Assembly (NCBI GenBank): GCA_948144175.1 | Contig: CANXME010000532.1 | Location: 1,801,001-1,865,000 of the forward strand | Source: Closterium sp. NIES-65 | Taxonomy: Eukaryota > Streptophyta > Zygnematophyceae > Desmidiales > Closteriaceae | Length of the DNA: 64,000 bases | Reading direction: 5' to 3' | In this document: in pieces, positions 1 through 64,000 of the stretch | Layout: each line of letters begins with the position of its first letter | How positions within the stretch are numbered: the stretch's first letter is position 1 | Notes under the pieces: model-generated | Database searches by the model: none | What the model was told of the DNA's origin: nothing | What the model saw: the letters and a program-made list of their open reading frames with translations, nothing else | Made by a program: the position numbers and the translations under genes

Positions 1-441
1 GCGCGTGCGGAACAGCGGCGCAGCAGCGCAGGACAACGCATGGCAGCTCAAGGCAGCGCGGGCAGCAGCGCAGCACGCGCGGCAGCAGGGCAGCGTGCGG
101 CGGGGCAGTGTGGGGCAGCGCGATCGCAGGGCAGGGCACGTACGCGGGAAGCAGGTAGCACAACAGCGCGCGGCTTTGGGCAGGGCAGCGCGACAGCGCG
201 CTGGGCAGGGCAGGGCAGCGCGATAGTGCAGGGCAGGGCAGGAACGAATGGTGGGCCTTAAAAAAAAAGGTCCTACGGAGTGAACTGCTCTGAAACCATG
301 TCAAGTAAATGAACAAGAATGATTGCATTGAGAAGAAATCGAGTACACGTACTAACCCTAACTGAGTTATACCCCTTATAGCATACCCCACAACAGCTTA
401 CACAATATATATATATATATATATCTTTGAAGTGTGTAACA
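1..441 (-). mobile_element. Element J: 5' end of a minus-strand copia element (LTR, primer site, leader), cut by window edge
   Basis: Read on the minus strand, 441 to 299 is an LTR ending ..ACTTGACA. It carries the family core (GTGGGGTATGC, then a TAGGGTT block). Directly after it comes a primer site TGGTTTCAGAGCAG (298 down to about 285), a variant of the initiator-Met site. Positions 260 down to 1 are a GC-rich imperfect repeat (GGCAGCGCG units), as in the leaders of other members of this family; it ends at the window edge before gag. The outer LTR boundary near 441 (TGTTACACAC) is uncertain because the second LTR lies outside the window and an AT microsatellite sits inside. The two open frames in 1-260 are by-products of repeat composition. 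Confidence 0.7.
401..424. repeat. AT dinucleotide microsatellite
   Basis: About eleven tandem AT units lie inside the LTR of element J. No function is implied. Confidence 0.9.
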
Positions 442-709
442 CTTTCCAAAAATGCATATTGTGAAAGCGCAGCTAACTATATCGCAGCAAGGCAACGACG
501 AATTACAATTTGTCGAGTACATAACGAGGGTTGGAGGCCATTTGGAACTTGCAGTTCCATTCCCCACCCAGCCACCCCTAGTTGTATACGAAAATTGAAT
601 AATCTATAGTTGGACGAGAATGTTGTAATTACTGCTATTGTAATGAAGCACGATGCCTTTATAAGAACAGAATGCAAGCTTTCTCAATATAAACATTACA
701 GCAGTTTGA
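442..709. other. Unassigned sequence
   Basis: AT-richer sequence between the J LTR and the old family-B remnant. I see no convincing coding region, RNA gene or repeat in it. Confidence 0.4.
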
Positions 710-1709
710 CACGGGCTTATCGTACTCAGCGAGTCAACTTGCTGCCTAGCGGAACTCGATCGAGCACTACACTATCTCGTCAGCACACCAATGATCGGCC
801 TAACCTACCACAAGACCGGAACACGACTCCAAAGCTAAACGGCTACGTGGACGCTGACCACGCAGACGATTCTGACAACAGGCAATCACGTACCGGCTAC
901 ATCTATCGACTTGAGCCTGTCAGAATCCCAGCCACTAACCACTGGGATAAAAGGGCTTGTTTGTGTAGCGGGTGAGTGCGCCCATAACCCCTCAGGCCGG
1001 CGCGCGTGTAACCCTTCCCTAGGATCAATCGGGGATCACCAGTGGACCTCTGACACCCGCCCGCACTGGGATGCCCGAAGTGCACACACAGGGATTCAAA
1101 CCCGAGACTTTTGCTCTTATACCATGTCAGAATCCCAGCCACTAACCACTGGGATAAAAGGGCTTGTTTGTGTAGCGGGTGAGTGCGCCCATAACCCCCC
1201 AGGCCGACGTGCCTGTAACCCTTCCCTAGGATCAATCGGGGATCAACAGTGGACCTCTAACAGAACCCGTCGGTCCTATCTCGTGGCAGTCGAGCAAGCA
1301 AGAGCTAATTGCTCTCTCCTCAGCTGATGCAGAATACATTGCACTCTGCTCAACCACCAAGGAAGGACTATACCTTCGCGAACTACTGGAAGAAGCAAAG
1401 GTGGCCCAGTTACCCAGCTTCTCCTGCTCCTATGAGAACCAATCTGCAATACACATAGCGAACAAGAGCGGGTTCGCGAACCGAACGAATCACATCGCCT
1501 TGCGCTACTTCTTCGTGAAGGACGAGATCGAGAAAGCGATACTCGAGCTATCCTACTGCCCCACGTCCGAGATGGCCGGAGATTACTTGACCAAGAAACT
1601 CGGAAAGCAGAAGTTCGAGTACTGCATGCTGCTGAATGGACAAAGCCACGTCACCAGCAACGAATGTGATGACACTCCAGAAGCGAAGGGGAGTGTTGGA
1701 AACATATAG
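710..1709 (+). pseudogene. Family-B copia pol remnant (end of RT, RNase H), interrupted by a TRIM
   Basis: This is the 3' end of a copia pol gene. After a degraded stretch with a deletion near 750, the RNase H start NGYVDADHADDSDN (about 838-880) is clear. Positions 918-1262 are a TRIM insertion. Coding resumes at 1268 with SSKQELIALSSADAEYIALC and the remaining RNase H, ending GDYLTKKLGKQKFEYC and a TAG at 1707-1709, just inside the 3' LTR. It matches the same segment of the intact family-B element at 31980-32501 almost residue by residue. Everything upstream of RNase H (gag, protease, integrase, most of RT) is missing. Non-functional. Confidence 0.85.
918..1262 (-). mobile_element. TRIM copy T1 (345 bp, two 138-bp LTRs)
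   Basis: A terminal-repeat retrotransposon in miniature with no coding capacity. Read on the minus strand, the 5' LTR is 1262-1125 and the 3' LTR is 1055-918. Both begin TGTCAGAGG or TGTTAGAGG and end GGGATTCTGACA. The 69-bp interior starts with the primer site TGGTATAAGAGC (1124 downwards), followed by a B-box-like GGTTTGAATCC. It ends in a G-rich polypurine tract next to the 3' LTR. Flanking target duplication: GAGCC (913-917) and GAACC (1263-1267), one mismatch. It interrupts RNase H of the family-B remnant. Confidence 0.9.
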
Positions 1710-1812
1710 TTCGCGCTTCTGATGTGTCGAGCACTACAATGTAAGCGAAGCGAACTACAGCGAAGTAACAGCGAGTCAATCAAAGCGGTTGACAAAAAGG
1801 AACAGCAAGAGG

Positions 1813-2158
1813 TGTCAGAGGTCCAATGGTGATCTCCAATTGATCCTAGGGAAGGGTTACAGGCATGTTGGCCTGGGGAGTTATGGGTGCACTCACCCAC
1901 TACACAAACAAGCCCTTTTATCCTAGTGGTTAGTGGTTGGGATTCTGACACGGCATCAGAGCGAAGGTCTCGGGTCCGAATCCCAGCGTGTGCACTTCGG
2001 GCATCCCAGTGCGGGGGGGTGTTAGAGGTCCAATGGTGATCCCCGATTGATCATACGGAAGGGTTACAGGCACGTTGGCCTGGGGGGGTTATGGGCGCTC
2101 TCACCCGCTACACAAACAAGTCTTTTTATCCCAATGATTAGTGGCTGGGATTCTAACA
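1813..2158 (+). mobile_element. TRIM copy T2 (346 bp, LTRs 138 and 139 bp)
   Basis: Plus-strand TRIM. The 5' LTR is 1813-1950 (TGTCAGAGG..TTCTGACA) and the 3' LTR is 2020-2158 (TGTTAGAGG..TTCTAACA). The primer site is decayed (CGGCATCAGAGC, 1951-1962). A B-box-like GGGTCCGAATCCC follows at about 1971-1983, and GCGGGGGGG immediately precedes the 3' LTR. Perfect 5-bp target duplication AGAGG (1808-1812 and 2159-2163). It has no open reading frame of its own. Confidence 0.93.
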
Positions 2159-2368
2159 AGAGGTTAAGAGAAGGTCAAAGGTCAGCGACCTTTGGCTCGC
2201 CGAAAGCAGCGCGACAGTAAAGACACATAACTGACTCACTATTGAGCAGTTACCAGAGTCGTCGCTGTATCGAACCGCAACAACAGTTAGAATTAGTTAA
2301 ACCTTTCATATTCCTTGTAATCATATAAAGCCCTGTATCTCTTTGCTATCAACTTATCTTGTTCTCAT

Positions 2369-2496
2369 TGTCAGACTTATATTACTTAGCCTATGTAGGC
2401 TATAGTGGGGTAGCACATATGGGGTACAACACATTTCTAGGGTTTGTACTTGTACCCAACTTTCACTTAGTCATTCTCATTCCTCGTTTCTTATCA
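2369..2496 (+). repeat. Element A 5' LTR
   Basis: 128-bp LTR beginning TGTCAGAC and ending TTATCA. It contains the core shared by the whole family (TGTAGGCTATAGTGGGG, then TACTTGTACCCAAC). Very short for a copia LTR. Confidence 0.93.
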
Positions 2497-2515
2497 TGGT
2501 ATCGAGCAGGTTCCC
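2497..2515 (+). promoter_or_regulatory. Element A primer binding site
   Basis: TGGTATCGAGCAGG directly follows the LTR. It resembles the complement of the plant initiator-Met tRNA 3' end (TGGTATCAGAGC) with one base lost. Confidence 0.8.
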
Positions 2516-2559
2516 TAGTGAGAACGCTTTCTAGGGCCCACCACGATTTTTTTTTTTTT

Positions 2560-3290
2560 CCTGCCCGGAGCGCGCTTCGCTCCTGCCCGAGTCGCTCTCT
2601 GTGTGCCCTCCCTACCGTCGCGCCCTCTCACGGCCCCTTCAAGACGCCCTTACGGCCCCTCGCGCTGCCCTTTACGGCCCCTCGCGCCGCCCTCTACGGC
2701 CCCTCGCGCCGCCCTTACGGCCCCTTACGGCCCCTCGCGACGCCCGTCGGCCCCCTCGCGGCGCCCTTACGGCCCCGTCGCGGCCCCGTCTAGGCCCCTT
2801 ACGGTCCCGTCGCCGCCCCGTCTAGGCCCCTTACGTCCCCGTCGCCGCCCCGTCTAGGCCCCTTGCGGCCCCGTCGCCGCCCCGTCTAGGCCCCTTACGG
2901 CCTAGTCGCCGCCCCGTCTAGGCCCCTTGCGGCCCCGTCGCCGTCCCGTCTAGGCCCCTTGCGGCCCCGTCGCCCCCACCTGCGGCCCCGTCGCCGTCAC
3001 CTGCGGCCCCGTCGCCCTCCCCTAGCGGCCACGTTGCCGCCTCTACCGGCCCCGTCACCGCTCAGCCGCCCAGCGACCGAGCCGCCAAGCAGCACAGCAG
3101 CCGAGCCGCCCACCAGCCGTCGCCGCCGAGCCGCCCAGCAGCCGAGCCGCCCAGCAGCCGAGCCGCCCTGCAGCCGAGCCGCCGAGCCGCCGAGCCGCCC
3201 AGCAGCCGAGCCGCCGAGCAACCGAGCCGCCGAGCCGCCGAATCGCCCTACTATCGAGCCGCTGCTTTTCCTGCCGGTGCGCCCCGGCCC
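2560..3290 (+). repeat. Element A GC-rich repetitive leader
   Basis: About 730 bp of imperfect short tandem units. The first part is CGGCCCCTCGCGCCGCC-like, then GTCTAGGCCCCTTACGGCCC-like units of roughly 30 bp, then GAGCCGCCGAGCCGCC-like units. Several frames stay open because of composition, giving Pro/Arg/Ala-rich peptides. I do not treat these as genes. Its position between primer site and gag is conserved in the family, while the repeat unit is not. Confidence 0.85.
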
Positions 3291-3337
3291 TACTTACTCG
3301 GACTGGTGAGATCACTCCCTACTAGGCCACTGCAGTC

Positions 3338-4459
3338 ATGGCTACCCCCAGTGTCCTTACCTTTGATGCTGAGGGCCGTGCCGTTGACTTTGAGGTCTGG
3401 GTCGATGACCTCCAGCTGTTTCTCCAGTGCGATAGGGCAGACGGACTCTCTCTGTTCGATCTCACCTCTGGTGTTTCTCCCGCCCCACCTGCTACTGCTG
3501 ACAGCACTGTTCGCTCACAGTGGGCCACACGCGATGCTGCTGCTCGCCTTGCTGTGCGTCGCCACTTACCGACCGCTGAGCGTGCGCACTTTAGCCAGTA
3601 CAAGAGTGCTAAGACCTTGTACGACGCTGTAGTTGCACGCTACTCCTCCCCTGCCACTGCTGCTCTTAACCGCCTCATGCTGCCGTACCTGTTCCCTGAC
3701 CTTGCTGCTTTTCCCACAGTCGCTGACCTTGTCACTCACCTTCGCACTAGTGACATTCGCTACCGCGCTGCGCTTCCTGCTGAGTTCTGTGCCCAGAACC
3801 CCCTCCCCATTTACATCACCCTCTACTACATAGTCACCCGCCTCCCTGACTCCCTTCGCTTAGTCAGGGACCACTTCCTCTCAGTTTGCCCCACCACACT
3901 CACCGTCGACCTCCTCGAGGAGCGCCTCCTAGCAGCAGAGAAGAGCATATTCGCTGTAGGAGCCTCTCGTGGTGACCCTCGCACCCCCGTCTTTGAGGGG
4001 TGTTCCCCCTCCCCCCTCTTGCCCTCTGTTGCTTCTGCTGCTGCAGCCGACCTCGTTGGTTTCGAGTCGGTCGGCGCTGCGTCTGCCCCGAGCGGGAGAC
4101 GCCGCACCGGCAAGGGCAAGGGGGGCAAGGGCGCTGGAGGGGCTGGCGGGGGCGGTGGAGATGGTGGTGGAGGCAGTGGAGGGGGTGGGGGTGGTGGTGG
4201 TAGTGGTGGCGGGGGTGGAGGTGTCGGTGGCAGCAGTGGAGGCGGAGGAGGCAGCGGTGGTGGCGGAGGGAGCGGAGGCGGTGGAGGCGGTGGAGGCGGC
4301 GGAGGCGGCGGAGGTGGCCGAGGCCCTGGCGGCAGCAGTGGACCTGGTCGCGGCTCTGCGCAGAGGAATGGCTCCGGTGGTGGTCCGCGCCAGCAGCAGC
4401 AGAGCAGTCGTGAGACCCTGTCCCCTCAGCAGCTTTGTGAGTGGTACGCTGCGCGTTAG
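3338..4459 (+). CDS. gag: Element A gag (capsid domain and Gly-rich tail), ended by a premature TAG
   Basis: The gag protein would form the particle that packages element RNA. The 373 codons start at ATG 3338 (MATPSVLTFDAEG), the start shared by gag in C, D, E and H1. Residues 1-250 are the capsid-like domain with VRRHLPTAERAHFSQYKSA. Residues about 250-270 are basic (SGRRRTGKGKGGKG), and about 270-345 are almost pure glycine and serine. Residues 363-373 hold SPQQLCEWYAAR. The stop at 4457-4459 replaces a CAG still present in relatives (WYAARQRGGG), so gag was originally joined to pol. TRIM T3 interrupts 16 bp further on. Confidence 0.85.
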   Translation: MATPSVLTFDAEGRAVDFEVWVDDLQLFLQCDRADGLSLFDLTSGVSPAPPATADSTVRSQWATRDAAARLAVRRHLPTAERAHFSQYKSAKTLYDAVVARYSSPATAALNRLMLPYLFPDLAAFPTVADLVTHLRTSDIRYRAALPAEFCAQNPLPIYITLYYIVTRLPDSLRLVRDHFLSVCPTTLTVDLLEERLLAAEKSIFAVGASRGDPRTPVFEGCSPSPLLPSVASAAAADLVGFESVGAASAPSGRRRTGKGKGGKGAGGAGGGGGDGGGGSGGGGGGGGSGGGGGGVGGSSGGGGGSGGGGGSGGGGGGGGGGGGGGGRGPGGSSGPGRGSAQRNGSGGGPRQQQQSSRETLSPQQLCEWYAAR

Positions 4460-4475
4460 CGCGGTGGGGATACTA

Positions 4476-4850
4476 TGTCAGAATCCCAACCACTAGACCA
4501 TTGGGATAAAAGGGCTTGTTTCAGTAGCGGGTCAGTGCGCCCATAACCCCCCAGGCTAACATGCCTGTAATCCCCTAAGGATCAATCGGGGATCTCACAG
4601 TGCAGCTCTGCTGACACCCCCCCATACTGGGAGGCCCAGGACTGAGCACAGCGGTAACGGCCTGCATGTGCATACACCGGGATTCGAACCCGAGACCGCT
4701 CTGATACCATGTCAGAATCCCAACCACTAGACCATTGGGATAAAAGGGCTTGTTTCAGTAGCGGGTCAGTGCGCCCATAACCCCCCAGGCTAACATGCCT
4801 GTAACCCCCCAAGGATCAATCGGGGATCTCACAGTGCAGCTCTACTGACA
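4476..4850 (-). mobile_element. TRIM copy T3 (375 bp) with tRNA-like Pol III promoter
   Basis: Best-preserved member. On the minus strand the 5' LTR is 4850-4710 and the 3' LTR is 4616-4476 (141 bp each, three differences). The 93-bp interior begins with an exact initiator-Met primer site TGGTATCAGAGC (4709-4698). Downstream is a perfect B box GGTTCGAATCC inside a 5-bp-stem T-arm (about 4693-4677). It ends with TATGGGGGGG abutting the 3' LTR. The last 30 bp of the 5' LTR contain TGGTCTAGTGG, a consensus A box, in the context of a tRNA-Glu D-arm. Target duplication TACTA (4471-4475) and TACTG (4851-4855). No coding capacity. It splits element A between gag and pol. Confidence 0.95.
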
Positions 4851-4852
4851 TA

Positions 4853-7800
4853 CTGGTCCCTGCACCTACGTTCTCCGTACCAGCGACCGCGCTGGTGAGC
4901 AGTGCGGGGGCCCGCACTCCACCAAGCGCTGCTTCGGCCGCCTGACGGACGCGTGGCGTCACCAGTTCCCTGAGGCCTCTGAGATCCCTCGCTGGGGAGA
5001 GCTGTCTAGGGCGGGGGTTGCTATCTTTGATCTTGATTTTGATGCTATTCTTGCTGCCATGTATGTTGTTTCTAATAGTGTTGTGGGTGACTGTTACCTG
5101 TGTGTTCCGCCTGACCCGGGCATTGAGACTGCTGCTCTAGGTGCTGGTGAGGCTGCTGCTCTAGGTGCTAGCGCGTCTGCTGCCCCAGGTGCTGGTAAGT
5201 CTGCTCTCTCAGGTACCACGTTGGCTCAGGCCTTACACACCTTCACCCTTGACTCGGGTGCTTCCCGCTCCTTCTTTCGAGACCGCACCACACTTACGCC
5301 GCTTAGTCGACCGGTTGCGGTCTCCCTGGCGGACCCCTCTGGGGGTCCTGTCCTTGCTCGCTTCTCCACTTACTTACCGTGTCCGGCAGCCCCCTCTGGC
5401 ACCCTGTCAGGTCTCTACCTCCCCTCGTTCTCTACGAACTTGGTGAGTGGAGCTGATCTTCAGGATAGGGGGGTTGACGAGTTCACTCCTACGAGTCAGC
5501 GGGTGACCCACTGCACGTGTGCTCAGACAGGCCGACACTTGGCCACGTTCACCCGTCGGCCGGGGTCGAGCCTGTACACCCTCACTACTGAGCCTCCTCT
5601 GGCTGCTGAGCCTGGTGAGGTCGCTGCGTCGAGTCAGGTGTTTGCTGCAGCGTCCAGGTCTAGTCCTGTGTCTGCTCCCTGCTCGTGTCATCTCCAGTCT
5701 CACCAGACTCTCCTTTGGCACCACCGCCTTGGTCACCCCTCTCTGCCTTGTCTCCGAGGCATGGCCTCCCGTGTCCTTGTCTCTGGTCTCCCCTTGTCTC
5801 TCCCTCCCCTACCTTCCGGGCCTACCCCTACCTGCGTCCCCTGCGTTGAGGGGCGACAGCGCGCCGCCCCTCACTCCTCCGAGTTTCCACCGACAGAGGC
5901 TCTGTTGCAGACTCTTCATATGGACGTGTGGGGCCCCGCTCGCGTCCGTGGCCAGGGGCACGAGCGTTACTTCCTGTTGGTGGTTGACGACTACTCGCGT
6001 TACACCACGGTCTTCCCCTTGCGCAGCAAGGGCGACGTCACTGAGGTGTCGATCGACTGGATCCGCGCAGCTCGTCTCCAGCTCAGAGAGATTTTCCCAT
6101 CCGACTTTCCTGTTCTGCGTCTGCACTCTGACAGAGGCGCGGAGTTTTCCTCTGCCCGTCTGGGAGCCTTCTGTCGGACACAGGGCATACGCCAGACCTT
6201 CACGCTTCCGGCCTCTCCACAGCAAAATGGGATTGCTGAGCGCCGCATTGGTATGGTCATGGACGTCGCTCGTACATCCATGATCCATGCGGCTGCCCCC
6301 CATTTTCTGTGGCCGTTTGCGGTTCAGTACGCGGCGCATCAGCTCAACCTTCAGCCCCGGGTCTCCTTACCAGAGACCTCCCCCACCCTACGGTGGACGA
6401 GGAAGGTTGGCGATGCGTCTGCGTTTCGGGTCTGGGGATCTCGGGCGTTTGTCCGCGACTTGCCTGCGGACAAGGTGTCCCCCCGTGCTGTTCCCTGCGT
6501 CTTCCTTGGCTTCCCCCCTGACGCGCCTGGTTGGCAGTTTTACCACCCCACCTCGCGCCGTGTTTTGTCCTCCCAGGACGTCAGCTTTGACGAGTCGGTG
6601 CCTTACTACCGTCTCTTCCCCTACCGCGCTGCGACCCTTCCCCCGCCGCCGCTCTTCCTTGTGCCAGGTCCTCCCCCGGTAGACCCCCTCCCCCCTCACG
6701 GTCCTTCCCCGTCAGGTGTGTCCCAGGTAGACGCAGTCGAGCCTGTCGAGGTAGCTTTTGACTCTGGTGCTGCTAGAGGTGCTGAGCCTGCGGGTGCCGG
6801 GTCTGGAGGTGCTGAGTCTGGGGGTGCTGAGCCTGGGGGTGCTGAGACTGGGGGTGCTGAGCATGGGGGTGCTGAGCCTGGAGGTGCTGAGCCTGGGGGT
6901 GCTGCGTCAGAGGGTGCGGAGCCTTGGGGTACGGAGCCTGGGGGTGCGGAGCCGGGGGGCGCTGGGTCTGCTCGTGTGGCCGCCGGCGGTGCTTCGTCGA
7001 GGCGGGAGCCATTCTCTCCACTGGAGCTGCGCGAGTGGTTTGCCCGGCGCTGGAGCCGTGCTGCTCAAGCTGGAGGTACTACTGTTGCTGGTGGTCCCGG
7101 AGGTGCTCGTACTGGCGATACTGGAGCTGCTGGGACTTGGGGTGCTGCTGGGGCTGTTGGAGTTGGTCCTGCTGGAGCTGCTGGCGGTACTGGAGCTGCC
7201 GGTCCTGCTGGAGTTGGTGCTGCTGGAGCTGCTGGAGCTAAAGCTGTTGGGGGTGTTGGCAAAAATGTTTCTGCTGGCTGGTGCGTCTAAGGGTGTTGGA
7301 GTTGGCGCTGTTGGAGCTGGAGGTGCTGCTGGCGCTGGTGCTGCCGCTGGGGGTACTGGTGCTGTCCCTGCTGGTTCTGGAGGCGCTGCGCGGCCGAGGC
7401 CGTACTTCATTCCGCTCCTTGAGCAGGTTCTTGGTCTCCCGCCCTCTACTGGTCCTGCTCCTCCCTTAGAGTGTCCACAGTCTGACCAGTCGCCGTCACA
7501 GTTACAGCCCGCCTCCCCCCTACCTGCTCCTTCTCCCTACACTGGTCCTACTGGAGGTCTTGCTGAGCATCGTGAGCCTGCGTCTCGTCCTGCGTCGCCT
7601 GTTCGTGCTGCTCGCGCTAGTCGTCGTGCTCCGCGTTCGCGTCCTCCTGCGGTCCCAGGCACACACCAGATGGCACTGCATCCTTCCACTGCTCCTCTGC
7701 GTGTCCCGTTGCCGTCTCCTCCAGAGTCCTCTCTTCCTGTCCTTGCTGACCCTGAGTTTGACTCTCTTCGTGCTGCCAGTCCTACTGTCACGCGTCTCCT

Positions 7801-9655
7801 GGCCACTGTTGTCACTGACCCTTCCTTTGAGTCCACTGTTGCATCTGCCTTAGTGGCTGAGCTTGTCGACTTCGCTGCTCGCTGTCGTCTAGACTACGCC
7901 ACTAGTCTTGTTGCTGAGTCTGAGTCTGTCTGTCCTCCGTCCGTCGGGGGTGAGTGTGCTCTTAGCACGGACGTCCTTGAGGACAGGCAGGAGGAGTTCC
8001 AGTGTTTTGCTGCTGCTTTGCCTCATCTCGTGTCCACGCTGATTGCCCCTTAGGGAGACCCGGATGCACCAGACATCCCGACTCCTCGATTGTACGCTGA
8101 GGCGATCGAGGGTCCCTACTCCTCTCGGTGGCAGTCAGCCATGGACGCAGAGATGGCTTCCTGGAAGTCCACAGGCACCTACGTCGACGAGGTTCCCCCA
8201 CCTGGGGCGAACATCGTCAGTGGCATGTGGATCTTCAGGGTGAAGCGGCCGCCGGGTTCTCCACCTGTCTTTAAGGCGCGGTACGTGGCTCGTGGCTTCA
8301 GTCAGCGGCAGGGAGTTGACTACTTTCATACCTTCTCTCCCACCCCGAAGATGACCACTCTTCGGGTGCTGCTGCACATAGCCGCTCAGCGCGACTACGA
8401 GCTTCACTCTCTTGACTTCAGCACAGCTTTCCTGCAGGGCAGCCTGCACGAGGAGATCTGGCTGCGCCGCTCACCTGGCTTCACTGGGTCGTTTCCTCCT
8501 GGTACCCAGTGGAGCCTCCGGCGGCCAGTCTACGGTCTCCGCCAGGCGCCCCGTGAGTGGCACGACACACTGAGGACTACACTTGCGGCTCTTGGGTTTG
8601 CTCCTTCTATAGCCGACCCGTCGCTGTTTCTGCGCACCGACACCTCTTTGCCGCCGTTCTACATCCTTGTGTACGTTGACAACTTGGTCTTTGCCACTGC
8701 TGACACTGCTGGACTCGCCCACGTGAAGTCTGAGCCGCAAAAGAGACACACGTGCACAGACCTGGGTGAAGTGCGCAGCTACCTTGGCTTGTAGATCACC
8801 CGGGACAGAGCACAGCGCACCATTACCCTAACTCAGTCACACATGGTGCAGCAGGTCCTTCAGCACTTCAACTTCACGTACTCCTCGCCTCAGGCCACTC
8901 CTCTGTCTACTCGCCACTTGCTCTCAGCTCTGCCTTCGGATGAGTCCGTAGAGCCGAGTGGCCCGTACCGAGAGCTTGTTGGCTGCCTCATGTACCTGAT
9001 GACCTGCACTCGACCTGACCTTGCATACCCTCTTAGCATCTTGGCACGCTATGTTGCTCCTGGGAGACACCGACCTGAGCACATGGCTGCAGCGAAGAGG
9101 GTGTTGCGCTACTTGTGCAGTACGTCGGGCATGGGGCTAGTGCTTGGAGGGCGACGTCGAATGGTCCTCACAGGTCACGCAGACGCTTCTTGGGCTGACG
9201 ACCAGGCTACGCAGCGGTCGTCACAGGGTTACACCTTCAGCCTTGGCTCCGGCTCTGTTTTGTGGCGGTCTACCTGCTCGTCTTCTGTTCTCACCTCCAG
9301 CTGTGAGGCTGAGATCTACGCGGGGGCCATGGCTGCACAGGAGCTACGCTGGCTCACCTACCTGCTGACTGACCTAGGAGAGCCGCCTCGTTCTCCTCCA
9401 GTTCTGTACGTAGACAACAAGGCCATGCTGGCCTTGTGTCGGGAGCACAGACTGGAGCACAGAACGAAGCACATTGCACTTCGCTACTTCCTTGCTCGTG
9501 AGCTGCAGCAGCGTGGTCAGCTGCGCCTTGCTTACGTGGCCTCTAAGGCCAACACTACTGATATCTTTACCAAGGCACTTCAGCCTTGTGATCATCAGCG
9601 CTTCTGTACGATGCTAGGTCTTGTGTCTACTTGGCCTCACTTGCTCACTTCTTGA
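4853..9655 (+). pseudogene. pol: Element A pol: protease, integrase, RT, RNase H, broken
   Basis: Continues the gag frame after T3. It starts with the C-X13-C-X3-H-X4-C finger (CTYVLRTSDRAGEQC.., about 4859-4935). Then come protease (DSGASRSFF near 5250), the integrase zinc region (HHRLGH near 5720), the catalytic core (HMDVWGP 5917, HSDRGAEF 6124, NGIAERR 6229), the GGAEP-repeat linker (6770-6960), RT (8235-8700) and RNase H (about 9160-9650). Defects: a frameshift near 7278 (two bases lost against C), TAG at 8051-8053 where relatives have GAG or AAG, TAG at 8792-8794 where relatives have CAG, and RT motif YVDN in place of YVDD (about 8671-8682). It ends at TGA 9653-9655. Confidence 0.9.
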
Positions 9656-9714
9656 CCTTGTTTGTACTGTGATCTTTCTATACCTGCACTTGCTTGTTTA
9701 CCTCTCTATATATA

Positions 9715-9856
9715 TGATCTTGCATGTGAACTGGCCTTGTGGCCTTGCTCTTGTGCTCGGACTGTGTGGTGACTTTGTGATCCACCCTGAGCTTGCTTTG
9801 CTTTGCTTGACTGGTCTTGTGACCCCTTGTTCTCCCCCACTTTGCCTATGGGGGTG
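9715..9856 (+). promoter_or_regulatory. Element A conserved 3' UTR and polypurine tract hairpin
   Basis: About 140 bp between the pol stop and 3' LTR, nearly the same in C, E, F and N. It ends with a possible hairpin, CCCCCA then a 9-nt loop then TGGGGG, followed by TG and the LTR. The G-run fits the polypurine tract that primes plus-strand synthesis. Confidence 0.65.
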
Positions 9857-9965
9857 TGTCAGACTTAATTTACTTAGCCTATGTAGGCTATAGTGGGGTA
9901 GCACATATGGGGTACAACACATTTCTAGGGTTTGTACTTGTACCCAACTCTCACTTAGTCATTCT

Positions 9966-11496
9966 TGTGAAAGATGGAAGAGAGAAGAGGGCTGCACTAG
10001 CAAGAATGAGGATACAAATAGCAAACCCTAGAAGGGTTTTACTCGCTATAGAGAACCCCACTACAGGCTGGAGCATAAGATAACATTCTGACACACCCCC
10101 ATAGCCAAAGTGGGGTGTAATCAGCAGAGCAAGCAAAGCAGTACAAGCTCAGGGTGGATCACAATGTCACCACACATTCTGAGCACAAGTTCAAGAAGCA
10201 ATAGTTTAAAGTTCACAATTATGAGCAAAGCTAGTGGTAGTCACAACGGGCAAGTGAGGAGGAGGAGAGAGAGTGAGAGGAGAGGAGATAGGAGGCGACG
10301 GATGAAGCTGCAGACACACGGGCAACAGGAGGCACACTGGCACAGCAGCTACCGGAACAACGCTCCGGAATACTGGAGTAACTGGCCCCGCGGCTAAAGT
10401 AGCGGCAGACGAGCAACGGACCCACGGGCGGCTGGCACAGCTGGCTACGACTGGGCTACCGGACGAAGTCCCGGGAATACAGGTGCTGCTGGCGACACGA
10501 CGGCAACCTCCATTCAGCTTCCTTAAACTATCCCACTCCCCCTGGCATACACCCACTGCTACACCGCTAGCTCCACTCCCCCTTCACCCCCCCTTAGTAC
10601 CACTCCACCGGCTCCAACACGTCCACCCCCCCTCAGCGGCAGCTGCAGCACAAGGAGACGGAGGAGGAGGAGGAGCAGGGAACGGTACAGAGTGAAGTCA
10701 CCCCCATACCCCTCACCCCCAAACCCTAATTCAGAAGAATGGGGAGTAGGAGGGGTGGGGCGCTAGTAGAAGCACTGGGGGACAGCGGGGAGGGCAGGGG
10801 CAGCGAGGAACGGGCCCACCACGGGCCTGGTAGAGACGCCCGAGCCACGCGCAGGTGGCCCGAGCCGCGCGCGGGCCTGGCGCCGTCCATACGGGCCGCG
10901 CGCGGGCCTAGCGCCGCCCGTACGGGTCGCGCGCGGGCCTGGCGCAGCCCGTACGGGCCGCGCACGGGCCTGGCGCAGTCCGTACGGGCCGCGCGCGGGC
11001 CTGGCGCAGCCCGTACGGGCCGCGCGCTGCCTGTACGGGCCGCGCGCAGGCCACGACGGGCGACGGGGGGCGACGCGCGGGTCCCCGTCGCCCGTCGCGG
11101 CGCCTCCAGAGGGCGACGCGGCGAACGACGGGGCAGAAGCCCGCCGCGCGCCTCGGGGCGCACAGCGGGCAGAGAACCGCCGCGCGCCTCGGGGCGCATG
11201 GCGAGCAGAAAACCGCCGCGCGCCTCGGGGCGCACGGCGGGAAGGAAAACTGCCGCACGCCACGGGGCGCGCGGCTCAGAGAGTAGTGGTAGTAGTTGCA
11301 GCGGAAGCTAGGAGGTGGTAAGCCCACCCACAGGATCGATCCAAGGGGATCGACCTGCTCTGATAGCATGTGAAAGATGGAAGAGAGAAGGGGGCTGCAC
11401 TAGCAAGAATGAGGATACAAATAGCAAACCCTAGAAGGGTTGTACTCGCTATAGAGCACCCCACTACAGGCTAGAGCATAAGATAACATTCCGACA
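9966..11496 (-). mobile_element. Element N: 1.5-kb non-autonomous relative of the copia family
   Basis: Minus-strand insertion in the 3' LTR of A with perfect target duplication ATTCT (9961-9965 and 11497-11501). The 5' LTR is 11496-11369 and the 3' LTR is 10093-9966, 128 bp each with about five differences. The primer site TGCTATCAGAGC follows the 5' LTR (11368 downwards). The 3' side keeps the family 3' UTR and polypurine hairpin (10094-10215). No gag or pol remains. The interior holds a GC-rich leader (about 10840-11270) and about 500 bp of unrelated sequence (10230-10735). It must depend on proteins from full-length copies. Confidence 0.92.
10860..11270. repeat. Two tandem arrays in the leader of N (30-bp and 36-bp units)
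   Basis: 10860-11050: about five copies of a 30-bp unit with core CCGTACGGGCCGCGCGCGGG. 11145-11255: three copies of a 36-bp unit with core CCGCCGCGCGCCTCGGGGCG. Long open frames across these arrays on both strands are composition artefacts. Confidence 0.8.
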
Positions 11497-11587
11497 ATTC
11501 TCATTCCTCGTTTCTTATTACTCACACACCAGTGCAAGGCAGTTCAATCAGCATGTGTTACAACGCTTCTGCTAATACATAATTATT

Positions 11588-11729
11588 TGTCAGAATCCCA
11601 ACCACTAGACCATTGGGATAAAAGGGCTTGTTTTAGTAGCGGGTCAGTGCGCCCATAACCCTCCAGGCAAACGCGCCTGTAACCCCCCCTAGGATCGATC
11701 GGGGAGCTCACAGTGTAGCTCTACTGACA
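11588..11729 (-). mobile_element. TRIM solo LTR T4 (142 bp)
   Basis: A single TRIM LTR (minus strand TGTCAGTAGAGC..GGGATTCTGACA) flanked by a perfect TTATT duplication (11583-11587 and 11730-11734). It is closest to T3. The interior and second LTR are gone, as expected after LTR-LTR recombination. The A-box sequence TGGTCTAGTGG is kept but the B box is lost. Confidence 0.93.
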
Positions 11730-11743
11730 TTATTCTGAGTCTT

Positions 11744-12252
11744 AGGGTGCATTTTTGTGGGGACACTTGTGTCTCAATCACTTTGTGACACCCAAAAACA
11801 ACATAAAATATGTTGTGTCCCAAATGCGAGTCGCCTTTCAGCGACTTGTACTGTATTTTTTATTGGTCAGCGTGAAACGCGCTTACATCGCTGACGAATT
11901 ACGAAACGACCCGTCATTGTTAAAGAATCGCACGCGACTCGAAATGCCCGACACGACCACATGCACATGGACACCCGAAAATGCCAATTTTGCGAGGGAA
12001 AAGAATTCGCGCATCGAAACCACGCCCCTACTCGGAGGTTGAAAATACGGGTGTACTGTCACCCAGTCAAATGCACGCAACTGTACATTTCTTTTTTATC
12101 GCAGCCAATGAAATGTGTCCAAGTGAACCTGCCAATCTCCCGCCCTACGCCGCGGTACATTCGATGTTGGTGACGCGACATTGGGTATTTTTAACAGGCG
12201 CGACTTGGGAAAACGGGGATTGAGACACAAGTGTCCCCACAGGAATGTACCT
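11744..12252 (+). mobile_element. M1: about 0.5-kb inverted-repeat DNA element
   Basis: Imperfect terminal inverted repeats of about 35 bp bound the element (GTGGGGACACTTGTGTCTC left, its complement right, at 12217-12240). There is no transposase. The interior aligns in inverted orientation with M2: the left half of M1 matches the complement of the right half of M2. The outermost bases look like AGGG..CCT. I could not settle a target-site duplication, so the superfamily is open. Confidence 0.75.
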
Positions 12253-12552
12253 TGAGGGAACGTTTCTGTGGAGACACTTGTATCTCAATCCCCTTTTTTC
12301 CGAGTCGCGTCTACACATTTTTGCAATCTCGCGTCACAAAAAATGAGTGTAACACGAAACTGTGCGACCAGGCGAAATTTACAGCTGTGCTCATTTGATT
12401 GGATTTCAAACTTCACTGTGCACCTGTTTCTTCAACTGTCTAGTTCGGGTGGGGTTTTGACGAGCGAAACTTCTCACCCCGCGCAAGATTTTCACTATGG
12501 GATGTCCAGGTGCATTGACATTTCGAACCGCGTACAGAGTTGTTGATAGTGA

Positions 12553-12697
12553 TGTCAGGCATATATGCTATAGTCTGTGTAGGCTGTAGTGGGGCAATTC
12601 ATATGGGGTACAACACTTTAGGGTTTACTACTTGTACTCCTCATTCTGCTCAATGCATTCATTCCTCGATTCTAATCATGGTATCGAGCAGGTTCCC
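12553..12697 (+). repeat. Element C 5' LTR and primer binding site
   Basis: LTR 12553-12678 (TGTCAGGC..AATCA). TGGTATCGAGCAGG starts at 12679 and is the same initiator-Met-like site as in A. Confidence 0.92.
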
Positions 12698-12739
12698 TAG
12701 TGGGAACGCTACCTAGGGCCCACCACGATTTTTTTCCTG

Positions 12740-13675
12740 CCCGGAGCGCGCTTCACTCATGCCCGAGTCGCGCTCTGTGTGCCCTCCCTACCTTCGCGCC
12801 GCCCTTAGTGGCCCCTCTCACGGCCCCTTACGCCGCCCTTACGGCCCCTAGCGCCGCCCTCTACGGCCCCTCGCGCCGCCCTTACGGCCCCTTACGGCCC
12901 CTCGCGCTGCCCTTACGGCCCCTTACGGCCCCTCGCGCCGCCCTTACGGCCCTCGCGCGGCCCCCTTTCGGCCCCTCGCGGCGCCCTTTCCGGCCCCTTA
13001 CAGCCCCGTCGCCGCCCCGTTTCGGCCCCTTGCGGCCCCTCTGCGGCCCCGTCTAGGCCCCTTGCGGCCCCTCTGCGGCCCCTCTGAGACCCCGTCGCCG
13101 CCACCTACGGCCCCGTCGCCGCCACCTGCGGCCCCGTCGCCGTCACCTGCGGCCCCATCGCCGCCACCTGCGGCCCCGTCGCCGCCACCTGTGGCCCCGT
13201 CTCCGTCACCTGCGGCCCCGTCGCCGCCACCTGCGGCCCCGTTGCCGCCACCTGCGGCCCCGTCGCCGCCCCCTGCGGCCCCGTCGCCGCCCCCTGCGGC
13301 CCCGTCGCCGCCACCTACGGCCACGCAGCTGCCACCTGCGGCCCCGCCGCCACCTGCGGCCCCGTCGCCGCCACCTGCGGCCCCGTCGCCGTCACCTGCG
13401 GCCCCGTCGCCCTCCCCTAGCGGCCCTGTCGCCGCTCAGACGCCCAGCGACCGAGCCGCCAAGCAACCTAGCAGCCGAGCCGCCCACCTGCCGAGCAGCC
13501 GAGCCGCCCAGCAGCGGAGCCGCCCAGGAGCTGAGCCGCCTAGCAGCCGAGCCGCCGAGCCGCCGAGCCGTCCAACAGCCGAGCCGCCCAGACGCCGAGC
13601 CGCCCAGAAGTCGAGCCGCCTAGCAGCCGAGCCGCCCTGCCGCCGAGCCGCCGAGCCGCCCTACTGTCGAGCGGC
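12740..13675 (+). repeat. Element C GC-rich repetitive leader
   Basis: About 930 bp of short GC-rich tandem units. First come CGGCCCCTTACGGCCCC-like units, then 18-bp units around CGTCGCCGCCACCTGCGGCC (13090-13420), then GAGCCGCC-type units. Open frames giving SPPPAAP repeats or the reverse-strand GAATGPQ repeats are not taken as genes. Confidence 0.85.
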
Positions 13676-13750
13676 TGCTGTTCCTACCGGTGCGCCCTAG
13701 CCCTCCTTCTTCCGACTGGTAAGCTCACTCCCTCCTAGGCCACTGCAGTC

Positions 13751-14880
13751 ATGGCTACCCCCAGTGCCCTTAGTTTTGATGCGGAGGGACGTGGCGTTGA
13801 CTTTGAGGTCTGGGTCGATGACCTCCACCTGTTTCTCCAGTGCGATAGGGCAGACGGACTCTCTCTGTTCGATCTCACCTCTGGTGCCTCTCCTCCCCCG
13901 CCTGCTACTGCTGACAGCAGTGTTCGCTCACAGTGGGCCACACGCGATGCTGCTGCTCGCCTTGCTGTGCGTCGCCACTTGCCGACCACTGAGCGTGCAC
14001 ACTTTAGCCACTACAAGAGTGCTCAGACCTTGTACGACGTTGTAGTTGCACGCTACTCTTCCCCTGCCACTGCTGCACTGAGCCGCCTAATGCTACCGTA
14101 CCTCTTCCCTAACCTTGCTGCCTTCCCCACAGTCGCTGACCTCATTACGCACCTCCGCACTAGTGACACTCGCTACCGCGCTGCGCTTCCTGCTGAGTTC
14201 TGCGCCAAGAACCCCCCTCCCCATGTACATCACCCTCTACTACTTAGTCACCTGGCTCCCTGACTCTCTCCGTGTAGTCAGGGACCACTTCCTCTCAGTT
14301 TGCCCCACCACTCTCACCGTTGACCCTCGAGAAGAGCCTCCTAGCAGCAGAGAAGAGAATAGCCGCTCTAGGAGCCTCTCGTGGTGACCCTTGCACCCCC
14401 GTCTTTGAGGGGTGTTCCCCCTCCCCCCTCTTGCCCTCTGTTGCCTCTGCAGCTGCGGCCGACCTCGTTGGTTTCGAGTCGATCGGCGCTGCGTCTGCCC
14501 CGAGCGGGATACGCCGCACCAGCAAGGGCAAGGGGGGCAAGGGCGCTGGAGGGGCTGGCGAGGGCGGTGGAGGTGGTGGTGGAGGACGTGGAGGGGGTGG
14601 GGGTGGTGGTGGGAGTGGTGGCGGGGGTGGAGGTGTCGGTGGCAGCAGTGGAGGCGGAGGAGACGGCGGCGGTGGCGGAGGGAGCGGAGGCGGCGGAGGT
14701 GGTGGAGGCGGCGGAGGCGGCGGAGGTGGCGGAGGCGGCGGCGGCAGCAGCGGACCTGGTCGCAGCTCTGCGCAGAGGAGTGGCTCCGGTGGTGGTACGC
14801 GCCAGCAGCAGCAGCACACTCGTGAGACTCTATCCCCTCAGCAGCTTCGTGAGTGGTACGCTGCGCGTCAGCGCGGTGGG
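13751..14880 (+). pseudogene. gag: Element C gag, frameshifted
   Basis: Starts at ATG 13751 (MATPSALSFDAEG). The capsid-like domain is readable to about 14213, where an extra C in a C-rich run shifts the frame. A second change near 14326 (TVDPREE where relatives read TVDLLEE) shifts it again. From 14326 the frame is open through the basic SGIRRTSKGKGGKG segment, the poly-glycine tail (about 14560-14750) and QQLREWYAARQRGG. Relatives read gag and pol as one frame, and C does too apart from these lesions. Confidence 0.85.
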
Positions 14881-17800
14881 GGTACGGGTCCCTGCACCTA
14901 CGTTCTCCGCACCGGCGACCGCGCTGGTGAGCAGTGCAGGGGCCCGCACTCCACCCAGCGCTGCTTCGGCCGCCTGACGGACGCGTGGCGTCACCAGTTC
15001 TCTGAGGCCTCTGAGATCCCTCGCTGGGGAGAGCTGTCTAGGGCGGGGGTCGCTATCTTTGATCTTGATTTTGATGCTATTCTTGCTGCCCTGTATGCTC
15101 TTGCTGATAGTGTTGAGGGTGACTGTTACCTGTATGTTCCGCCTGACCCGGGCATTGAGCCTGTTGCTCTAGGCGCTGGTGAGTCTGCTGCTCTAGGTGC
15201 TAGCGTGTCTGCTGCCCCAGGTGCTGGTGAGTCTGCCCTCTCAGGTACCACGTCGGCTCAGGCCTTACACACCTTCACCCTTGACTCGGTTGCTTCCCGC
15301 TCCTTCTTTCGAGACCGCACCACACTTACGCCGCTTAGTCGGCTGGTTGCGGTCTCCCTGGCGGACCCCTCTGGGGGTCCTGTCCTTGCTCGCTTCTCCA
15401 CTGACTTACCGTGTCCGGCAGCCCCTTCTGGCACCCTGTCAGGTCTCTACCTCCCCTCGTTCTCTACGAACTTGGTGAGTGGAGCTGATCTACAGGATAG
15501 GGGGGTTGACCAGTTCACTCCTGCGAGACAGCGGGTGACCCACTGCATGTGTGCTCTGACAGGGCGACACTTGGCCACGTTCACCCGTCCGCCAGGGTCG
15601 AGCTTGTACACCCTCACTACTGAGTCTCCTCCGGCTGCTGAGCCTGGTCAGGTCGCTGCGTCGAGTCAGGTGTTTGCTGCAGAGTCCAGGTCTAGTCCTG
15701 AGTCTGCTCCCTGCTCGTGTCGTCTCCTGTCTCACTAGACTCTCCTTTGGCACCACCGCCTTTGTCACCCCTCTCTGCCTCGTCTCCGAGGCATGGCCTC
15801 CCGCTTCTTTGTCTCTGGTCTCCCCCGGTCTCTCCCTCCCCTACCTCCAGAGCCTGCCCCTACCTGCGTCCCCTGCGTCGAGGGGCGACATCGCGCCGCC
15901 CCTCACTCCTCCGAGTTTCCTCCGACAGAGGCTCCGTTGCAGACTCTTCACATGGACGTGTGGGGCCCCGCCCGCGTCTGTGGCCAGGGTCACGAGCGTT
16001 ACTTCCTGTTGGTGGTTGACGACTACTCGCGTTACACCACGGTCTTCCCCTTGCGCAGCAAGGGTGAAGTCACTGAGGTGTTGATCGACTGGATCCGCGC
16101 AGAGAGAGATTCGGCTCGGACTTTCCTGTTCTGCGTCTGCACTCTGACAGAGGCGGGGAGTTTACCTCTGCCTGTCTGGGAGCCTTCTGTCGTGCACAGG
16201 GCATCCGCCAAACCTTCACGCTTCCGGCCTCTCCACAGTAAAATGGGATTGCTGAGCGCCGCATTGGTATGGTCATGGACGTCGCTCGTACGTCCATGAT
16301 TCATGCGGCTGCCCCCCATTTTCTGTGGCCGTTTGCGGTTCAGTACGCGGCGCATCAGCTCAACCTTCAGCCCCGGGTCTCCTAGCCAGAGACCTCCCCC
16401 ACCTTGCGGTGGACGGGGAAGGTTGGCGATGCGTCTGCGTTTCGGGTCTGGGGATCTCGGGCGTTTGTCCACGACTTGTGTGCGGACAAGCTGTCTCCCC
16501 GTGCTGTTCCCTGCGTCTTCCTTGGCTTCCCCCCTGACGCGCCTGGTTGGCAGTTTTACCACCCCACCTCGCGTCGTGTTCTGTCCTCCCAGGACGTCAG
16601 CTTTGACGAGTCGGTGCCTTACTACCGTCTCTTCCCCTACCGCGCTGCGCCCCTTCCCCCGCCGCCGCTCTTCCTTGTGCCAGGTCCTCCCCCGGTAGAC
16701 CCCCTCCCCCCTCAAGGTCCTGCCCCGTCAGGTGTGTCCCAGGTAGACGCAGTCGAGCCTGTCAAGGTAGCTGTGAACTCTGGTGCTGCTAGAGGTGCTG
16801 AGCCTGCGGGTGCCGGGTCTAGAGGTGCTGAGCTTGCGGGTGCTGAGTTTGGGGGTGCTGAGCCTGGGGGTGCTGAGCCTGGGGGTGCTGAGCCTGGGGG
16901 TGCTGACTCTGGAGGTGCGGAGCCTGGGGGTGTGGAGCCTGGGGGTGCGGAGCCTGGGGGCACTGGGTCTGCTCGTGTGACCGCCGGCGGTGCCTTGTCG
17001 AGGCGGGAGCCACTCTCTCCGCAGGAGCTGCGCGACTGGTTTGCCCGGCGCTGGAGCCGTGCTGCTGGAGCTGGAGGTACTACTGTTGCTGCTGGTTCCG
17101 GAGGTGCTCGTACTGGCGGTGCTGGAGCTGCTAGGCCTGGGGGTGCTGCTGGGGCTGCTGGAGTTGGTCCTACTGGAGCTGCTGGCGGTACTGGAGCTGC
17201 CGGTCCTGCTATAGTTGGTGCTGCTGGAGTTGCTGGAGCTGGAGCTGCTGGGGGTGTTGGCGCTGGTAGTTCTGCTGGCGCTGGTGCGTCTGAGGGTGCT
17301 GGAGTTGACGCTGTTGGAGCTGGAGGTGCTGTTGGCGCTGGTGCTGCCGCTAGGGGTACTGGTGTTGTCCCTGCTGGTTCTAGAGGCGCTGCGCGGCCGC
17401 AGCCGTACTTCGTTCCGCTCCTTGAGCAGGTTTTTGGTCTCCCGCCTTCTACTGGTCCTGCTCCTCCCTTAGAGTGTCCACGGCCTGTCTAGTCGCAGTC
17501 ACAGTTATAGCCCGCCTCCCCTCTACCTGCTCCTTCTCCCTACACTGGTCCTACTGAAGGTCTTGCTGAGCTTCGTGAGCCTACGTCTCGTCCTGCGTCG
17601 CATGTTCGTGCTGCTCGCGCTAGTCGTCGTGCTCCGCGTCCTCGTGCGGTCCCAGACACACACCAGATGGCACTGCGTCCTTCCACTGCTCCTCTGCGTG
17701 TCCCGTTGCCGTCTCCTCCAGAGTCCTCTCTTCCTGTTCTCCCTGACCCGGCCTCTGACTCTCTTCGTGCTGCCAGTCCTACTATCACGCATCTCCTGGC

Positions 17801-19660
17801 CACTGTTGTCACTGACCCTTCCTTTGAGTCCACTGCTGCGTCTACCTTAGTGGCTGAGCTTGTCGACTTCGCTGCTCGCTGTCGTCTAGACTACGCCACT
17901 AGTCTTGTTGCTGAGTCCGAGTCTGTCTGTCCTCCGTCCGTCGGGGGTGAGTGTGCTCTTAGCACGGACGTCCTTGAGGACAGGCAGGAGGAGTTCCAGT
18001 GTTTTGCTGCTGCTTTGCCTCATCTCGTGTCCACGCTAATTGCCCCTGAGGGAGACCCGGATGCACCAGACATCCTGACTCCTCGATCGTACGCTGAGGC
18101 GATCGAGGGTCCCTACTCCTCTCAGTGGCAGTCAGCCATGGACGTAGAGATGGCTTCCTGGAAGTCCACAGGCATCTACGTCGACGAGGTTCCCCCACCT
18201 GGGGCGAACATCGTCAGTGGCATGTGGATTTTCAGGGTGAAGCGGCCGCCGGGTTCTCGGCCTGTCTTCAAGGCGCGTTACGTGGCTCGAGGCTTCAGTC
18301 AGCGGCAGGGAGTTGACTACTTTCATACCTTCTCTCCCGCCCCGAAGATGACCACTCTTCGGGTGCTGCTGCACATAGCCGCTCAGCGCGACTACGAGCT
18401 TCACTCTCTTGACTTTAGCATAGCTTTCCTGCAGGGCAGCCTGCACGAGGAGATCTGGCTGCGCCGCCCACCTGGCTTCACTGGGTCGTTTCCTCCTGGT
18501 ACCCAGTGGAGCCTCAAGCGGACAGTCTACGGTCTCCGCCGGGCGCCCCGTGAGTGGCACGACACACTGAGGACCACACTTGCGGCTCTTGGGTTTGCTC
18601 CTTCTATAGCCGACCCGTCGCTGTTTCTGCGCACCGACACCTCTTTGCCGCCGTTCTACATCCTCGTGTACGTCGACGACTTGGTCTTTGCCACTGCTGA
18701 CACTGCTGGACTCGCCCACGTGAAGTTCGAGCTGCAGAAGAGACACACGTGCACAGACCTGGGTGAACTGCGCAGCTACCTTGGCTTGCAGATCACCCGG
18801 GACAGAGCACAGCGCACCATTACCTTGACTCAGTCACACATGGTGCAGCAGGTCCTTCAGCGCTTCGGCTTCACGTACTCCTCGCCTCAGGCCACTCCTC
18901 TGTCTACTCGCCACTCGCTCTCAGCTCTGCCTTCGGATGAGTCCGTAGAGCCGAGTGGCCCGTACCCAGAGCTTGTTGGCTGCCTCATGTACCTGATGAC
19001 CTGCACACGACCAGACCTTGCATACCCTCTTAGCATCTTGGCACGCTATGTTGCTCCTGGGAGACACCGACCCGAGCACATGGCTGCAGCGAAGAGGGTG
19101 TTGCGCTACGTATGCAGTACGTCGGGCATGGGGCTAGTGCTTGGAGGGCGACGTCGAGTGGTCCTCACAGGTCACGCTGACGCTTCTTGGGCTGATGACC
19201 AGCCGACACAGCGGTCGTCACAGGGTTACACCTTCAGCCTTGGCTCCGGCTCTGTTTCGTGGCGGTCTACCCGCTCGTCTTCTGTTCTCACCTCCAGCTG
19301 TGAGGCTGAGATCTACGCGGGGGCCATGGCTGCACAGGAGCTACGCTGGCTCACCTACCTGCTGACTGACCTAGGAGAGCCGCCTCGTTCTGCTTCAGTT
19401 CTGTACGTAGACAACAAGGCCATGCTGGCCTTGTGTCGGGAGCACAGACTGGAGCACAGAACGAAGCACATCGCTCTTCGCTACTTCCTGGCTCGTGAGC
19501 TGCAGCAGCGTGGTCAGCTGCGCCTTGCTTACGTGGCCTCTGAAGCCAACACTGCTGATATCTTCACCAAGGCCCTTCCGCCTTGTGATCATTAGCGCTT
19601 CTGTGCTATGCTAGGTCTTGTGCCTACTTGGCCTCACTTGCTCACTTCGTGATCTTGTTT
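14881..19660 (+). pseudogene. pol: Element C pol: protease to RNase H, several stops
   Basis: Domains in order: Cys/His finger ([15 protein letters not shown].., about 14890), protease with LDSVASRSFF where relatives have DSGAS (near 15284), integrase zinc region and core (about 15745-16300), GGAEP linker (16790-16975), RT (18235-18690, YVDD intact) and RNase H (19150-19595). Defects: TAG at 15736-15738, a small deletion with frameshift near 16100, a TAG near 16385, TAGs at 17490-17492 and 17508-17510 (both CAG in relatives), and TAG at 19593-19595, which removes about the last 20 residues. The G-to-V change in DSG would also disable the protease. Confidence 0.9.
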
Positions 19661-19851
19661 GTACTGTACTCTTTCTATACCTGCACTTGCTTGTTTACCT
19701 TTATATATATGATCTTGCATGTGAACTGGCCTTGTGGCCTTGCTCTTGTGCTCGGACTGTGTGGTGACGTTGTGATCCACCCTGAGCTTGCTTTGCTTTG
19801 CTTGACTGGTCTTGTGACCCCTTGTTCTCCCCCACTTTGCCTATGGGGGTG

Positions 19852-20211
19852 TGTCAGGCATATACCGTCATCACCCGGATATAAGACAGTGTTGAATAGT
19901 AGACTGGGGTTGTCTATTATACGGGTGTCTCTTATAAACGGGGTAGCCTCATTATAAGACACCTATTTGTGTGTAGGGGCAAATGGCAAATGTATAACGA
20001 GGAAGTATCTTCTAAACGGATTTTTGTCCATTTATAAGACTGATTTTCTTAATGTATGAGATAAGACATACATGTCTTATATCCGGGCGATGACGGTATG
20101 CTATAGTCTGTGTAGGCTGTAGTGGGGCAGTTCATATGGGGTACAACACTTTAGGGTTTACTACTTGTACTCCTCATTCTGCTCAATGCATTCATTCCTC
20201 GTTTCTTATCA
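19852..20211 (+). repeat. Element C 3' LTR, interrupted by a MITE
   Basis: Parts 19852-19864 and 20099-20211 sum to 126 bp and match the 5' LTR apart from three bases. The preceding CTATGGGGGTG is the polypurine tract. 19711-19851 is the conserved family 3' UTR. Confidence 0.92.
19865..20096. mobile_element. 232-bp MITE with TA target duplication
   Basis: Terminal inverted repeats of 24 bp with one mismatch (left CCGTCATCACCCGGATATAA.., right its complement). It is flanked by TA (19863-19864 and 20097-20098), shown by comparison with the uninterrupted 5' LTR of C. The interior repeats TTATAAGAC-like motifs. TA duplication suggests mobilisation by a Tc1/mariner-type transposase, which is not encoded here. 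Confidence 0.9.
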
Positions 20212-20385
20212 AGTGACGGGTCAATATGCAACTCGTCCGCGACATTAGCGCGTTTCATGCTGACAAATAAAAATAGAGTAAAAGTCGCACAGGGGCGACA
20301 CGCGTTTGTGACATTTTATGTTTTAAGCTGTTTTTACGCGCCACAAAAGGATTGAGACACAAGTGTCTCCACAGGAACGTCCCCT

Positions 20386-21037
20386 TGTCTTGAAAACGAT
20401 TCCAAGAGCTTTACTCTGCCTAACAGAATAAACTGAAGGATCTATTGGACACGATAAGGTGCTAGAGATTTTAAAACCAGGGTCTCAAGTAAGAGATTTT
20501 GCCATCAATTGCAAAACATTTGAGACTTGCTTTACCTTGTGTTTGTAGGCGAAATGGACTGGTTGGCTAGGGAAGTTGGCGTGAGACACTCCCCCTATTT
20601 TGCCTCAGCACCAATTGCAAAACAAATTTCGGGTACATGAGACTCTCGACCATTCTTGACATTTCACTGGCACTGTAGCTTCGGCTCCGAGCCTGTTTCC
20701 ATACCTAGAAGGTTTGGAACACAGCAAGCGATTTAGTTCCCTTCGCATCCCTCGCTCCACCCCTTCTCGTTTTCTAGGGCTCGTCAACCAATGGGAAACG
20801 GGTATTTCCCATCAACTGCAAAACAAATGATCTACATGAGACCCTGGTTTTAAGATAGCAGAAGCCTTGTATTGGCCCCGCTCATACGGTAGTGGATGCG
20901 TATGACACCATACGTACCGTATTTCATTCCATTCATAATATTTCAGAATTAGTACCGGTACATAGGAAAATGGGGCAACACTCATACAACATGCAAGAAG
21001 ACAGACTCCTCCCTACTTGTCTCCCTATCCCCCCTGC
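20386..21037. other. Host intergenic DNA downstream of the subtilase gene
   Basis: Contains the palindromic element at 20475-20849. The rest (20386-20470, 20850-21037) shows no coding or RNA feature I can support. The 3' UTR of the subtilase gene presumably lies in 20900-21037. Confidence 0.5.
20475..20849. mobile_element. Palindromic-ended 375-bp element flanked by TTAA
   Basis: Perfect inverted ends AACCAGGGTCTCA / TGAGACCCTGGTT, flanked by TTAA (20471-20474 and 20850-20853). The motif TTGCAAAACA or CTGCAAAACA, followed by TGAGAC, recurs three times inside (about 20508, 20616, 20816). TTAA flanks point to a piggyBac-type MITE. The CAGGG ends would also fit hAT, but no 8-bp duplication is seen. 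Confidence 0.6.
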
Positions 21038-24000
21038 TTACTTTATGGGCTGAACGGCTATAGGAGACCGCACTATGTGCCCCTGGTCATCTGTCCATGT
21101 GAGACTGCCATAGACAAAGTTTGGATTCTTTCTTTGAACTGTAAATGTAACTGTGTAGGCCACAGTTTGCCCTGGCTCGATCATGAAACTCTTAGGGGCC
21201 ACAACCACGCTTACACCGGCTGGAGATTCCACCGACGATTCGTACGTTGAAGCCTCACTGGCGACGTTGGTAACCCGTCGCGTTACCGTCAGTGTTCTCT
21301 GAAGTTTCGACACACTAATTGACGCACGGTTGAGATTGCACGCGCGGATGGCCTTCACTGTCATCGAACGGAACTCCTTCTTCGCTTGATTCATATTCAC
21401 GCCCGCGAGGAAATTCCTGTATTCCGTCTCATTGGAGTCGTACGTCAGGCCGGGGTCGAGAACACTCATAGGGTTCACGTGCCCCGCGCCGATCTCCCAC
21501 GGGTTCGCGACGCGGTCGCCTGTTGGAGGCGACTGGCGCCCTTTCGCCATCGTCCGAATCAGCGCTTCCTTGTTGTTTGTCACGCTTGCCGTGGTCATCA
21601 TTGCTGACATGACCTGAGCTGGAGTCCACGAAGGCTTCTGCTGGATTATAAGCGCCGCGATTCCCGCAACATGCGGTGTAGCCATCGACGTCCCCGAGAG
21701 TCTCTTAAAATAGTCGTCATAGTCGGTTAGTGAGGGGCTGGGCGCGGCGCCCCAGAGCTGAACGCCAGGAGCGATGATGTCGGGTTTAAGGATGTCGTTA
21801 GTGGGCCGCCCGGGCGCCGGGGCAGCGGCTGGCGCGGCTACAGGGCCGGTGGAAGAGAAAGGCGCGAGAATAGGCGCCTCGTCGGGGGTGTCAGGGGACT
21901 CAGTGAAGCTGAGAAGAGGGGGGAAGGGGAGATGGGGAGAGGGTTGGGGACAAGGGAGAATGGGAGAGGAATGCGTGAGAGAGTTGGGCGTGTGATGGGT
22001 GAGGAATTGGTGAGGATAGGAGGAAGAGAATGATGGGATGTTGGTCTAGGCTTTGTAAGGAAGCACAAGGGAAGCAGCAGGGGTGAGAAAGAGAAGGCTG
22101 TGCGAAGGATGAAGGAGGGGAAAGCATGGCACTACGAGGAACAGGGAACATGGCAGATCGGGAGGGGAGAAGTGGGAACTGTAAAGTACGGGCAATGGGT
22201 AAGGGGGTTGAGAAAGGGGAGGGGCTATACATCAAGCCTTTGAGTTCCTTGGAAGAGACTGTGACGGGCCCGTCAGACTTGGTGGCCACACCAGACCCAG
22301 CATCGGCATCAGCGTCAGCATCAGCATCAGCACCAGCACCAGCATCAGTATCGGCAGCACCACTGCTGCTGCCGCTGCTGGAGGTTCCAGACGTGGCCAG
22401 TGAGTCGGCGCTGTCAGCGCCGGCATTGGGATCGGAGCTGGGAGCCTTTTTGGTCAGGGCCGTGATTTCTTCGCCTGCCATGTCTGTGTAGATGCTTATC
22501 GTGCTGATGCGGGGACGAGGGGGGAGGGGACAAGGGGACGGGGGAGGGGGAGGGGAAGAGAAGGCGGACGATAGAGGAGGGAAAGGTGAGTGGTGTTTTG
22601 CGCTGGTCGTGTGTAGTGGCTCTCGTGGTGCTGCGCGCCGAGAAAAGAACCAAGCGAGGGAGGCGTTGCAGATGCACGAGTAGATGACGAGGGAATACCA
22701 CGGAGAGCGGGGAGAGCGGGAAGCGGGGAGCGGGGAGTGTACCTGGCTCCCACGGAGAGATACCACGGCGCGAAGTTGTCAATAAGGCGGTACTCCCCCC
22801 TGGCCGGGTGCACACTGCCTGCATTGCCCGCTGCGAACGCCACCACCACGCCCGCCTGGCGAAAGGGAGGAGGAAAGGGGAGGAGGGAAGGGGAGGAGGG
22901 AAGGGGATGTGAGAGGGAGGAAAGGAAGTGGAAGGAAAACTGACTTTCTGGCACACCTCAAGGCCAGCAAAAATGGAGCTCGCGGAAAACTTGCATCATG
23001 CATCTTGCAACTAGTAAATGGAGCTTGAAACGTGCAGGTTGGAGGTGGGAAGGAGTCATGAGGTTGCAACGATGTACAACGAGCAGCAGACGTACGGCGT
23101 GCGCGTTGAGAAACGGCAGGTCGTCGAAGTACGTGGCGCGCGTATCCACGCCTCCGAACGACAGGCTGAGCACATCCACGCCATCCGCCACGGCGGCATT
23201 CACGGCAGCGTTGACGTCCGCGGAGTTGGCCCACATGCTGCCCGCGTGCGTCCAGAAGATCTTGTACACCGCGAGGCGCGCGCGCGGCGCCATGCCGCTC
23301 GCCGTGAGGTCGCCTATGGCGACGCCGTTGTTGCCCGCCGCCGCGCTGGCAGGGGGAGTGAGGGGAAGGAAGGAAGGCGTGAGTGAGCGGGTGGGACGGA
23401 AGGGAATAGAGACGGGGTGGTGTACGAAGACGTGTAGCAGACGACGGGGGAGAGGGATGGTAGGAGGAGGAAGAGGAAGAGAAGGGAAGGGAAGGGAAGG
23501 TATGGGAGTGGGAAGAGAGAGAGAGAGAGACAGCCACGTGACGCAGCAGGGCAGCGAAGCGCGTACCTGGCACACCACGTGCCATGGCCGTCGGTGTCGC
23601 GCGGCGAGTTGAAGTCCTTAGAGAAGTCGATCTTGCCCTTGACCTCCTTGTTAAACGCCGCGTTGAAGAAGCGCGCGCCCACGACCTTGCCGTTGCACGC
23701 GGGGAAGTCCGCCGTCGTCTGGCACTCCCCCTTGAACGACGCCGGCGGGTCGCCGTACGGGTTCACGTCCTGCTTGCGGTTGCGCAGAAGGGGATGCGCG
23801 GGGAGCGGGGAGATGGGGGGCGGTGGGGGTGTGGGGTGTGAGAGGGGCTGACGAGGCTGGAAAACTAGGAGGGCGCATGTTCACTCCGCACATTCTTCTG
23901 CTGTCGCAGCATTCTCCGGACTTCACTCAAACGGCGCACGTGTGCGCCACGCGCCGTGTTGGCGAACGACGCGCGCTCGGACCAGATCTCCAAATTTCTC

Positions 24001-25294
24001 CGGACACTCGAACGCCGCAGGCACCGTATATTCTGAGGCGCCTAAAAAATACGCACCGTGTTGGCGAACGACGCGTGCTCGGGCCAGATCCCCGAGTCGA
24101 TCACGCCCACCACCACGTCTTCCCCCGCCGACGTCTCCCCGCCCGCGGAGGCCCAGAGCGACTGCGGAAGGCGCAGGAACTGCGGGGAGTGCGTGGTGGA
24201 GGGCGCCAGGCGCACGCTCTGCGTGACGGCCGCGACGTCCGGGTGGGTCTGCAGACTGCGGACCTGCTTCGGCGAGAGCACCGCCGCGAACCCGTTCTCC
24301 ACGTGGGTGTAGCTGATAGGGGGAGCGAGTTAGGGAAGGAGAAAGAGGGAGGGAGAAAGTGGGAGGAGAGTGAGTGAGAGAGAGAGGCTGCCGGACGACG
24401 GACAGGCCGACGGGTTCAGTTAGTCAGGCACTTGTGCAAGAGAGACGACTTGACATCCCCGTTGCTCACCTGTGAATGAGCTTGTTAGTGGCAACACCCA
24501 CGTCCTGCGCAATCTTCTTCTGCTGGTTCTTGAGAAACTTCACAAACGCCTTCACGTTCGGCGCGCGAGCGTTCAGCTTCGTCCGCTTCTTCCACAGCTG
24601 CTTCGCCGATTTCGCTAGCCTGCCGAGCGCGTTCGCGGCGGTGGTGGCCGGCGAGGTGGCCGGGTAGCCGGCGATTCCGCCGGAATATGCGGTGACGGGT
24701 GGGTCTTTAAGGCGGACTATGTAGACTGGGTCGAATTCGCCTGGCGGAACATGAAAGGGTTAGAGAGGCAGGGAGAAAGAGAAAGGCGGAGGAATGGCGG
24801 GAGGGAGACAGGCGGGGAAGAGGGTTACGGCACGAGAGAAGTGGTGAGGGAGAAGGTGGGAAAACGAGGGAAAGAAAGAGCGGGTATAACACGGGGGAGT
24901 GACTGGACAGGTGCTTGCTGCTGATTCTTCCCGTGCAATCTCGGTCAATGCGCATCCCACGGCCCGTCGACCATCCACCGTTAGTGCAGCAATAAGGAGC
25001 ACGCGCGGTAAACGGCCCGACGCGGTAAGCAGCACGCAGTCGGACGGCCAGCTCCACCCCCGAGAAGGATTGCGCCCCCCGCCCTGCAACGCACGCGCTC
25101 ATCCCATAACGGCTACGTCCCCCGTGCGCGCTACATTCCTGTGCGCGGGCGCTACATTCCGCCGTCCAGCGTCAATGAATGCGGGGGTGTGGCGTACCTT
25201 GATCGGCGAGGCACGGCGCGACGAGAGAGAGCAGCAGCAGGAGCGGAGGCAGCGCCACGAGTGATGCGCGCGCAAGGGGCGCGGAAGGCGCCAT
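21038..25294 (-). CDS. Plant-type subtilisin-like serine protease (subtilase), 8 exons, 777 aa
   Basis: Secreted serine endopeptidase of family S8. My exon model on the minus strand: 25294-25198, 24740-24470, 24312-24057, 23769-23567, 23345-23096, 22855-22743, 22503-22231, 21908-21038. It has GT-AG introns, consistent phases and a TAA stop. Residues 1-30 are a signal peptide with an LPPLLLLLSLVAP core. The I9 propeptide begins about residue 34 (YIVRLKDPPVTAYSGGIAG). Catalytic Asp195 is in VIDSGIW, His270 in DTDGHGTWC, oxyanion Asn370 in AAGNAG, and Ser562 in GTSMATPHVAG; PFSSTGP is also present. The C-terminal part (about 640-777) looks like the Fn3-like domain. Exon 7 (397-487) is an Ala/Asp-rich segment, and no protease-associated domain is visible there. 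Introns are pyrimidine-rich. I assign no paralogue name. Confidence 0.88.
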
Positions 25295-26885
25295 GTGCGC
25301 GGTCCTGGGGGTCCTAAGCGCGGAAGATCAGTGCGCGGAGGGCCAGTGGTGCGGAGGATGCTGAAGCTCAGAACCCGGAACGCGACACGAGACTTTCTAG
25401 TCGAGCTCAAAGGCACGCGTGAACTTAGGCAGTGGAAAGCTGCGCAGTGTCAGGAAGGTTGTGCAGGTGGGTAGTCGTGGGACGGCTGGTCCAACTATCT
25501 AAGATTCTTATGGTCGAAGCGTCACGCGGCACTGGGTTTGTTGACCTGGCGAGGCATGTGTGGTGGCTGGAGCGTAGACTCCAAGGAATACGCTCCGACT
25601 GATGAAGTAGCTGGCCCGTGCTACAAATTAGTAGTCACTAAGTAGGTTCAATGCACGTTCATGTATACTAAAGATAAATGAAGTGGGAAACGGGAAACAA
25701 CGCAAGCGGTTAGGGAAACTACGCATCAGTCGAGTGCTATCGTTTATCGTTTGTGGAAAGGCGAGGTGAGAAATATTCTTGATCTCTTGACCCAGCGAGT
25801 TTGGTTCGGGTTGCAATTTTCGGTTTCAGAGAGTCATGACATGACTCAAGCCCACAAGGTCGTCGTATCGCTTTCAAGCGTTGTGTCTGGCGGCATGTGA
25901 GGAAATTCGCTTGCGTGATAGGGGAAGGAGCGGGCATTGCGGTGGAATTCATCAATGGGGAAATGGAGAAATGCGAGGGAGGAAGGAAGTGGGAAGGGGG
26001 TTCCATCGGTTGGCGGGAGGGACGCAGGGAGGCAAGGCAGAAAGGCTGGAGGGAGGGAGGTAGAGAAAGAACAGTACCGCACTGTTCCAGTTTCGATACA
26101 CCTCAGGTGACGCGGTTCAGTTGCGTCCGAAGCCAGGGTGGTGACGCCCTGCATGCCGTAAAACACGGTCCACACCAAGGGGCAGATTGTTGCAGGATAG
26201 GTGTTTGTTTGTCGGACACGGTGCTTACGATTTCTCTCAAATTCCTACTCGAGCTTCTCCATCAGTTCTGTTTCCCTCCACTCCACTTCGAGTCATTATG
26301 GCAGCGTCAACGCAGGGTTCGATCATAAGCACCCGCTAGTAGGGTTAATACAGCAAATGTTTCTGGATGCCCGAGGCAATCTGCTCTGCTGGTTCAGGTG
26401 TAGTACAAACAACAGCTCACGTACTGCACGGCGGCTCGATGGCGGCGCTGCAAAGAGGCGGCTCAGGTTGGAAAAAACACATCTGAACCGAACTTAGACT
26501 TCATTCAGATGAGATGGGGGAGTCTGGTTGCTTGTTGGCAAGACTGTCTGTTCCCTACTGCTGCCACTAGCTAGCGTGTGGCATGAGCGCGCTGCGTAGG
26601 AGGAAAAAAATTGGAAGTTAGGGCTCGACATGTAGGTATATCGTTATGAGTACGCGAAATAATGAATAACAAAGCTGAAGATGTGACAAAAACATTTACG
26701 GTATTCACTCAGATTGGTTCATCTCAACGGGAAGGATTGTGTGAGAGGGAACCACCTGGCCCCCCTTGGGACCAACAACGGAGAGCAACGGAACGGGTTG
26801 CAAACTGGGCTCGACATGCAGGGGCCAGCGACGGGAGCGACGGATGCGAAATCCGTTGAGACAACCCCGAGAGAACTGTTAAATA
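25295..26885. other. Host DNA upstream of the subtilase gene, no gene seen
   Basis: Presumably holds the 5' UTR and promoter of the subtilase gene (25295 upwards). I could not place a TATA box with confidence. Several open frames of 60-140 codons exist on both strands (for example 26714-26992) but none shows a recognisable domain. The sequence ends at the AAATA target duplication of element B. Confidence 0.5.
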
Positions 26886-27341
26886 TGTTGGAAACAATAA
26901 GTCCTAAGTGCGCTTCTGTCGTATCAAAATCCAAGGCACCAAGCGAAGCAGTCCCAATCGAAGCATCGAGTCAACCTCGGAGGTTAGGGTAACCGCCTGG
27001 AGGTTACGAGAAAGTCAAAGGTCGCTGACCTTTGACTCGACAATTACAGCGCGACAGTTAAGGACACACAACTGACTCGTTACAGAGCAGTTGCCCGAGT
27101 CGCACTATATCGAACCGCAACAGCAATACAGTTATCTATCTATCTATTCGTATTCCCTGTACTCGTATATAAATCCTTGTATTTGCTTGTTTAATTTAAT
27201 CTACTTTGCTCTCACACACCAGTGCAAGGTCGGTTCACAATCCTCATTAAACGCTTCCGCTATTACAAGTTTCTACCCAAGAGTTCTCCTCTGCAAAGAT
27301 CCTAAGGGCTATTTTTTTTCAGCCCAACATGGTATGAGAGC
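26886..27341 (+). repeat. Element B 5' LTR and primer binding site
   Basis: LTR 26886-27329, with a TCTA tetranucleotide run near 27135 and a T8 run near 27311. The primer site TGGTATGAGAGC (27330-27341) differs by one base from the initiator-Met site. Confidence 0.93.
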
Positions 27342-27380
27342 TGACAGGGGAAAACTCTAACTTTTTGATCATTACAAGAC

Positions 27381-28118
27381 ATGGCAACAAACAAGGAAAG
27401 GAGCTCCCCTAATGGCTCCTCGGGCACTACTCCTACTCCACCGCCAGCCTCTGGCCTGCAGACAGAGGAAGGCACGGCAGCAAGACCAAGGGGAACGTCA
27501 ACCGAGACCCCCACGAACCATCCTTCTGACTTCGACCAGAGCATGATGGAGAAATTTTTCTCCTTCATGTCCTTCTACGAGCAACACCAGCAGTCGGGAC
27601 CTGCACAGACACACAACAGCAACAACGGAGCGACACCCATGAGCCTTGACGGGTCGTCATACGCGCGAGGGAATCAACAGCAGCAACCCACCTTCGCCCC
27701 GTACGAACGCGGGTCGATCAGCTTCCTGCCTCAACCTCCACCTGCGCAAGACAAACCAAGGGATGCCTTACAAGTACAGTCGCAGTTCGCGCACGTTCTG
27801 AAACTACAGACGTCAAGACCTTTCGACGGAAAGGACTTCTTTACCTGGTCCTTTGAATTCGAGTTGATGATGGAGGGCGCGCAGATACTCGGCTTCTTCG
27901 ACGGATCCCTGCAGTATCCAGCAAACGGGACACAGTATGAAAAGCAGCAGTATACGTATCAATCCATGATGGCGTATACTATTCTACTGAGAAACATCAC
28001 ACCAACCCAGTAGCAGAACATTCGCTCTTACCGGAACTTCGGCAACTCGGCGGAACTCGCGTACGGCCATCTGAAGAACCTGTACTAGGCAACAGACAGT
28101 GTAAACCAGAGCAGGTTA
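27381..28118 (+). pseudogene. gag: Element B gag N-terminal part with two in-frame TAG stops
   Basis: Starts at ATG 27381 (MATNKERSSPNGSSG). The N-terminal 110 residues are Ser/Thr/Pro/Gln-rich. From about residue 145 comes a capsid-like domain (RPFDGKDFFTWSFEFELMM). The frame is the same as the long downstream frame but is closed by TAG at 28011-28013 (CAG-TAG-CAG context) and TAG at 28086-28088. Removing these two stops would give one gag-pol frame as usual for copia elements, so I read both as mutations. Readthrough of the first cannot be excluded. Confidence 0.8.
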
Positions 28119-31100
28119 ATGGCGCAACTGACAACAGTTGAAATGAAACCAGGAGAAAAAGGGTTGGCGTATATCAGCCGATGTCGCGAATTGCGCGACA
28201 AGCTTCTTCGATGTGGAGGGTCAATCTCTGAAGACGCCTTCGTAACAGTCGTCATCGGTGGCCTCGGTCCTCAGTGGCGCGCCACCAAAGCAATTCTTCG
28301 AGCACACGGGAGGATCTCCGAAGCGGCACTTTGCGCAGAAATTCACGCCGAGCAGCATGATATGGACCTGCAAGAAGAAAGACACAAGAAAAGGACATTA
28401 GCACCGGAGTTTGCTTTCCATACTCAGCGACGACACAACAACTACAACAATCGACAGCAGCAGCCGAAGCTAGTACCTCCATTTTGTCACATCTGCAAGA
28501 CATCAGGACACCCACGCACGCACTGCCCGTCTCGACAGACAACACCACAGCGACAACTGCGGCCTTCAAGCACCCAAGTTGCTTCGACACAAGCAAGCTC
28601 GACAACCACGATTCAAGCTTCAACGACCTCAACTGGACAACCTGCGCAAGGAGCAAGACATATAGTCAACTGCATGGTCAAGATAAACGACTCTTGCATA
28701 ACAGAGTCACCACCCCATTACTCACCGGAAGAGGAGCTCGACAACAGGACGCCTCGTCGCGAATCACTCCATCCAAATCCGACTTACGCCGCTATCGCTC
28801 AAAGTGAACCGTCCGGCCAAGACACCTGGTTCTTGGACAGTTGCTGCGGGCAACACATGTGCTCGTCCGGGCGTTTCGTACAACGCGAACATCGACTCCA
28901 ACGGGAAGTAATCATCACGGTTGCCAACAACCAAAACCTGCGCACACGAAGACAAGGAGTGGTACAGCTTCAGTCAAGAGAAACAAATGTCATACTGCAC
29001 ATGTCTAAGGTACTCATCGCTGAAGGACTCGGCTACAACTTACTGAGCGTTAGCCAGTTGATGGCGAAAGGAATTCATCTGGAAGCCGACAGCACGACCC
29101 AGGAGTTCAAGCTTTACCACGGGAGAGGCGGTCTCTACATCGGGAAAGCAGTGCTGAAGAACAACGTCTTCGTCCTCGACTTCGCTCCCGACCTCGGCAC
29201 TGCAGACAGCGACGCCATTGTGAACTTTGCTGATTGGACACACCCTCCGGATCTCGACCCCGACTTCAGCCCGGGAGGTTTCTGGTACTCCCACACTATC
29301 CCTGAAGCAGAGCGAACAAGAGCGTTAGCAACGATTCAACAAGAAGCAGAGACGACAACATCGGCAGCAGCGACAACATCGGCAGCAGCGACAACATCGG
29401 CAGCAGCAACAACATCAGCAGCAGCAGGAACAACGACACCAGTCACAGTCGACGAAGCACCACCAACACCCGCGCAACAGCTGAATCCGACTCAACGTGA
29501 AGTCCACCGAAGCGCCAACCTCGTCGCCAGCTTTTACTCCAACTCCGACGCATATCAGCGTTCACCTGGACACCGCGCCTCTGAAGAGATCTGGCACGCA
29601 CGCACAGGGCATCCAAGCAACACGGTTTTGAATAACACGATAAGAGCAGGAGTCCTCGACAAAGACTCTCTACTTCTACCCAATGGCAGAGAACTCCAGA
29701 AGGCACGAGGGACTTGCCTTATATGTCCCGAAGCTGACTTACCTCATCGACCGTTTGCTTCACATCACAACCCGAGCGCTCCAGCGTACGCACCACTCGA
29801 AAAAGTCTACAGCGACATCCTCTACAATCGCGAACCAGGACAAGTCAACTACAACTACACCATCACCTTCATCGACGCCGCCACTCGATACGTCTGGCAT
29901 CGCAACCTACCCAGCCGCGACATGGCGCTCGCAGCATTCGCCGCCTGGCTACCGATAGCAGAGAGAGAGTCTGGAACACAACTGAAAAATTTCCAGTCAG
30001 ACGGAGGTGGCGAGTACACCTCTCAGCGCTTCAAGCAGTTCTTGGCGGAAAGGGGGATCAAGCAACTCCTCTCCCTTCCCTACGCACATCAGCAGCAAGG
30101 TGTTGCAGAACGACTGAACAGGACCCTGCAGAACAGCATGCGCAAACTGTTACGTGGCATGCGGCTACCTAACCACCAGTGGCCAGCAGCAATGGACCAC
30201 GCTGTCATGCTGCACAACTTGTTGTCGTCGTCGTCACTCCCGAACAACGCATCACCGCATCTGCTGTGGACAGGGAAGCATGGCAGCACGAAAATGTTAC
30301 GAGTTTTTGGGTGCATGGTACAGTACAGACCCCCAGAAGCACGAGCGGGAAGATTTTCACAACGGGCACAGTGGGGACTACACCTCGGCATCGAGAAAAA
30401 TTACAACGCATGGAGAATCTTCGACGTCCACACAAAGGAAACAGTAGCAGCACGTGACGTGATCTTCTACGAAAGACTCACCCTTCAGACGTACCTCGCC
30501 AACTTGCACGAGAATCGGGACCTCACCAGTGGTTTTCGTGGTGACCGAGCCTTCGCGTCAGCAGTGGACGAAGCAGACTGGGATGAACAGAACGTCGACA
30601 ACGCCTCGGAAGAAGCCGGACCTCTCCCATACTGCTCCGCCGACGTGCCCATGGATGAGGATAATCCTCGCGACAGTAACAACGCCGAAATCTTCTACCG
30701 TTTCGCCGACGATGGTTACGTAACACCTGTGACAGTCAACACCAACGAAGCAGAAAGGGTAGGGCCAAATTTCATGCCCGACCCAGAAACGGGAGACGAA
30801 GTAGCTTATCCCGAGGATCCAGAACTCCCTCGATACTCACAGACTGGGCTGCAAATCCTTGGTCTCGTCACCGCAGTCCATGGCGCCGGCATTCCTAAGG
30901 AGCCTGCGACGGTTCAGCACGCTCTGGGGGGGGAACACAGGGAGAAATGGCGTGAAGCTATGGACAAAGAGCTGAAGGCACTGGAGGAGCGCAACACCTG
31001 GAAAATTGTTCCCATCGGCGTAACTCAAAATAAAAACATTCTTACCGGGAAATGGGTCTTCCGTGTGAAGACGAAAGCTGATGGCACTATCGACAAATTC

Positions 31101-32501
31101 AAAGCCCGCTGGGTCGTACGTGGCTTCGACCAGGAGCACGGAAGAGATTACACCGAAACCTTCGCTCCGGTCAGTCGCCACACCTCACTCCGAATTCTCA
31201 TCGCCGTCGCCGCCATGAAGAAAAAGAAATTGCGACAAATCGACGTTGCGAACGCATTTCTCTACGCACCTGTGGATGCAGAAATCTTCGTCGAACTCCC
31301 GCACGGCTCCCACGGCGAACCCAACCGAGTGTGTCAACTACTCAAATCACTCTATGGGATCAAGCAGGCACCGCGACTGTGGCAGCAGTACCTACACGCC
31401 CGCCTCATCCGCATCGGCTTCAAACAACTCCCGCATGACCAGGGCATGTATCGCCTCACAAAAGGAGGCGATTACGTCCTACTAATCGTCTATGTGGACG
31501 ATCTCCTCTACATTGGGTCAACCGACGACATCGCCACGTGGTTCGAAGGGGAGCTCCAGAAAGACCTCACGCTCACGGTCTCTTCTACGGTTACGCAATA
31601 CCTCGGGCTCAACATCCGTGAGGAAGAAAACGCAATCTACCTAAGCGCCGAGAAGTACGCCGACACTATCGCGAAACGCTTTCGTCTCACACCAAGCGCC
31701 ATCTCCACGCCTTATCGCTACGCGTCAGGAACCGAAAAGGGGCAATCTACTCTACTTAAACCCGCCGGCATACCAAACTATCAGAAGAAGCTTGGATGCC
31801 TTCTTTTCGCAGCAGTCACATGCCGTCCCGACCTATCCTACTCCGCGAGTCAGCTCGCTACCTATCTCAAGAGACCTGAAGCAGAGCATCTGGCGGAACT
31901 CGATCGTGCTCTCCACTACTTCGTCAGCACCGCGACGATCGGACTAACTTATCACAAAAACGTGACTACACCGACCAAACTAATCGGCTACGTCGACGCC
32001 GATCACGCCGGCGACACCGACAACAGGCGCTCACGCACCGGCTATGTCTACCGCCTTGAGCCTATCGGTCCTATCTCCTGGCAGTCGAGCAAGCAGGAGT
32101 TAATCGCACTATCTTCAGCAGAAGCAGAATATATTGCACTCTGCTCAGCCACCAAGGAGGGACTTTACCTTCGCGAACTACTGGAAGAAGCGAAGCTAGC
32201 CAAGTTACCCGGCTTCACCGTGTTCTGCGACAACCAGTCGGCAATTCGCATCGCCAACAAAAACGGCTTCGCAAACAGGACGAAACACATCGCCCTGCGC
32301 TATTTCTTCGTGAAGGACGAGATAGAAAAAGGGAAACTCGATCTGTCATACTGTCCAACATCCGAGATGGCAGCCGATTACTTGACCAAGAAACTCGGAA
32401 AGCAGAAGTTCGAATACTGCATGATGCTGACTGGACAAGGCCACGTCACCAGCAGCGACACTCCAGAAGCGAAGGGGAGTGTTGGAAACAATAAGTCCTA
32501 A
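28119..32501 (+). CDS. pol: Element B gag C-terminus and pol (protease, integrase, RT, RNase H), 1460 codons
   Basis: Open throughout. It begins in the second half of gag (MKPGEKGLAYISRCRELRDKL). The zinc knuckle CHICKTSGHPRTHC is near residue 123. The protease motif reads LDSCCGQHMC near residue 238, where copia proteases usually have DSG or DTG. The integrase zinc region (ARTGHPSN..CLIC) is near 490-530, and the core has D (VYSDILY), D (FQSDGGGEY) and E (VAERLNR) at about 563-665. RT spans about 985-1180 with intact YVDDLLY near 1124. RNase H is about 1290-1430 (GYVDADHAGD). The TAA stop at 32499-32501 lies 20 bp inside the 3' LTR, so the polypurine tract GAAGGGGAG is also coding. Confidence 0.92.
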   Translation: MAQLTTVEMKPGEKGLAYISRCRELRDKLLRCGGSISEDAFVTVVIGGLGPQWRATKAILRAHGRISEAALCAEIHAEQHDMDLQEERHKKRTLAPEFAFHTQRRHNNYNNRQQQPKLVPPFCHICKTSGHPRTHCPSRQTTPQRQLRPSSTQVASTQASSTTTIQASTTSTGQPAQGARHIVNCMVKINDSCITESPPHYSPEEELDNRTPRRESLHPNPTYAAIAQSEPSGQDTWFLDSCCGQHMCSSGRFVQREHRLQREVIITVANNQNLRTRRQGVVQLQSRETNVILHMSKVLIAEGLGYNLLSVSQLMAKGIHLEADSTTQEFKLYHGRGGLYIGKAVLKNNVFVLDFAPDLGTADSDAIVNFADWTHPPDLDPDFSPGGFWYSHTIPEAERTRALATIQQEAETTTSAAATTSAAATTSAAATTSAAAGTTTPVTVDEAPPTPAQQLNPTQREVHRSANLVASFYSNSDAYQRSPGHRASEEIWHARTGHPSNTVLNNTIRAGVLDKDSLLLPNGRELQKARGTCLICPEADLPHRPFASHHNPSAPAYAPLEKVYSDILYNREPGQVNYNYTITFIDAATRYVWHRNLPSRDMALAAFAAWLPIAERESGTQLKNFQSDGGGEYTSQRFKQFLAERGIKQLLSLPYAHQQQGVAERLNRTLQNSMRKLLRGMRLPNHQWPAAMDHAVMLHNLLSSSSLPNNASPHLLWTGKHGSTKMLRVFGCMVQYRPPEARAGRFSQRAQWGLHLGIEKNYNAWRIFDVHTKETVAARDVIFYERLTLQTYLANLHENRDLTSGFRGDRAFASAVDEADWDEQNVDNASEEAGPLPYCSADVPMDEDNPRDSNNAEIFYRFADDGYVTPVTVNTNEAERVGPNFMPDPETGDEVAYPEDPELPRYSQTGLQILGLVTAVHGAGIPKEPATVQHALGGEHREKWREAMDKELKALEERNTWKIVPIGVTQNKNILTGKWVFRVKTKADGTIDKFKARWVVRGFDQEHGRDYTETFAPVSRHTSLRILIAVAAMKKKKLRQIDVANAFLYAPVDAEIFVELPHGSHGEPNRVCQLLKSLYGIKQAPRLWQQYLHARLIRIGFKQLPHDQGMYRLTKGGDYVLLIVYVDDLLYIGSTDDIATWFEGELQKDLTLTVSSTVTQYLGLNIREEENAIYLSAEKYADTIAKRFRLTPSAISTPYRYASGTEKGQSTLLKPAGIPNYQKKLGCLLFAAVTCRPDLSYSASQLATYLKRPEAEHLAELDRALHYFVSTATIGLTYHKNVTTPTKLIGYVDADHAGDTDNRRSRTGYVYRLEPIGPISWQSSKQELIALSSAEAEYIALCSATKEGLYLRELLEEAKLAKLPGFTVFCDNQSAIRIANKNGFANRTKHIALRYFFVKDEIEKGKLDLSYCPTSEMAADYLTKKLGKQKFEYCMMLTGQGHVTSSDTPEAKGSVGNNKS

Positions 32502-32656
32502 GTGCGCTTCTGTCGTATCAAAATCCAAGGCACCAAGCGAAGCAGTCCCAATCGAAGCATCGAGTCAACCTCGGAGGTTAGGGTAACCGCCTGGAGGTTA
32601 CGAGAAAGTCAAAGGTCGCTGACCTTTGACTCGACAATTACAGCGCGACAGTTAAG

Positions 32657-32805
32657 TGTCAGAACATTATAGCTTACTCATTTGTGTAGGCTATAGTGGG
32701 GTATCCCATAGGGGGTACAACCCAGTTAGGGTTTCCTATTTGTACTCACTTCGTTCATAGTTCACTCATTCTCTCGTTCACTTCTTGTCATGGAATCAGA
32801 GCAGG
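32657..32805 (+). repeat. Element E 5' LTR and primer binding site
   Basis: LTR TGTCAGAACATTATAG..CTTCTTGTCA (134 bp), then TGGAATCAGAGCAGG at 32791-32805, one base off the initiator-Met site. Confidence 0.95.
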
Positions 32806-32854
32806 TTCCCCTGTGGGAACTGTGCTTCGGGCCCACCACCTAGAACTTTTTTTT

Positions 32855-33780
32855 CTGCCCTGGCGCCCGCCCTAGCGCCCGCCCTAGCGCCCGCCCTAGC
32901 GCCCGCCCTTTCGAGCCGCCCGTTAGCGCCGCCCGTTCGCGCCGCCCGTTAGCGCCGCCCGTGCGGCTGCCCGTTCGCGCCGCCCTTTGCGCAGCCAGTA
33001 GCACCGCCCGTGCGGCCGCCCGTTAGCGCCGCCCGTGCGGCCGCCCGTAGCGCCGCCCGTGAGCCGCCGCCCGTGAGCCGCCGCCCGTCGCGCCACCCTT
33101 TAGCGCCGCCCGTGCACCGCCGCCCGTGAGCGCCGCCCGTGACGCAGCCGCCCGTGAACCGCCGCCCGTGACGCAGCCGCCCGTGACGCCGCCGCCCGTG
33201 ACGCCGCCGCCCGTCACGTCGCCTCCCCCCCCCCCCCCCCACGTGACGCCGCCGACCGTCCCGCCGCCCGCCCGTCACGCCGCCCGCCCGTGAGCCGGCG
33301 CTGCCCGCGAACCGCCCACCCGTGGGCCTTCAGCCCGCCCGTGAGCTGCCGACGCCGCCCGTGAGCAGCCGACGCCGCCGACGCCGCCCGTGAGCCGCCG
33401 ACGCCGCCCGTGAGCCGCCGACGCCGCTGCCGCTGCCGTCGCCCGTGAGCCGCCGACGCCGCCGCTGCCGCCCGTGAGCCGCCCTGGCCGCCCGCCCAGC
33501 CGCCCGTGCGCTCCCCGCGCGCCGTCCCAGCCGCCCGTGAGCCGCCACCGAGCCGCCCCAGCCGCCCGTGCCGCCGCCCGAGCCGCCTGAGCCGCCCGAG
33601 CCGCCCGGGCCGCCCGCGCCGCCCTAGCCACCCGAGCCGCCCGAGCCGCCCGAGCCGCCCGAGCCGCCCGCGCCGCCCGAGCCGCCCGAGCCGCCCGAGC
33701 CGCCCGAGCTGCCCGAGCCACCAGAGGAGCTGCACTCCTGCTCCTGTCGGGCTACTGCTGCTCCTGGGCTGTGCACCTGC
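32855..33780 (+). repeat. Element E GC-rich repetitive leader
   Basis: About 920 bp. 12-bp CGCCCGCCCTAG-like units come first, then GCCGCCCGTGACGCC-like units, a run of about 15 C (33225-33239), and near-perfect 9-bp GAGCCGCCC units (33570-33720). Long open frames on the reverse strand here translate as Arg/Ala/Gly repeats and are artefacts. Confidence 0.85.
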
Positions 33781-33831
33781 GCCGCTGACCTACCCGACTC
33801 TTCCTGCCCGGTGAGACTGTCAGCTGCTGTC

Positions 33832-34908
33832 ATGGCCACCCCCAATGTCCTAGCTTTTGACGCTGAGGGTAGAGCCATTGACTTTGAAGTCTGGATTGAG
33901 GACCTGCAGCTGTACTTACTGTGTGATGCAGTCGATGAGGTCTCTCTCTTTGACTTTGTCTCTGGCGCTGTCCCTGCCCCTCCTCCTGATGCTGATTCCG
34001 CCGTTCGCTCCAAGTGGGTGACCCGCGATGCTGCTGCACGTCTTGCTGTGCGTCGCCACCTCCCTTCCTCCGAGCGTGCCCACTTTAGTCAGTGCAAGAC
34101 CGCTCAGGCCTTGTACGACGCTGTAGTTGCACGCTACTCCTCCCCTTCTTCCGCTACGCTGAGTCGCCTCATGCTACCTTTTCTCTTCCCTGACCTCGCT
34201 TCCTTTCCCACTGTCGCTGACCTCATTACCCACCTCCGCGCTAGTGACGCTCGCTACCGCGCTGCCCTTCCTGCTGAGTTCCGCGCCGCCAACCCTCCTC
34301 CCATGTACATCACTCTCTACTTCCTTGTCACCCGTCTCCCTGAGTCCCTTCGTGTCGTTAGGGACCAGTTTCTCTCTGTCTGTCCCACCACCCTCACTGT
34401 CGACCTCCTTGAGGAGTCCCTGCTAGCGGCTGAGAAGAGCATAGTCGCTGTAGGGGCCTCTCGGGGTGACCCTCGCACCCCCATCTTTGAGGGGTGTTCT
34501 CCTTCCCCCCTGCTGCCCTCTGTCGCCTCTGCCGCTGCGGCCGACCTCGCTGGTTTTGAGTCGGTCGGTGCGGCGTCTGCCCCCAGCGGTAGACGCCGCT
34601 CTGGCAAGGGCAAGGGGGGCAAGGGAGCGGGTGGAGCTAGAGGAGGCAGTGGCGGAGGAGGTGGGGGTGGCGGGGGGAGTGGGGGTGGCGGTGGAGGTGG
34701 TGGCGGGAGTGGAGGTACTGGTGGAGGCGGTGGAGGCGGAGGTGGCGGCGGAGGCGGTAGCGGAGGCGGCGGGGGCGAGGGTACCAGTGGGGGCGGTGGT
34801 GGTGGAGACGGGGGCGGTGGTGGAGGCGGGAGTGGCGGTGGCGGCGGGGGTCGGAGTGTCTCGTCCCAGCGCAGCAGCTCTGGGGGTGGTCAGCGCCAGC
34901 AGCAGTAG
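33832..34908 (+). CDS. gag: Element E gag (capsid domain, basic and poly-Gly tail), ends at TAG
   Basis: 358 codons from ATG 33832 (MATPNVLAFDAEG). Residues 1-240 form the capsid-like domain with VRRHLPSSERAHFSQCKTA and MYITLYFLVTRLPESL. Residues 255-268 are basic (RRRSGKGKGGKG). About 270-345 is Gly/Ser, consistent with RNA binding or a flexible linker. The frame ends at TAG 34906-34908 inside a run of CAG codons and resumes directly in frame with pol. In the other copies gag is fused to pol at this point, so the TAG is either a new mutation or a readthrough site. Confidence 0.88.
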   Translation: MATPNVLAFDAEGRAIDFEVWIEDLQLYLLCDAVDEVSLFDFVSGAVPAPPPDADSAVRSKWVTRDAAARLAVRRHLPSSERAHFSQCKTAQALYDAVVARYSSPSSATLSRLMLPFLFPDLASFPTVADLITHLRASDARYRAALPAEFRAANPPPMYITLYFLVTRLPESLRVVRDQFLSVCPTTLTVDLLEESLLAAEKSIVAVGASRGDPRTPIFEGCSPSPLLPSVASAAAADLAGFESVGAASAPSGRRRSGKGKGGKGAGGARGGSGGGGGGGGGSGGGGGGGGGSGGTGGGGGGGGGGGGGSGGGGGEGTSGGGGGGDGGGGGGGSGGGGGGRSVSSQRSSSGGGQRQQQ

Positions 34909-37900
34909 CAGCAGCAGCAGCATCAGCAGCAGCAGCAGCGCTCTCGCACCGTCCCCGCCCCTCAGCAGCTCCGTGAGTGGTACTTGCAGCGTCAGCGTGG
35001 TGGTGCGTTTGGTCCCTGCCCCTACGTTCTTCGCACCGGCGACCGTGCGGGGGAGAGGTGTGGAGGCACCCACACAGCCCGCCGCTGCTTTGGCCGCCTG
35101 ACCGACGCCTGGCGTCAGCAGTTTCCGGAGGCCGCTGAGATTCCCCGCTGGGGGGAGCTGTCTAGGGCTGGTGTAGCCATTTATGATCTTGACTTTGATG
35201 CTATTCTTTCTGCTATGTATGTTGTGACTGGTAGTGATGAGGATGACTGTTACCGGTGTTTCCCGCCCGACCCGGGCATTGGTACTACTGCGTCAGGTAC
35301 TAGTGAGGCTGCTGCTCTAGGTGCCAGTGCGTCTGTGCTCTCAAGTACTGGTGAGTCTGCCCTCTCAGGTACTGTGTCGGCTTCGGCCTCTCACACCTTC
35401 ACATTTGACTCTGGAGCGTCTCGCTCCTTCTTTCGGGACCGCACTACTCTCACGCCGCTGAGTCGGCCGGTTGCGGTGTCCCTGGCTGACCCCTCTGGGG
35501 GGCCTGTCCTGTCTCGCTTCTCCACGGTACTTCCGTGTCCGGCGGCCCCCTCTGGCACCCTGTCTGGTCTCTACCTCCCCTCGTTCTCGACGAACCTGGT
35601 GAGTGGTGCTGACCTACAGGATGCGGGTGTCCACCAGTTCACTCCTGCTCGTCAGCGGGTGACCCACTGCACGGAGGCTAGCACGGGACGCCACCTGGCT
35701 ACGTTTACACGTCGGCCAGGGTCGAGCCTGTACACACTGACCACTGCTTCTCCTCCAGGTACTGAGTCTGGTAGGGTCCCTTCGTCTGGTCAGGTGTTTG
35801 CCGCAGCGTCCAGGTCTGGTCCTGAGTCTTCCCCCTGTTCGTGTCGTCGTCTGTCTCACGAGACCCTCCTCTGGCACCACCGCCTTGGCCACCCCTCTCT
35901 GCTTCGGCTCAAAGGCATGGCCTCCCGTCTTCTTGTGTCTGGTCTCCCCCGGTCTCTACCTCCCCTTCCTCAGGGCCCTGGCCCTGCCTGTGTCCCCTGT
36001 GTCGAGGGGCGCCAGCGTGCTGCCCCTCACTCCTCCCAGTTTCCTCCGACAGAGGCCCCACTGCAGACACTTCACATGGACGTGTGGGGCCCAGCCCGCG
36101 TCCGTGGACAGGGTCAGGAGCGCTACTTCCTGCTCGTTGTTGACGACTACTCGCGTTACACCACAGTCTTCCCCTTGCGCAGCAAGGGTGAGGTTACTGA
36201 GGTGCTGATCGACTGGATCCGCGCAGCTCGTCTTCAGCTCAGGCAGAGCTTTGGCTCCGACTTTCCTGTGTTGCGTCTGCACTCTGACAGAGGCGGAGAG
36301 TTCTCCTCTGGCCTTCTACGTGCCTACTGTCGGGCGCGAGGCATCCGCCAGTCCTTCACGCTTCCGGACTCCCCACAGCAAAATGGGATTGCTGAGCGCC
36401 GCATTGGCATGGTCATGGACGTCGCCCGTACGTCCATGATGCATGCGGCTGCCCCCCATTTTCTGTGGCCGTTTGCGGTCAGGTACGCAGCGCATCAGAT
36501 CAACCTCCACCCCAGGGTCTCCAGGCCGGAGACCTCCCCAGCCCTGCTGTGGACGGGGAAGGTTGGCGATGCGTCGGCGTTCCGGGTCTGGGGATCTCGG
36601 GCGTTTGTCCGCGACTTGTCTGCGGACAAGCTGTCCCCTCGCGCTGCTCCCTGCGTCTTCCTGGGGTTTCCCCCCGACGCCCCTGGGTGGCAGTTCTACC
36701 ACCCCACCTCTCGACGTGTTCTGTCCTCCCAGGACGTCACGTTCGACGAGTCGGTACCCTACTACCGCCTCTTCCCCTACCGCACTCCGTCCCTCCCCCC
36801 ACCCCCGCTCTTCTTGGTACCAGGTCCCCCCCCGGTAGACCCCCTCCCCCCTCAGGGTCCTGCCCCTTCAGGTGTGTCCCAGGTAGACGCGGTCGAGCCT
36901 GTCGAGGTCACTGGTGACTCTGGTGCTGCTGCGGGAGCTGAGCCTGGGGGTGCGGAGTCTGGGGGTGCTGAGCCTGGGGGTGCGGAGCCTGGGGGTGCTG
37001 AGCCTGGGGGTGCGGAGTCTGGGGGTGCTGAGCCTGGGGGTGCTGAGCCTGGGGGTGCTGAGCCTGGAGGTGCTGAGCCTGGGGGTGCTGTGCCTGGGGG
37101 TGCTGAGCCTGGAGGTGCCGAGCCTGGGGGTGCTGTGCCTGGGAGTGCTGTGCCTAGGGGTGCTGAGCCTGGGGGTGCTGAGCCTGGGGGTGCTTCGTCT
37201 CGCCGGGAGCCACTCTCCCCACAGGAGCTGCGTGAGTGGTTTGCTAGGCGCTGGAGGCGTGCTGCTGGTGCTGGTGGTTCTTCGGCTGCAGAGGACACTG
37301 CTGCCGCGCGTCCCGGCGGTGCTCGTCCTGTGGGTGCTGAAGCTGCTGGGTCTGCGAGTTCTCCTGGAGCTGGTGCTGCTGAGGGGGTTGGCGCTGAGCC
37401 TGCCGCTGGCGGTCCGACTGACAGTGCTCCTGGTGCTGCTGCTGGAGGTTCTGGAGCTTCTGGTGGTGCTGCTGGAGGTGCTACTGGAGTGGGTGCTCCT
37501 GCCGGGGGTGCTGGTGCTGTTCCTGCTATTTCTGGCGTCTCCGCGCGGCCCCGACCGTACTTCGTTCCGCTCCTGCAGCAGGTTCTTGGTCTTACACCTC
37601 CTCCTCCTCCCTTAGAGGGTCCACAGCCTGTCCAGTCACAGCCACAGCTACAGCCTGCCTCCCCTTTGCCTGCTCCTTCTCCCTACGCTGGTCCGACTGG
37701 AGGTCTTACTGAGCGTCGTGAGCCTGCGTCTCGTCCTGCGTCGCCTGTTCGTACTGAGCGCACTAGTGGTCGCGGGTCGCGTCAGCGTCCTCCTCCTGTC
37801 CCTGGCACGCACCGGATGTCACTGCGTCCGTCCACTGCTCCTCTGCGTGCCCCTTTGCCTTCTCCTCCTGCTTCCTCTCTTCCTTCTCTTGCCGACCCGG

Positions 37901-39801
37901 AGTCGGACTCTCTTCGTGCTGCCAGTCCTACTGTCATGCGTCTCCTTGCTACTGCTGTCACTGACCCTTCCTTCGAGTCGTCTGCTGCGTCTGCCCTTGT
38001 CACTGAGCTTGTCGACTTTGCTGCGCGCTGTCGTCTCGACTACGCTGCCAGTCTTGTCGCTGAGTCTGAGTCTGCCTGTCCTCCGTCCGTCGGGGGTGAG
38101 TGTGCCCTCGGCACGGACGTCCTTGAGGACAGGCAGGAGGAGTTCCAGTGTCTGGCCGCCGCTTCACCTCATCTCGCGTCTGTACTGCTAGCCCCTGAGG
38201 GAGACCCGGATGCACCAGACATCCCGACTCCGCGCTCTTACGCGGAGGCGATAGAGGGTCCCTACTCCTCTCAATGCCAGGCAGCTATGGATGCAGAGAT
38301 GGCTTCCTGGAAGTCCACAGGCACCTACGTCGACGCTGTTCCCCCTCCTGGGGCGAACATCGTCAGTGGCATGTGGATTTTCAGGGTGAAGCGGCCGCCG
38401 GGTTCTCCGCCTGTCTTCAAGGCGCGTTACGTGGCTCGTGGCTTCAGTCAGCGGCAAGGGGTTGACTACTTTCAGACCTTCTCCCCCACCCCGAAGATGA
38501 CCACTCTTCGGGTTTTGCTGCACGTTGCTGCTCACCGTGACTACGAGCTGCACTCTCTCGACTTCAGCACAGCTTTCTTACAGGGCAGCCTGCACGAGGA
38601 GATCTGGCTGCGTCGCCCACCTGGCTTCACTGGGTCTTTCCCTCCTGGTACCCAGTGGAGTCTCCGGCGTCCAGTCTACGGTCTCCGCCAGGCGCCACGT
38701 GAGTGGCACGACACACTGAGGACTACGCTCGCGGCACTTGGGTTTGCTCCGTCTACTGCTGACCCGTCGCTGTTTCTGCGCACCGACACCTCTCTGCCGC
38801 CGTTCTACATCCTCGTGTACGTCGACGACTTGGTCTTTGCCACAGCTGACACTGCTGGACTCGCCTACGTGAAGTCCGAGCTGCAGAAGAGACATACGTG
38901 CACTGACCTGGGTGAACTGCGTAGCTACCTTGGCTTGCAGATCACCCGGGACAGAGCGCGCCGCACCATTACCCTGACTCAGTCACACATGGTGCAGCAG
39001 GTCCTTCAGCGCTTCGGCTTCACGTACTCCTCGCCTCAGGCCACTCCTCTGCCTACTCGCCACTCGCTCTCAGCTCTGCCTTCGGATGAGTCCGTAGAGT
39101 CGAGTGGCCCGTTTGCAGAGCTTGTTGGCTGCCTCATGTACTTGATGACCTGCACACGTCCTGACCTTGCATACCCTCTTAGCATTCTCGCACGCTATGT
39201 TGCTCCTGGGAGACACCGACCAGAGCACATGGCTGCAGCGAAGAGGGTGTTGCGCTACTTGTGCAGTACGTCGGGCATGGGGCTGGTGCTTGGAGGGCGC
39301 AGTCCAGTGGTCCTCACTGGGCACGCAGACGCTTCTTGGGCTGACGACCAGGCTACGCAGCGGTCGTCACAGGGTTACACCTTCAGCCTTGGTTCCGGCT
39401 CTGTTTCGTGGCGGGCTACCCGCTCGTCTTCTGTTCTCGGCTCCAGTTGTGAGGCTGAGATCTACGCTGGGGCTATGGCTGCACACGAGTTACGCTGGCT
39501 CACCTACCTGCTGACCGACCTTGGAGAGCAGCCTCGTTCTCCTCCAGTCCTGTACGTAGACAACAAGGCCATGCTGGCCTTGTGTCGAGAGCAGCGACTG
39601 GAGCACAGAACGAAGCACATTGCCCTCCGCTACTTTCTTGCTCGTGAGCTGCAGCAGCGTGGACAGTTGCGACTTGCGTACGTGGCCTCTGAGGCCAACA
39701 CTGCTGATGTCTTCACTAAGGCACTTGCGCCTTGTGATCATCAGCGTTGTTGCACGCAGTTGGGTCTTGTGTCTGTCTTACCTCACTTGCTCACTTCTTG
39801 A
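34909..39801 (+). CDS. pol: Element E pol: finger, protease, integrase, RT, RNase H
   Basis: In frame with gag after the TAG and open for about 1,630 codons to TGA 39799-39801. Order: Gln-rich stretch, [10 protein letters not shown], Cys/His finger (35017-35088), protease DSGASRSFF (35407), and integrase zinc region (HHRLGH 35876 and CVPC near 35990). The integrase core has D at HMDVWGP (36075), D at HSDRGGEF (36280) and E at NGIAERR (36385). Next are the GGAEP-repeat linker (36935-37195), [13 protein letters not shown] (about 37216), RT from [11 protein letters not shown] (38380) to YVDDLVF (38818), and RNase H from HADASWADD (39320) to [11 protein letters not shown] (39690). All usual catalytic residues are present. 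Confidence 0.93.
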
Positions 39802-39870
39802 CCTTGCTTGTACCTTCACCTATATATACTCTTGCTCTTACTTGCTTGACTCTTGTATATCTTTATATAT

Positions 39871-40149
39871 GATCTTGCATGTGAACTGGCCTTCTGGCCT
39901 TTTTGAACTTGTGCTCGGAATGTGTGGTGACTTTGTGATCCACCCTGAGCTTTGCTTTGCTTTACTTGACTGGTCTTGTGACCCCTTGTTCTCCCCCACT
40001 TTGCCTATGGGGGTGTGTCAGAACATTATAGCTTACTCATTTGTGTAGGCTATAGTGGGGTATCCCATAGGGGGTACAACCCAGTTAGGGTTTCCTATTT
40101 GTACTCACTTCGTTCATAGTTCACTCATTCTCTCGTTCACTTCTTGTCA
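39871..40149 (+). repeat. Element E conserved 3' UTR, polypurine tract and 3' LTR
   Basis: 39871-40015 is the family 3' UTR ending in the CCCCCA..TGGGGG hairpin and GTG. The LTR 40016-40149 is identical to the 5' copy as far as I can compare. Confidence 0.9.
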
Positions 40150-40451
40150 TTAAGGACACACAACTGACTCGTTACAGAGCAGTTGCCCGAGTCGCACTAT
40201 ATCGAACCGCAACAGCAATACAGTTATCTATCTATCTATTCGTATTCCCTGTACTCTTATATAAATCCTTGTATTTGCTTGTTTAATTTAATCTACTTTG
40301 CTCTCACACACCAGTGCAAGGTCGGTTCACAATCCTCATTAAACGCTTCCGCTATTACAAGTTTCTACCCAAGAGTTCTCCTCTGCAAAGATCCTAAGGG
40401 CTATTTTTTTTCAGCCCAACAAAATACACAAAAATAAGATAATACAAATGC

Positions 40452-40772
40452 TGTTAGATTTTACTGTAGTGTTCCTTTATAAGTCTCCCAGCCTTCCAAT
40501 AATTGTACTATTATTGGAGGGCCAGAACAAATTGAAGTCTAGAATTATTGGAGGGTAAGGATTATTGGCGGGTAGAATTATTGGTGTGGGATTATTGGTG
40601 TGGATGAAGCCACCATGAAAGGGGTTAGCTGCTTAGATAAATACTCTGCTCTGCCAATTCGTAGTCAATCCATTGTTATAAATCCATTCAGTTGCAAGTT
40701 TCTCTTGCTACTTTTCTACAATCAAGGCTTCCGCTATGACGGCACTATGCCTTCCTAGCATGGTATCAGAGC
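40452..40772 (+). repeat. Element I: putative 5' LTR and primer binding site
   Basis: An exact initiator-Met primer site TGGTATCAGAGC lies at 40761-40772. The sequence before it ends CTAGCA and begins TGTTAGA at about 40452, a common copia LTR start, giving about 309 bp. The interior has three GAATTATTGG- or GGATTATTGG-like repeats near 40540-40600. No second LTR is in the window, so the left boundary is a guess. Confidence 0.6.
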
Positions 40773-40882
40773 TACTCTAGGGGGCATGCTGCCGAAATTC
40801 AGTCAGGAACTTATTATCAACAACGTTTGACAAGGATATCAGCAAGTTAGCATAAGTACCAGCAACTTTCTGGATCAACGGT

Positions 40883-41130
40883 ATGGCTCAGTTTGATGAG
40901 GAAGTTGACGCAGGATACGCGGCGTTTGAAGAGGCCATCATGGCTCAACATGAGCATCTGGAGAACATGATCGCAAGGGCACCACCAAGACTTCAAGCGT
41001 CATTAAGAGCCAAGTTCAACATGCCAAGTCAAACACAAAACCCATCCACCCGTGGACAGTCACATAAAAACACTCCACGTACCGAGCAAACCCACGCTGC
41101 GCATGCTGAAGTTGGAGGTGAAGAGGAGGG
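40883..41130 (+). pseudogene. Element I gag start, truncated
   Basis: About 80 codons from ATG 40883 (MAQFDEEVDAGYAAFEEAI), 110 bp after a primer site, so most likely the start of gag of another copia element. No domain is recognisable in this short piece. Homology switches near 41125-41140 to the complement of element H1, and the rest of I is missing. The frame running on to 41224 is antisense H1 sequence. Confidence 0.5.
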
Positions 41131-41132
41131 AG

Positions 41133-42611
41133 ACGTACCAGCCTCACTGGCACCTAGAGCAGCAGCCTCACCAGTATCTAGAGCAGCAGTCTCAATGCCC
41201 GGGTCGGGCGGGAAACACCGGTAACAGTCACCCTCATCACCAATAGTCACAACATACATGGCAGCAAGAATAGCATAAAAGTCAAGATCAAAGATAGCTA
41301 CACCCGCCCTAGACAGCTCACCCCAGCGGGGGATCTCAGTGGCCTCCGGGAACTTGTGACGCCAAGCGTCCGTCAGGCGGCCAAAGCAGCGCTGGGTGGG
41401 GTGTGCACCCCCACACTGCTCACCCGCGCAGTCGCCGGTGCGTAGGACGTAGGTGCACGAACTGGTACCCCCACCACGCTGACGTGCAGCGTACCACTCA
41501 CGGAGTTGCTGAGGGGGGGGGGAAGTCCCGAGAACGCTGCTGCCGCTGCTGCTGCTACTGCTGGCGCTGACCACCACCGGAGCCGCCCCGCTGCGTAGCG
41601 TCACCCCGACCAGCTCCACTTCCTCCACCACCGCCTCCTCCACCTCCGCCACCACCGCCGCCTCCGCTCCCACCGCTACTGCCTCCGCCGCCTCCGCCGC
41701 CTCCGCCTCCACTGCCGCCACCGACACCTCCACCCCCGCCACCACTCCCACCGCCACCCCCACTCCCTCCGCCGCCTCCACCGCCGCCTCCACCACCCCC
41801 GCTAGCTCCTCCAGCGCCCCTGCCTCCCTTGCCCTTGCCAGAGCGGCGTCTCCCGCTGGGGGTAGACGCCGCACCGACCGACTCAAGACCAACGAGGTCG
41901 GTCGCAGCGGCAGAGGCGACAGAGGGCAAAAGGGGGGAGGGGGAACACCCCTCAAAGATGGGGGTGCGAGGGTCACCACGAGAGGCTCCTACAGCGACTA
42001 TGCTCTTCTCCGCTGCTAAGAGGGCCTTCTCTAGGAGGTCAACAGTGAGAGTGGTGGGACAGACTGAGAGGAAGTGGTCTCTGACTACACGAAGGGAGTC
42101 AGGGAGGCGGGTGACTATGTAGTAGAGAGTGATGTACATGGGGGGGGGGGTTCCTGGCGCAGAACTCAGCAGAAAGCGCAGCGCGGTAGCGAGTGTCACT
42201 AGTGCGGAGGTGCGTAATGAGGTCAGCAATTGTGGGAAAGGCAGCAAGGTCAGGGAAGAGGTACGGTAGCATGAGGCGGCTCAGTGCAGCAGTGGCAGGG
42301 GAAGAGTAGCGCGCAACTACAGCGTCGTACAAGGTCTGAGCACTCTTGTACTGACTAAAGTTCGCGCGCTCAGTGGTAGGCAGGTGGCGACGCACAGCAA
42401 GACGTGCAGCAGCATCGCGAGTGGCCCACTGTGAGCGAACAGTGGCGTCGGCATCGGCAGCAGGGGCAGGGGAAGCACCAGAGGTGAGGTCAAAGAGGGA
42501 GAGACCGTCTGCCCTATCGCAGTGCAGGAAAAGTTGGAGGTCATCTACCCAGACGTCAAAGTCAATGGCCCGACCCTTAGCGTCAAAAGTGAGAACACTG
42601 GGGGTAGCCAT
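41133..42611 (-). pseudogene. gag: Element H1 gag and start of pol, frameshifted
   Basis: ATG at 42611 (MATPSVLTFDAKG). The capsid-like domain reads to FCARNPPP, where an expanded C-run (11 C on the sense strand, 42139-42149) shifts the frame. MYITLYYIVTRLPDSL resumes in another frame, followed by the basic stretch SGRRRSGKGKGG and the Gly-rich tail (about 41820-41640). A further shift near 41560 leads to QQLREWYAARQRGGG and the finger CTYVLRTGDCAGEQC.. (about 41460-41380). Confidence 0.8.
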
Positions 42612-42639
42612 GACAGTAGTAGACTAGCAGCGCTAACTG

Positions 42640-43440
42640 TAGAGCAGGGGCAGTGCAGTGACAGAGGCGCTGCTCTCACCAGACAGGGCGGTTCGGGCAG
42701 CTCGGGCGACTCGGCAGCAACTGCGGCTCGGCGGCACCCGCAGCTCGGCTCCTCAGCTGCTCAGGCGGCTCGGGCTGCTTAGCGGCGCGGGCGGCTCGGG
42801 CGGTAGGGAACGAGGCCGGGACCGCAGGTAGTGCGCCGGGGCCGCAGGTAGGGCGGCGGGGCCGTTGGTAGGGCAGCGGGGCTGCAGGTAGGGCGTCGGG
42901 GCCGCAGGTAGGGCGGCTGGGCCGCGGGTAGGGCGGCTGGGCCGCAGGTAGGGCGGCTGGGCCGTAGGTAGGGCGGCGGGGCCACAGGTAGGGCGGCTGG
43001 GCCGCAGGTAGGGCGGCGGGGCGGGGCCGTAGGTAGGGCGACGGGGCCGGGTCGAAGGTAGGGCGACGGGGCCGGTACGCAGGTAGGGCGACGGGGCCGG
43101 GGCCGGGGCGCAGGTAGGGCGACGGGGCCGGGGTCGGAGGTGGGGCGACGGGGCCGGGGTCGCAAGCAGGGCGACGGGGCCGGGGCCGGGGCGCAGGTAG
43201 GGCGACGGGGCTAGGGCCGGGGCCGCAGGTATGGCTACGGGGCCAGGGTCGCAGGTGGGGCGACGGGGCCGGGGTCGCAGGTAGGGCGACGGGGCCGGGG
43301 CGCAGGTAGGGCGACGGGGCCGGGGCGCAGGTAGGGCGACGGGGCCGGGGCGCAGGTAGGGCGACGGGGCCGAGGCGCTGGTAGGGCGACGGGGCCGGGG
43401 CCGTAGGTAGGGCGACGGGGTCGCTAGGGCGACGAATCAG
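42640..43440 (-). repeat. Element H1 GC-rich repetitive leader
   Basis: About 20 or more imperfect units of 20-27 bp, plus-strand core GGTAGGGCGACGGGGCCGG (42830-43430), and CGGCTCGGGCGG-like units at 42690-42800. The antisense Pro/Arg-rich frame is not a gene. Confidence 0.82.
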
Positions 43441-43696
43441 GGGCCGCTAAGGCGGCTCGACGAAGTCAGAGAGGGGAGCGTGACTCGGGCTGAGCGCGCT
43501 CCGGGCAGGAAAAAAACTTTCGACTTGGTGGGCCCTAGGCACAGTTCCCACGAGGGAACCTTCTTTGATACCATGAGAAAACTGAAACGAGAATGGATGC
43601 ACTAAGGAATGGAATGTGGTACAAATATGCAACCCTAGAAATGTGTACCCCATGTAGGCTACCCCACTACAGCCTATAGAACATTATGATTTGACA

Positions 43697-45314
43697 CCAG
43701 CACCCGTAGCAGCTCCAAAACCTCCATCTCCAGCGCCAGCAGCGCCCGCACCTCCAACAGCTCTAAAACCTCCAGCGTCAGCACCCGCAGCAGCTCCAGA
43801 ACCTCCAGCTCTAGCGCTACCAGCGCCAGCGCCTCCAACAGCTCCAGAACCTCTAGCGCCGGCACCCGCAGTAGCTCCAGAACCTCTGGCTCCAGCACCA
43901 CCAGTAGGAGCACCCCCAGAATCCGCACCTACAGCTCCAGGGCCTCCAACCTTAGAGTCTACAGCAGCACCTCCAGGTCGAGCAGAACCTCCAGTCCCAG
44001 CACCTCCAGTATCTCCAGTACGAGCACCTCTGTGACCAGCTGCTCCAGGAACTCCAGTAGAAACAACTCCAGTAGCAGAGTCACCAGCTCCAGCGCCTCC
44101 CACAGCAGGGCCCCTAGCTCCAGCAGCGCGACCCTGACGGCTAACGTACCACTCACGCAGCTGCTGTAAGGAGAGAGGGACAGCGCCGGCTCCAGTGCCT
44201 CCAATACCCGCGCCTCTTGCAGCAGGGCCCCCAACTCCAGCAGCTCGACCCTGACGGCTAACGTACCACTCACCCAGCTGCTATGGGGAGAGAGGGAGAT
44301 GACGACGAGAGTGCAGCGGTGAGGCACCAGCAGAGCAACTACGGAGACGGCGGCTCCAGGGTGACTGCTCACCAGACGCCTCAGCGCCCCCAGGTGCACC
44401 CCCAGACTCAGTACCCCCAGGCTCAGCACCCCCAGACTCCTCACGCCCAGGCTCAGCACCTCCAGGCTTCACACGCCCAGGCTCAGCACCCCCAGGCTCC
44501 GCACCCCCAAGCTTAGCAACCCCAGAAGTAGCACCCCGAGCAGGACCACCCGCAGCAGGACCTGAGTCATCAGTGACCTCAACCGGCGCAGTCAAGGGAG
44601 GAGGGTCTACCTAAGACACACCTGAAGGAGCAGGACCGAGAGCGGGGAGGGGGTCTACCTGGGGAGCACTTGGAGCGAGGAAGAGCGGTGAGGGGGGGAG
44701 AGGGGCAGTGCGGTAGGGGAAGAGAAGGTAAAAGGGAACCGACTCGTCGAACGTGACGTCCTGAGAGGGGAAGACACGGCGCGAGGTGGGGTGGTAAAAC
44801 TGCTAGCCAGACGCGTCAGGGAAAAAGCCAAGGAAGACACAAGGAACGGCGTGGGAGGAGAGCTTGTCCGCGGACGTATCGCGGACAAAGGCACGAGAAC
44901 CCCAGACCCGGAACACCGACGCATCGCCAACCTCCCCCGTCCACCGCAGTGTGGGCGAGGTCTCTGGCTAGGAGACACGGGGCTAGAGGCTGAGCTGATG
45001 CGCGACGTAGCGGACCGCAAACGGCCACAGAAAATGGGGGGCAGCGACATGGACCATGGAGGTACGCGTGACCTCCATGACCAAGCCAATGCGACGCTCA
45101 GCAACCCCATTCTGTTGCGGAGAGGCCGGAAGTGTGAACGTGTGGCGAATGCCCTCCCCACGACAAAAGCTCTGCAGAAGGTCGGAGGAAAACTCCCCAC
45201 CTCTGTCAGAGTGCAGACGCAAGACGAGAAACTCCGTCCCGAACCGCTCGCGGAGCTGGAGACGGGCAGCGCGGATCCAAGGGATCAAAACATCAAGGAC
45301 CTCACCCTTGGTGC
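43697..45314 (-). pseudogene. pol: Element H2 pol middle part: integrase core end and linker
   Basis: Minus strand, continuing from 63329-64000 on the other side of element G. Reads [25 protein letters not shown] and NGVAERRIGLVMEVTR (45290-45060), then the C-terminal integrase region, the GGAEP-type linker (44520-44380) and two copies of a QQL(R/G)EWYVSRQGRAAG segment (about 44285 and 44165). Long Gly/Ala-rich sequence follows to 43697, where H1 begins. RT and RNase H are not found. In-frame TAGs occur at 44983-44985 (CAG in relatives) and near 44281, plus frameshifts. G split it with a GGTGC duplication (45310-45314 and 63324-63328). Confidence 0.82.
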
Positions 45315-46157
45315 TGTTGGTGCAACCCTACGGTTTGCACTCGGCTTGTTGTCCGTGTGCGTGCATGTGTGTATGTATGGAATGGTATGAGGGCATGGGA
45401 TAATATATATTTCATGCTTATAATTGTGTGTGAATGTTGAGTCATGATGTCGAGTGTGTGTGTCGAGTCTATAGCGAGTTATCGCTAGACGCGTGTTACG
45501 CGGTCGTTTGTGTCTCGCGCGCGGTTTTTATTTTTGTCGTGCGCGGTTTCTATTTTGTCCTGTGTCGAACGTTCGGTATGTCGCAGGTGTGTGCAGCAGA
45601 CCCATCAAGAACTCAAGGATGAGTTTGTGATGAAGAGCCCGAGCCTTGGTGTCAAGCCTCAAGTGATTTCGAAGCTCGCCAAAAGGGTACACCTCAAGAT
45701 ATTGAAGATAGTTACATTACTTTGTGTAGTGTAACATTTCACTTGGTGTAGGCCCTAGTGAAGGGTAGTTTCGAGACCCTTCGTGGTTGGGGACAGTGTG
45801 GCACTGTTCCACATCACTGTACCTCGGCTCTTGGGGTTTGTAGGAGCTGGGAGTCATTCCCAACTCGTAACTCTTCATATCTCTTCCTATTTTGTGTTCT
45901 AAGACTATAGTGGCTACCATAGTGCTGTCGTTCAAACCAACACTGTGTCGTCAATACTTGGTGAAATTGTGCGATCTAAATTGCCTATTGTAGGTGACGT
46001 TCAGACGCTCTAGATCCAAGTTGAATCAGGTAATTTGAAGTTGTGACCGGAGCGCTATGAACGTTTGAAGCCGCTGTGCAGAAATCCGGCTGTGCACTCT
46101 ATCTTTCGTTTTAGGCACATTGGAGCCTATTGTGACTATAACAAGTGGTATCAGAGC
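45315..46157 (+). repeat. Element G 5' LTR and primer binding site
   Basis: LTR 45315-46143, two-base spacer AG, then an exact initiator-Met site TGGTATCAGAGC at 46146-46157. Confidence 0.95.
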
Positions 46158-46177
46158 CCCTTGGAGCAGTTTCGACA

Positions 46178-46648
46178 ATGGGTGGACCTGAGGAAAGGGG
46201 TGGCAGAGGTGCTGGTGGCAGAGGAGAAGCCCAAGCTCAAGGCCAACCCCGTAATTCAGCCATGGCGCCTGTGCAATCAAGTGTTGGCCCATCTAGGGAT
46301 GAGCCTAGAGTGTTTGGCCTTGACAAGTTCAATGGTGACAACTTTGCTGAGTGGTCCTTCAGAATGGAGAACATATTTGACCACTATGACCTGCTGGAGG
46401 TAATGGAAGGAACGGAGAAGCGTCCCGAGAACGACCCGGAGAAGAGCCCGTGGGTGCGGAAGAGCGCACAAGGCTACCTCCTAGTTGGGCAAGCGTTGGG
46501 GAGCAGCCAAATCCGTCACAGCAAGCCTTTCCAGCGTGAACCAGAGAAGGGACCAAAGGCATGGGCTGCTCTCAAGGGTGTACACGCTTCTGCAACAGCG
46601 GCGGTAGCTGTGGTGTTGGAACGGGCAAATGGCGACACTACGAATTGA
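46178..46648 (+). pseudogene. gag: Element G gag N-terminal part
   Basis: Starts at ATG 46178 (MGGPEERGGRGAGGRGE), 20 bp after the primer site. It contains the typical copia gag start FNGDNFAEWSFRMENIFD (about 46327-46380) and the following helical domain up to VVLERANGDTTN. The frame closes at 46648, while the rest of gag continues in another frame from 46629 (overlap 20 bp). The break falls inside the gag helical domain, which argues for a mutation and against a programmed frameshift. Confidence 0.82.
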
Positions 46649-49600
46649 AGAGGATGAAGCGGTTGAAGAAGGGGTGCAGAAATTCTTCGACTTGTTGACG
46701 CGGCTTGAGGGAGTCGATTTGAACTATAGTGAGCTCCAAAAGAAGACCAAGTTGCTGGCCCTACTCCCTGAGTCATGGTCCTCGCTCATCATCAACCTTA
46801 ATCGCGACTTGCCCCGCCTCTCGCTTGAAGACGTGAAGCGAGCTATCCTTCAAGAGGATTTCCGCCGCCGTGAGTTGGCGAGTGCGGATGGCGCTGAGGC
46901 AGCGAGCATCGGCCGTGGATATGGTCAAGGAAGAGGTAGAGGACGAGGGGGAGGAAGGTTTGGTGGCAGCAACTTCGGCGGAGGCCGCGGGAGTGGCGGT
47001 TACGGCAGCGACGACAAGAGCTACGGATGCGGTCGCGGCCGATTCGACGACGAGTGTCACTATTGCCACAAGAGCGGACACATGTGGCGCGACTGCTACA
47101 AACTCCCTGATGGTTGGACCCCTGCTCAAGGCCAAGAGGTTAGAGGAGCAGGAGGAGGGAGAGGAAGAGGCCGTGGAGGCCGTGGCGGTCGCGGTGGCGG
47201 AGCTGCAAACATGAAGAGCGGAGACAACGACAAGGACCCGAGCAACGATCGGTACCAGGGTCTATTCTACTTCGTGTCGACGCAAGTACTGACTGGTCCA
47301 GAGAAGGATGAAGGCTTTGAGGAGCCAGCAGCTGTGGGGAAGGTGACTCTACACCCTCTGGACTATTGGGTGATCGATAGTGGCGCTACCTATAGCATGA
47401 CACCTCGCCCGGACTTGCTCACCGAACTCGAACCGTCACCGGTGAAGCATGTCACATCAGCTTTGGGGCAGCGAGCGGAGGTGAAAGGCATGGGCAAGGC
47501 CATGTTTAAGGGTGCTGATGGGAAGATGGTGGGCCTCAAGAATGTTCTTTGGGTGCCCAGCCTTGCTGCCGACCTGATTTCCGTGCGGCGGTTGGCAAAG
47601 GCCGGCATGGACACGAACTCAAAGGGAGCCAAGACCTACACCGCAAGGCTTGGCGATCGGATTCTTTGGGACCTTCATGAGGACAGAGATGTCTACAACG
47701 AGATGTGGCAGATCCCTGTGGTCCCAATGCCTAAGGAGAGGCAAGTGGCAGCAAGCGTCAGCACCAAAGGTGGAGCGGTTGGTAGCGGCGATTGCGCGGA
47801 CGGTCGCGCTAAGGAGAAGGAGTCCAAGAAGTGCAATCTTGGAGGGACCAGCAAGCTTGGTGAACCTATGGAGAGAGGTGCAGCAGCCAAGGAGCAGCAA
47901 AAGGCTGAGGAGAACCCCGAGGCAGCAACGGAGGAGGACTACGGAGAGAGTATGTGGGGCGCTATTGCGAGCGCGGCATTCTCCAATCCAACTTCGGCTA
48001 CGGGGGAGTGTGATTGGCTCACCTTGCATCGGCGCATGGGGCATGTGGCCGTGCCCATCTTGCAGCAGCTAGTAAAGAATGAGATGGTTGCTGGCATACG
48101 TGTGAAGGGGGAGCCCGATGAGGTACTTGGCTGCCCGACGTGCATGCAAGCCAAGTTCACCCGTTTCCCATTCTCTAGTTCGGAGGCAACGGCTAAGGCA
48201 CCACTTGATGAGGTGGTGATGGACGTGGTGGGCCCCCTGAAGCTTGGAGCTGCTGGAGCTGAGTACTTCCTCACTATTGTGGACGTCTACACCCGTATGA
48301 CTTGGGTGTACGTGCTGGCCAAGAAGAGCGACGTGGCTGAAACGTTGAAGGCGGATTGGTTCCCGATGGTGGAGCGGCAACAAGACCGTCTAGTCAAGTC
48401 AATCCGCACCGATCGAGGGGGAGAGTTCCTGAGCAAGGAGTTTGGGTTGTGGCTGAAGAAGAATGGTATTCGGCACTCCCTCACCATGCCATACTCCCCT
48501 GCAATGAACGGCATCGCCGAGCGAGCGAACCGCACAATCACGGAGGCGGCACGCGGGTTGCTCATTGAAGCCGGGCTACCCGACTATTTCTGGCCTGATG
48601 CGGTGCGGAGCGCGTGTGTGGCCAAGAACCGAGCCTTGAATCATGTGGGAGCAGACAAATGGGTGCCCTATGTGGAGTGGCTAGGAAGGAAGCCAAAGGT
48701 GGATATGCTTCGGGTGTTCGGGTGCATGTGCATGGCGCTCGTGCCTAAGCATCTTTGGCACAACAAGCTTGGTGCCAAGGCGGTGTGGGCCGTGCACTTG
48801 GGCATGGCTCAAAACAGCAAGGGATGGCTTCTTTGGGACCCATTCACCAAGAAGTTCTTGGTGAGCAGGGACTGCAAGTTCATGGAGAACTTCATGTACA
48901 AAGATTGGAAGGCGGAGAATGAGGCGAAGTTAGGCGTGCGGTTTGGGGAGGTGAAGAGTTCCGGTTTGGAGCATGTGGAGCTGCCTTTGGAGCTGAGCAG
49001 CGGCAGCACAACCACAAGGCAATCCTCCCTTGTGAATGGGGGAGAGGAGGCCAATGATGCAGAGGAAGAAGAGGAGGAGGTGCAGCAAGTGAGCGAGCGT
49101 GCACCGTCACTCCCTTCCCGTACTACGAGTGCTCCACGGATTCGAGCCACACTGCAGCAACGCCAAGGCCTTCAAGTCCCTGCAGCTGAGGAGGAAGGAA
49201 GGGGGAAGAGGAGAGTTCAACCCCCTAATAGGCTGACCTATGATGCGCTGGGAAAGCAGGGCAAGACAGCCCTGGCCGGAGCGGCAATGATGGTCGGAGA
49301 CGACGAGGAGAGTGACTACGAGGAGTGTGCCTTCGCGTTCTTCTCTCCGGTGGAGATGCCGGGAGAACCAGCAACTCTCAAGGAGGCTTTGGAGAGTAGT
49401 GATGCTGAGGAGTGGAAGAAGGCCATGGAGAGTGAGCTGAAGAGCATCAAGGAGAATGACACGTTTGAATTGGTGGAGCTACCGGAGGGGCGTACGGCGA
49501 TAACGTCCAAGTGGCTCTTCAAAATCAAGTCGGATGCCGACGGCAAGATCGAGCGCTACAAGTCTAGGCTTGTAGCCAAGGGGTACCAGCAGAAGGAGAA

Positions 49601-50948
49601 GGTGGACTTCAAGGAGCTGTTTGCCCCTGTGGTGAAGCCGACGACGCTGCGAACCCTATTCGCGGGAGCCGCCATCAAAGGATGGGTAGTAAAACAAATG
49701 GACATCGTAACGGCATTCCTTAACGGCATCCTTGAGGAGGAGATTTTTATGGCGCAGCCAGAGGGGTTTGATGATGGTAGTGGTAGAGTGTGGAAGCTGA
49801 AGAAGGCCCTCTATGGGCTGAAGCAGGCCCCTAGGCAATGGTACATGAAGCTGCGCGAATTGTTGGAGGGGATCAGCTTCACTCCCTCAACGGCCGATCA
49901 CTCCTTGTTCATGCTTGGCGAGGGGGAGCAGAGGAGATTCATGGTGGTTTATGTGGATGACATTCTTATATTCTCACCCTCCTCTGACCTTGTGAAGGAG
50001 GTGATGCTGAAGCTGCAAGAAAAGTTCAAGTGCAAGTCCCTTGGTGACGTGAACTTCTACCTTGGGCTCCACATCGAACGAGACGTGGAGAAGCGGAGCA
50101 TGCGAGTGCACCAACGGAAGTACCTGGAGGCGTTGGCTGCCAACTTCGGCCAGAGTGAAGGTCATGTGGCTACTCCCTTTCCCTCTGGGTTCAAGTGTGT
50201 GAAGGGACCAGAGGAGGAGAGCGTTAGTGAAGAGGAGAGGCGCCGTTTTCACTCGTTGGTGGGCAGCCTCATGTATGCGGCGGTAAACACCCGACCGGAC
50301 GTCGCGTTTGCTACCGGGCAGCTGGCTAGGGTTGTGCAATGCCCTAATGAGGAGCAGGTAGCAGCTGGAATGAGGGTGGCCAAGTATCTTGGCCAAACAC
50401 CGACCGTTGGGCTGCAATACTCGGCGGCGGCACAAAGGCGCCAAAAGGGCGCGGATGGTGTTGAACCCGGGCGTTTGTTCCTCACCGCCTACTCGGATGC
50501 TTCATATGCATCGGAAACAGAGGACATGACAAGTGTGGGAGGCTTCATATGCTGTGTTGGTGGAGGCCCAACTGCTTGGGAGAGCAAGAAGCAGGTTGAC
50601 CAAGCTTTGAGCTCGGTGGAGTCCGAGTACATGGCACTCTTCTGTGCGGTACGGGAGATTGTGTGGCAGCGGCGTTTGTTGGCTGAATTGGGGGAGGAGC
50701 AGCAAGGACCTACCCCACTCTACTGTAACAGCCAGGGTGCCATTGCTCTTGCTAAGAACCCTAAGTTGCATGGACTCACAAAGCACATGAGGGTGAAGTG
50801 GCATTGGACGAGGAGCATGGTGACCGCGGGTGAAGTTGAGTTGCGGTACGTGAAGACCACCGGGCAGCCGGCTGACATGATGACTAAGAGGCTGGTGGAG
50901 CAGCAGCATTGGAAGTGTTGCAAGCTGGCTGGGATGGCTCTGAACTGA
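46629..50948 (+). CDS. pol: Element G gag C-terminus and pol, 1439 codons
   Basis: Gag continues with the helical domain to residue 90 and an Arg/Gly-rich region with RGRGRGGGRFGG. The zinc knuckle CHYCHKSGHMWRDC is near residue 143. Protease WVIDSGATYSMTP is near 248. The integrase zinc region runs from LHRRMGH to CPTCMQAKF (about 465-515). The core has D (VMDVVGP, 530), D (IRTDRGGEF, 594) and E (NGIAERANR, 628). RT spans about 955-1195 with YVDDILIF near 1107. RNase H runs about 1285-1425 from AYSDASYASETED to QPADMMTKRL. All catalytic residues look intact. Ends at TGA 50946-50948, followed by the polypurine tract GAGGGGGAG (50979-50987). Confidence 0.93.
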   Translation: MATLRIEEDEAVEEGVQKFFDLLTRLEGVDLNYSELQKKTKLLALLPESWSSLIINLNRDLPRLSLEDVKRAILQEDFRRRELASADGAEAASIGRGYGQGRGRGRGGGRFGGSNFGGGRGSGGYGSDDKSYGCGRGRFDDECHYCHKSGHMWRDCYKLPDGWTPAQGQEVRGAGGGRGRGRGGRGGRGGGAANMKSGDNDKDPSNDRYQGLFYFVSTQVLTGPEKDEGFEEPAAVGKVTLHPLDYWVIDSGATYSMTPRPDLLTELEPSPVKHVTSALGQRAEVKGMGKAMFKGADGKMVGLKNVLWVPSLAADLISVRRLAKAGMDTNSKGAKTYTARLGDRILWDLHEDRDVYNEMWQIPVVPMPKERQVAASVSTKGGAVGSGDCADGRAKEKESKKCNLGGTSKLGEPMERGAAAKEQQKAEENPEAATEEDYGESMWGAIASAAFSNPTSATGECDWLTLHRRMGHVAVPILQQLVKNEMVAGIRVKGEPDEVLGCPTCMQAKFTRFPFSSSEATAKAPLDEVVMDVVGPLKLGAAGAEYFLTIVDVYTRMTWVYVLAKKSDVAETLKADWFPMVERQQDRLVKSIRTDRGGEFLSKEFGLWLKKNGIRHSLTMPYSPAMNGIAERANRTITEAARGLLIEAGLPDYFWPDAVRSACVAKNRALNHVGADKWVPYVEWLGRKPKVDMLRVFGCMCMALVPKHLWHNKLGAKAVWAVHLGMAQNSKGWLLWDPFTKKFLVSRDCKFMENFMYKDWKAENEAKLGVRFGEVKSSGLEHVELPLELSSGSTTTRQSSLVNGGEEANDAEEEEEEVQQVSERAPSLPSRTTSAPRIRATLQQRQGLQVPAAEEEGRGKRRVQPPNRLTYDALGKQGKTALAGAAMMVGDDEESDYEECAFAFFSPVEMPGEPATLKEALESSDAEEWKKAMESELKSIKENDTFELVELPEGRTAITSKWLFKIKSDADGKIERYKSRLVAKGYQQKEKVDFKELFAPVVKPTTLRTLFAGAAIKGWVVKQMDIVTAFLNGILEEEIFMAQPEGFDDGSGRVWKLKKALYGLKQAPRQWYMKLRELLEGISFTPSTADHSLFMLGEGEQRRFMVVYVDDILIFSPSSDLVKEVMLKLQEKFKCKSLGDVNFYLGLHIERDVEKRSMRVHQRKYLEALAANFGQSEGHVATPFPSGFKCVKGPEEESVSEEERRRFHSLVGSLMYAAVNTRPDVAFATGQLARVVQCPNEEQVAAGMRVAKYLGQTPTVGLQYSAAAQRRQKGADGVEPGRLFLTAYSDASYASETEDMTSVGGFICCVGGGPTAWESKKQVDQALSSVESEYMALFCAVREIVWQRRLLAELGEEQQGPTPLYCNSQGAIALAKNPKLHGLTKHMRVKWHWTRSMVTAGEVELRYVKTTGQPADMMTKRLVEQQHWKCCKLAGMALN

Positions 50949-51479
50949 GAGAGCAACATATCCTAAGGCCAACAATCCGAGGGGGAGTTTGTTGGTGCAA
51001 CCCTACGGTTTGCACTCGGCTTGTTGTCCGTGTGCCTGCATGTGTGTGTGTATGGAATGGTATGAGGGCATGTGATAATATACATTTCATGATTATAATT
51101 GTGTGTGAATGTTGAGTCATGATGTCGAGTGTGTGTGTCGAGTCAATAGCGAGTTATCGCTAGACACGTGTTACGCGGTCGTTTGTGTCTCGCGCGCGGT
51201 TTCTATTTTTGTCGTGCGCGGTTTCTATTTTGTCCTGTGTCGAACGTTCGGTGTGTCGCAGGTGTGTGCAGCAGACCCATCAAGTGTCAGAACATATAGC
51301 TTATACATTTGTGTAGGCTGTAGTGGGGTAACCCATATGGGGTTCAACCCAATTAGGGTTAGTACTTGTACCCAACTCTTTCATAGTTGAATCATTCTCG
51401 TTTCAATATTCACATGGTATCGAGCAGGTTCCCTCGTGGGAACTGTTCCTAAGGCCCTACTACTGCTTCCGCTGCTACT

Positions 51480-51735
51480 CGATCTGTCGCACGCCCCGCG
51501 GCGTGCGACCTATTTTGCGCGCGGCGATTTTCTTTCTGGCGCGCGCCCCGAGGCGCGCGGCCCCGCTACCCCGTCGCGCCGCCCTAGCGGCCGCGTCGCG
51601 CCGCCCTCGCGGCCCCGATCCGCCGCCCTAGTGGCCCCGTCACCTACCCCTGCGGCCTCAGCGCCGCCCTTCCTGGCCCCGGCTCCGCCCTTCCCGGCCC
51701 CGGCGCCACCTCGTCTGGCCCCGTCGCCTACCCCG
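51480..51735 (+). repeat. Element F GC-rich leader, first part
   Basis: GC-rich imperfect units (CCGTCGCGCCGCCCTAGCGG-like). It continues at 56764 after element D. Confidence 0.75.
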
Positions 51736-54700
51736 TGTGAAAAGACGAACAGGCGACGCGGGACGAGACGCAGGCTCACGACGCTCAGCAAGACCTCCAG
51801 TAGGACCAGTGTAAGGAGAGGGAGCAGGCAGTGGAGAGGAAGGCTCCAGCAGGGACTGCGACTGGACAGGCGGTGGACCCTCTACTAGAGGAGAAAGACC
51901 AAGAACCTGCTGCAGGAGCGGAACGAAGTACGGCCGAGGCCGCGCGGCAGCTCCAGACTCAGCAGGGACAGCACCACCACCCTCAGCGACAGCACCAGCG
52001 CCACCCACACCTCCAGTGGCAGGACCAACAGCAGGAGGCTCAGCACCAACGCCCTCAGCAGCTCCAGCTCCAGGAGGACCCGCAGGTCCAGCAGCTCCGG
52101 GACCGGCAGCACCCGCACCCTCGACTGTCGAAGAAGCTCCAGCTCCAGCTCCAGCAGCACCTCCAGACTCAGCAGCACGCCTCCAGCGGCGAGCGAACCA
52201 CTCGCGCAGCTCCTGTGGAGAGAGGGGCTCCCGGCGAGACGCAGCAGCAGGAGAAACCCCAGGCTCAGCAGCTCCAGACGCAGCACCCCCAGGCTCAGCA
52301 GCTCCAGACGCAGCACCCCCAGGCTCAGCAGCTCTCAGCTCAGCACCCCCAGGCTCAGCAGCTCCCGACTCAGCACCCCCAGACCCAGCACCTCCAGGCA
52401 CAGCACCCCCAGGCTCAGCACCCCCAGGCTCCGCAACCTCCGCAGTAGCACCCTCAGGCCCAGCACCCCCAGCAGAAGTACCCCCAGGCTCAGCACCCCC
52501 GCGCACAGCACCCCAAGAGTCAGCACCCCCAGGCTCAGCACCCGCAGCAGCACCAGAGTCACCAGTAACCTCGACCGGGTCAACGGCGTCTACCTGGGAT
52601 ACACCTGAGGGGGCAGGAACCTGAGGGGGGAGGGGGTCTACCGGGGGGGGAACCGGCACAAGGAAGTCCGGGGGAGGGGGGAGGGAAGGAGTGCGGTAGG
52701 GGAAGAGACGGTAGAAGGGGACCGACTCGTCGAACGTGACGTCCTGGGAGGACAGAACACGACGAGAGGAGGGGTGGTAAAACTGCCACCCTGGGGCGTC
52801 AGTGGGGAAGCCAAGGAAGACACAGGGAGCAGCACGAGGGGACAGCTTGTCCGCAGACAAGTCGCGGACAAACGCCCGAGATCCCGAGACACGGAACACA
52901 GACGCATCGCCAACCTTCCCCGTCCACAGCAAGGCTGGGGACATCGCAGGCCGAGAGACCCGGGGGTGAAGGTTGAGCTGATGCGCCGCGTACCTCACCG
53001 CAAACGGCCACAGAAAATGGGGGGCAGCCGCATGCATCATGGACGTACGAGCGACATCCATGACCATGCCAATGCGGCGCTCAGCAATCCCATTTTGCTG
53101 TGGTGAGTCCGAAAGCGTGAAGGTCTGGCGAATCCCCCGTGCACGACAGTAGTCCCGCAGAAGGCAAGAAGAGAACTCTCCGCCTCTGTCCGAGTGCAGA
53201 CGCAGAACAGGAAAGTCCGAGCCGAAGCTCTTCCTGAGCTGGAGACGAGCCTCGCGGATCCAGTCGATCAGCACCTCAGTGACCGCACCCTTGCTGCGCA
53301 AGGGGAGGACTGTGGTGTAACGCGAGTAGTCGTCAACCACCAACAGGAAGTAGCGCTCGTAACCCTGCCCACTGACGGGGGCTGGGCCCCACACATCCAT
53401 GTGAAGCGTCTGCAGGGGAGCCTCTGTCGGGGGGAAGTGGGAGGAGTGAGGAGTAGCCCGGAGGCGACCCTCGACACAGGGGACACAGGAAGGTCCTGGC
53501 CCGGAGGGGAGAGGAGGGAGAGACTGGGGAAGACCAGAGACAAGGACACGGGAAGCCATGCTCCGAAGACGGGGCAAGGAGGTTTGGCCAAGACGGTGGT
53601 GCCACAGGAGAGTCTCGTGAGACAGGAGGCGACAAGAACAGGGGGCAGACTCAGGACCTGACCGGGACGCAGCAGCAAGCACCTGACCCGACGCAGCCAC
53701 CTGACCAGACGCAGGGACAGGAGGAGACTCAACGGTCAGGGTGTAGAGACTCGACCCCGGCCGACGCGAGAACGTGGCCAGGTGTCGGCCTGTGCGTGCC
53801 TCCGTGCAGTGGGTCACCCGCTGACTCGCAGGAGTGAACTGGTGAACCCCCACATCCTGCAGGTCCGCTCCACTCACCAAGTTCGTAGAGAACGAGGGAA
53901 GGTACAGACCAGACAGGGTGCCCGAAGGGGCAGCCGGACACGGGAGGACAGTGGAGAAGTGAGAAAGGACAGGACCCCCAGAGGGGTCAGCAAGGGAGAC
54001 CGCAACCGGCCGGTCGAGCGGCGTAAGGGTAGTGCGGTCTCGAAAGAAGGAGCGAGAAGCCCCGGAGTCAAGTGTGAAAGTGAGGGAGGACGAGGACGAC
54101 GCAGTAACTGAGAGCGCAGTCTCACTAGTACCTGAGAGCGCAGTCGCACTGGCACCTAGAGCAGCAGCCTCACAAGCACCTAGCGCAGCAGTACCAATGC
54201 CCGGGTCGGGCTGGAAACACCGGTAACCTTCATTCTCCTCACTATAATCCACAGCATACATAGCAGCAAGGATAGCATCAAAATCAAGATCAAAGATCGC
54301 TACACCAGCCCTTAGAAGCTCATCCCAGCGAGGGATCTCACTAGCCCCAGGGAACTGCTGACGCCAAGCGTCCGTCAGGGGGCCAAAGCAGCGCTGGGCG
54401 GCGTGGGCACCCCCACACTGCTCACCCGCGCGGTCGCCGGAACGAAGAACGTAGGTGCAGGGACCAGTACCCCCACCCCTCTGACGCCCAGCGTACCACT
54501 CACGAAGCTGCTGAGGCGGAGGGATGTCCCGCGAGCGCTGCTGCTGCTGCCACTGCGAGCGCTGGCCACCACCACCGCCGCTACGCTGCTGGGTACCACC
54601 CCGACCAGCTCCACCTCCTCCACCACCACCGCCTCCTCCGCTGCCGCCTCCACCCCCTCCACCTCCGCCGCCTCCACCCCCGCCGCTGCCTCCACCACCA

Positions 54701-55629
54701 CCGCTGGTACCACCACCACTGTCTCCGCTGCTGCTGCCACCACCACCACCACCCCCGCCACTAGTCCCGCCGCCACCCCCACTCCCTCCGCCGCCACCGC
54801 CGCCACCGCCACCGCTTCCTCCAGCTCCACCCGTGCCCTTGCCCCCCTTGCCCTTGCTGGAGCGACGTCTCCCACTAGGGGTAGACGCCGCGCCGACCGA
54901 CTCAAGACCAAGCAGGTCGGCAGCAGCAGCAGAGGCAACAGAAGGCAGCAAGGGGGAAGGAGAGCACCCCTCAAAGATGGGGGTGCGAGGGTCACCACGA
55001 GAAGCACCTACAGCGACTATGCTCTTCTCCGCTGCGAGGAGGGCCTTCTCGAGGAGGTCGACGGTGAGGGTGGTGGGACAGACTGCGAGAAAGTGGTCCC
55101 TGACGACGCGAAGGGAGTCAGGGAGGCGCGCAACTACGTAGTAGAGAGCGATGTACATGGGGGGTGGGTTCTTAGCGCAGAACTCAGCAGGAAGGGCGGC
55201 GCGGTAGCGAGTGTCGCTAGTGCGGAGGTGCGTAATGAGGTCAGCGACAGTGGGAAAGGCAGAGAGGTCAGGAAAGAGGTAGGGAAGCATGAGACGGCTC
55301 AGTGCAGCAGTGGCAGGGGAGGAGTAGCGCGCAACTACAGCGTCGTACAAGGTCTGAGCACTCTTGTACTGACTAAAGTGCGCACGCTCAGAGGTAGGGA
55401 GGTGGCGACGCCCAGCAAGACGTGCAGCAGCATCGCGGGTGGCCCACTGAGAGCGGACAGTGGGATCAGCATCAGCAGCAGGAGCAGGAGAGGCGCCAGA
55501 GGTGAGGTGAAAGAGAGAAAGGCTGTCAGCCCTGTCGCACTGTAAGAACAGCTGCAGGTCATCTAACCAGACCTCAAAATCAATGGCGCGACCCTCAGCG
55601 TCAAAAGCTAGGACACTAGGGGTAGCCAT
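51658..55629 (-). CDS. gag-pol: Element D gag-protease-integrase polyprotein without RT, 1323 codons
   Basis: One open frame from ATG 55629 (MATPSVLAFDAEG). Domains: capsid-like (residues 1-250), basic SGRRRSSKGKGGKG, Gly-rich tail (about 275-365), QQLREWYAGRQRGG (about 392), finger CTYVLRSGDRAGEQC.. (about 408-431), protease DSGASRSFF (about 522), integrase zinc region (HHRLGQ, 665) and integrase core (HMDVWGP 736, HSDRGGEF 804, NGIAERR 839). Then comes the GGAEP/GAAEP linker and [14 protein letters not shown]. After [12 protein letters not shown] (about 1300) it runs through the LTR stub and ends in F sequence. RT and RNase H are absent. The frame has no stop, unlike most relatives. Confidence 0.9.
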   Translation of the reverse strand: MATPSVLAFDAEGRAIDFEVWLDDLQLFLQCDRADSLSLFHLTSGASPAPAADADPTVRSQWATRDAAARLAGRRHLPTSERAHFSQYKSAQTLYDAVVARYSSPATAALSRLMLPYLFPDLSAFPTVADLITHLRTSDTRYRAALPAEFCAKNPPPMYIALYYVVARLPDSLRVVRDHFLAVCPTTLTVDLLEKALLAAEKSIVAVGASRGDPRTPIFEGCSPSPLLPSVASAAAADLLGLESVGAASTPSGRRRSSKGKGGKGTGGAGGSGGGGGGGGGGSGGGGGTSGGGGGGGGSSSGDSGGGTSGGGGGSGGGGGGGGGGGGGGSGGGGGGGGGGAGRGGTQQRSGGGGGQRSQWQQQQRSRDIPPPQQLREWYAGRQRGGGTGPCTYVLRSGDRAGEQCGGAHAAQRCFGPLTDAWRQQFPGASEIPRWDELLRAGVAIFDLDFDAILAAMYAVDYSEENEGYRCFQPDPGIGTAALGACEAAALGASATALSGTSETALSVTASSSSSLTFTLDSGASRSFFRDRTTLTPLDRPVAVSLADPSGGPVLSHFSTVLPCPAAPSGTLSGLYLPSFSTNLVSGADLQDVGVHQFTPASQRVTHCTEARTGRHLATFSRRPGSSLYTLTVESPPVPASGQVAASGQVLAAASRSGPESAPCSCRLLSHETLLWHHRLGQTSLPRLRSMASRVLVSGLPQSLPPLPSGPGPSCVPCVEGRLRATPHSSHFPPTEAPLQTLHMDVWGPAPVSGQGYERYFLLVVDDYSRYTTVLPLRSKGAVTEVLIDWIREARLQLRKSFGSDFPVLRLHSDRGGEFSSCLLRDYCRARGIRQTFTLSDSPQQNGIAERRIGMVMDVARTSMMHAAAPHFLWPFAVRYAAHQLNLHPRVSRPAMSPALLWTGKVGDASVFRVSGSRAFVRDLSADKLSPRAAPCVFLGFPTDAPGWQFYHPSSRRVLSSQDVTFDESVPFYRLFPYRTPSLPPPPDFLVPVPPPVDPLPPQVPAPSGVSQVDAVDPVEVTGDSGAAAGAEPGGADSWGAVRGGAEPGGTSAGGAGPEGATAEVAEPGGAEPGGAVPGGAGSGGAESGAAEPGGAELRAAEPGGAASGAAEPGGAASGAAEPGVSPAAASRREPLSPQELREWFARRWRRAAESGGAAGAGAGASSTVEGAGAAGPGAAGPAGPPGAGAAEGVGAEPPAVGPATGGVGGAGAVAEGGGAVPAESGAAARPRPYFVPLLQQVLGLSPLVEGPPPVQSQSLLEPSSPLPAPSPYTGPTGGLAERREPASRPASPVRLFTRGRRRGQTRWRRGREGRSRGQEGRR

Positions 55630-56758
55630 GACGACGACAGCGAAGCAGTGCAAGCAGTAGGGGAAGAGCACGCAGTGACAGTGCGACTGTGCTCACCAGG
55701 CAGGGCAGGCCGGGAAACTCTGCAGAAGGGCGGCTCGGCGACTCAGCGACTCGGCTGCTGGGCGGCTCGGCTCCCGGGCGGCTCGGCGGCAGGGCGGCTC
55801 GGGTGCAGGGCGGCTCGGCGCCCGGGCGGCTCGGCGGCAGGGCGGCTCGGGTGCAGGGCGGCTCGGCTCCCGGGCTGCTCGGCGGCAGGGCGGCTCGGGT
55901 GCAGAACGGGGCCGGGACAGGGGATGGCGGGGCCGTCAGGGTGCAGCGGCGGGGCCGGCAAGGTGCAGCGGCGGGGCCGTGACAGGGGACGGCGGGGCCG
56001 TCAGGGTGCAGCGGCGGGGCCGGCAGGGTGCAGCGGCGGGGCCGGGACAGGGGACGGCGGGGCCGTCACGGTGCAGCGGCGGGGCCGGCAGGGTGCAGCG
56101 GCGGGGCCGGGACAGGGGACGGCGGGGCCGTCAGGGTGCAGCGGCGGGGCCGACTGGTGCAGTGGCGGGGCCGTCAGGGTGCAGCAGCGGGGCCGTGACA
56201 GAGGACGGCAGGGCCGTGACAGGGGACGGCGGGGCCTTTAGGGTGCAGCGGCGGGGCCGACAGAGGTGCAGCGGCGGGGCCGACAGGGTGCAGCGGCGGG
56301 GCCGGGAGTAGGACGGCGGGGCCGTGAGGTGACGGGGCCCGCTGCAGCGACGAAAAGGCCGCGCGACCGGCGTGAGGGCGGCGCGGCGCGGCAGAGCCGA
56401 GAGGGCGGCGCGGCGCGGCCGTAAGGCCAGCGCTACGTGGGGCCCGGGCCGCGCGCGCGAAAAAAAAAGGGAGTCGCGCGCGCGACTCTCGGGGCGCCAC
56501 AAGGGCAGCGCGACAAGCACTAGGGGGAGCGCGCCTCGGGGAGAATAGGGCGCGCTCCGGGCAGAAAAAAAAAATCGTGGGTGGGCCCTAAAAAAAACGG
56601 TCCTTAGGAGGGACCCGCTCTATACCATGTGAAAAGAATGAACAGGAATGGAATGACTAAGGAAAGATTGGGTACAAATACAACCCTAGAAACCCTGTAC
56701 CCCATATGTGCTACCCCACTATAGCCTACAAACATGCATCAGCTATAATGCTCTGACA
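51736..56758 (-). mobile_element. Element D: copia element lacking RT and RNase H
   Basis: Minus strand, 5,023 bp, inserted in the leader of F with perfect target duplication CCCCG (51731-51735 and 56759-56763). The 5' LTR is 56758-56628 (131 bp). The primer site TGGTATAGAGCGGG follows (56627 downwards). The 3' LTR is reduced to its last 19 bp or so (51736-51754, ending CTTTTCACA). The junction with pol lies in CCTGTTC, a 7-bp word found both in the pol of relatives and in the LTR, so the deletion probably used microhomology. The ends and target duplication are intact. Confidence 0.92.
55690..56480 (-). repeat. Element D GC-rich repetitive leader
   Basis: Plus-strand units GGTGCAGCGGCGGGGCCG (18-30 bp spacing, 55920-56310) and CGGCTCGGCGGCAGGG-like units (55740-55900). 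Frames across it are composition artefacts. Confidence 0.83.
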
Positions 56759-56763
56759 CCCCG

Positions 56764-57230
56764 GCGACCCCGACGCCGACCTTCCCGATCCGGCCCTGCC
56801 TCTGCTGGCCCCGTCAACTACCCCTGCGGCCCCGGCGCCGCCCTTCCCAGCCCCGGCGCCACCTCACCCGGCCCCGTCGCCGCTCCACCCAGCCCCGCCG
56901 CCGTCCCCAAGCGGCCCCGCCGTCACCACCGAGCCGCCGGCGTCGCCGAGCTAGTGCCGAGCCACCCGAGCCGCCCGAGCCGCAGCGCCACCTCAGCCGC
57001 CCGAGCCGCCGGGTCGCCGAGCCACCGAGCTGCAGTTGCTGCCGAGCAGCCGTACCGCCGAGCCGCCGAGCCGCCCGAGAGCCGCCCGAGTCGCCCGAGC
57101 CGCCGAGCCGCCCGAGTCGCCCGAGCCGCCGAGCCGCAGTTGCAGCAGTGCCGCCGTGCCGCCGAGTCGCCGAGTCGTCGAGCCTGCTATTCCCACCACT
57201 GGTGAGCCCCTGCCTTACTAGCGCGCTGCC
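56764..57230 (+). repeat. Element F GC-rich leader, second part
   Basis: Continuation of the F leader after D. CCCCGGCGCC-type units give way to GAGCCGCCCGAGTCGCC-type units. It ends in CTGGTGAG near 57199, a short motif also found just before gag in A and E. Confidence 0.75.
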
Positions 57231-57296
57231 TGCCGCTTGCTTGGCTGCCTGCCTTACTGCTGCTACTCCTGCTCCTGCTTCTACTGGCGGAGCCAG

Positions 57297-60200
57297 ATGC
57301 AGCCCCGGCGACGTCAGCGTGAGTCCCTCACGCCCCAGCAGCTGCGTGAGTGGTACGCTGGTTGGGGTTGTAAGGGTGGCGCCGCTACTACTGCTACTAC
57401 TACTGGCGGCGGCCAGATGCAGCTCCAGCGACGCCCACGCGTGTCTCTCACGCCCCAGCAGCTTCTTGAGTGGTACGCTCAGAGTAGAGGGTCTCTCAGT
57501 TCTGTTCGCTGCTCTTACGTGATTCACACTGGTGCTCAGACTGGTCAGCCTTGTGGGACGCCTAGTCACACACCGTCCCGCTGCTTCGCCCGTCTGAGCG
57601 ACGCTTGGCGTACCGAGTTTGGCGACGAGGCTGAGCTCATCGACTGGGTGGAGTTGCTTAGTCAAAGGGTAGATATATTTGCTCTTGACTATGATGCTAT
57701 TCTCACTGCCATGTATGCATTGCCTACTAGTGCTGACCGTGCCGGTCACCTGTGCGTACCGCCTGACCCGGGTGGTGAGGCTGCTGCTCTGGGTGCTAGT
57801 GTGTCTCATGCTCCAGGTACAGGTGCGGCTGCTGCTCTAGGTGCTAGTGAGTCTGCTTCCTCAGGTGCGGGTGAGTCTGGTCTCTCAGGTACCACGTCGG
57901 CTCCGGCCTCTCACACCTTCACCCTTGACTCGGGGGCTTCCCGCTCCTTCTTTCGAGACCGCACCACACTCACGCCGCTTGGTCGGCCAGTTGCAGTCTC
58001 TCTGGCAAACCCCTCTGGGGGCCCTGTCCTTGCTCACTTCTCCACTGTCCTCCCGTGTCCGGCGGCCCCCTCTGGCACCCTGTCTGGTCTTTACCTCCCC
58101 TCGTTCTCTATGAACTTGGTGAGTGGTGCTGACCTGCAGGATGCGGGGGTTCACCAGTTCACTCCTGCGAGTCAGCGGGTGACCCACTGCACAGACGCTC
58201 GGACAGGCCGACACCTGGCCACGTTTACTCGTCGAGCGGGGTCGAGCCTGTACACACTTACCACTGCGTCTCCTCCAGTCCCTGCGTCTGGTAGGGTAGC
58301 TACGTCGGGTCAGGTGTTTGCTGCAGCGTCCAGGTCTGGTCCTGAGTCTGCCCCCTGTTCGTGTCGTCTCCTGTCTCACGAGACTCTCCTCTGGCACCAC
58401 CGCCTTGGTCAACCCTCTCTGCTTCGGCCCAGAGGCATGGCCTCTCGTCTTCTTGTTTCAAGTCTCCCCCGGTCCCTCCCTCCCCTTCCTCAGGGCCCTG
58501 GCCCTACCTGTGTCCCCTGTGTCGAGGGGCGCCAGCGTGCTGCCCCTCACTCCTCCCAGTTTCCTCCGACAGAGGCCCCGTTGCAGACGCTTCACATGGA
58601 CGTGTGGGGCCCAGCTTGCGTCCGTGGACAGGGTCACGAGCGCTACTTCCTGCTCGTTGTTGACGACTACTCGCGTTACACCGCAGTCTTCCCCTTGCGC
58701 AGCAAGGGTGATGTCACTGAGGTGCTGATCGACTGGATCCGCGCAGCTCGTCTCCAGCTCAGGTAGAGCTTTGGCTCGGACTTTCCTGTTCTGCGTCTGC
58801 ACTCGGACAGAGGCGGAGAGTTTTCCTCTGGCCTTCTGAGAGCCTACTGTTGCGCACGGGGCATCCGTCAGACCTTCACGCTTCCGGACTCTCCGCAGCA
58901 AAATAGGATTGCTGAGCGCCGCATTGGCATGGTCATGGACGTCGCTCGTACGTCTATGATGCATGCAGCTGCCCCCCATTTTCTGTGGCAGTTTGCGGTG
59001 AGGTACGCGGCGCATCAGATCAACCTTCACCCCAGTGTCTCCAGGCCAGAGACCTCCCCAGCCTTGCTGTGGACGGGGAAGGTTGGCGATGCGTCGGCGT
59101 TCCGGGTCCGGGGATCTTGGGCGCTTGTCCGCGACTTGTCTGCGGACAAGCTGTCCCCTCGTGCTGCTCCTTGCGTCTTCCTGGGGTTCCCCCTTGACGC
59201 GCCTGGGTGGCAGTTCTACCACCCCACCTCTCGCCGTGTTTTGTCCTCCCAGGACGTCACGTTTGACGAGTCGGTCCCCTACTACCGCCTCTTCCCCTAC
59301 CGCACTCCGTCCCCCCCCCCCGCCCCCGCTCTTCCTTGTACCAGGTCCCCCCCAGGTAGACCCCCTCCCCCCTCAGGGTCCTGCCCCTTCAGGTGTGTCC
59401 CAGGTAGACGCAGTCGAGCCTGTCGAGGTCATTGGTGACTCTGGTGCTGCTGAGGGTGCTGAGCCTGGGGGTGCTGAGCCTGGGGGTGCTGGGCCTGGGG
59501 GCGCTGAGCCTGGAGGTGCTCCGCTTGGAGGTTCTCCGGGTGCTTCGTCTCGCCAGGAGCCACTCTATCCACAGGAGCTGCGCGAGTGGTTTGCCCGGCG
59601 CTGGAGCCGTGCTGCTGGTGCTGGAGGTTCTTCGGCTACTGGGGGTGCTGAGCCTAGGGGTGCTGAGCCTGAGGGTGCTGAGCCTGGGGGTGCTACGCCT
59701 GGGGGTGCTGAGCCTGGGGGTGCTGAGCCTAGGGGTGCTGAGCCTGGGGGTGCTACGCCTGGGGGTGCTTTCCCTGGGGGTGCTGGGCCTGGGGGTGCTG
59801 AGCCTGGAGGTGCTCCGCCTGGAGGTTCTCCGGGTGCTTCGTCTCGCCGGGAGCCACTCTCTCCACAGGAGCTGCGCGAGTGGTTTGCCCGGCGCTGGAG
59901 CCGTGCTGCTGGTGCTGGAGGTTCGTCAGCTACTGAGGGTGCTGCTGTCGCAGGTCCCGGAGGTGCTCATCCTGGGAGTACTGGAGCTGCTGGGCCTGCA
60001 GGTTCGACTGGAGCTGGTGCTGCTGAGGGTGTTGGCGCTGAGACTACCACTGGCGGTCCTGCTGGGGGTGCTCCTGGTGCTGCTGGAGGTTCTGGAGTTG
60101 GCGGAGGTGCTGCTGGCGCGGGTGCTCCTGCTGGAGGTACTGGTGCTGTCCCTGCTGTTTCTGGCCTCGCCACGAGGCCTCGACCGTACTTCGTTCCACT

Positions 60201-62439
60201 CCTGCAGCAGGTTCTTGGTCTTCCACCTTCTACTGGTCCTCCTCCTACCTTAGAGTGTCCACAGCCTGTCCCGTCACAGTTACGGTTGCAGCCTACCTCC
60301 CCTTTGCCTGCTCCTTCTCCCTACACTGGTCCTACTGGAGGTCTTGCTGAGCGTCGTGAGCCTGCGTCTCGCCCTACATCGCCTGTCCGTGCTGCTCGCG
60401 CTAGTGGTCGTGGTTCGCGTCCGCGTCCTCCTCCGGTCCCTGGCACGCACAGGATGTCTCTGCGTCCGTCCACTGCTCCTCTGCGTGCCCCTTTGCCTTC
60501 TCCTCCTGAGTCCTCTCTTCCTGCTCTTGCCGAATTAGAGTCGGACTCTCTTCGTGCTGCCAGTCCTACTGTCACGCGTCTCCTGGCTACTGTCGTCACT
60601 GACCCTTCTTTCGAGTCCACTGCTGCGTCTGCCCTAGTTGCTGAGCTCGTCGACTTTGCTGCTCGCTGTCGCCTAGACTACGCTGCTAGTCTTTTCGCTG
60701 AGTCTGAGTCTGTCTGTCCTCCGTCCGTCGGGGGTGAGTGTGCCCTTGGCACGGACGTCCTTGAGGACAGGCAGGAGGAGTTCCAGTGCCTGGCAGCTGC
60801 TTCACCTCATCTCGTGTCCGTACTACTTACCCCTAAGGGAGACCCGGATGCACTTGACATCCCGACTCCGCGCTCTTACGCGGAGGCGATAGAGGGTCCC
60901 TACTCCTCTCAGTGGCAGGCAGCTATGGATGCAGAGATGGCTTCCTGGAAGTCCACAGGCACATACGTTGACGCCGTCCCCCCTCCTGGGGCGAACATTG
61001 TCAGTGGCATGTGGATTTTCAGGGTGAAGCGGCCGCCGGGTTCTCCGCCTGTCTTCAAGGCGCGTTACGTGGCTCGTGGCTTCAGTCAGCGGCAGGGAGT
61101 TGACTACTTTCAGACCTTCTCCCCCATCCCGAAGATGACCACCCTTCGGGTACTGCTGCACGTTGCTGCTCACCGTGACTACGAGCTGCACTCTCTCGAC
61201 TTCAGCACAGCTTTCTTGCAGGGCAGCCTGCACGAGGAGATCTGGCTGCGCCGCCCACCTGGCTTCACTGGGTCTTTCCCTCCTGGTACCCAGTGGAGTC
61301 TCCGGCGTCCAGTCTACGGTCTCCGCCAGGCGCCACGTGAGTGGCACGACACGCTGAGGACTACACTTGCGGCTCTTGGGTTTGCTCCTTCTACTGCCGA
61401 CCCGTCGCTGTTTCTGCGCACCGACACCTCTCTGCCGCCGTTCTACATCCTCGTGTACGTCGACAACTTGGTCTTTGCCACAGCTGACACTGCTCGACTC
61501 GCCTACGTGAAGTCTGAGCTGCAGAAGAGACACACGTGCACTGACCTGGGTGAACTGCGCAGCTACCTTGGCTTGCAGATCACCCGAGACAGAGCACACC
61601 GCACCATTACCTTGACTCAGTCACACATGGTGCAGCAGGTCCTTCAGCGCTTCGGCTTCACGTACTCCTTGCCTCAGGCCACTCCTCTGCCTACTCGCCA
61701 CTCGCTCTCAGCTCTGCCTTCGGATGAGTCCGTAGAGTCGAGTGGCCCGTATCCAGAGCTTGTTGGCTGCCTCATGTACCTGATGACCTGCACACGACCT
61801 GACCTTGCATACCCTCTTAGCATTCTTGCACGCTATGTTGCTCCTGGGAGACACCGACCAGAGCACATGGCTGCAGCGAAGAGGGTGTTGCGCTACTTGT
61901 GCAGTACGTCGGGCATGGGGCTAGTGCTTGGAGGGCGGAGTCCAGTGGTCCTCACTGGGCACGCAGACGCTTCTTGGGCTGACGACCAGGCTACGCAGCG
62001 GTCGTCACAGGGTTACACCTTCAGCCTTGGTTCCGGCTCTGTTTTGTGGCTGGCTACTCGCTCGTCTTCTGTTCTCGGCTCCAGTTGTGAGGCTGAGATC
62101 TACGCCGGGGCCATGGCTGCACAGGAGCTTCGCTGGCTCACCTACCTGCTGACCGACCTTGGAGAGCCGCCTCGTTCTCCTCCAGTCCTGTACGTAGACA
62201 ACAAGGCCATGCTGGCCTTGTGTCGAGAGCAGAGACTGGAGCACAGAACAAAGCACATTGCTCTCCGCTACTTCCTTGCTCGTGAGCTACAGCAGCGTGG
62301 TCAGTTGCGGCTTGCGTACGTGGCCTCTGAGGCCAACACTGCTGATGTTTTCACCAAGGCACTTCCGCCTTGTGATCATCAGCGCTTCTGCACTCAGCTG
62401 GGTCTTGTCCCTGTCTTGCCTCACTTGCTCACCCCTTGA
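57297..62439 (+). pseudogene. pol: Element F truncated gag and pol
   Basis: The first in-frame ATG is 57297 (MQPRRRQRESLTPQQLREW). The capsid-like and Gly-rich parts of gag found in relatives are absent. A SLTPQQL(R/L)EWYA segment occurs twice (57324-57362 and 57444-57480). Then come the finger CSYVIHTGAQTGQPC.. (about 57512), protease DSGASRSFF (about 57928), integrase zinc region and core (about 58390-58930), linker, RT (about 61015-61480, YVDN in place of YVDD) and RNase H (about 61955-62400). Defects: TAG at 58764-58766 (CAG in relatives), NRIAERR where NGIAERR is expected, and a frameshift in a long C-run near 59313. From there it is open to TGA 62437-62439. Confidence 0.9.
59515..59960 (+). 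repeat. Tandem duplication in the IN-RT linker of F
   Basis: The block APxGGSPGASSRxEPLxPQEL followed by [15 protein letters not shown] occurs twice (starting about 59518 and 59812), separated by [10 protein letters not shown] repeats. Each block is about 120 bp at a spacing of about 294 bp. A, C and E have it once. Confidence 0.8.
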
Positions 62440-62453
62440 CCTTGTTTGTACTG

Positions 62454-62513
62454 TTACATATATATATATATATACCTGCTCTTGCTTGTCTAGCCTTATA
62501 TATATATATATAT
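62454..62513. repeat. Two AT microsatellites in the 3' UTR of F
   Basis: Runs of TA at about 62457-62474 and 62497-62513. The other copies have much shorter TATATAT stretches here. 62514-62653 is then the conserved family 3' UTR with the polypurine hairpin. Confidence 0.85.
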
Positions 62514-63328
62514 GTAATCCTGCATGTGAAATGGCCTTGAACTTGTGCTCGGAATGTGTGGTGACTTTGTGATTCACCCTGGGCTTGCTTTGCTTTGCTT
62601 TGCTTGACTGGTCTTGTGACCCCTTGTTCTCCCCCACTTTGCCTATGGGGGTGTGTCAGAACATATAGCTTATACATTTGTGTAGGCTGTAGTGGGGTAG
62701 CCCATATGGGGTACAACCCAATAAGGGTTAGTACTTGTACCCAACTCTTTCATAGTTGAATCATTCTCGTTTCAGTATTCACATCAAGAACTCAAGGATG
62801 AGTTTGTGATGAAGAGCCCGAGCCTTGGTGTCAAGCCTCAAGTGATTTCGAAGCTCGCCAAAAGGGTACACCTCAAGATATTGAAGATAGTTACATTACT
62901 TTGTGTAGTGTAACATTTCACTTTGTGTAGGCCCTAGTGAAGGGTAGTTTCGAGACCCTTCGTGGTTGGGGACAGTGTGGCACTGTTCCACATTACTGTA
63001 CCTCGGCTCTTGGGGTTTGAAGGAGCTGGGAGTCATTCCCAACTCGTAACTCTTCATATCTCTTCCTATTTTGTGTTCTAAGACTATAGTGGCTGCCATA
63101 GTGCCGTTCGTTCAAACCGACACTGTGTTGTCAATACTTGGTGAAATTGTGCGATCTAAATTGCCTATTGTAGGCGATGTTCAGACGCTCCAGATCCAAG
63201 TTGAATCAGGTCATTTGAAGCTGTGACCAGAGCGCTATGAACGTTTGAAGCCGCTGTGCAGAAAACCGGCTGTGCACTCTATCTTTCGTTTTAAGCACAT
63301 TGGAGCCTATTGTGACTATAACAGGTGC

Positions 63329-64000
63329 GCAAGGGGAAGACCGTGGTGTAACGCGAGTAGTCGTCAACAACCAGCAGAAAGTACCGCTCGCGGTCCTTCC
63401 CACTGACGCGGGCTGGGCCCCACAGGTCCATGTGTAGGGTCTGCAGGGGAGCAGTCTTCGGGAGAAACGAGGAAGAGTGAGGAGCGGCGCGCTGCCGCCC
63501 CTTGACACAGGGAAGAGAGGGAGGAGCAGGCGAGGGTGGGAGGGGAGGGAGAACCCTGGGAAGGCGAGAGACAAGGACACGGCGGTGCATGCTACGAAGG
63601 CGCTGCACTGAGGGGTGACCAAGACGGTGGTGCCAAAGGAGGGTCTGGTGCGACAAAGCGCGACACGAGCAGGGGGCCGCTAGTTGAACTGACGCAGACG
63701 CAGACGCAGTGACTTGAGGGGACACAGTAGTCAGTGTGTACAGACTCGAGCCAGGCGCACGGGTAAACGTGGCTAGGTGCCGGCTCGTCCGGGAGCACGT
63801 ATAGTGGGTTACGCGCTGACCTCCAGGAGTGAATTGGTCAACCCACTGGTCCTGGAGGTCAGCACCACTTACCAAGTTCGTAGAGAACAAGGGGAGGTGA
63901 AGACCTTACAGGGAGCCAGACGGGACCGCCGGACACGGCAGGACCGTGGAGGAGTGTGCAAGGACTGGACCCCCAGAGGGGTCTGCCAGGGAAACTGCAA
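63329..64000 (-). pseudogene. pol: Element H2 pol: protease end to integrase core, cut by window edge
   Basis: Minus strand, entering from the right window edge. Reads the region after the protease active site ([13 protein letters not shown], 63888-63850), then LYTLTT, the integrase zinc region (HHRLGHPS, about 63633; [13 protein letters not shown], 63510) and the first half of the core (HMDLWGPARV 63432, [17 protein letters not shown] 63390-63340). A TAA near 63906 interrupts the frame (relatives read TCA). It continues at 45314 beyond element G. The 5' part with gag and LTR lies outside the window. Confidence 0.85.

Follow-up and report, generated by a model that had tools for sequence, protein, structure and literature searches.

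Pol III promoters occur in the TRIMs Helenus, Cassandra, and Ajax, for which a grouping under the name TRIMp3 has been proposed (Kojima, 2024; PMC10886601). As described in that paper, the LTR of Helenus elements carries tRNA-derived sequence that includes both box A and box B, and members come from fungi, animals, and one plant (Selaginella). Cassandra has a 5S-type promoter (boxes A and C) in each LTR (PMC7215508; PMC10853983), and Ajax, a TRIM of nemerteans, carries 5S-derived boxes in the LTR and uses a tRNA-Leu primer (PMC10886601).

Here, we analyzed a 64,000-nt stretch of the genome of the alga Closterium sp. NIES-65 (the window), which contains a TRIM that we call T3. Like Helenus, T3 is short and non-autonomous, is bounded by LTRs, and carries boxes A and B of the tRNA type, a primer site (PBS), and a polypurine tract (PPT); the likeness extends to the 5-bp TSDs of the plant and fungal Helenus families, to the Copia mobilization proposed for the fungal ones, and to the size of the Selaginella family (120-bp LTR, 85-bp interior) (PMC10886601). 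As Helenus is described there, however, both boxes lie in the LTR, whereas the T3 family has only the A box in the LTR and a single, internal B box past the PBS, which sets the two apart by description (PMC10886601). The tRNA-like sequence inside the T3 LTR is only the 5' half. Cassandra resembles T3 in its Pol III promoter (predicted for T3), in its PBS TGGTATCAGAGC, and in forming tandem LTR-interior arrays similar to our locus L080, but differs in promoter type and in having the promoter in each LTR (PMC7215508; PMC10853983), and its length is 565-860 bp (PMC10886601) compared with 375 bp for T3. We observed no 5S rRNA-derived sequence in the T3 LTR: Rfam (E ≤ 1) returned neither a tRNA nor a 5S rRNA match within positions 3500-6000. 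Ajax shares with T3 a Pol III-type promoter in a TRIM and 5-bp TSDs, but differs in its boxes, host, and primer (PMC10886601).

With tRNA-derived SINEs (SINE2), T3 would share a tRNA-type Pol III promoter and a short non-coding RNA. SINEs, which depend on LINEs for their mobility, lack LTRs, a PBS, a PPT, and a fixed 5-bp TSD, all of which the T3 family possesses. Overall, T3 looks like a TRIMp3 element, in that boxes A and B stand in tRNA order and spacing and are conserved, with the exception of short A boxes in 9 of 20 copies of one subfamily. While tRNA-type promoters in TRIMs were known from Helenus, new here would be a tRNA-type promoter whose two halves lie in the LTR and the interior on either side of the PBS, together with an R repeat predicted to be 10 nt long. 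We did not find this split arrangement in the open-access literature searched, where it is undescribed for Cassandra, Helenus, and Ajax. An earlier sequence-only reading of the window had named one precedent for a Pol III TRIM, Cassandra; Helenus, with its tRNA-derived promoters, is another (PMC10886601).

Results

T3 contains a split, putative tRNA-type promoter block

T3 has the short LTRs, PBS, PPT, length below ~1 kb, and non-coding interior (93 bp) of a TRIM, and an ORF with Copia domains (5059-7290) begins shortly downstream of it in antisense orientation (Table 1). The minus-strand LTR ends ...ACAAGCCC TTTT A TCCCAA TGGTCTAGTGG TTGGGATTCTGACA, and is followed by the PBS and then by GGTC TCGGG TTCGAAT CCCGG. 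We take TGGTCTAGTGG to be an A box and GGTTCGAATCC a perfect B box, judged against the consensus motifs. The presence of a split tRNA-type promoter block in T3, with the A box in the LTR, the B box in the interior, and the PBS between them, is confirmed. We likewise found every component listed by the sequence-only reading, that is, a tRNA-Glu-like CCCAATGGTCTAGTGGTTGG within the last 30 LTR bases, the A box, the LTR end TGACA, the PBS, and a T-arm with a 5-bp stem (outer pair T-G), the loop TTCGAAT, and the B box.

Two further TRIMs in the window, T1 and T2, belong to a second subfamily (B; T3 belongs to A). The A box is one base short in both (TGGTTAGTGG in T1), and the B boxes read GGTTTGAATCC in T1 and GGTCCGAATCC in T2. 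A solo LTR of the T3 type retains the A box, and the ~150 nt that follow it contain no B box consensus.

Two potential hairpins were seen in the block. The A-box flanks TCCCAR...YTGGGA (4720-4740 in the window, and in the copies) can pair, with one possible compensatory change at R-Y, and the LTR end TCTGA can pair with TCAGA of the PBS (4697-4717, minus strand) around a 7-nt loop; the resulting hairpin resembles an anticodon arm and would leave the PBS partly masked.

Table 1. Positions in the window of T3, its parts, and related elements
Feature	Position	Strand	Remarks
T3, complete TRIM, 375 bp	4476..4850	-	Two 141-bp LTRs, PBS, PPT; flanks CAGTA/TAGTA
T3 5' LTR, 141 bp	4710..4850	-	TGTCAG...CTGACA
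CAAGCCC, predicted Pol III start	4746..4752	-	CAA at -11 to -9 from tRNA-like position 1
Predicted R repeat, 5' copy	4742..4751	-	AAGCCCTTTT; predicted from start and terminator positions
TTTT of 5' LTR	4742..4745	-	End of predicted R
A box	4724..4734	-	TGGTCTAGTGG; within last 31 bases of 5' LTR
T3 interior, 93 bp	4709-4617	-	Starts with PBS, ends in TATGGGGGGG
PBS	4698..4709	-	TGGTATCAGAGC; abuts LTR end; complements 3' end of host initiator-Met tRNA, allowing for added CCA
Variable-loop-like GGTC and T-arm	4677..4697	-	TCGGG-TTCGAAT-CCCGG; outer stem pair T-G
B box	4680..4690	-	GGTTCGAATCC; first base 20 nt past LTR end
PPT	4617..4626	-	TATGGGGGGG; resembles TATGGGGGTG preceding TGTCAGA LTRs of window Copia elements
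T3 3' LTR	4476..4616	-	97.9% identity to 5' LTR; A box not followed at 25-45 nt by a B box
Predicted R repeat, 3' copy	4508..4517	-	Ends in TTTT 4511-4508, predicted terminator
T1, subfamily B TRIM	918..1262	-	LTRs 1262-1125 and 1055-918; 69-bp interior; flanks GGTTC/GGCTC
T2, subfamily B TRIM	1813..2158	+	LTRs 1813-1950 and 2020-2158; 69-bp interior; PBS CGGCATCAGAGC; TSD AGAGG
Solo LTR, T3 type	11588..11729	-	TSD AATAA; A box present

The block recurs in a mobile family

To collect copies, we searched the genome (874 Mb, 2400 contigs) and obtained at least 41 matches with T3 as the query (1729 first-look candidates, 40 scored) and at least 45 with T1 (2688 candidates, 40 scored). These sets are the best matches to T3 and T1 rather than a random sample, and the counts are lower bounds. 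TSDs could be resolved at 63 of 79 loci, same-flank pairs included; in this best-match set, 51 of the 63 had a perfect 5-bp TSD, as is typical of Copia, and nine more matched at 4 of 5 positions, compared with 25 of 3906 mismatched control pairs. Together with identical LTRs, these TSDs show that the TRIM family has been mobile.

For the box survey, 64 of 96 matches were kept after removal of same-flank copies, and 3 of 81 inputs gave no match. The filter required CAAG...TTTTAT, so the conservation of that motif cannot be judged from this set. Among the 64 flank-distinct copies, the A box was exact in 51 and the B box consensus GGTTCGANNCC was present in 53, again beyond the PBS and outside the LTR. 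All 18 copies with identical LTRs and a perfect TSD kept both the A box TGGTCTAGTGG and the B box GGTTCGANNCC, as did 29 of the remaining 46. In T3, the gap from the end of the A box to the start of the B box is 33 nt, versus 32 nt in the host tRNA-Glu (hand count); in the 47 two-box copies it is 33 nt in 29, 36 nt in 17, and 37 nt in one. The spacing had been claimed to equal that of a real tRNA; it comes within one nucleotide in T3, and is further off in the 36-nt copies.

We counted a single A box followed after 25-45 nt by a B box in the 64 kb of the window, while 100 dinucleotide shuffles yielded no such pair. A chance resemblance in one decayed copy is scarcely credible: while 1.4 A-box-like 13-mers (≤2 mismatches) are expected per window, the joint pattern was absent from the shuffles and the block is conserved in dozens of independent insertions. 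We concluded from the shuffles and the recurrence in 64 flank-distinct copies that the promoter block did not arise by chance, and rejected a single-copy coincidence, which the copy set contradicts.

Some copies shared flanks on different contigs (the pairs L003/L004, L005/L008, L006/L009, and L010/L011), a pattern that the assembly of two haplotypes or subgenomes would produce. At L080 (G000:C106:2458500-2461000), we observed a tandem TRIM array, the 2.5 kb of which hold nine CAAG...TTTTAT sites along with six sites resembling the PBS.

The block is conserved between subfamilies

Recent copies are alike everywhere, and a comparison between subfamilies is therefore the stronger test of conservation. 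We aligned 41 of 60 loci plus T2, having dropped 19 (same-flank duplicates, array members, and truncated copies); one more, L034, was left out of the subfamily test. Subfamily A (T3-like, n = 21) was then compared with subfamily B (T1-like, n = 20), and a column was scored as fixed-different when the mismatch exceeded 0.7, with gap columns set aside. The stretch that begins at CAA and closes with the T-arm spans 76 columns, among which we observed no fixed substitution and one 3-nt indel after the PBS. By comparison, 8 of 94 aligned columns were fixed-different in U3 (Fisher p = 0.009), and 14 of 127 when the remaining interior was counted together with U3 (p = 0.0012); past the T-arm, a long indel also separates the subfamilies. 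The mean mismatch was 0.9% in the A box (gap set aside) and 5.7% in the B box, but reached 13% for U3 and 20% for the remaining interior. The comparison thus places the beginning of the conserved block near the predicted start site and its end at the B arm. The PBS and LTR end inside it would be conserved for other reasons anyway.

The A box was one base short in 9 of the 20 subfamily-B copies, mostly reading TGGTTAGTGG. Three of these copies (L040, L056, and L058) have perfect TSDs and the LTRs of a fourth (L032) are 99.3% identical, indicating that this lineage also moved; either it did so despite a non-canonical A box, or such a change in the A box is tolerated. The sequence-only reading had proposed conservation across copies and spacing as tests, and both speak for a split promoter, with the exception of this sublineage.

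We also considered a TRIM transcribed by Pol II, in which the U5-PBS-T-arm block would be kept for hairpins serving reverse transcription or packaging and the tRNA likeness would be left over from a SINE or tRNA captured long ago. T3 RNA indeed folds into three hairpins, one of which pairs the LTR end with the PBS, but its folding energy is ordinary (z of -0.5 to -1.1, little better than shuffles), on which ground we rejected RNA structure as the main support. T1 and T2 fold differently from T3. The R-Y position of the A-box hairpin is A-T in 45, G-C in 10, G-T in 2, and other or unmatched in 7 of 64 copies, which would suit a retained stem, yet the conserved part also includes CAAGCCCTTTT and the A-box loop. 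While conservation of the PBS and LTR end in any case, and the mobility of the short-A-box sublineage, fit Pol II transcription, the B box retains the TFIIIC consensus and no obvious TATA box was seen in the LTR on inspection by eye. On balance, we regard a Pol II-transcribed TRIM as unlikely.

Likeness to tRNA

ARAGORN found no tRNA gene. Rfam at a relaxed threshold (4640-4765, E ≤ 10) gave five weak matches, of which the best by E-value was the 15-nt T-arm as part of a tmRNA (E = 0.064), and none was a tRNA match extending over both the A box and the T-arm. A functional tRNA gene was rejected on these weak, partial matches, the ARAGORN result, and the absence of an acceptor arm. As candidate parents, we compared tRNA-Glu, initiator-Met tRNA, and the tRNA-Ser genes that adjoin two initiator-Met genes. 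The T3 block may possibly derive from tRNA-Glu, but it lacks the acceptor arm, and the host gene reads TAGTCTAGTCGGTTAGGAT versus TGGTCTAGTGGTTGGGAT in T3.

The T-arm is not explained by extended primer pairing

T-arms are self-complementary, and the T-arm of T3 might be an extended pairing region for the initiator-Met primer that merely mimics a B box. Such extended pairing has precedents in box 1 of Ty1 and the primer activation signal of HIV. We located the host initiator-Met tRNA (the best six genes are identical over 72-73 nt to a hand-entered plant sequence), the complement of which would read CAGGTTTCGATCCTGG past the 12-nt PBS. In register, the sequence after the PBS matched this complement at only 5 of 20 positions in subfamily A and 7 of 20 in subfamily B, and the best ungapped match was 11 of 18. 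The sense tRNAs were closer: host tRNA-Glu and tRNA-Ser each matched at 15 of 18 positions and the initiator itself at 13-14 of 18, in agreement with the sequence-only reading, which had argued against extended pairing. The complement of the initiator T-loop is TTTCGAT, compared with TTCGAAT in T3, the distance from PBS to T-arm differs by 3 nt between subfamilies, and extended pairing leaves the A box unexplained. Of three Copia elements compared in the window, two agree with the complement at 10 of 12 positions downstream of the PBS; extended pairing may thus occur in this genome, though not for this T-arm. Our survey of PBS junctions in the fetched loci and the window listed 15, of which 2 were TRIM copies and the other 13 represented nine distinct sites by reading; at none of the nine does a B box follow within 35 nt, and the T-arm is therefore not general to this primer site. 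We judge extended pairing very improbable as the origin of the T-arm, and rejected an extended primer-site complement since the T-arm is closer to sense tRNA than to the initiator complement.

Predicted start and termination sites

We next asked where a Pol III transcript might begin and end. In plant tRNA genes, the boxes of which are discussed in PMC11700998, CAA is an initiation motif, usually at -1 to -10, and T runs terminate transcription (PMC11700998). The first A of the CAA in T3 lies 17 nt before the A box, and TTTT follows six bases after that A. T4 runs were confined to the two LTR sites in 34 of 41 copies; the absence of internal TTTT was rejected as evidence, since 82% of resampled sequences also lacked it. 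Among 22 host tRNA genes, some of which share flanks and are non-independent, 19 have a T run of at least four within 30 nt downstream, and the longest run is exactly four in 13; for the most part, these genes end at T4-T5 runs. Three observations count against the assignment: CAA occurs within 20 nt upstream of just 10 of the 22 host tRNA genes, the upstream 50 bp are 43% AT compared with 52-78% for those genes, and the TTTT at +7 to +10 would have to be read through in T3.

Discussion

The proposal of a split tRNA-type Pol III promoter made by the sequence-only reading is partly supported. Weighing the sequence evidence on both sides, we think it likely that this non-autonomous Closterium TRIM is transcribed by Pol III from a tRNA-type promoter split at the LTR boundary, with the A box in U5, the PBS at the position of the anticodon arm, and the B box where the interior begins. 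TFIIIC would bind both boxes only where the 5' LTR joins the interior. Pol III would then start at CAA, 17 nt ahead of the A box, pass the first TTTT, read the PBS, T-arm, interior, and U3 of the 3' LTR, and stop at the same TTTT in the 3' LTR. The predicted T3 RNA is ~244 nt long with a 10-nt terminal repeat, AAGCCCUUUU, at both ends. A start at the 5' LTR CAA and a stop at the 3' LTR TTTT together would yield this repeat, which LTR strand transfer needs.

Initiator-Met tRNA would prime reverse transcription at the PBS, strand transfer would use the minimal R, and a Copia element would supply reverse transcriptase and integrase. A probable helper is the Copia family with short LTRs in the window, the LTRs of which start TGTCAGA after TATGGGGGTG and abut the PBS.

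We lean, with less confidence, toward a further consequence of placing the PBS between the boxes: reverse transcription would duplicate only the A box, the promoter would exist only at the 5' LTR-interior join, solo and 3' LTRs would be dead for Pol III, and start and terminator would fall within 10 nt, giving a minimal R. Solo and 3' LTRs, with an A box only, should not start Pol III transcription, in contrast to Cassandra with its 5S promoter in each LTR.

If true, this would be a second way of joining a Pol III promoter with LTR replication, in which the PBS between the boxes reduces U5 to ~32 nt and leaves 3' and solo LTRs without promoter function. It would make a clear prediction on the minimum length of a working R repeat, and would extend tRNA-type TRIMs to Zygnematophyceae, an algal sister group of land plants, beyond the one plant species of Kojima (2024; PMC10886601).

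The exact LTR end had no match in viral contigs, phage records gave none, and a reverse-frame protein search returned one weak match only. In other Closterium strains, NIES-53 and NIES-54, gene models carry the same layout at the amino-acid level: 47 proteins contained 23 LTR-end segments, 11 of which continue through the PBS into the T-arm, some carrying the 3-nt insert and others lacking it. Three NIES-54 gene models (P0123, P0125, and P0129) contain repeated U3-R pieces (GLWAHSDPLLNKPFYPNG or near), which suggests that these are duplicated LTR segments and that the gene models include TRIM sequence. In keeping with a Closterium host, the Copia protein encoded at 46.6-50.9 kb of the window shares up to 96-97% identity with proteins from Closterium strains. 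We also observed four related Copia-like copies in the window (3-10, 13-20, 34-40, and 57-63 kb), with long GC-rich tandem repeats of 8-, 15-, and 21-nt units in or near several of them.
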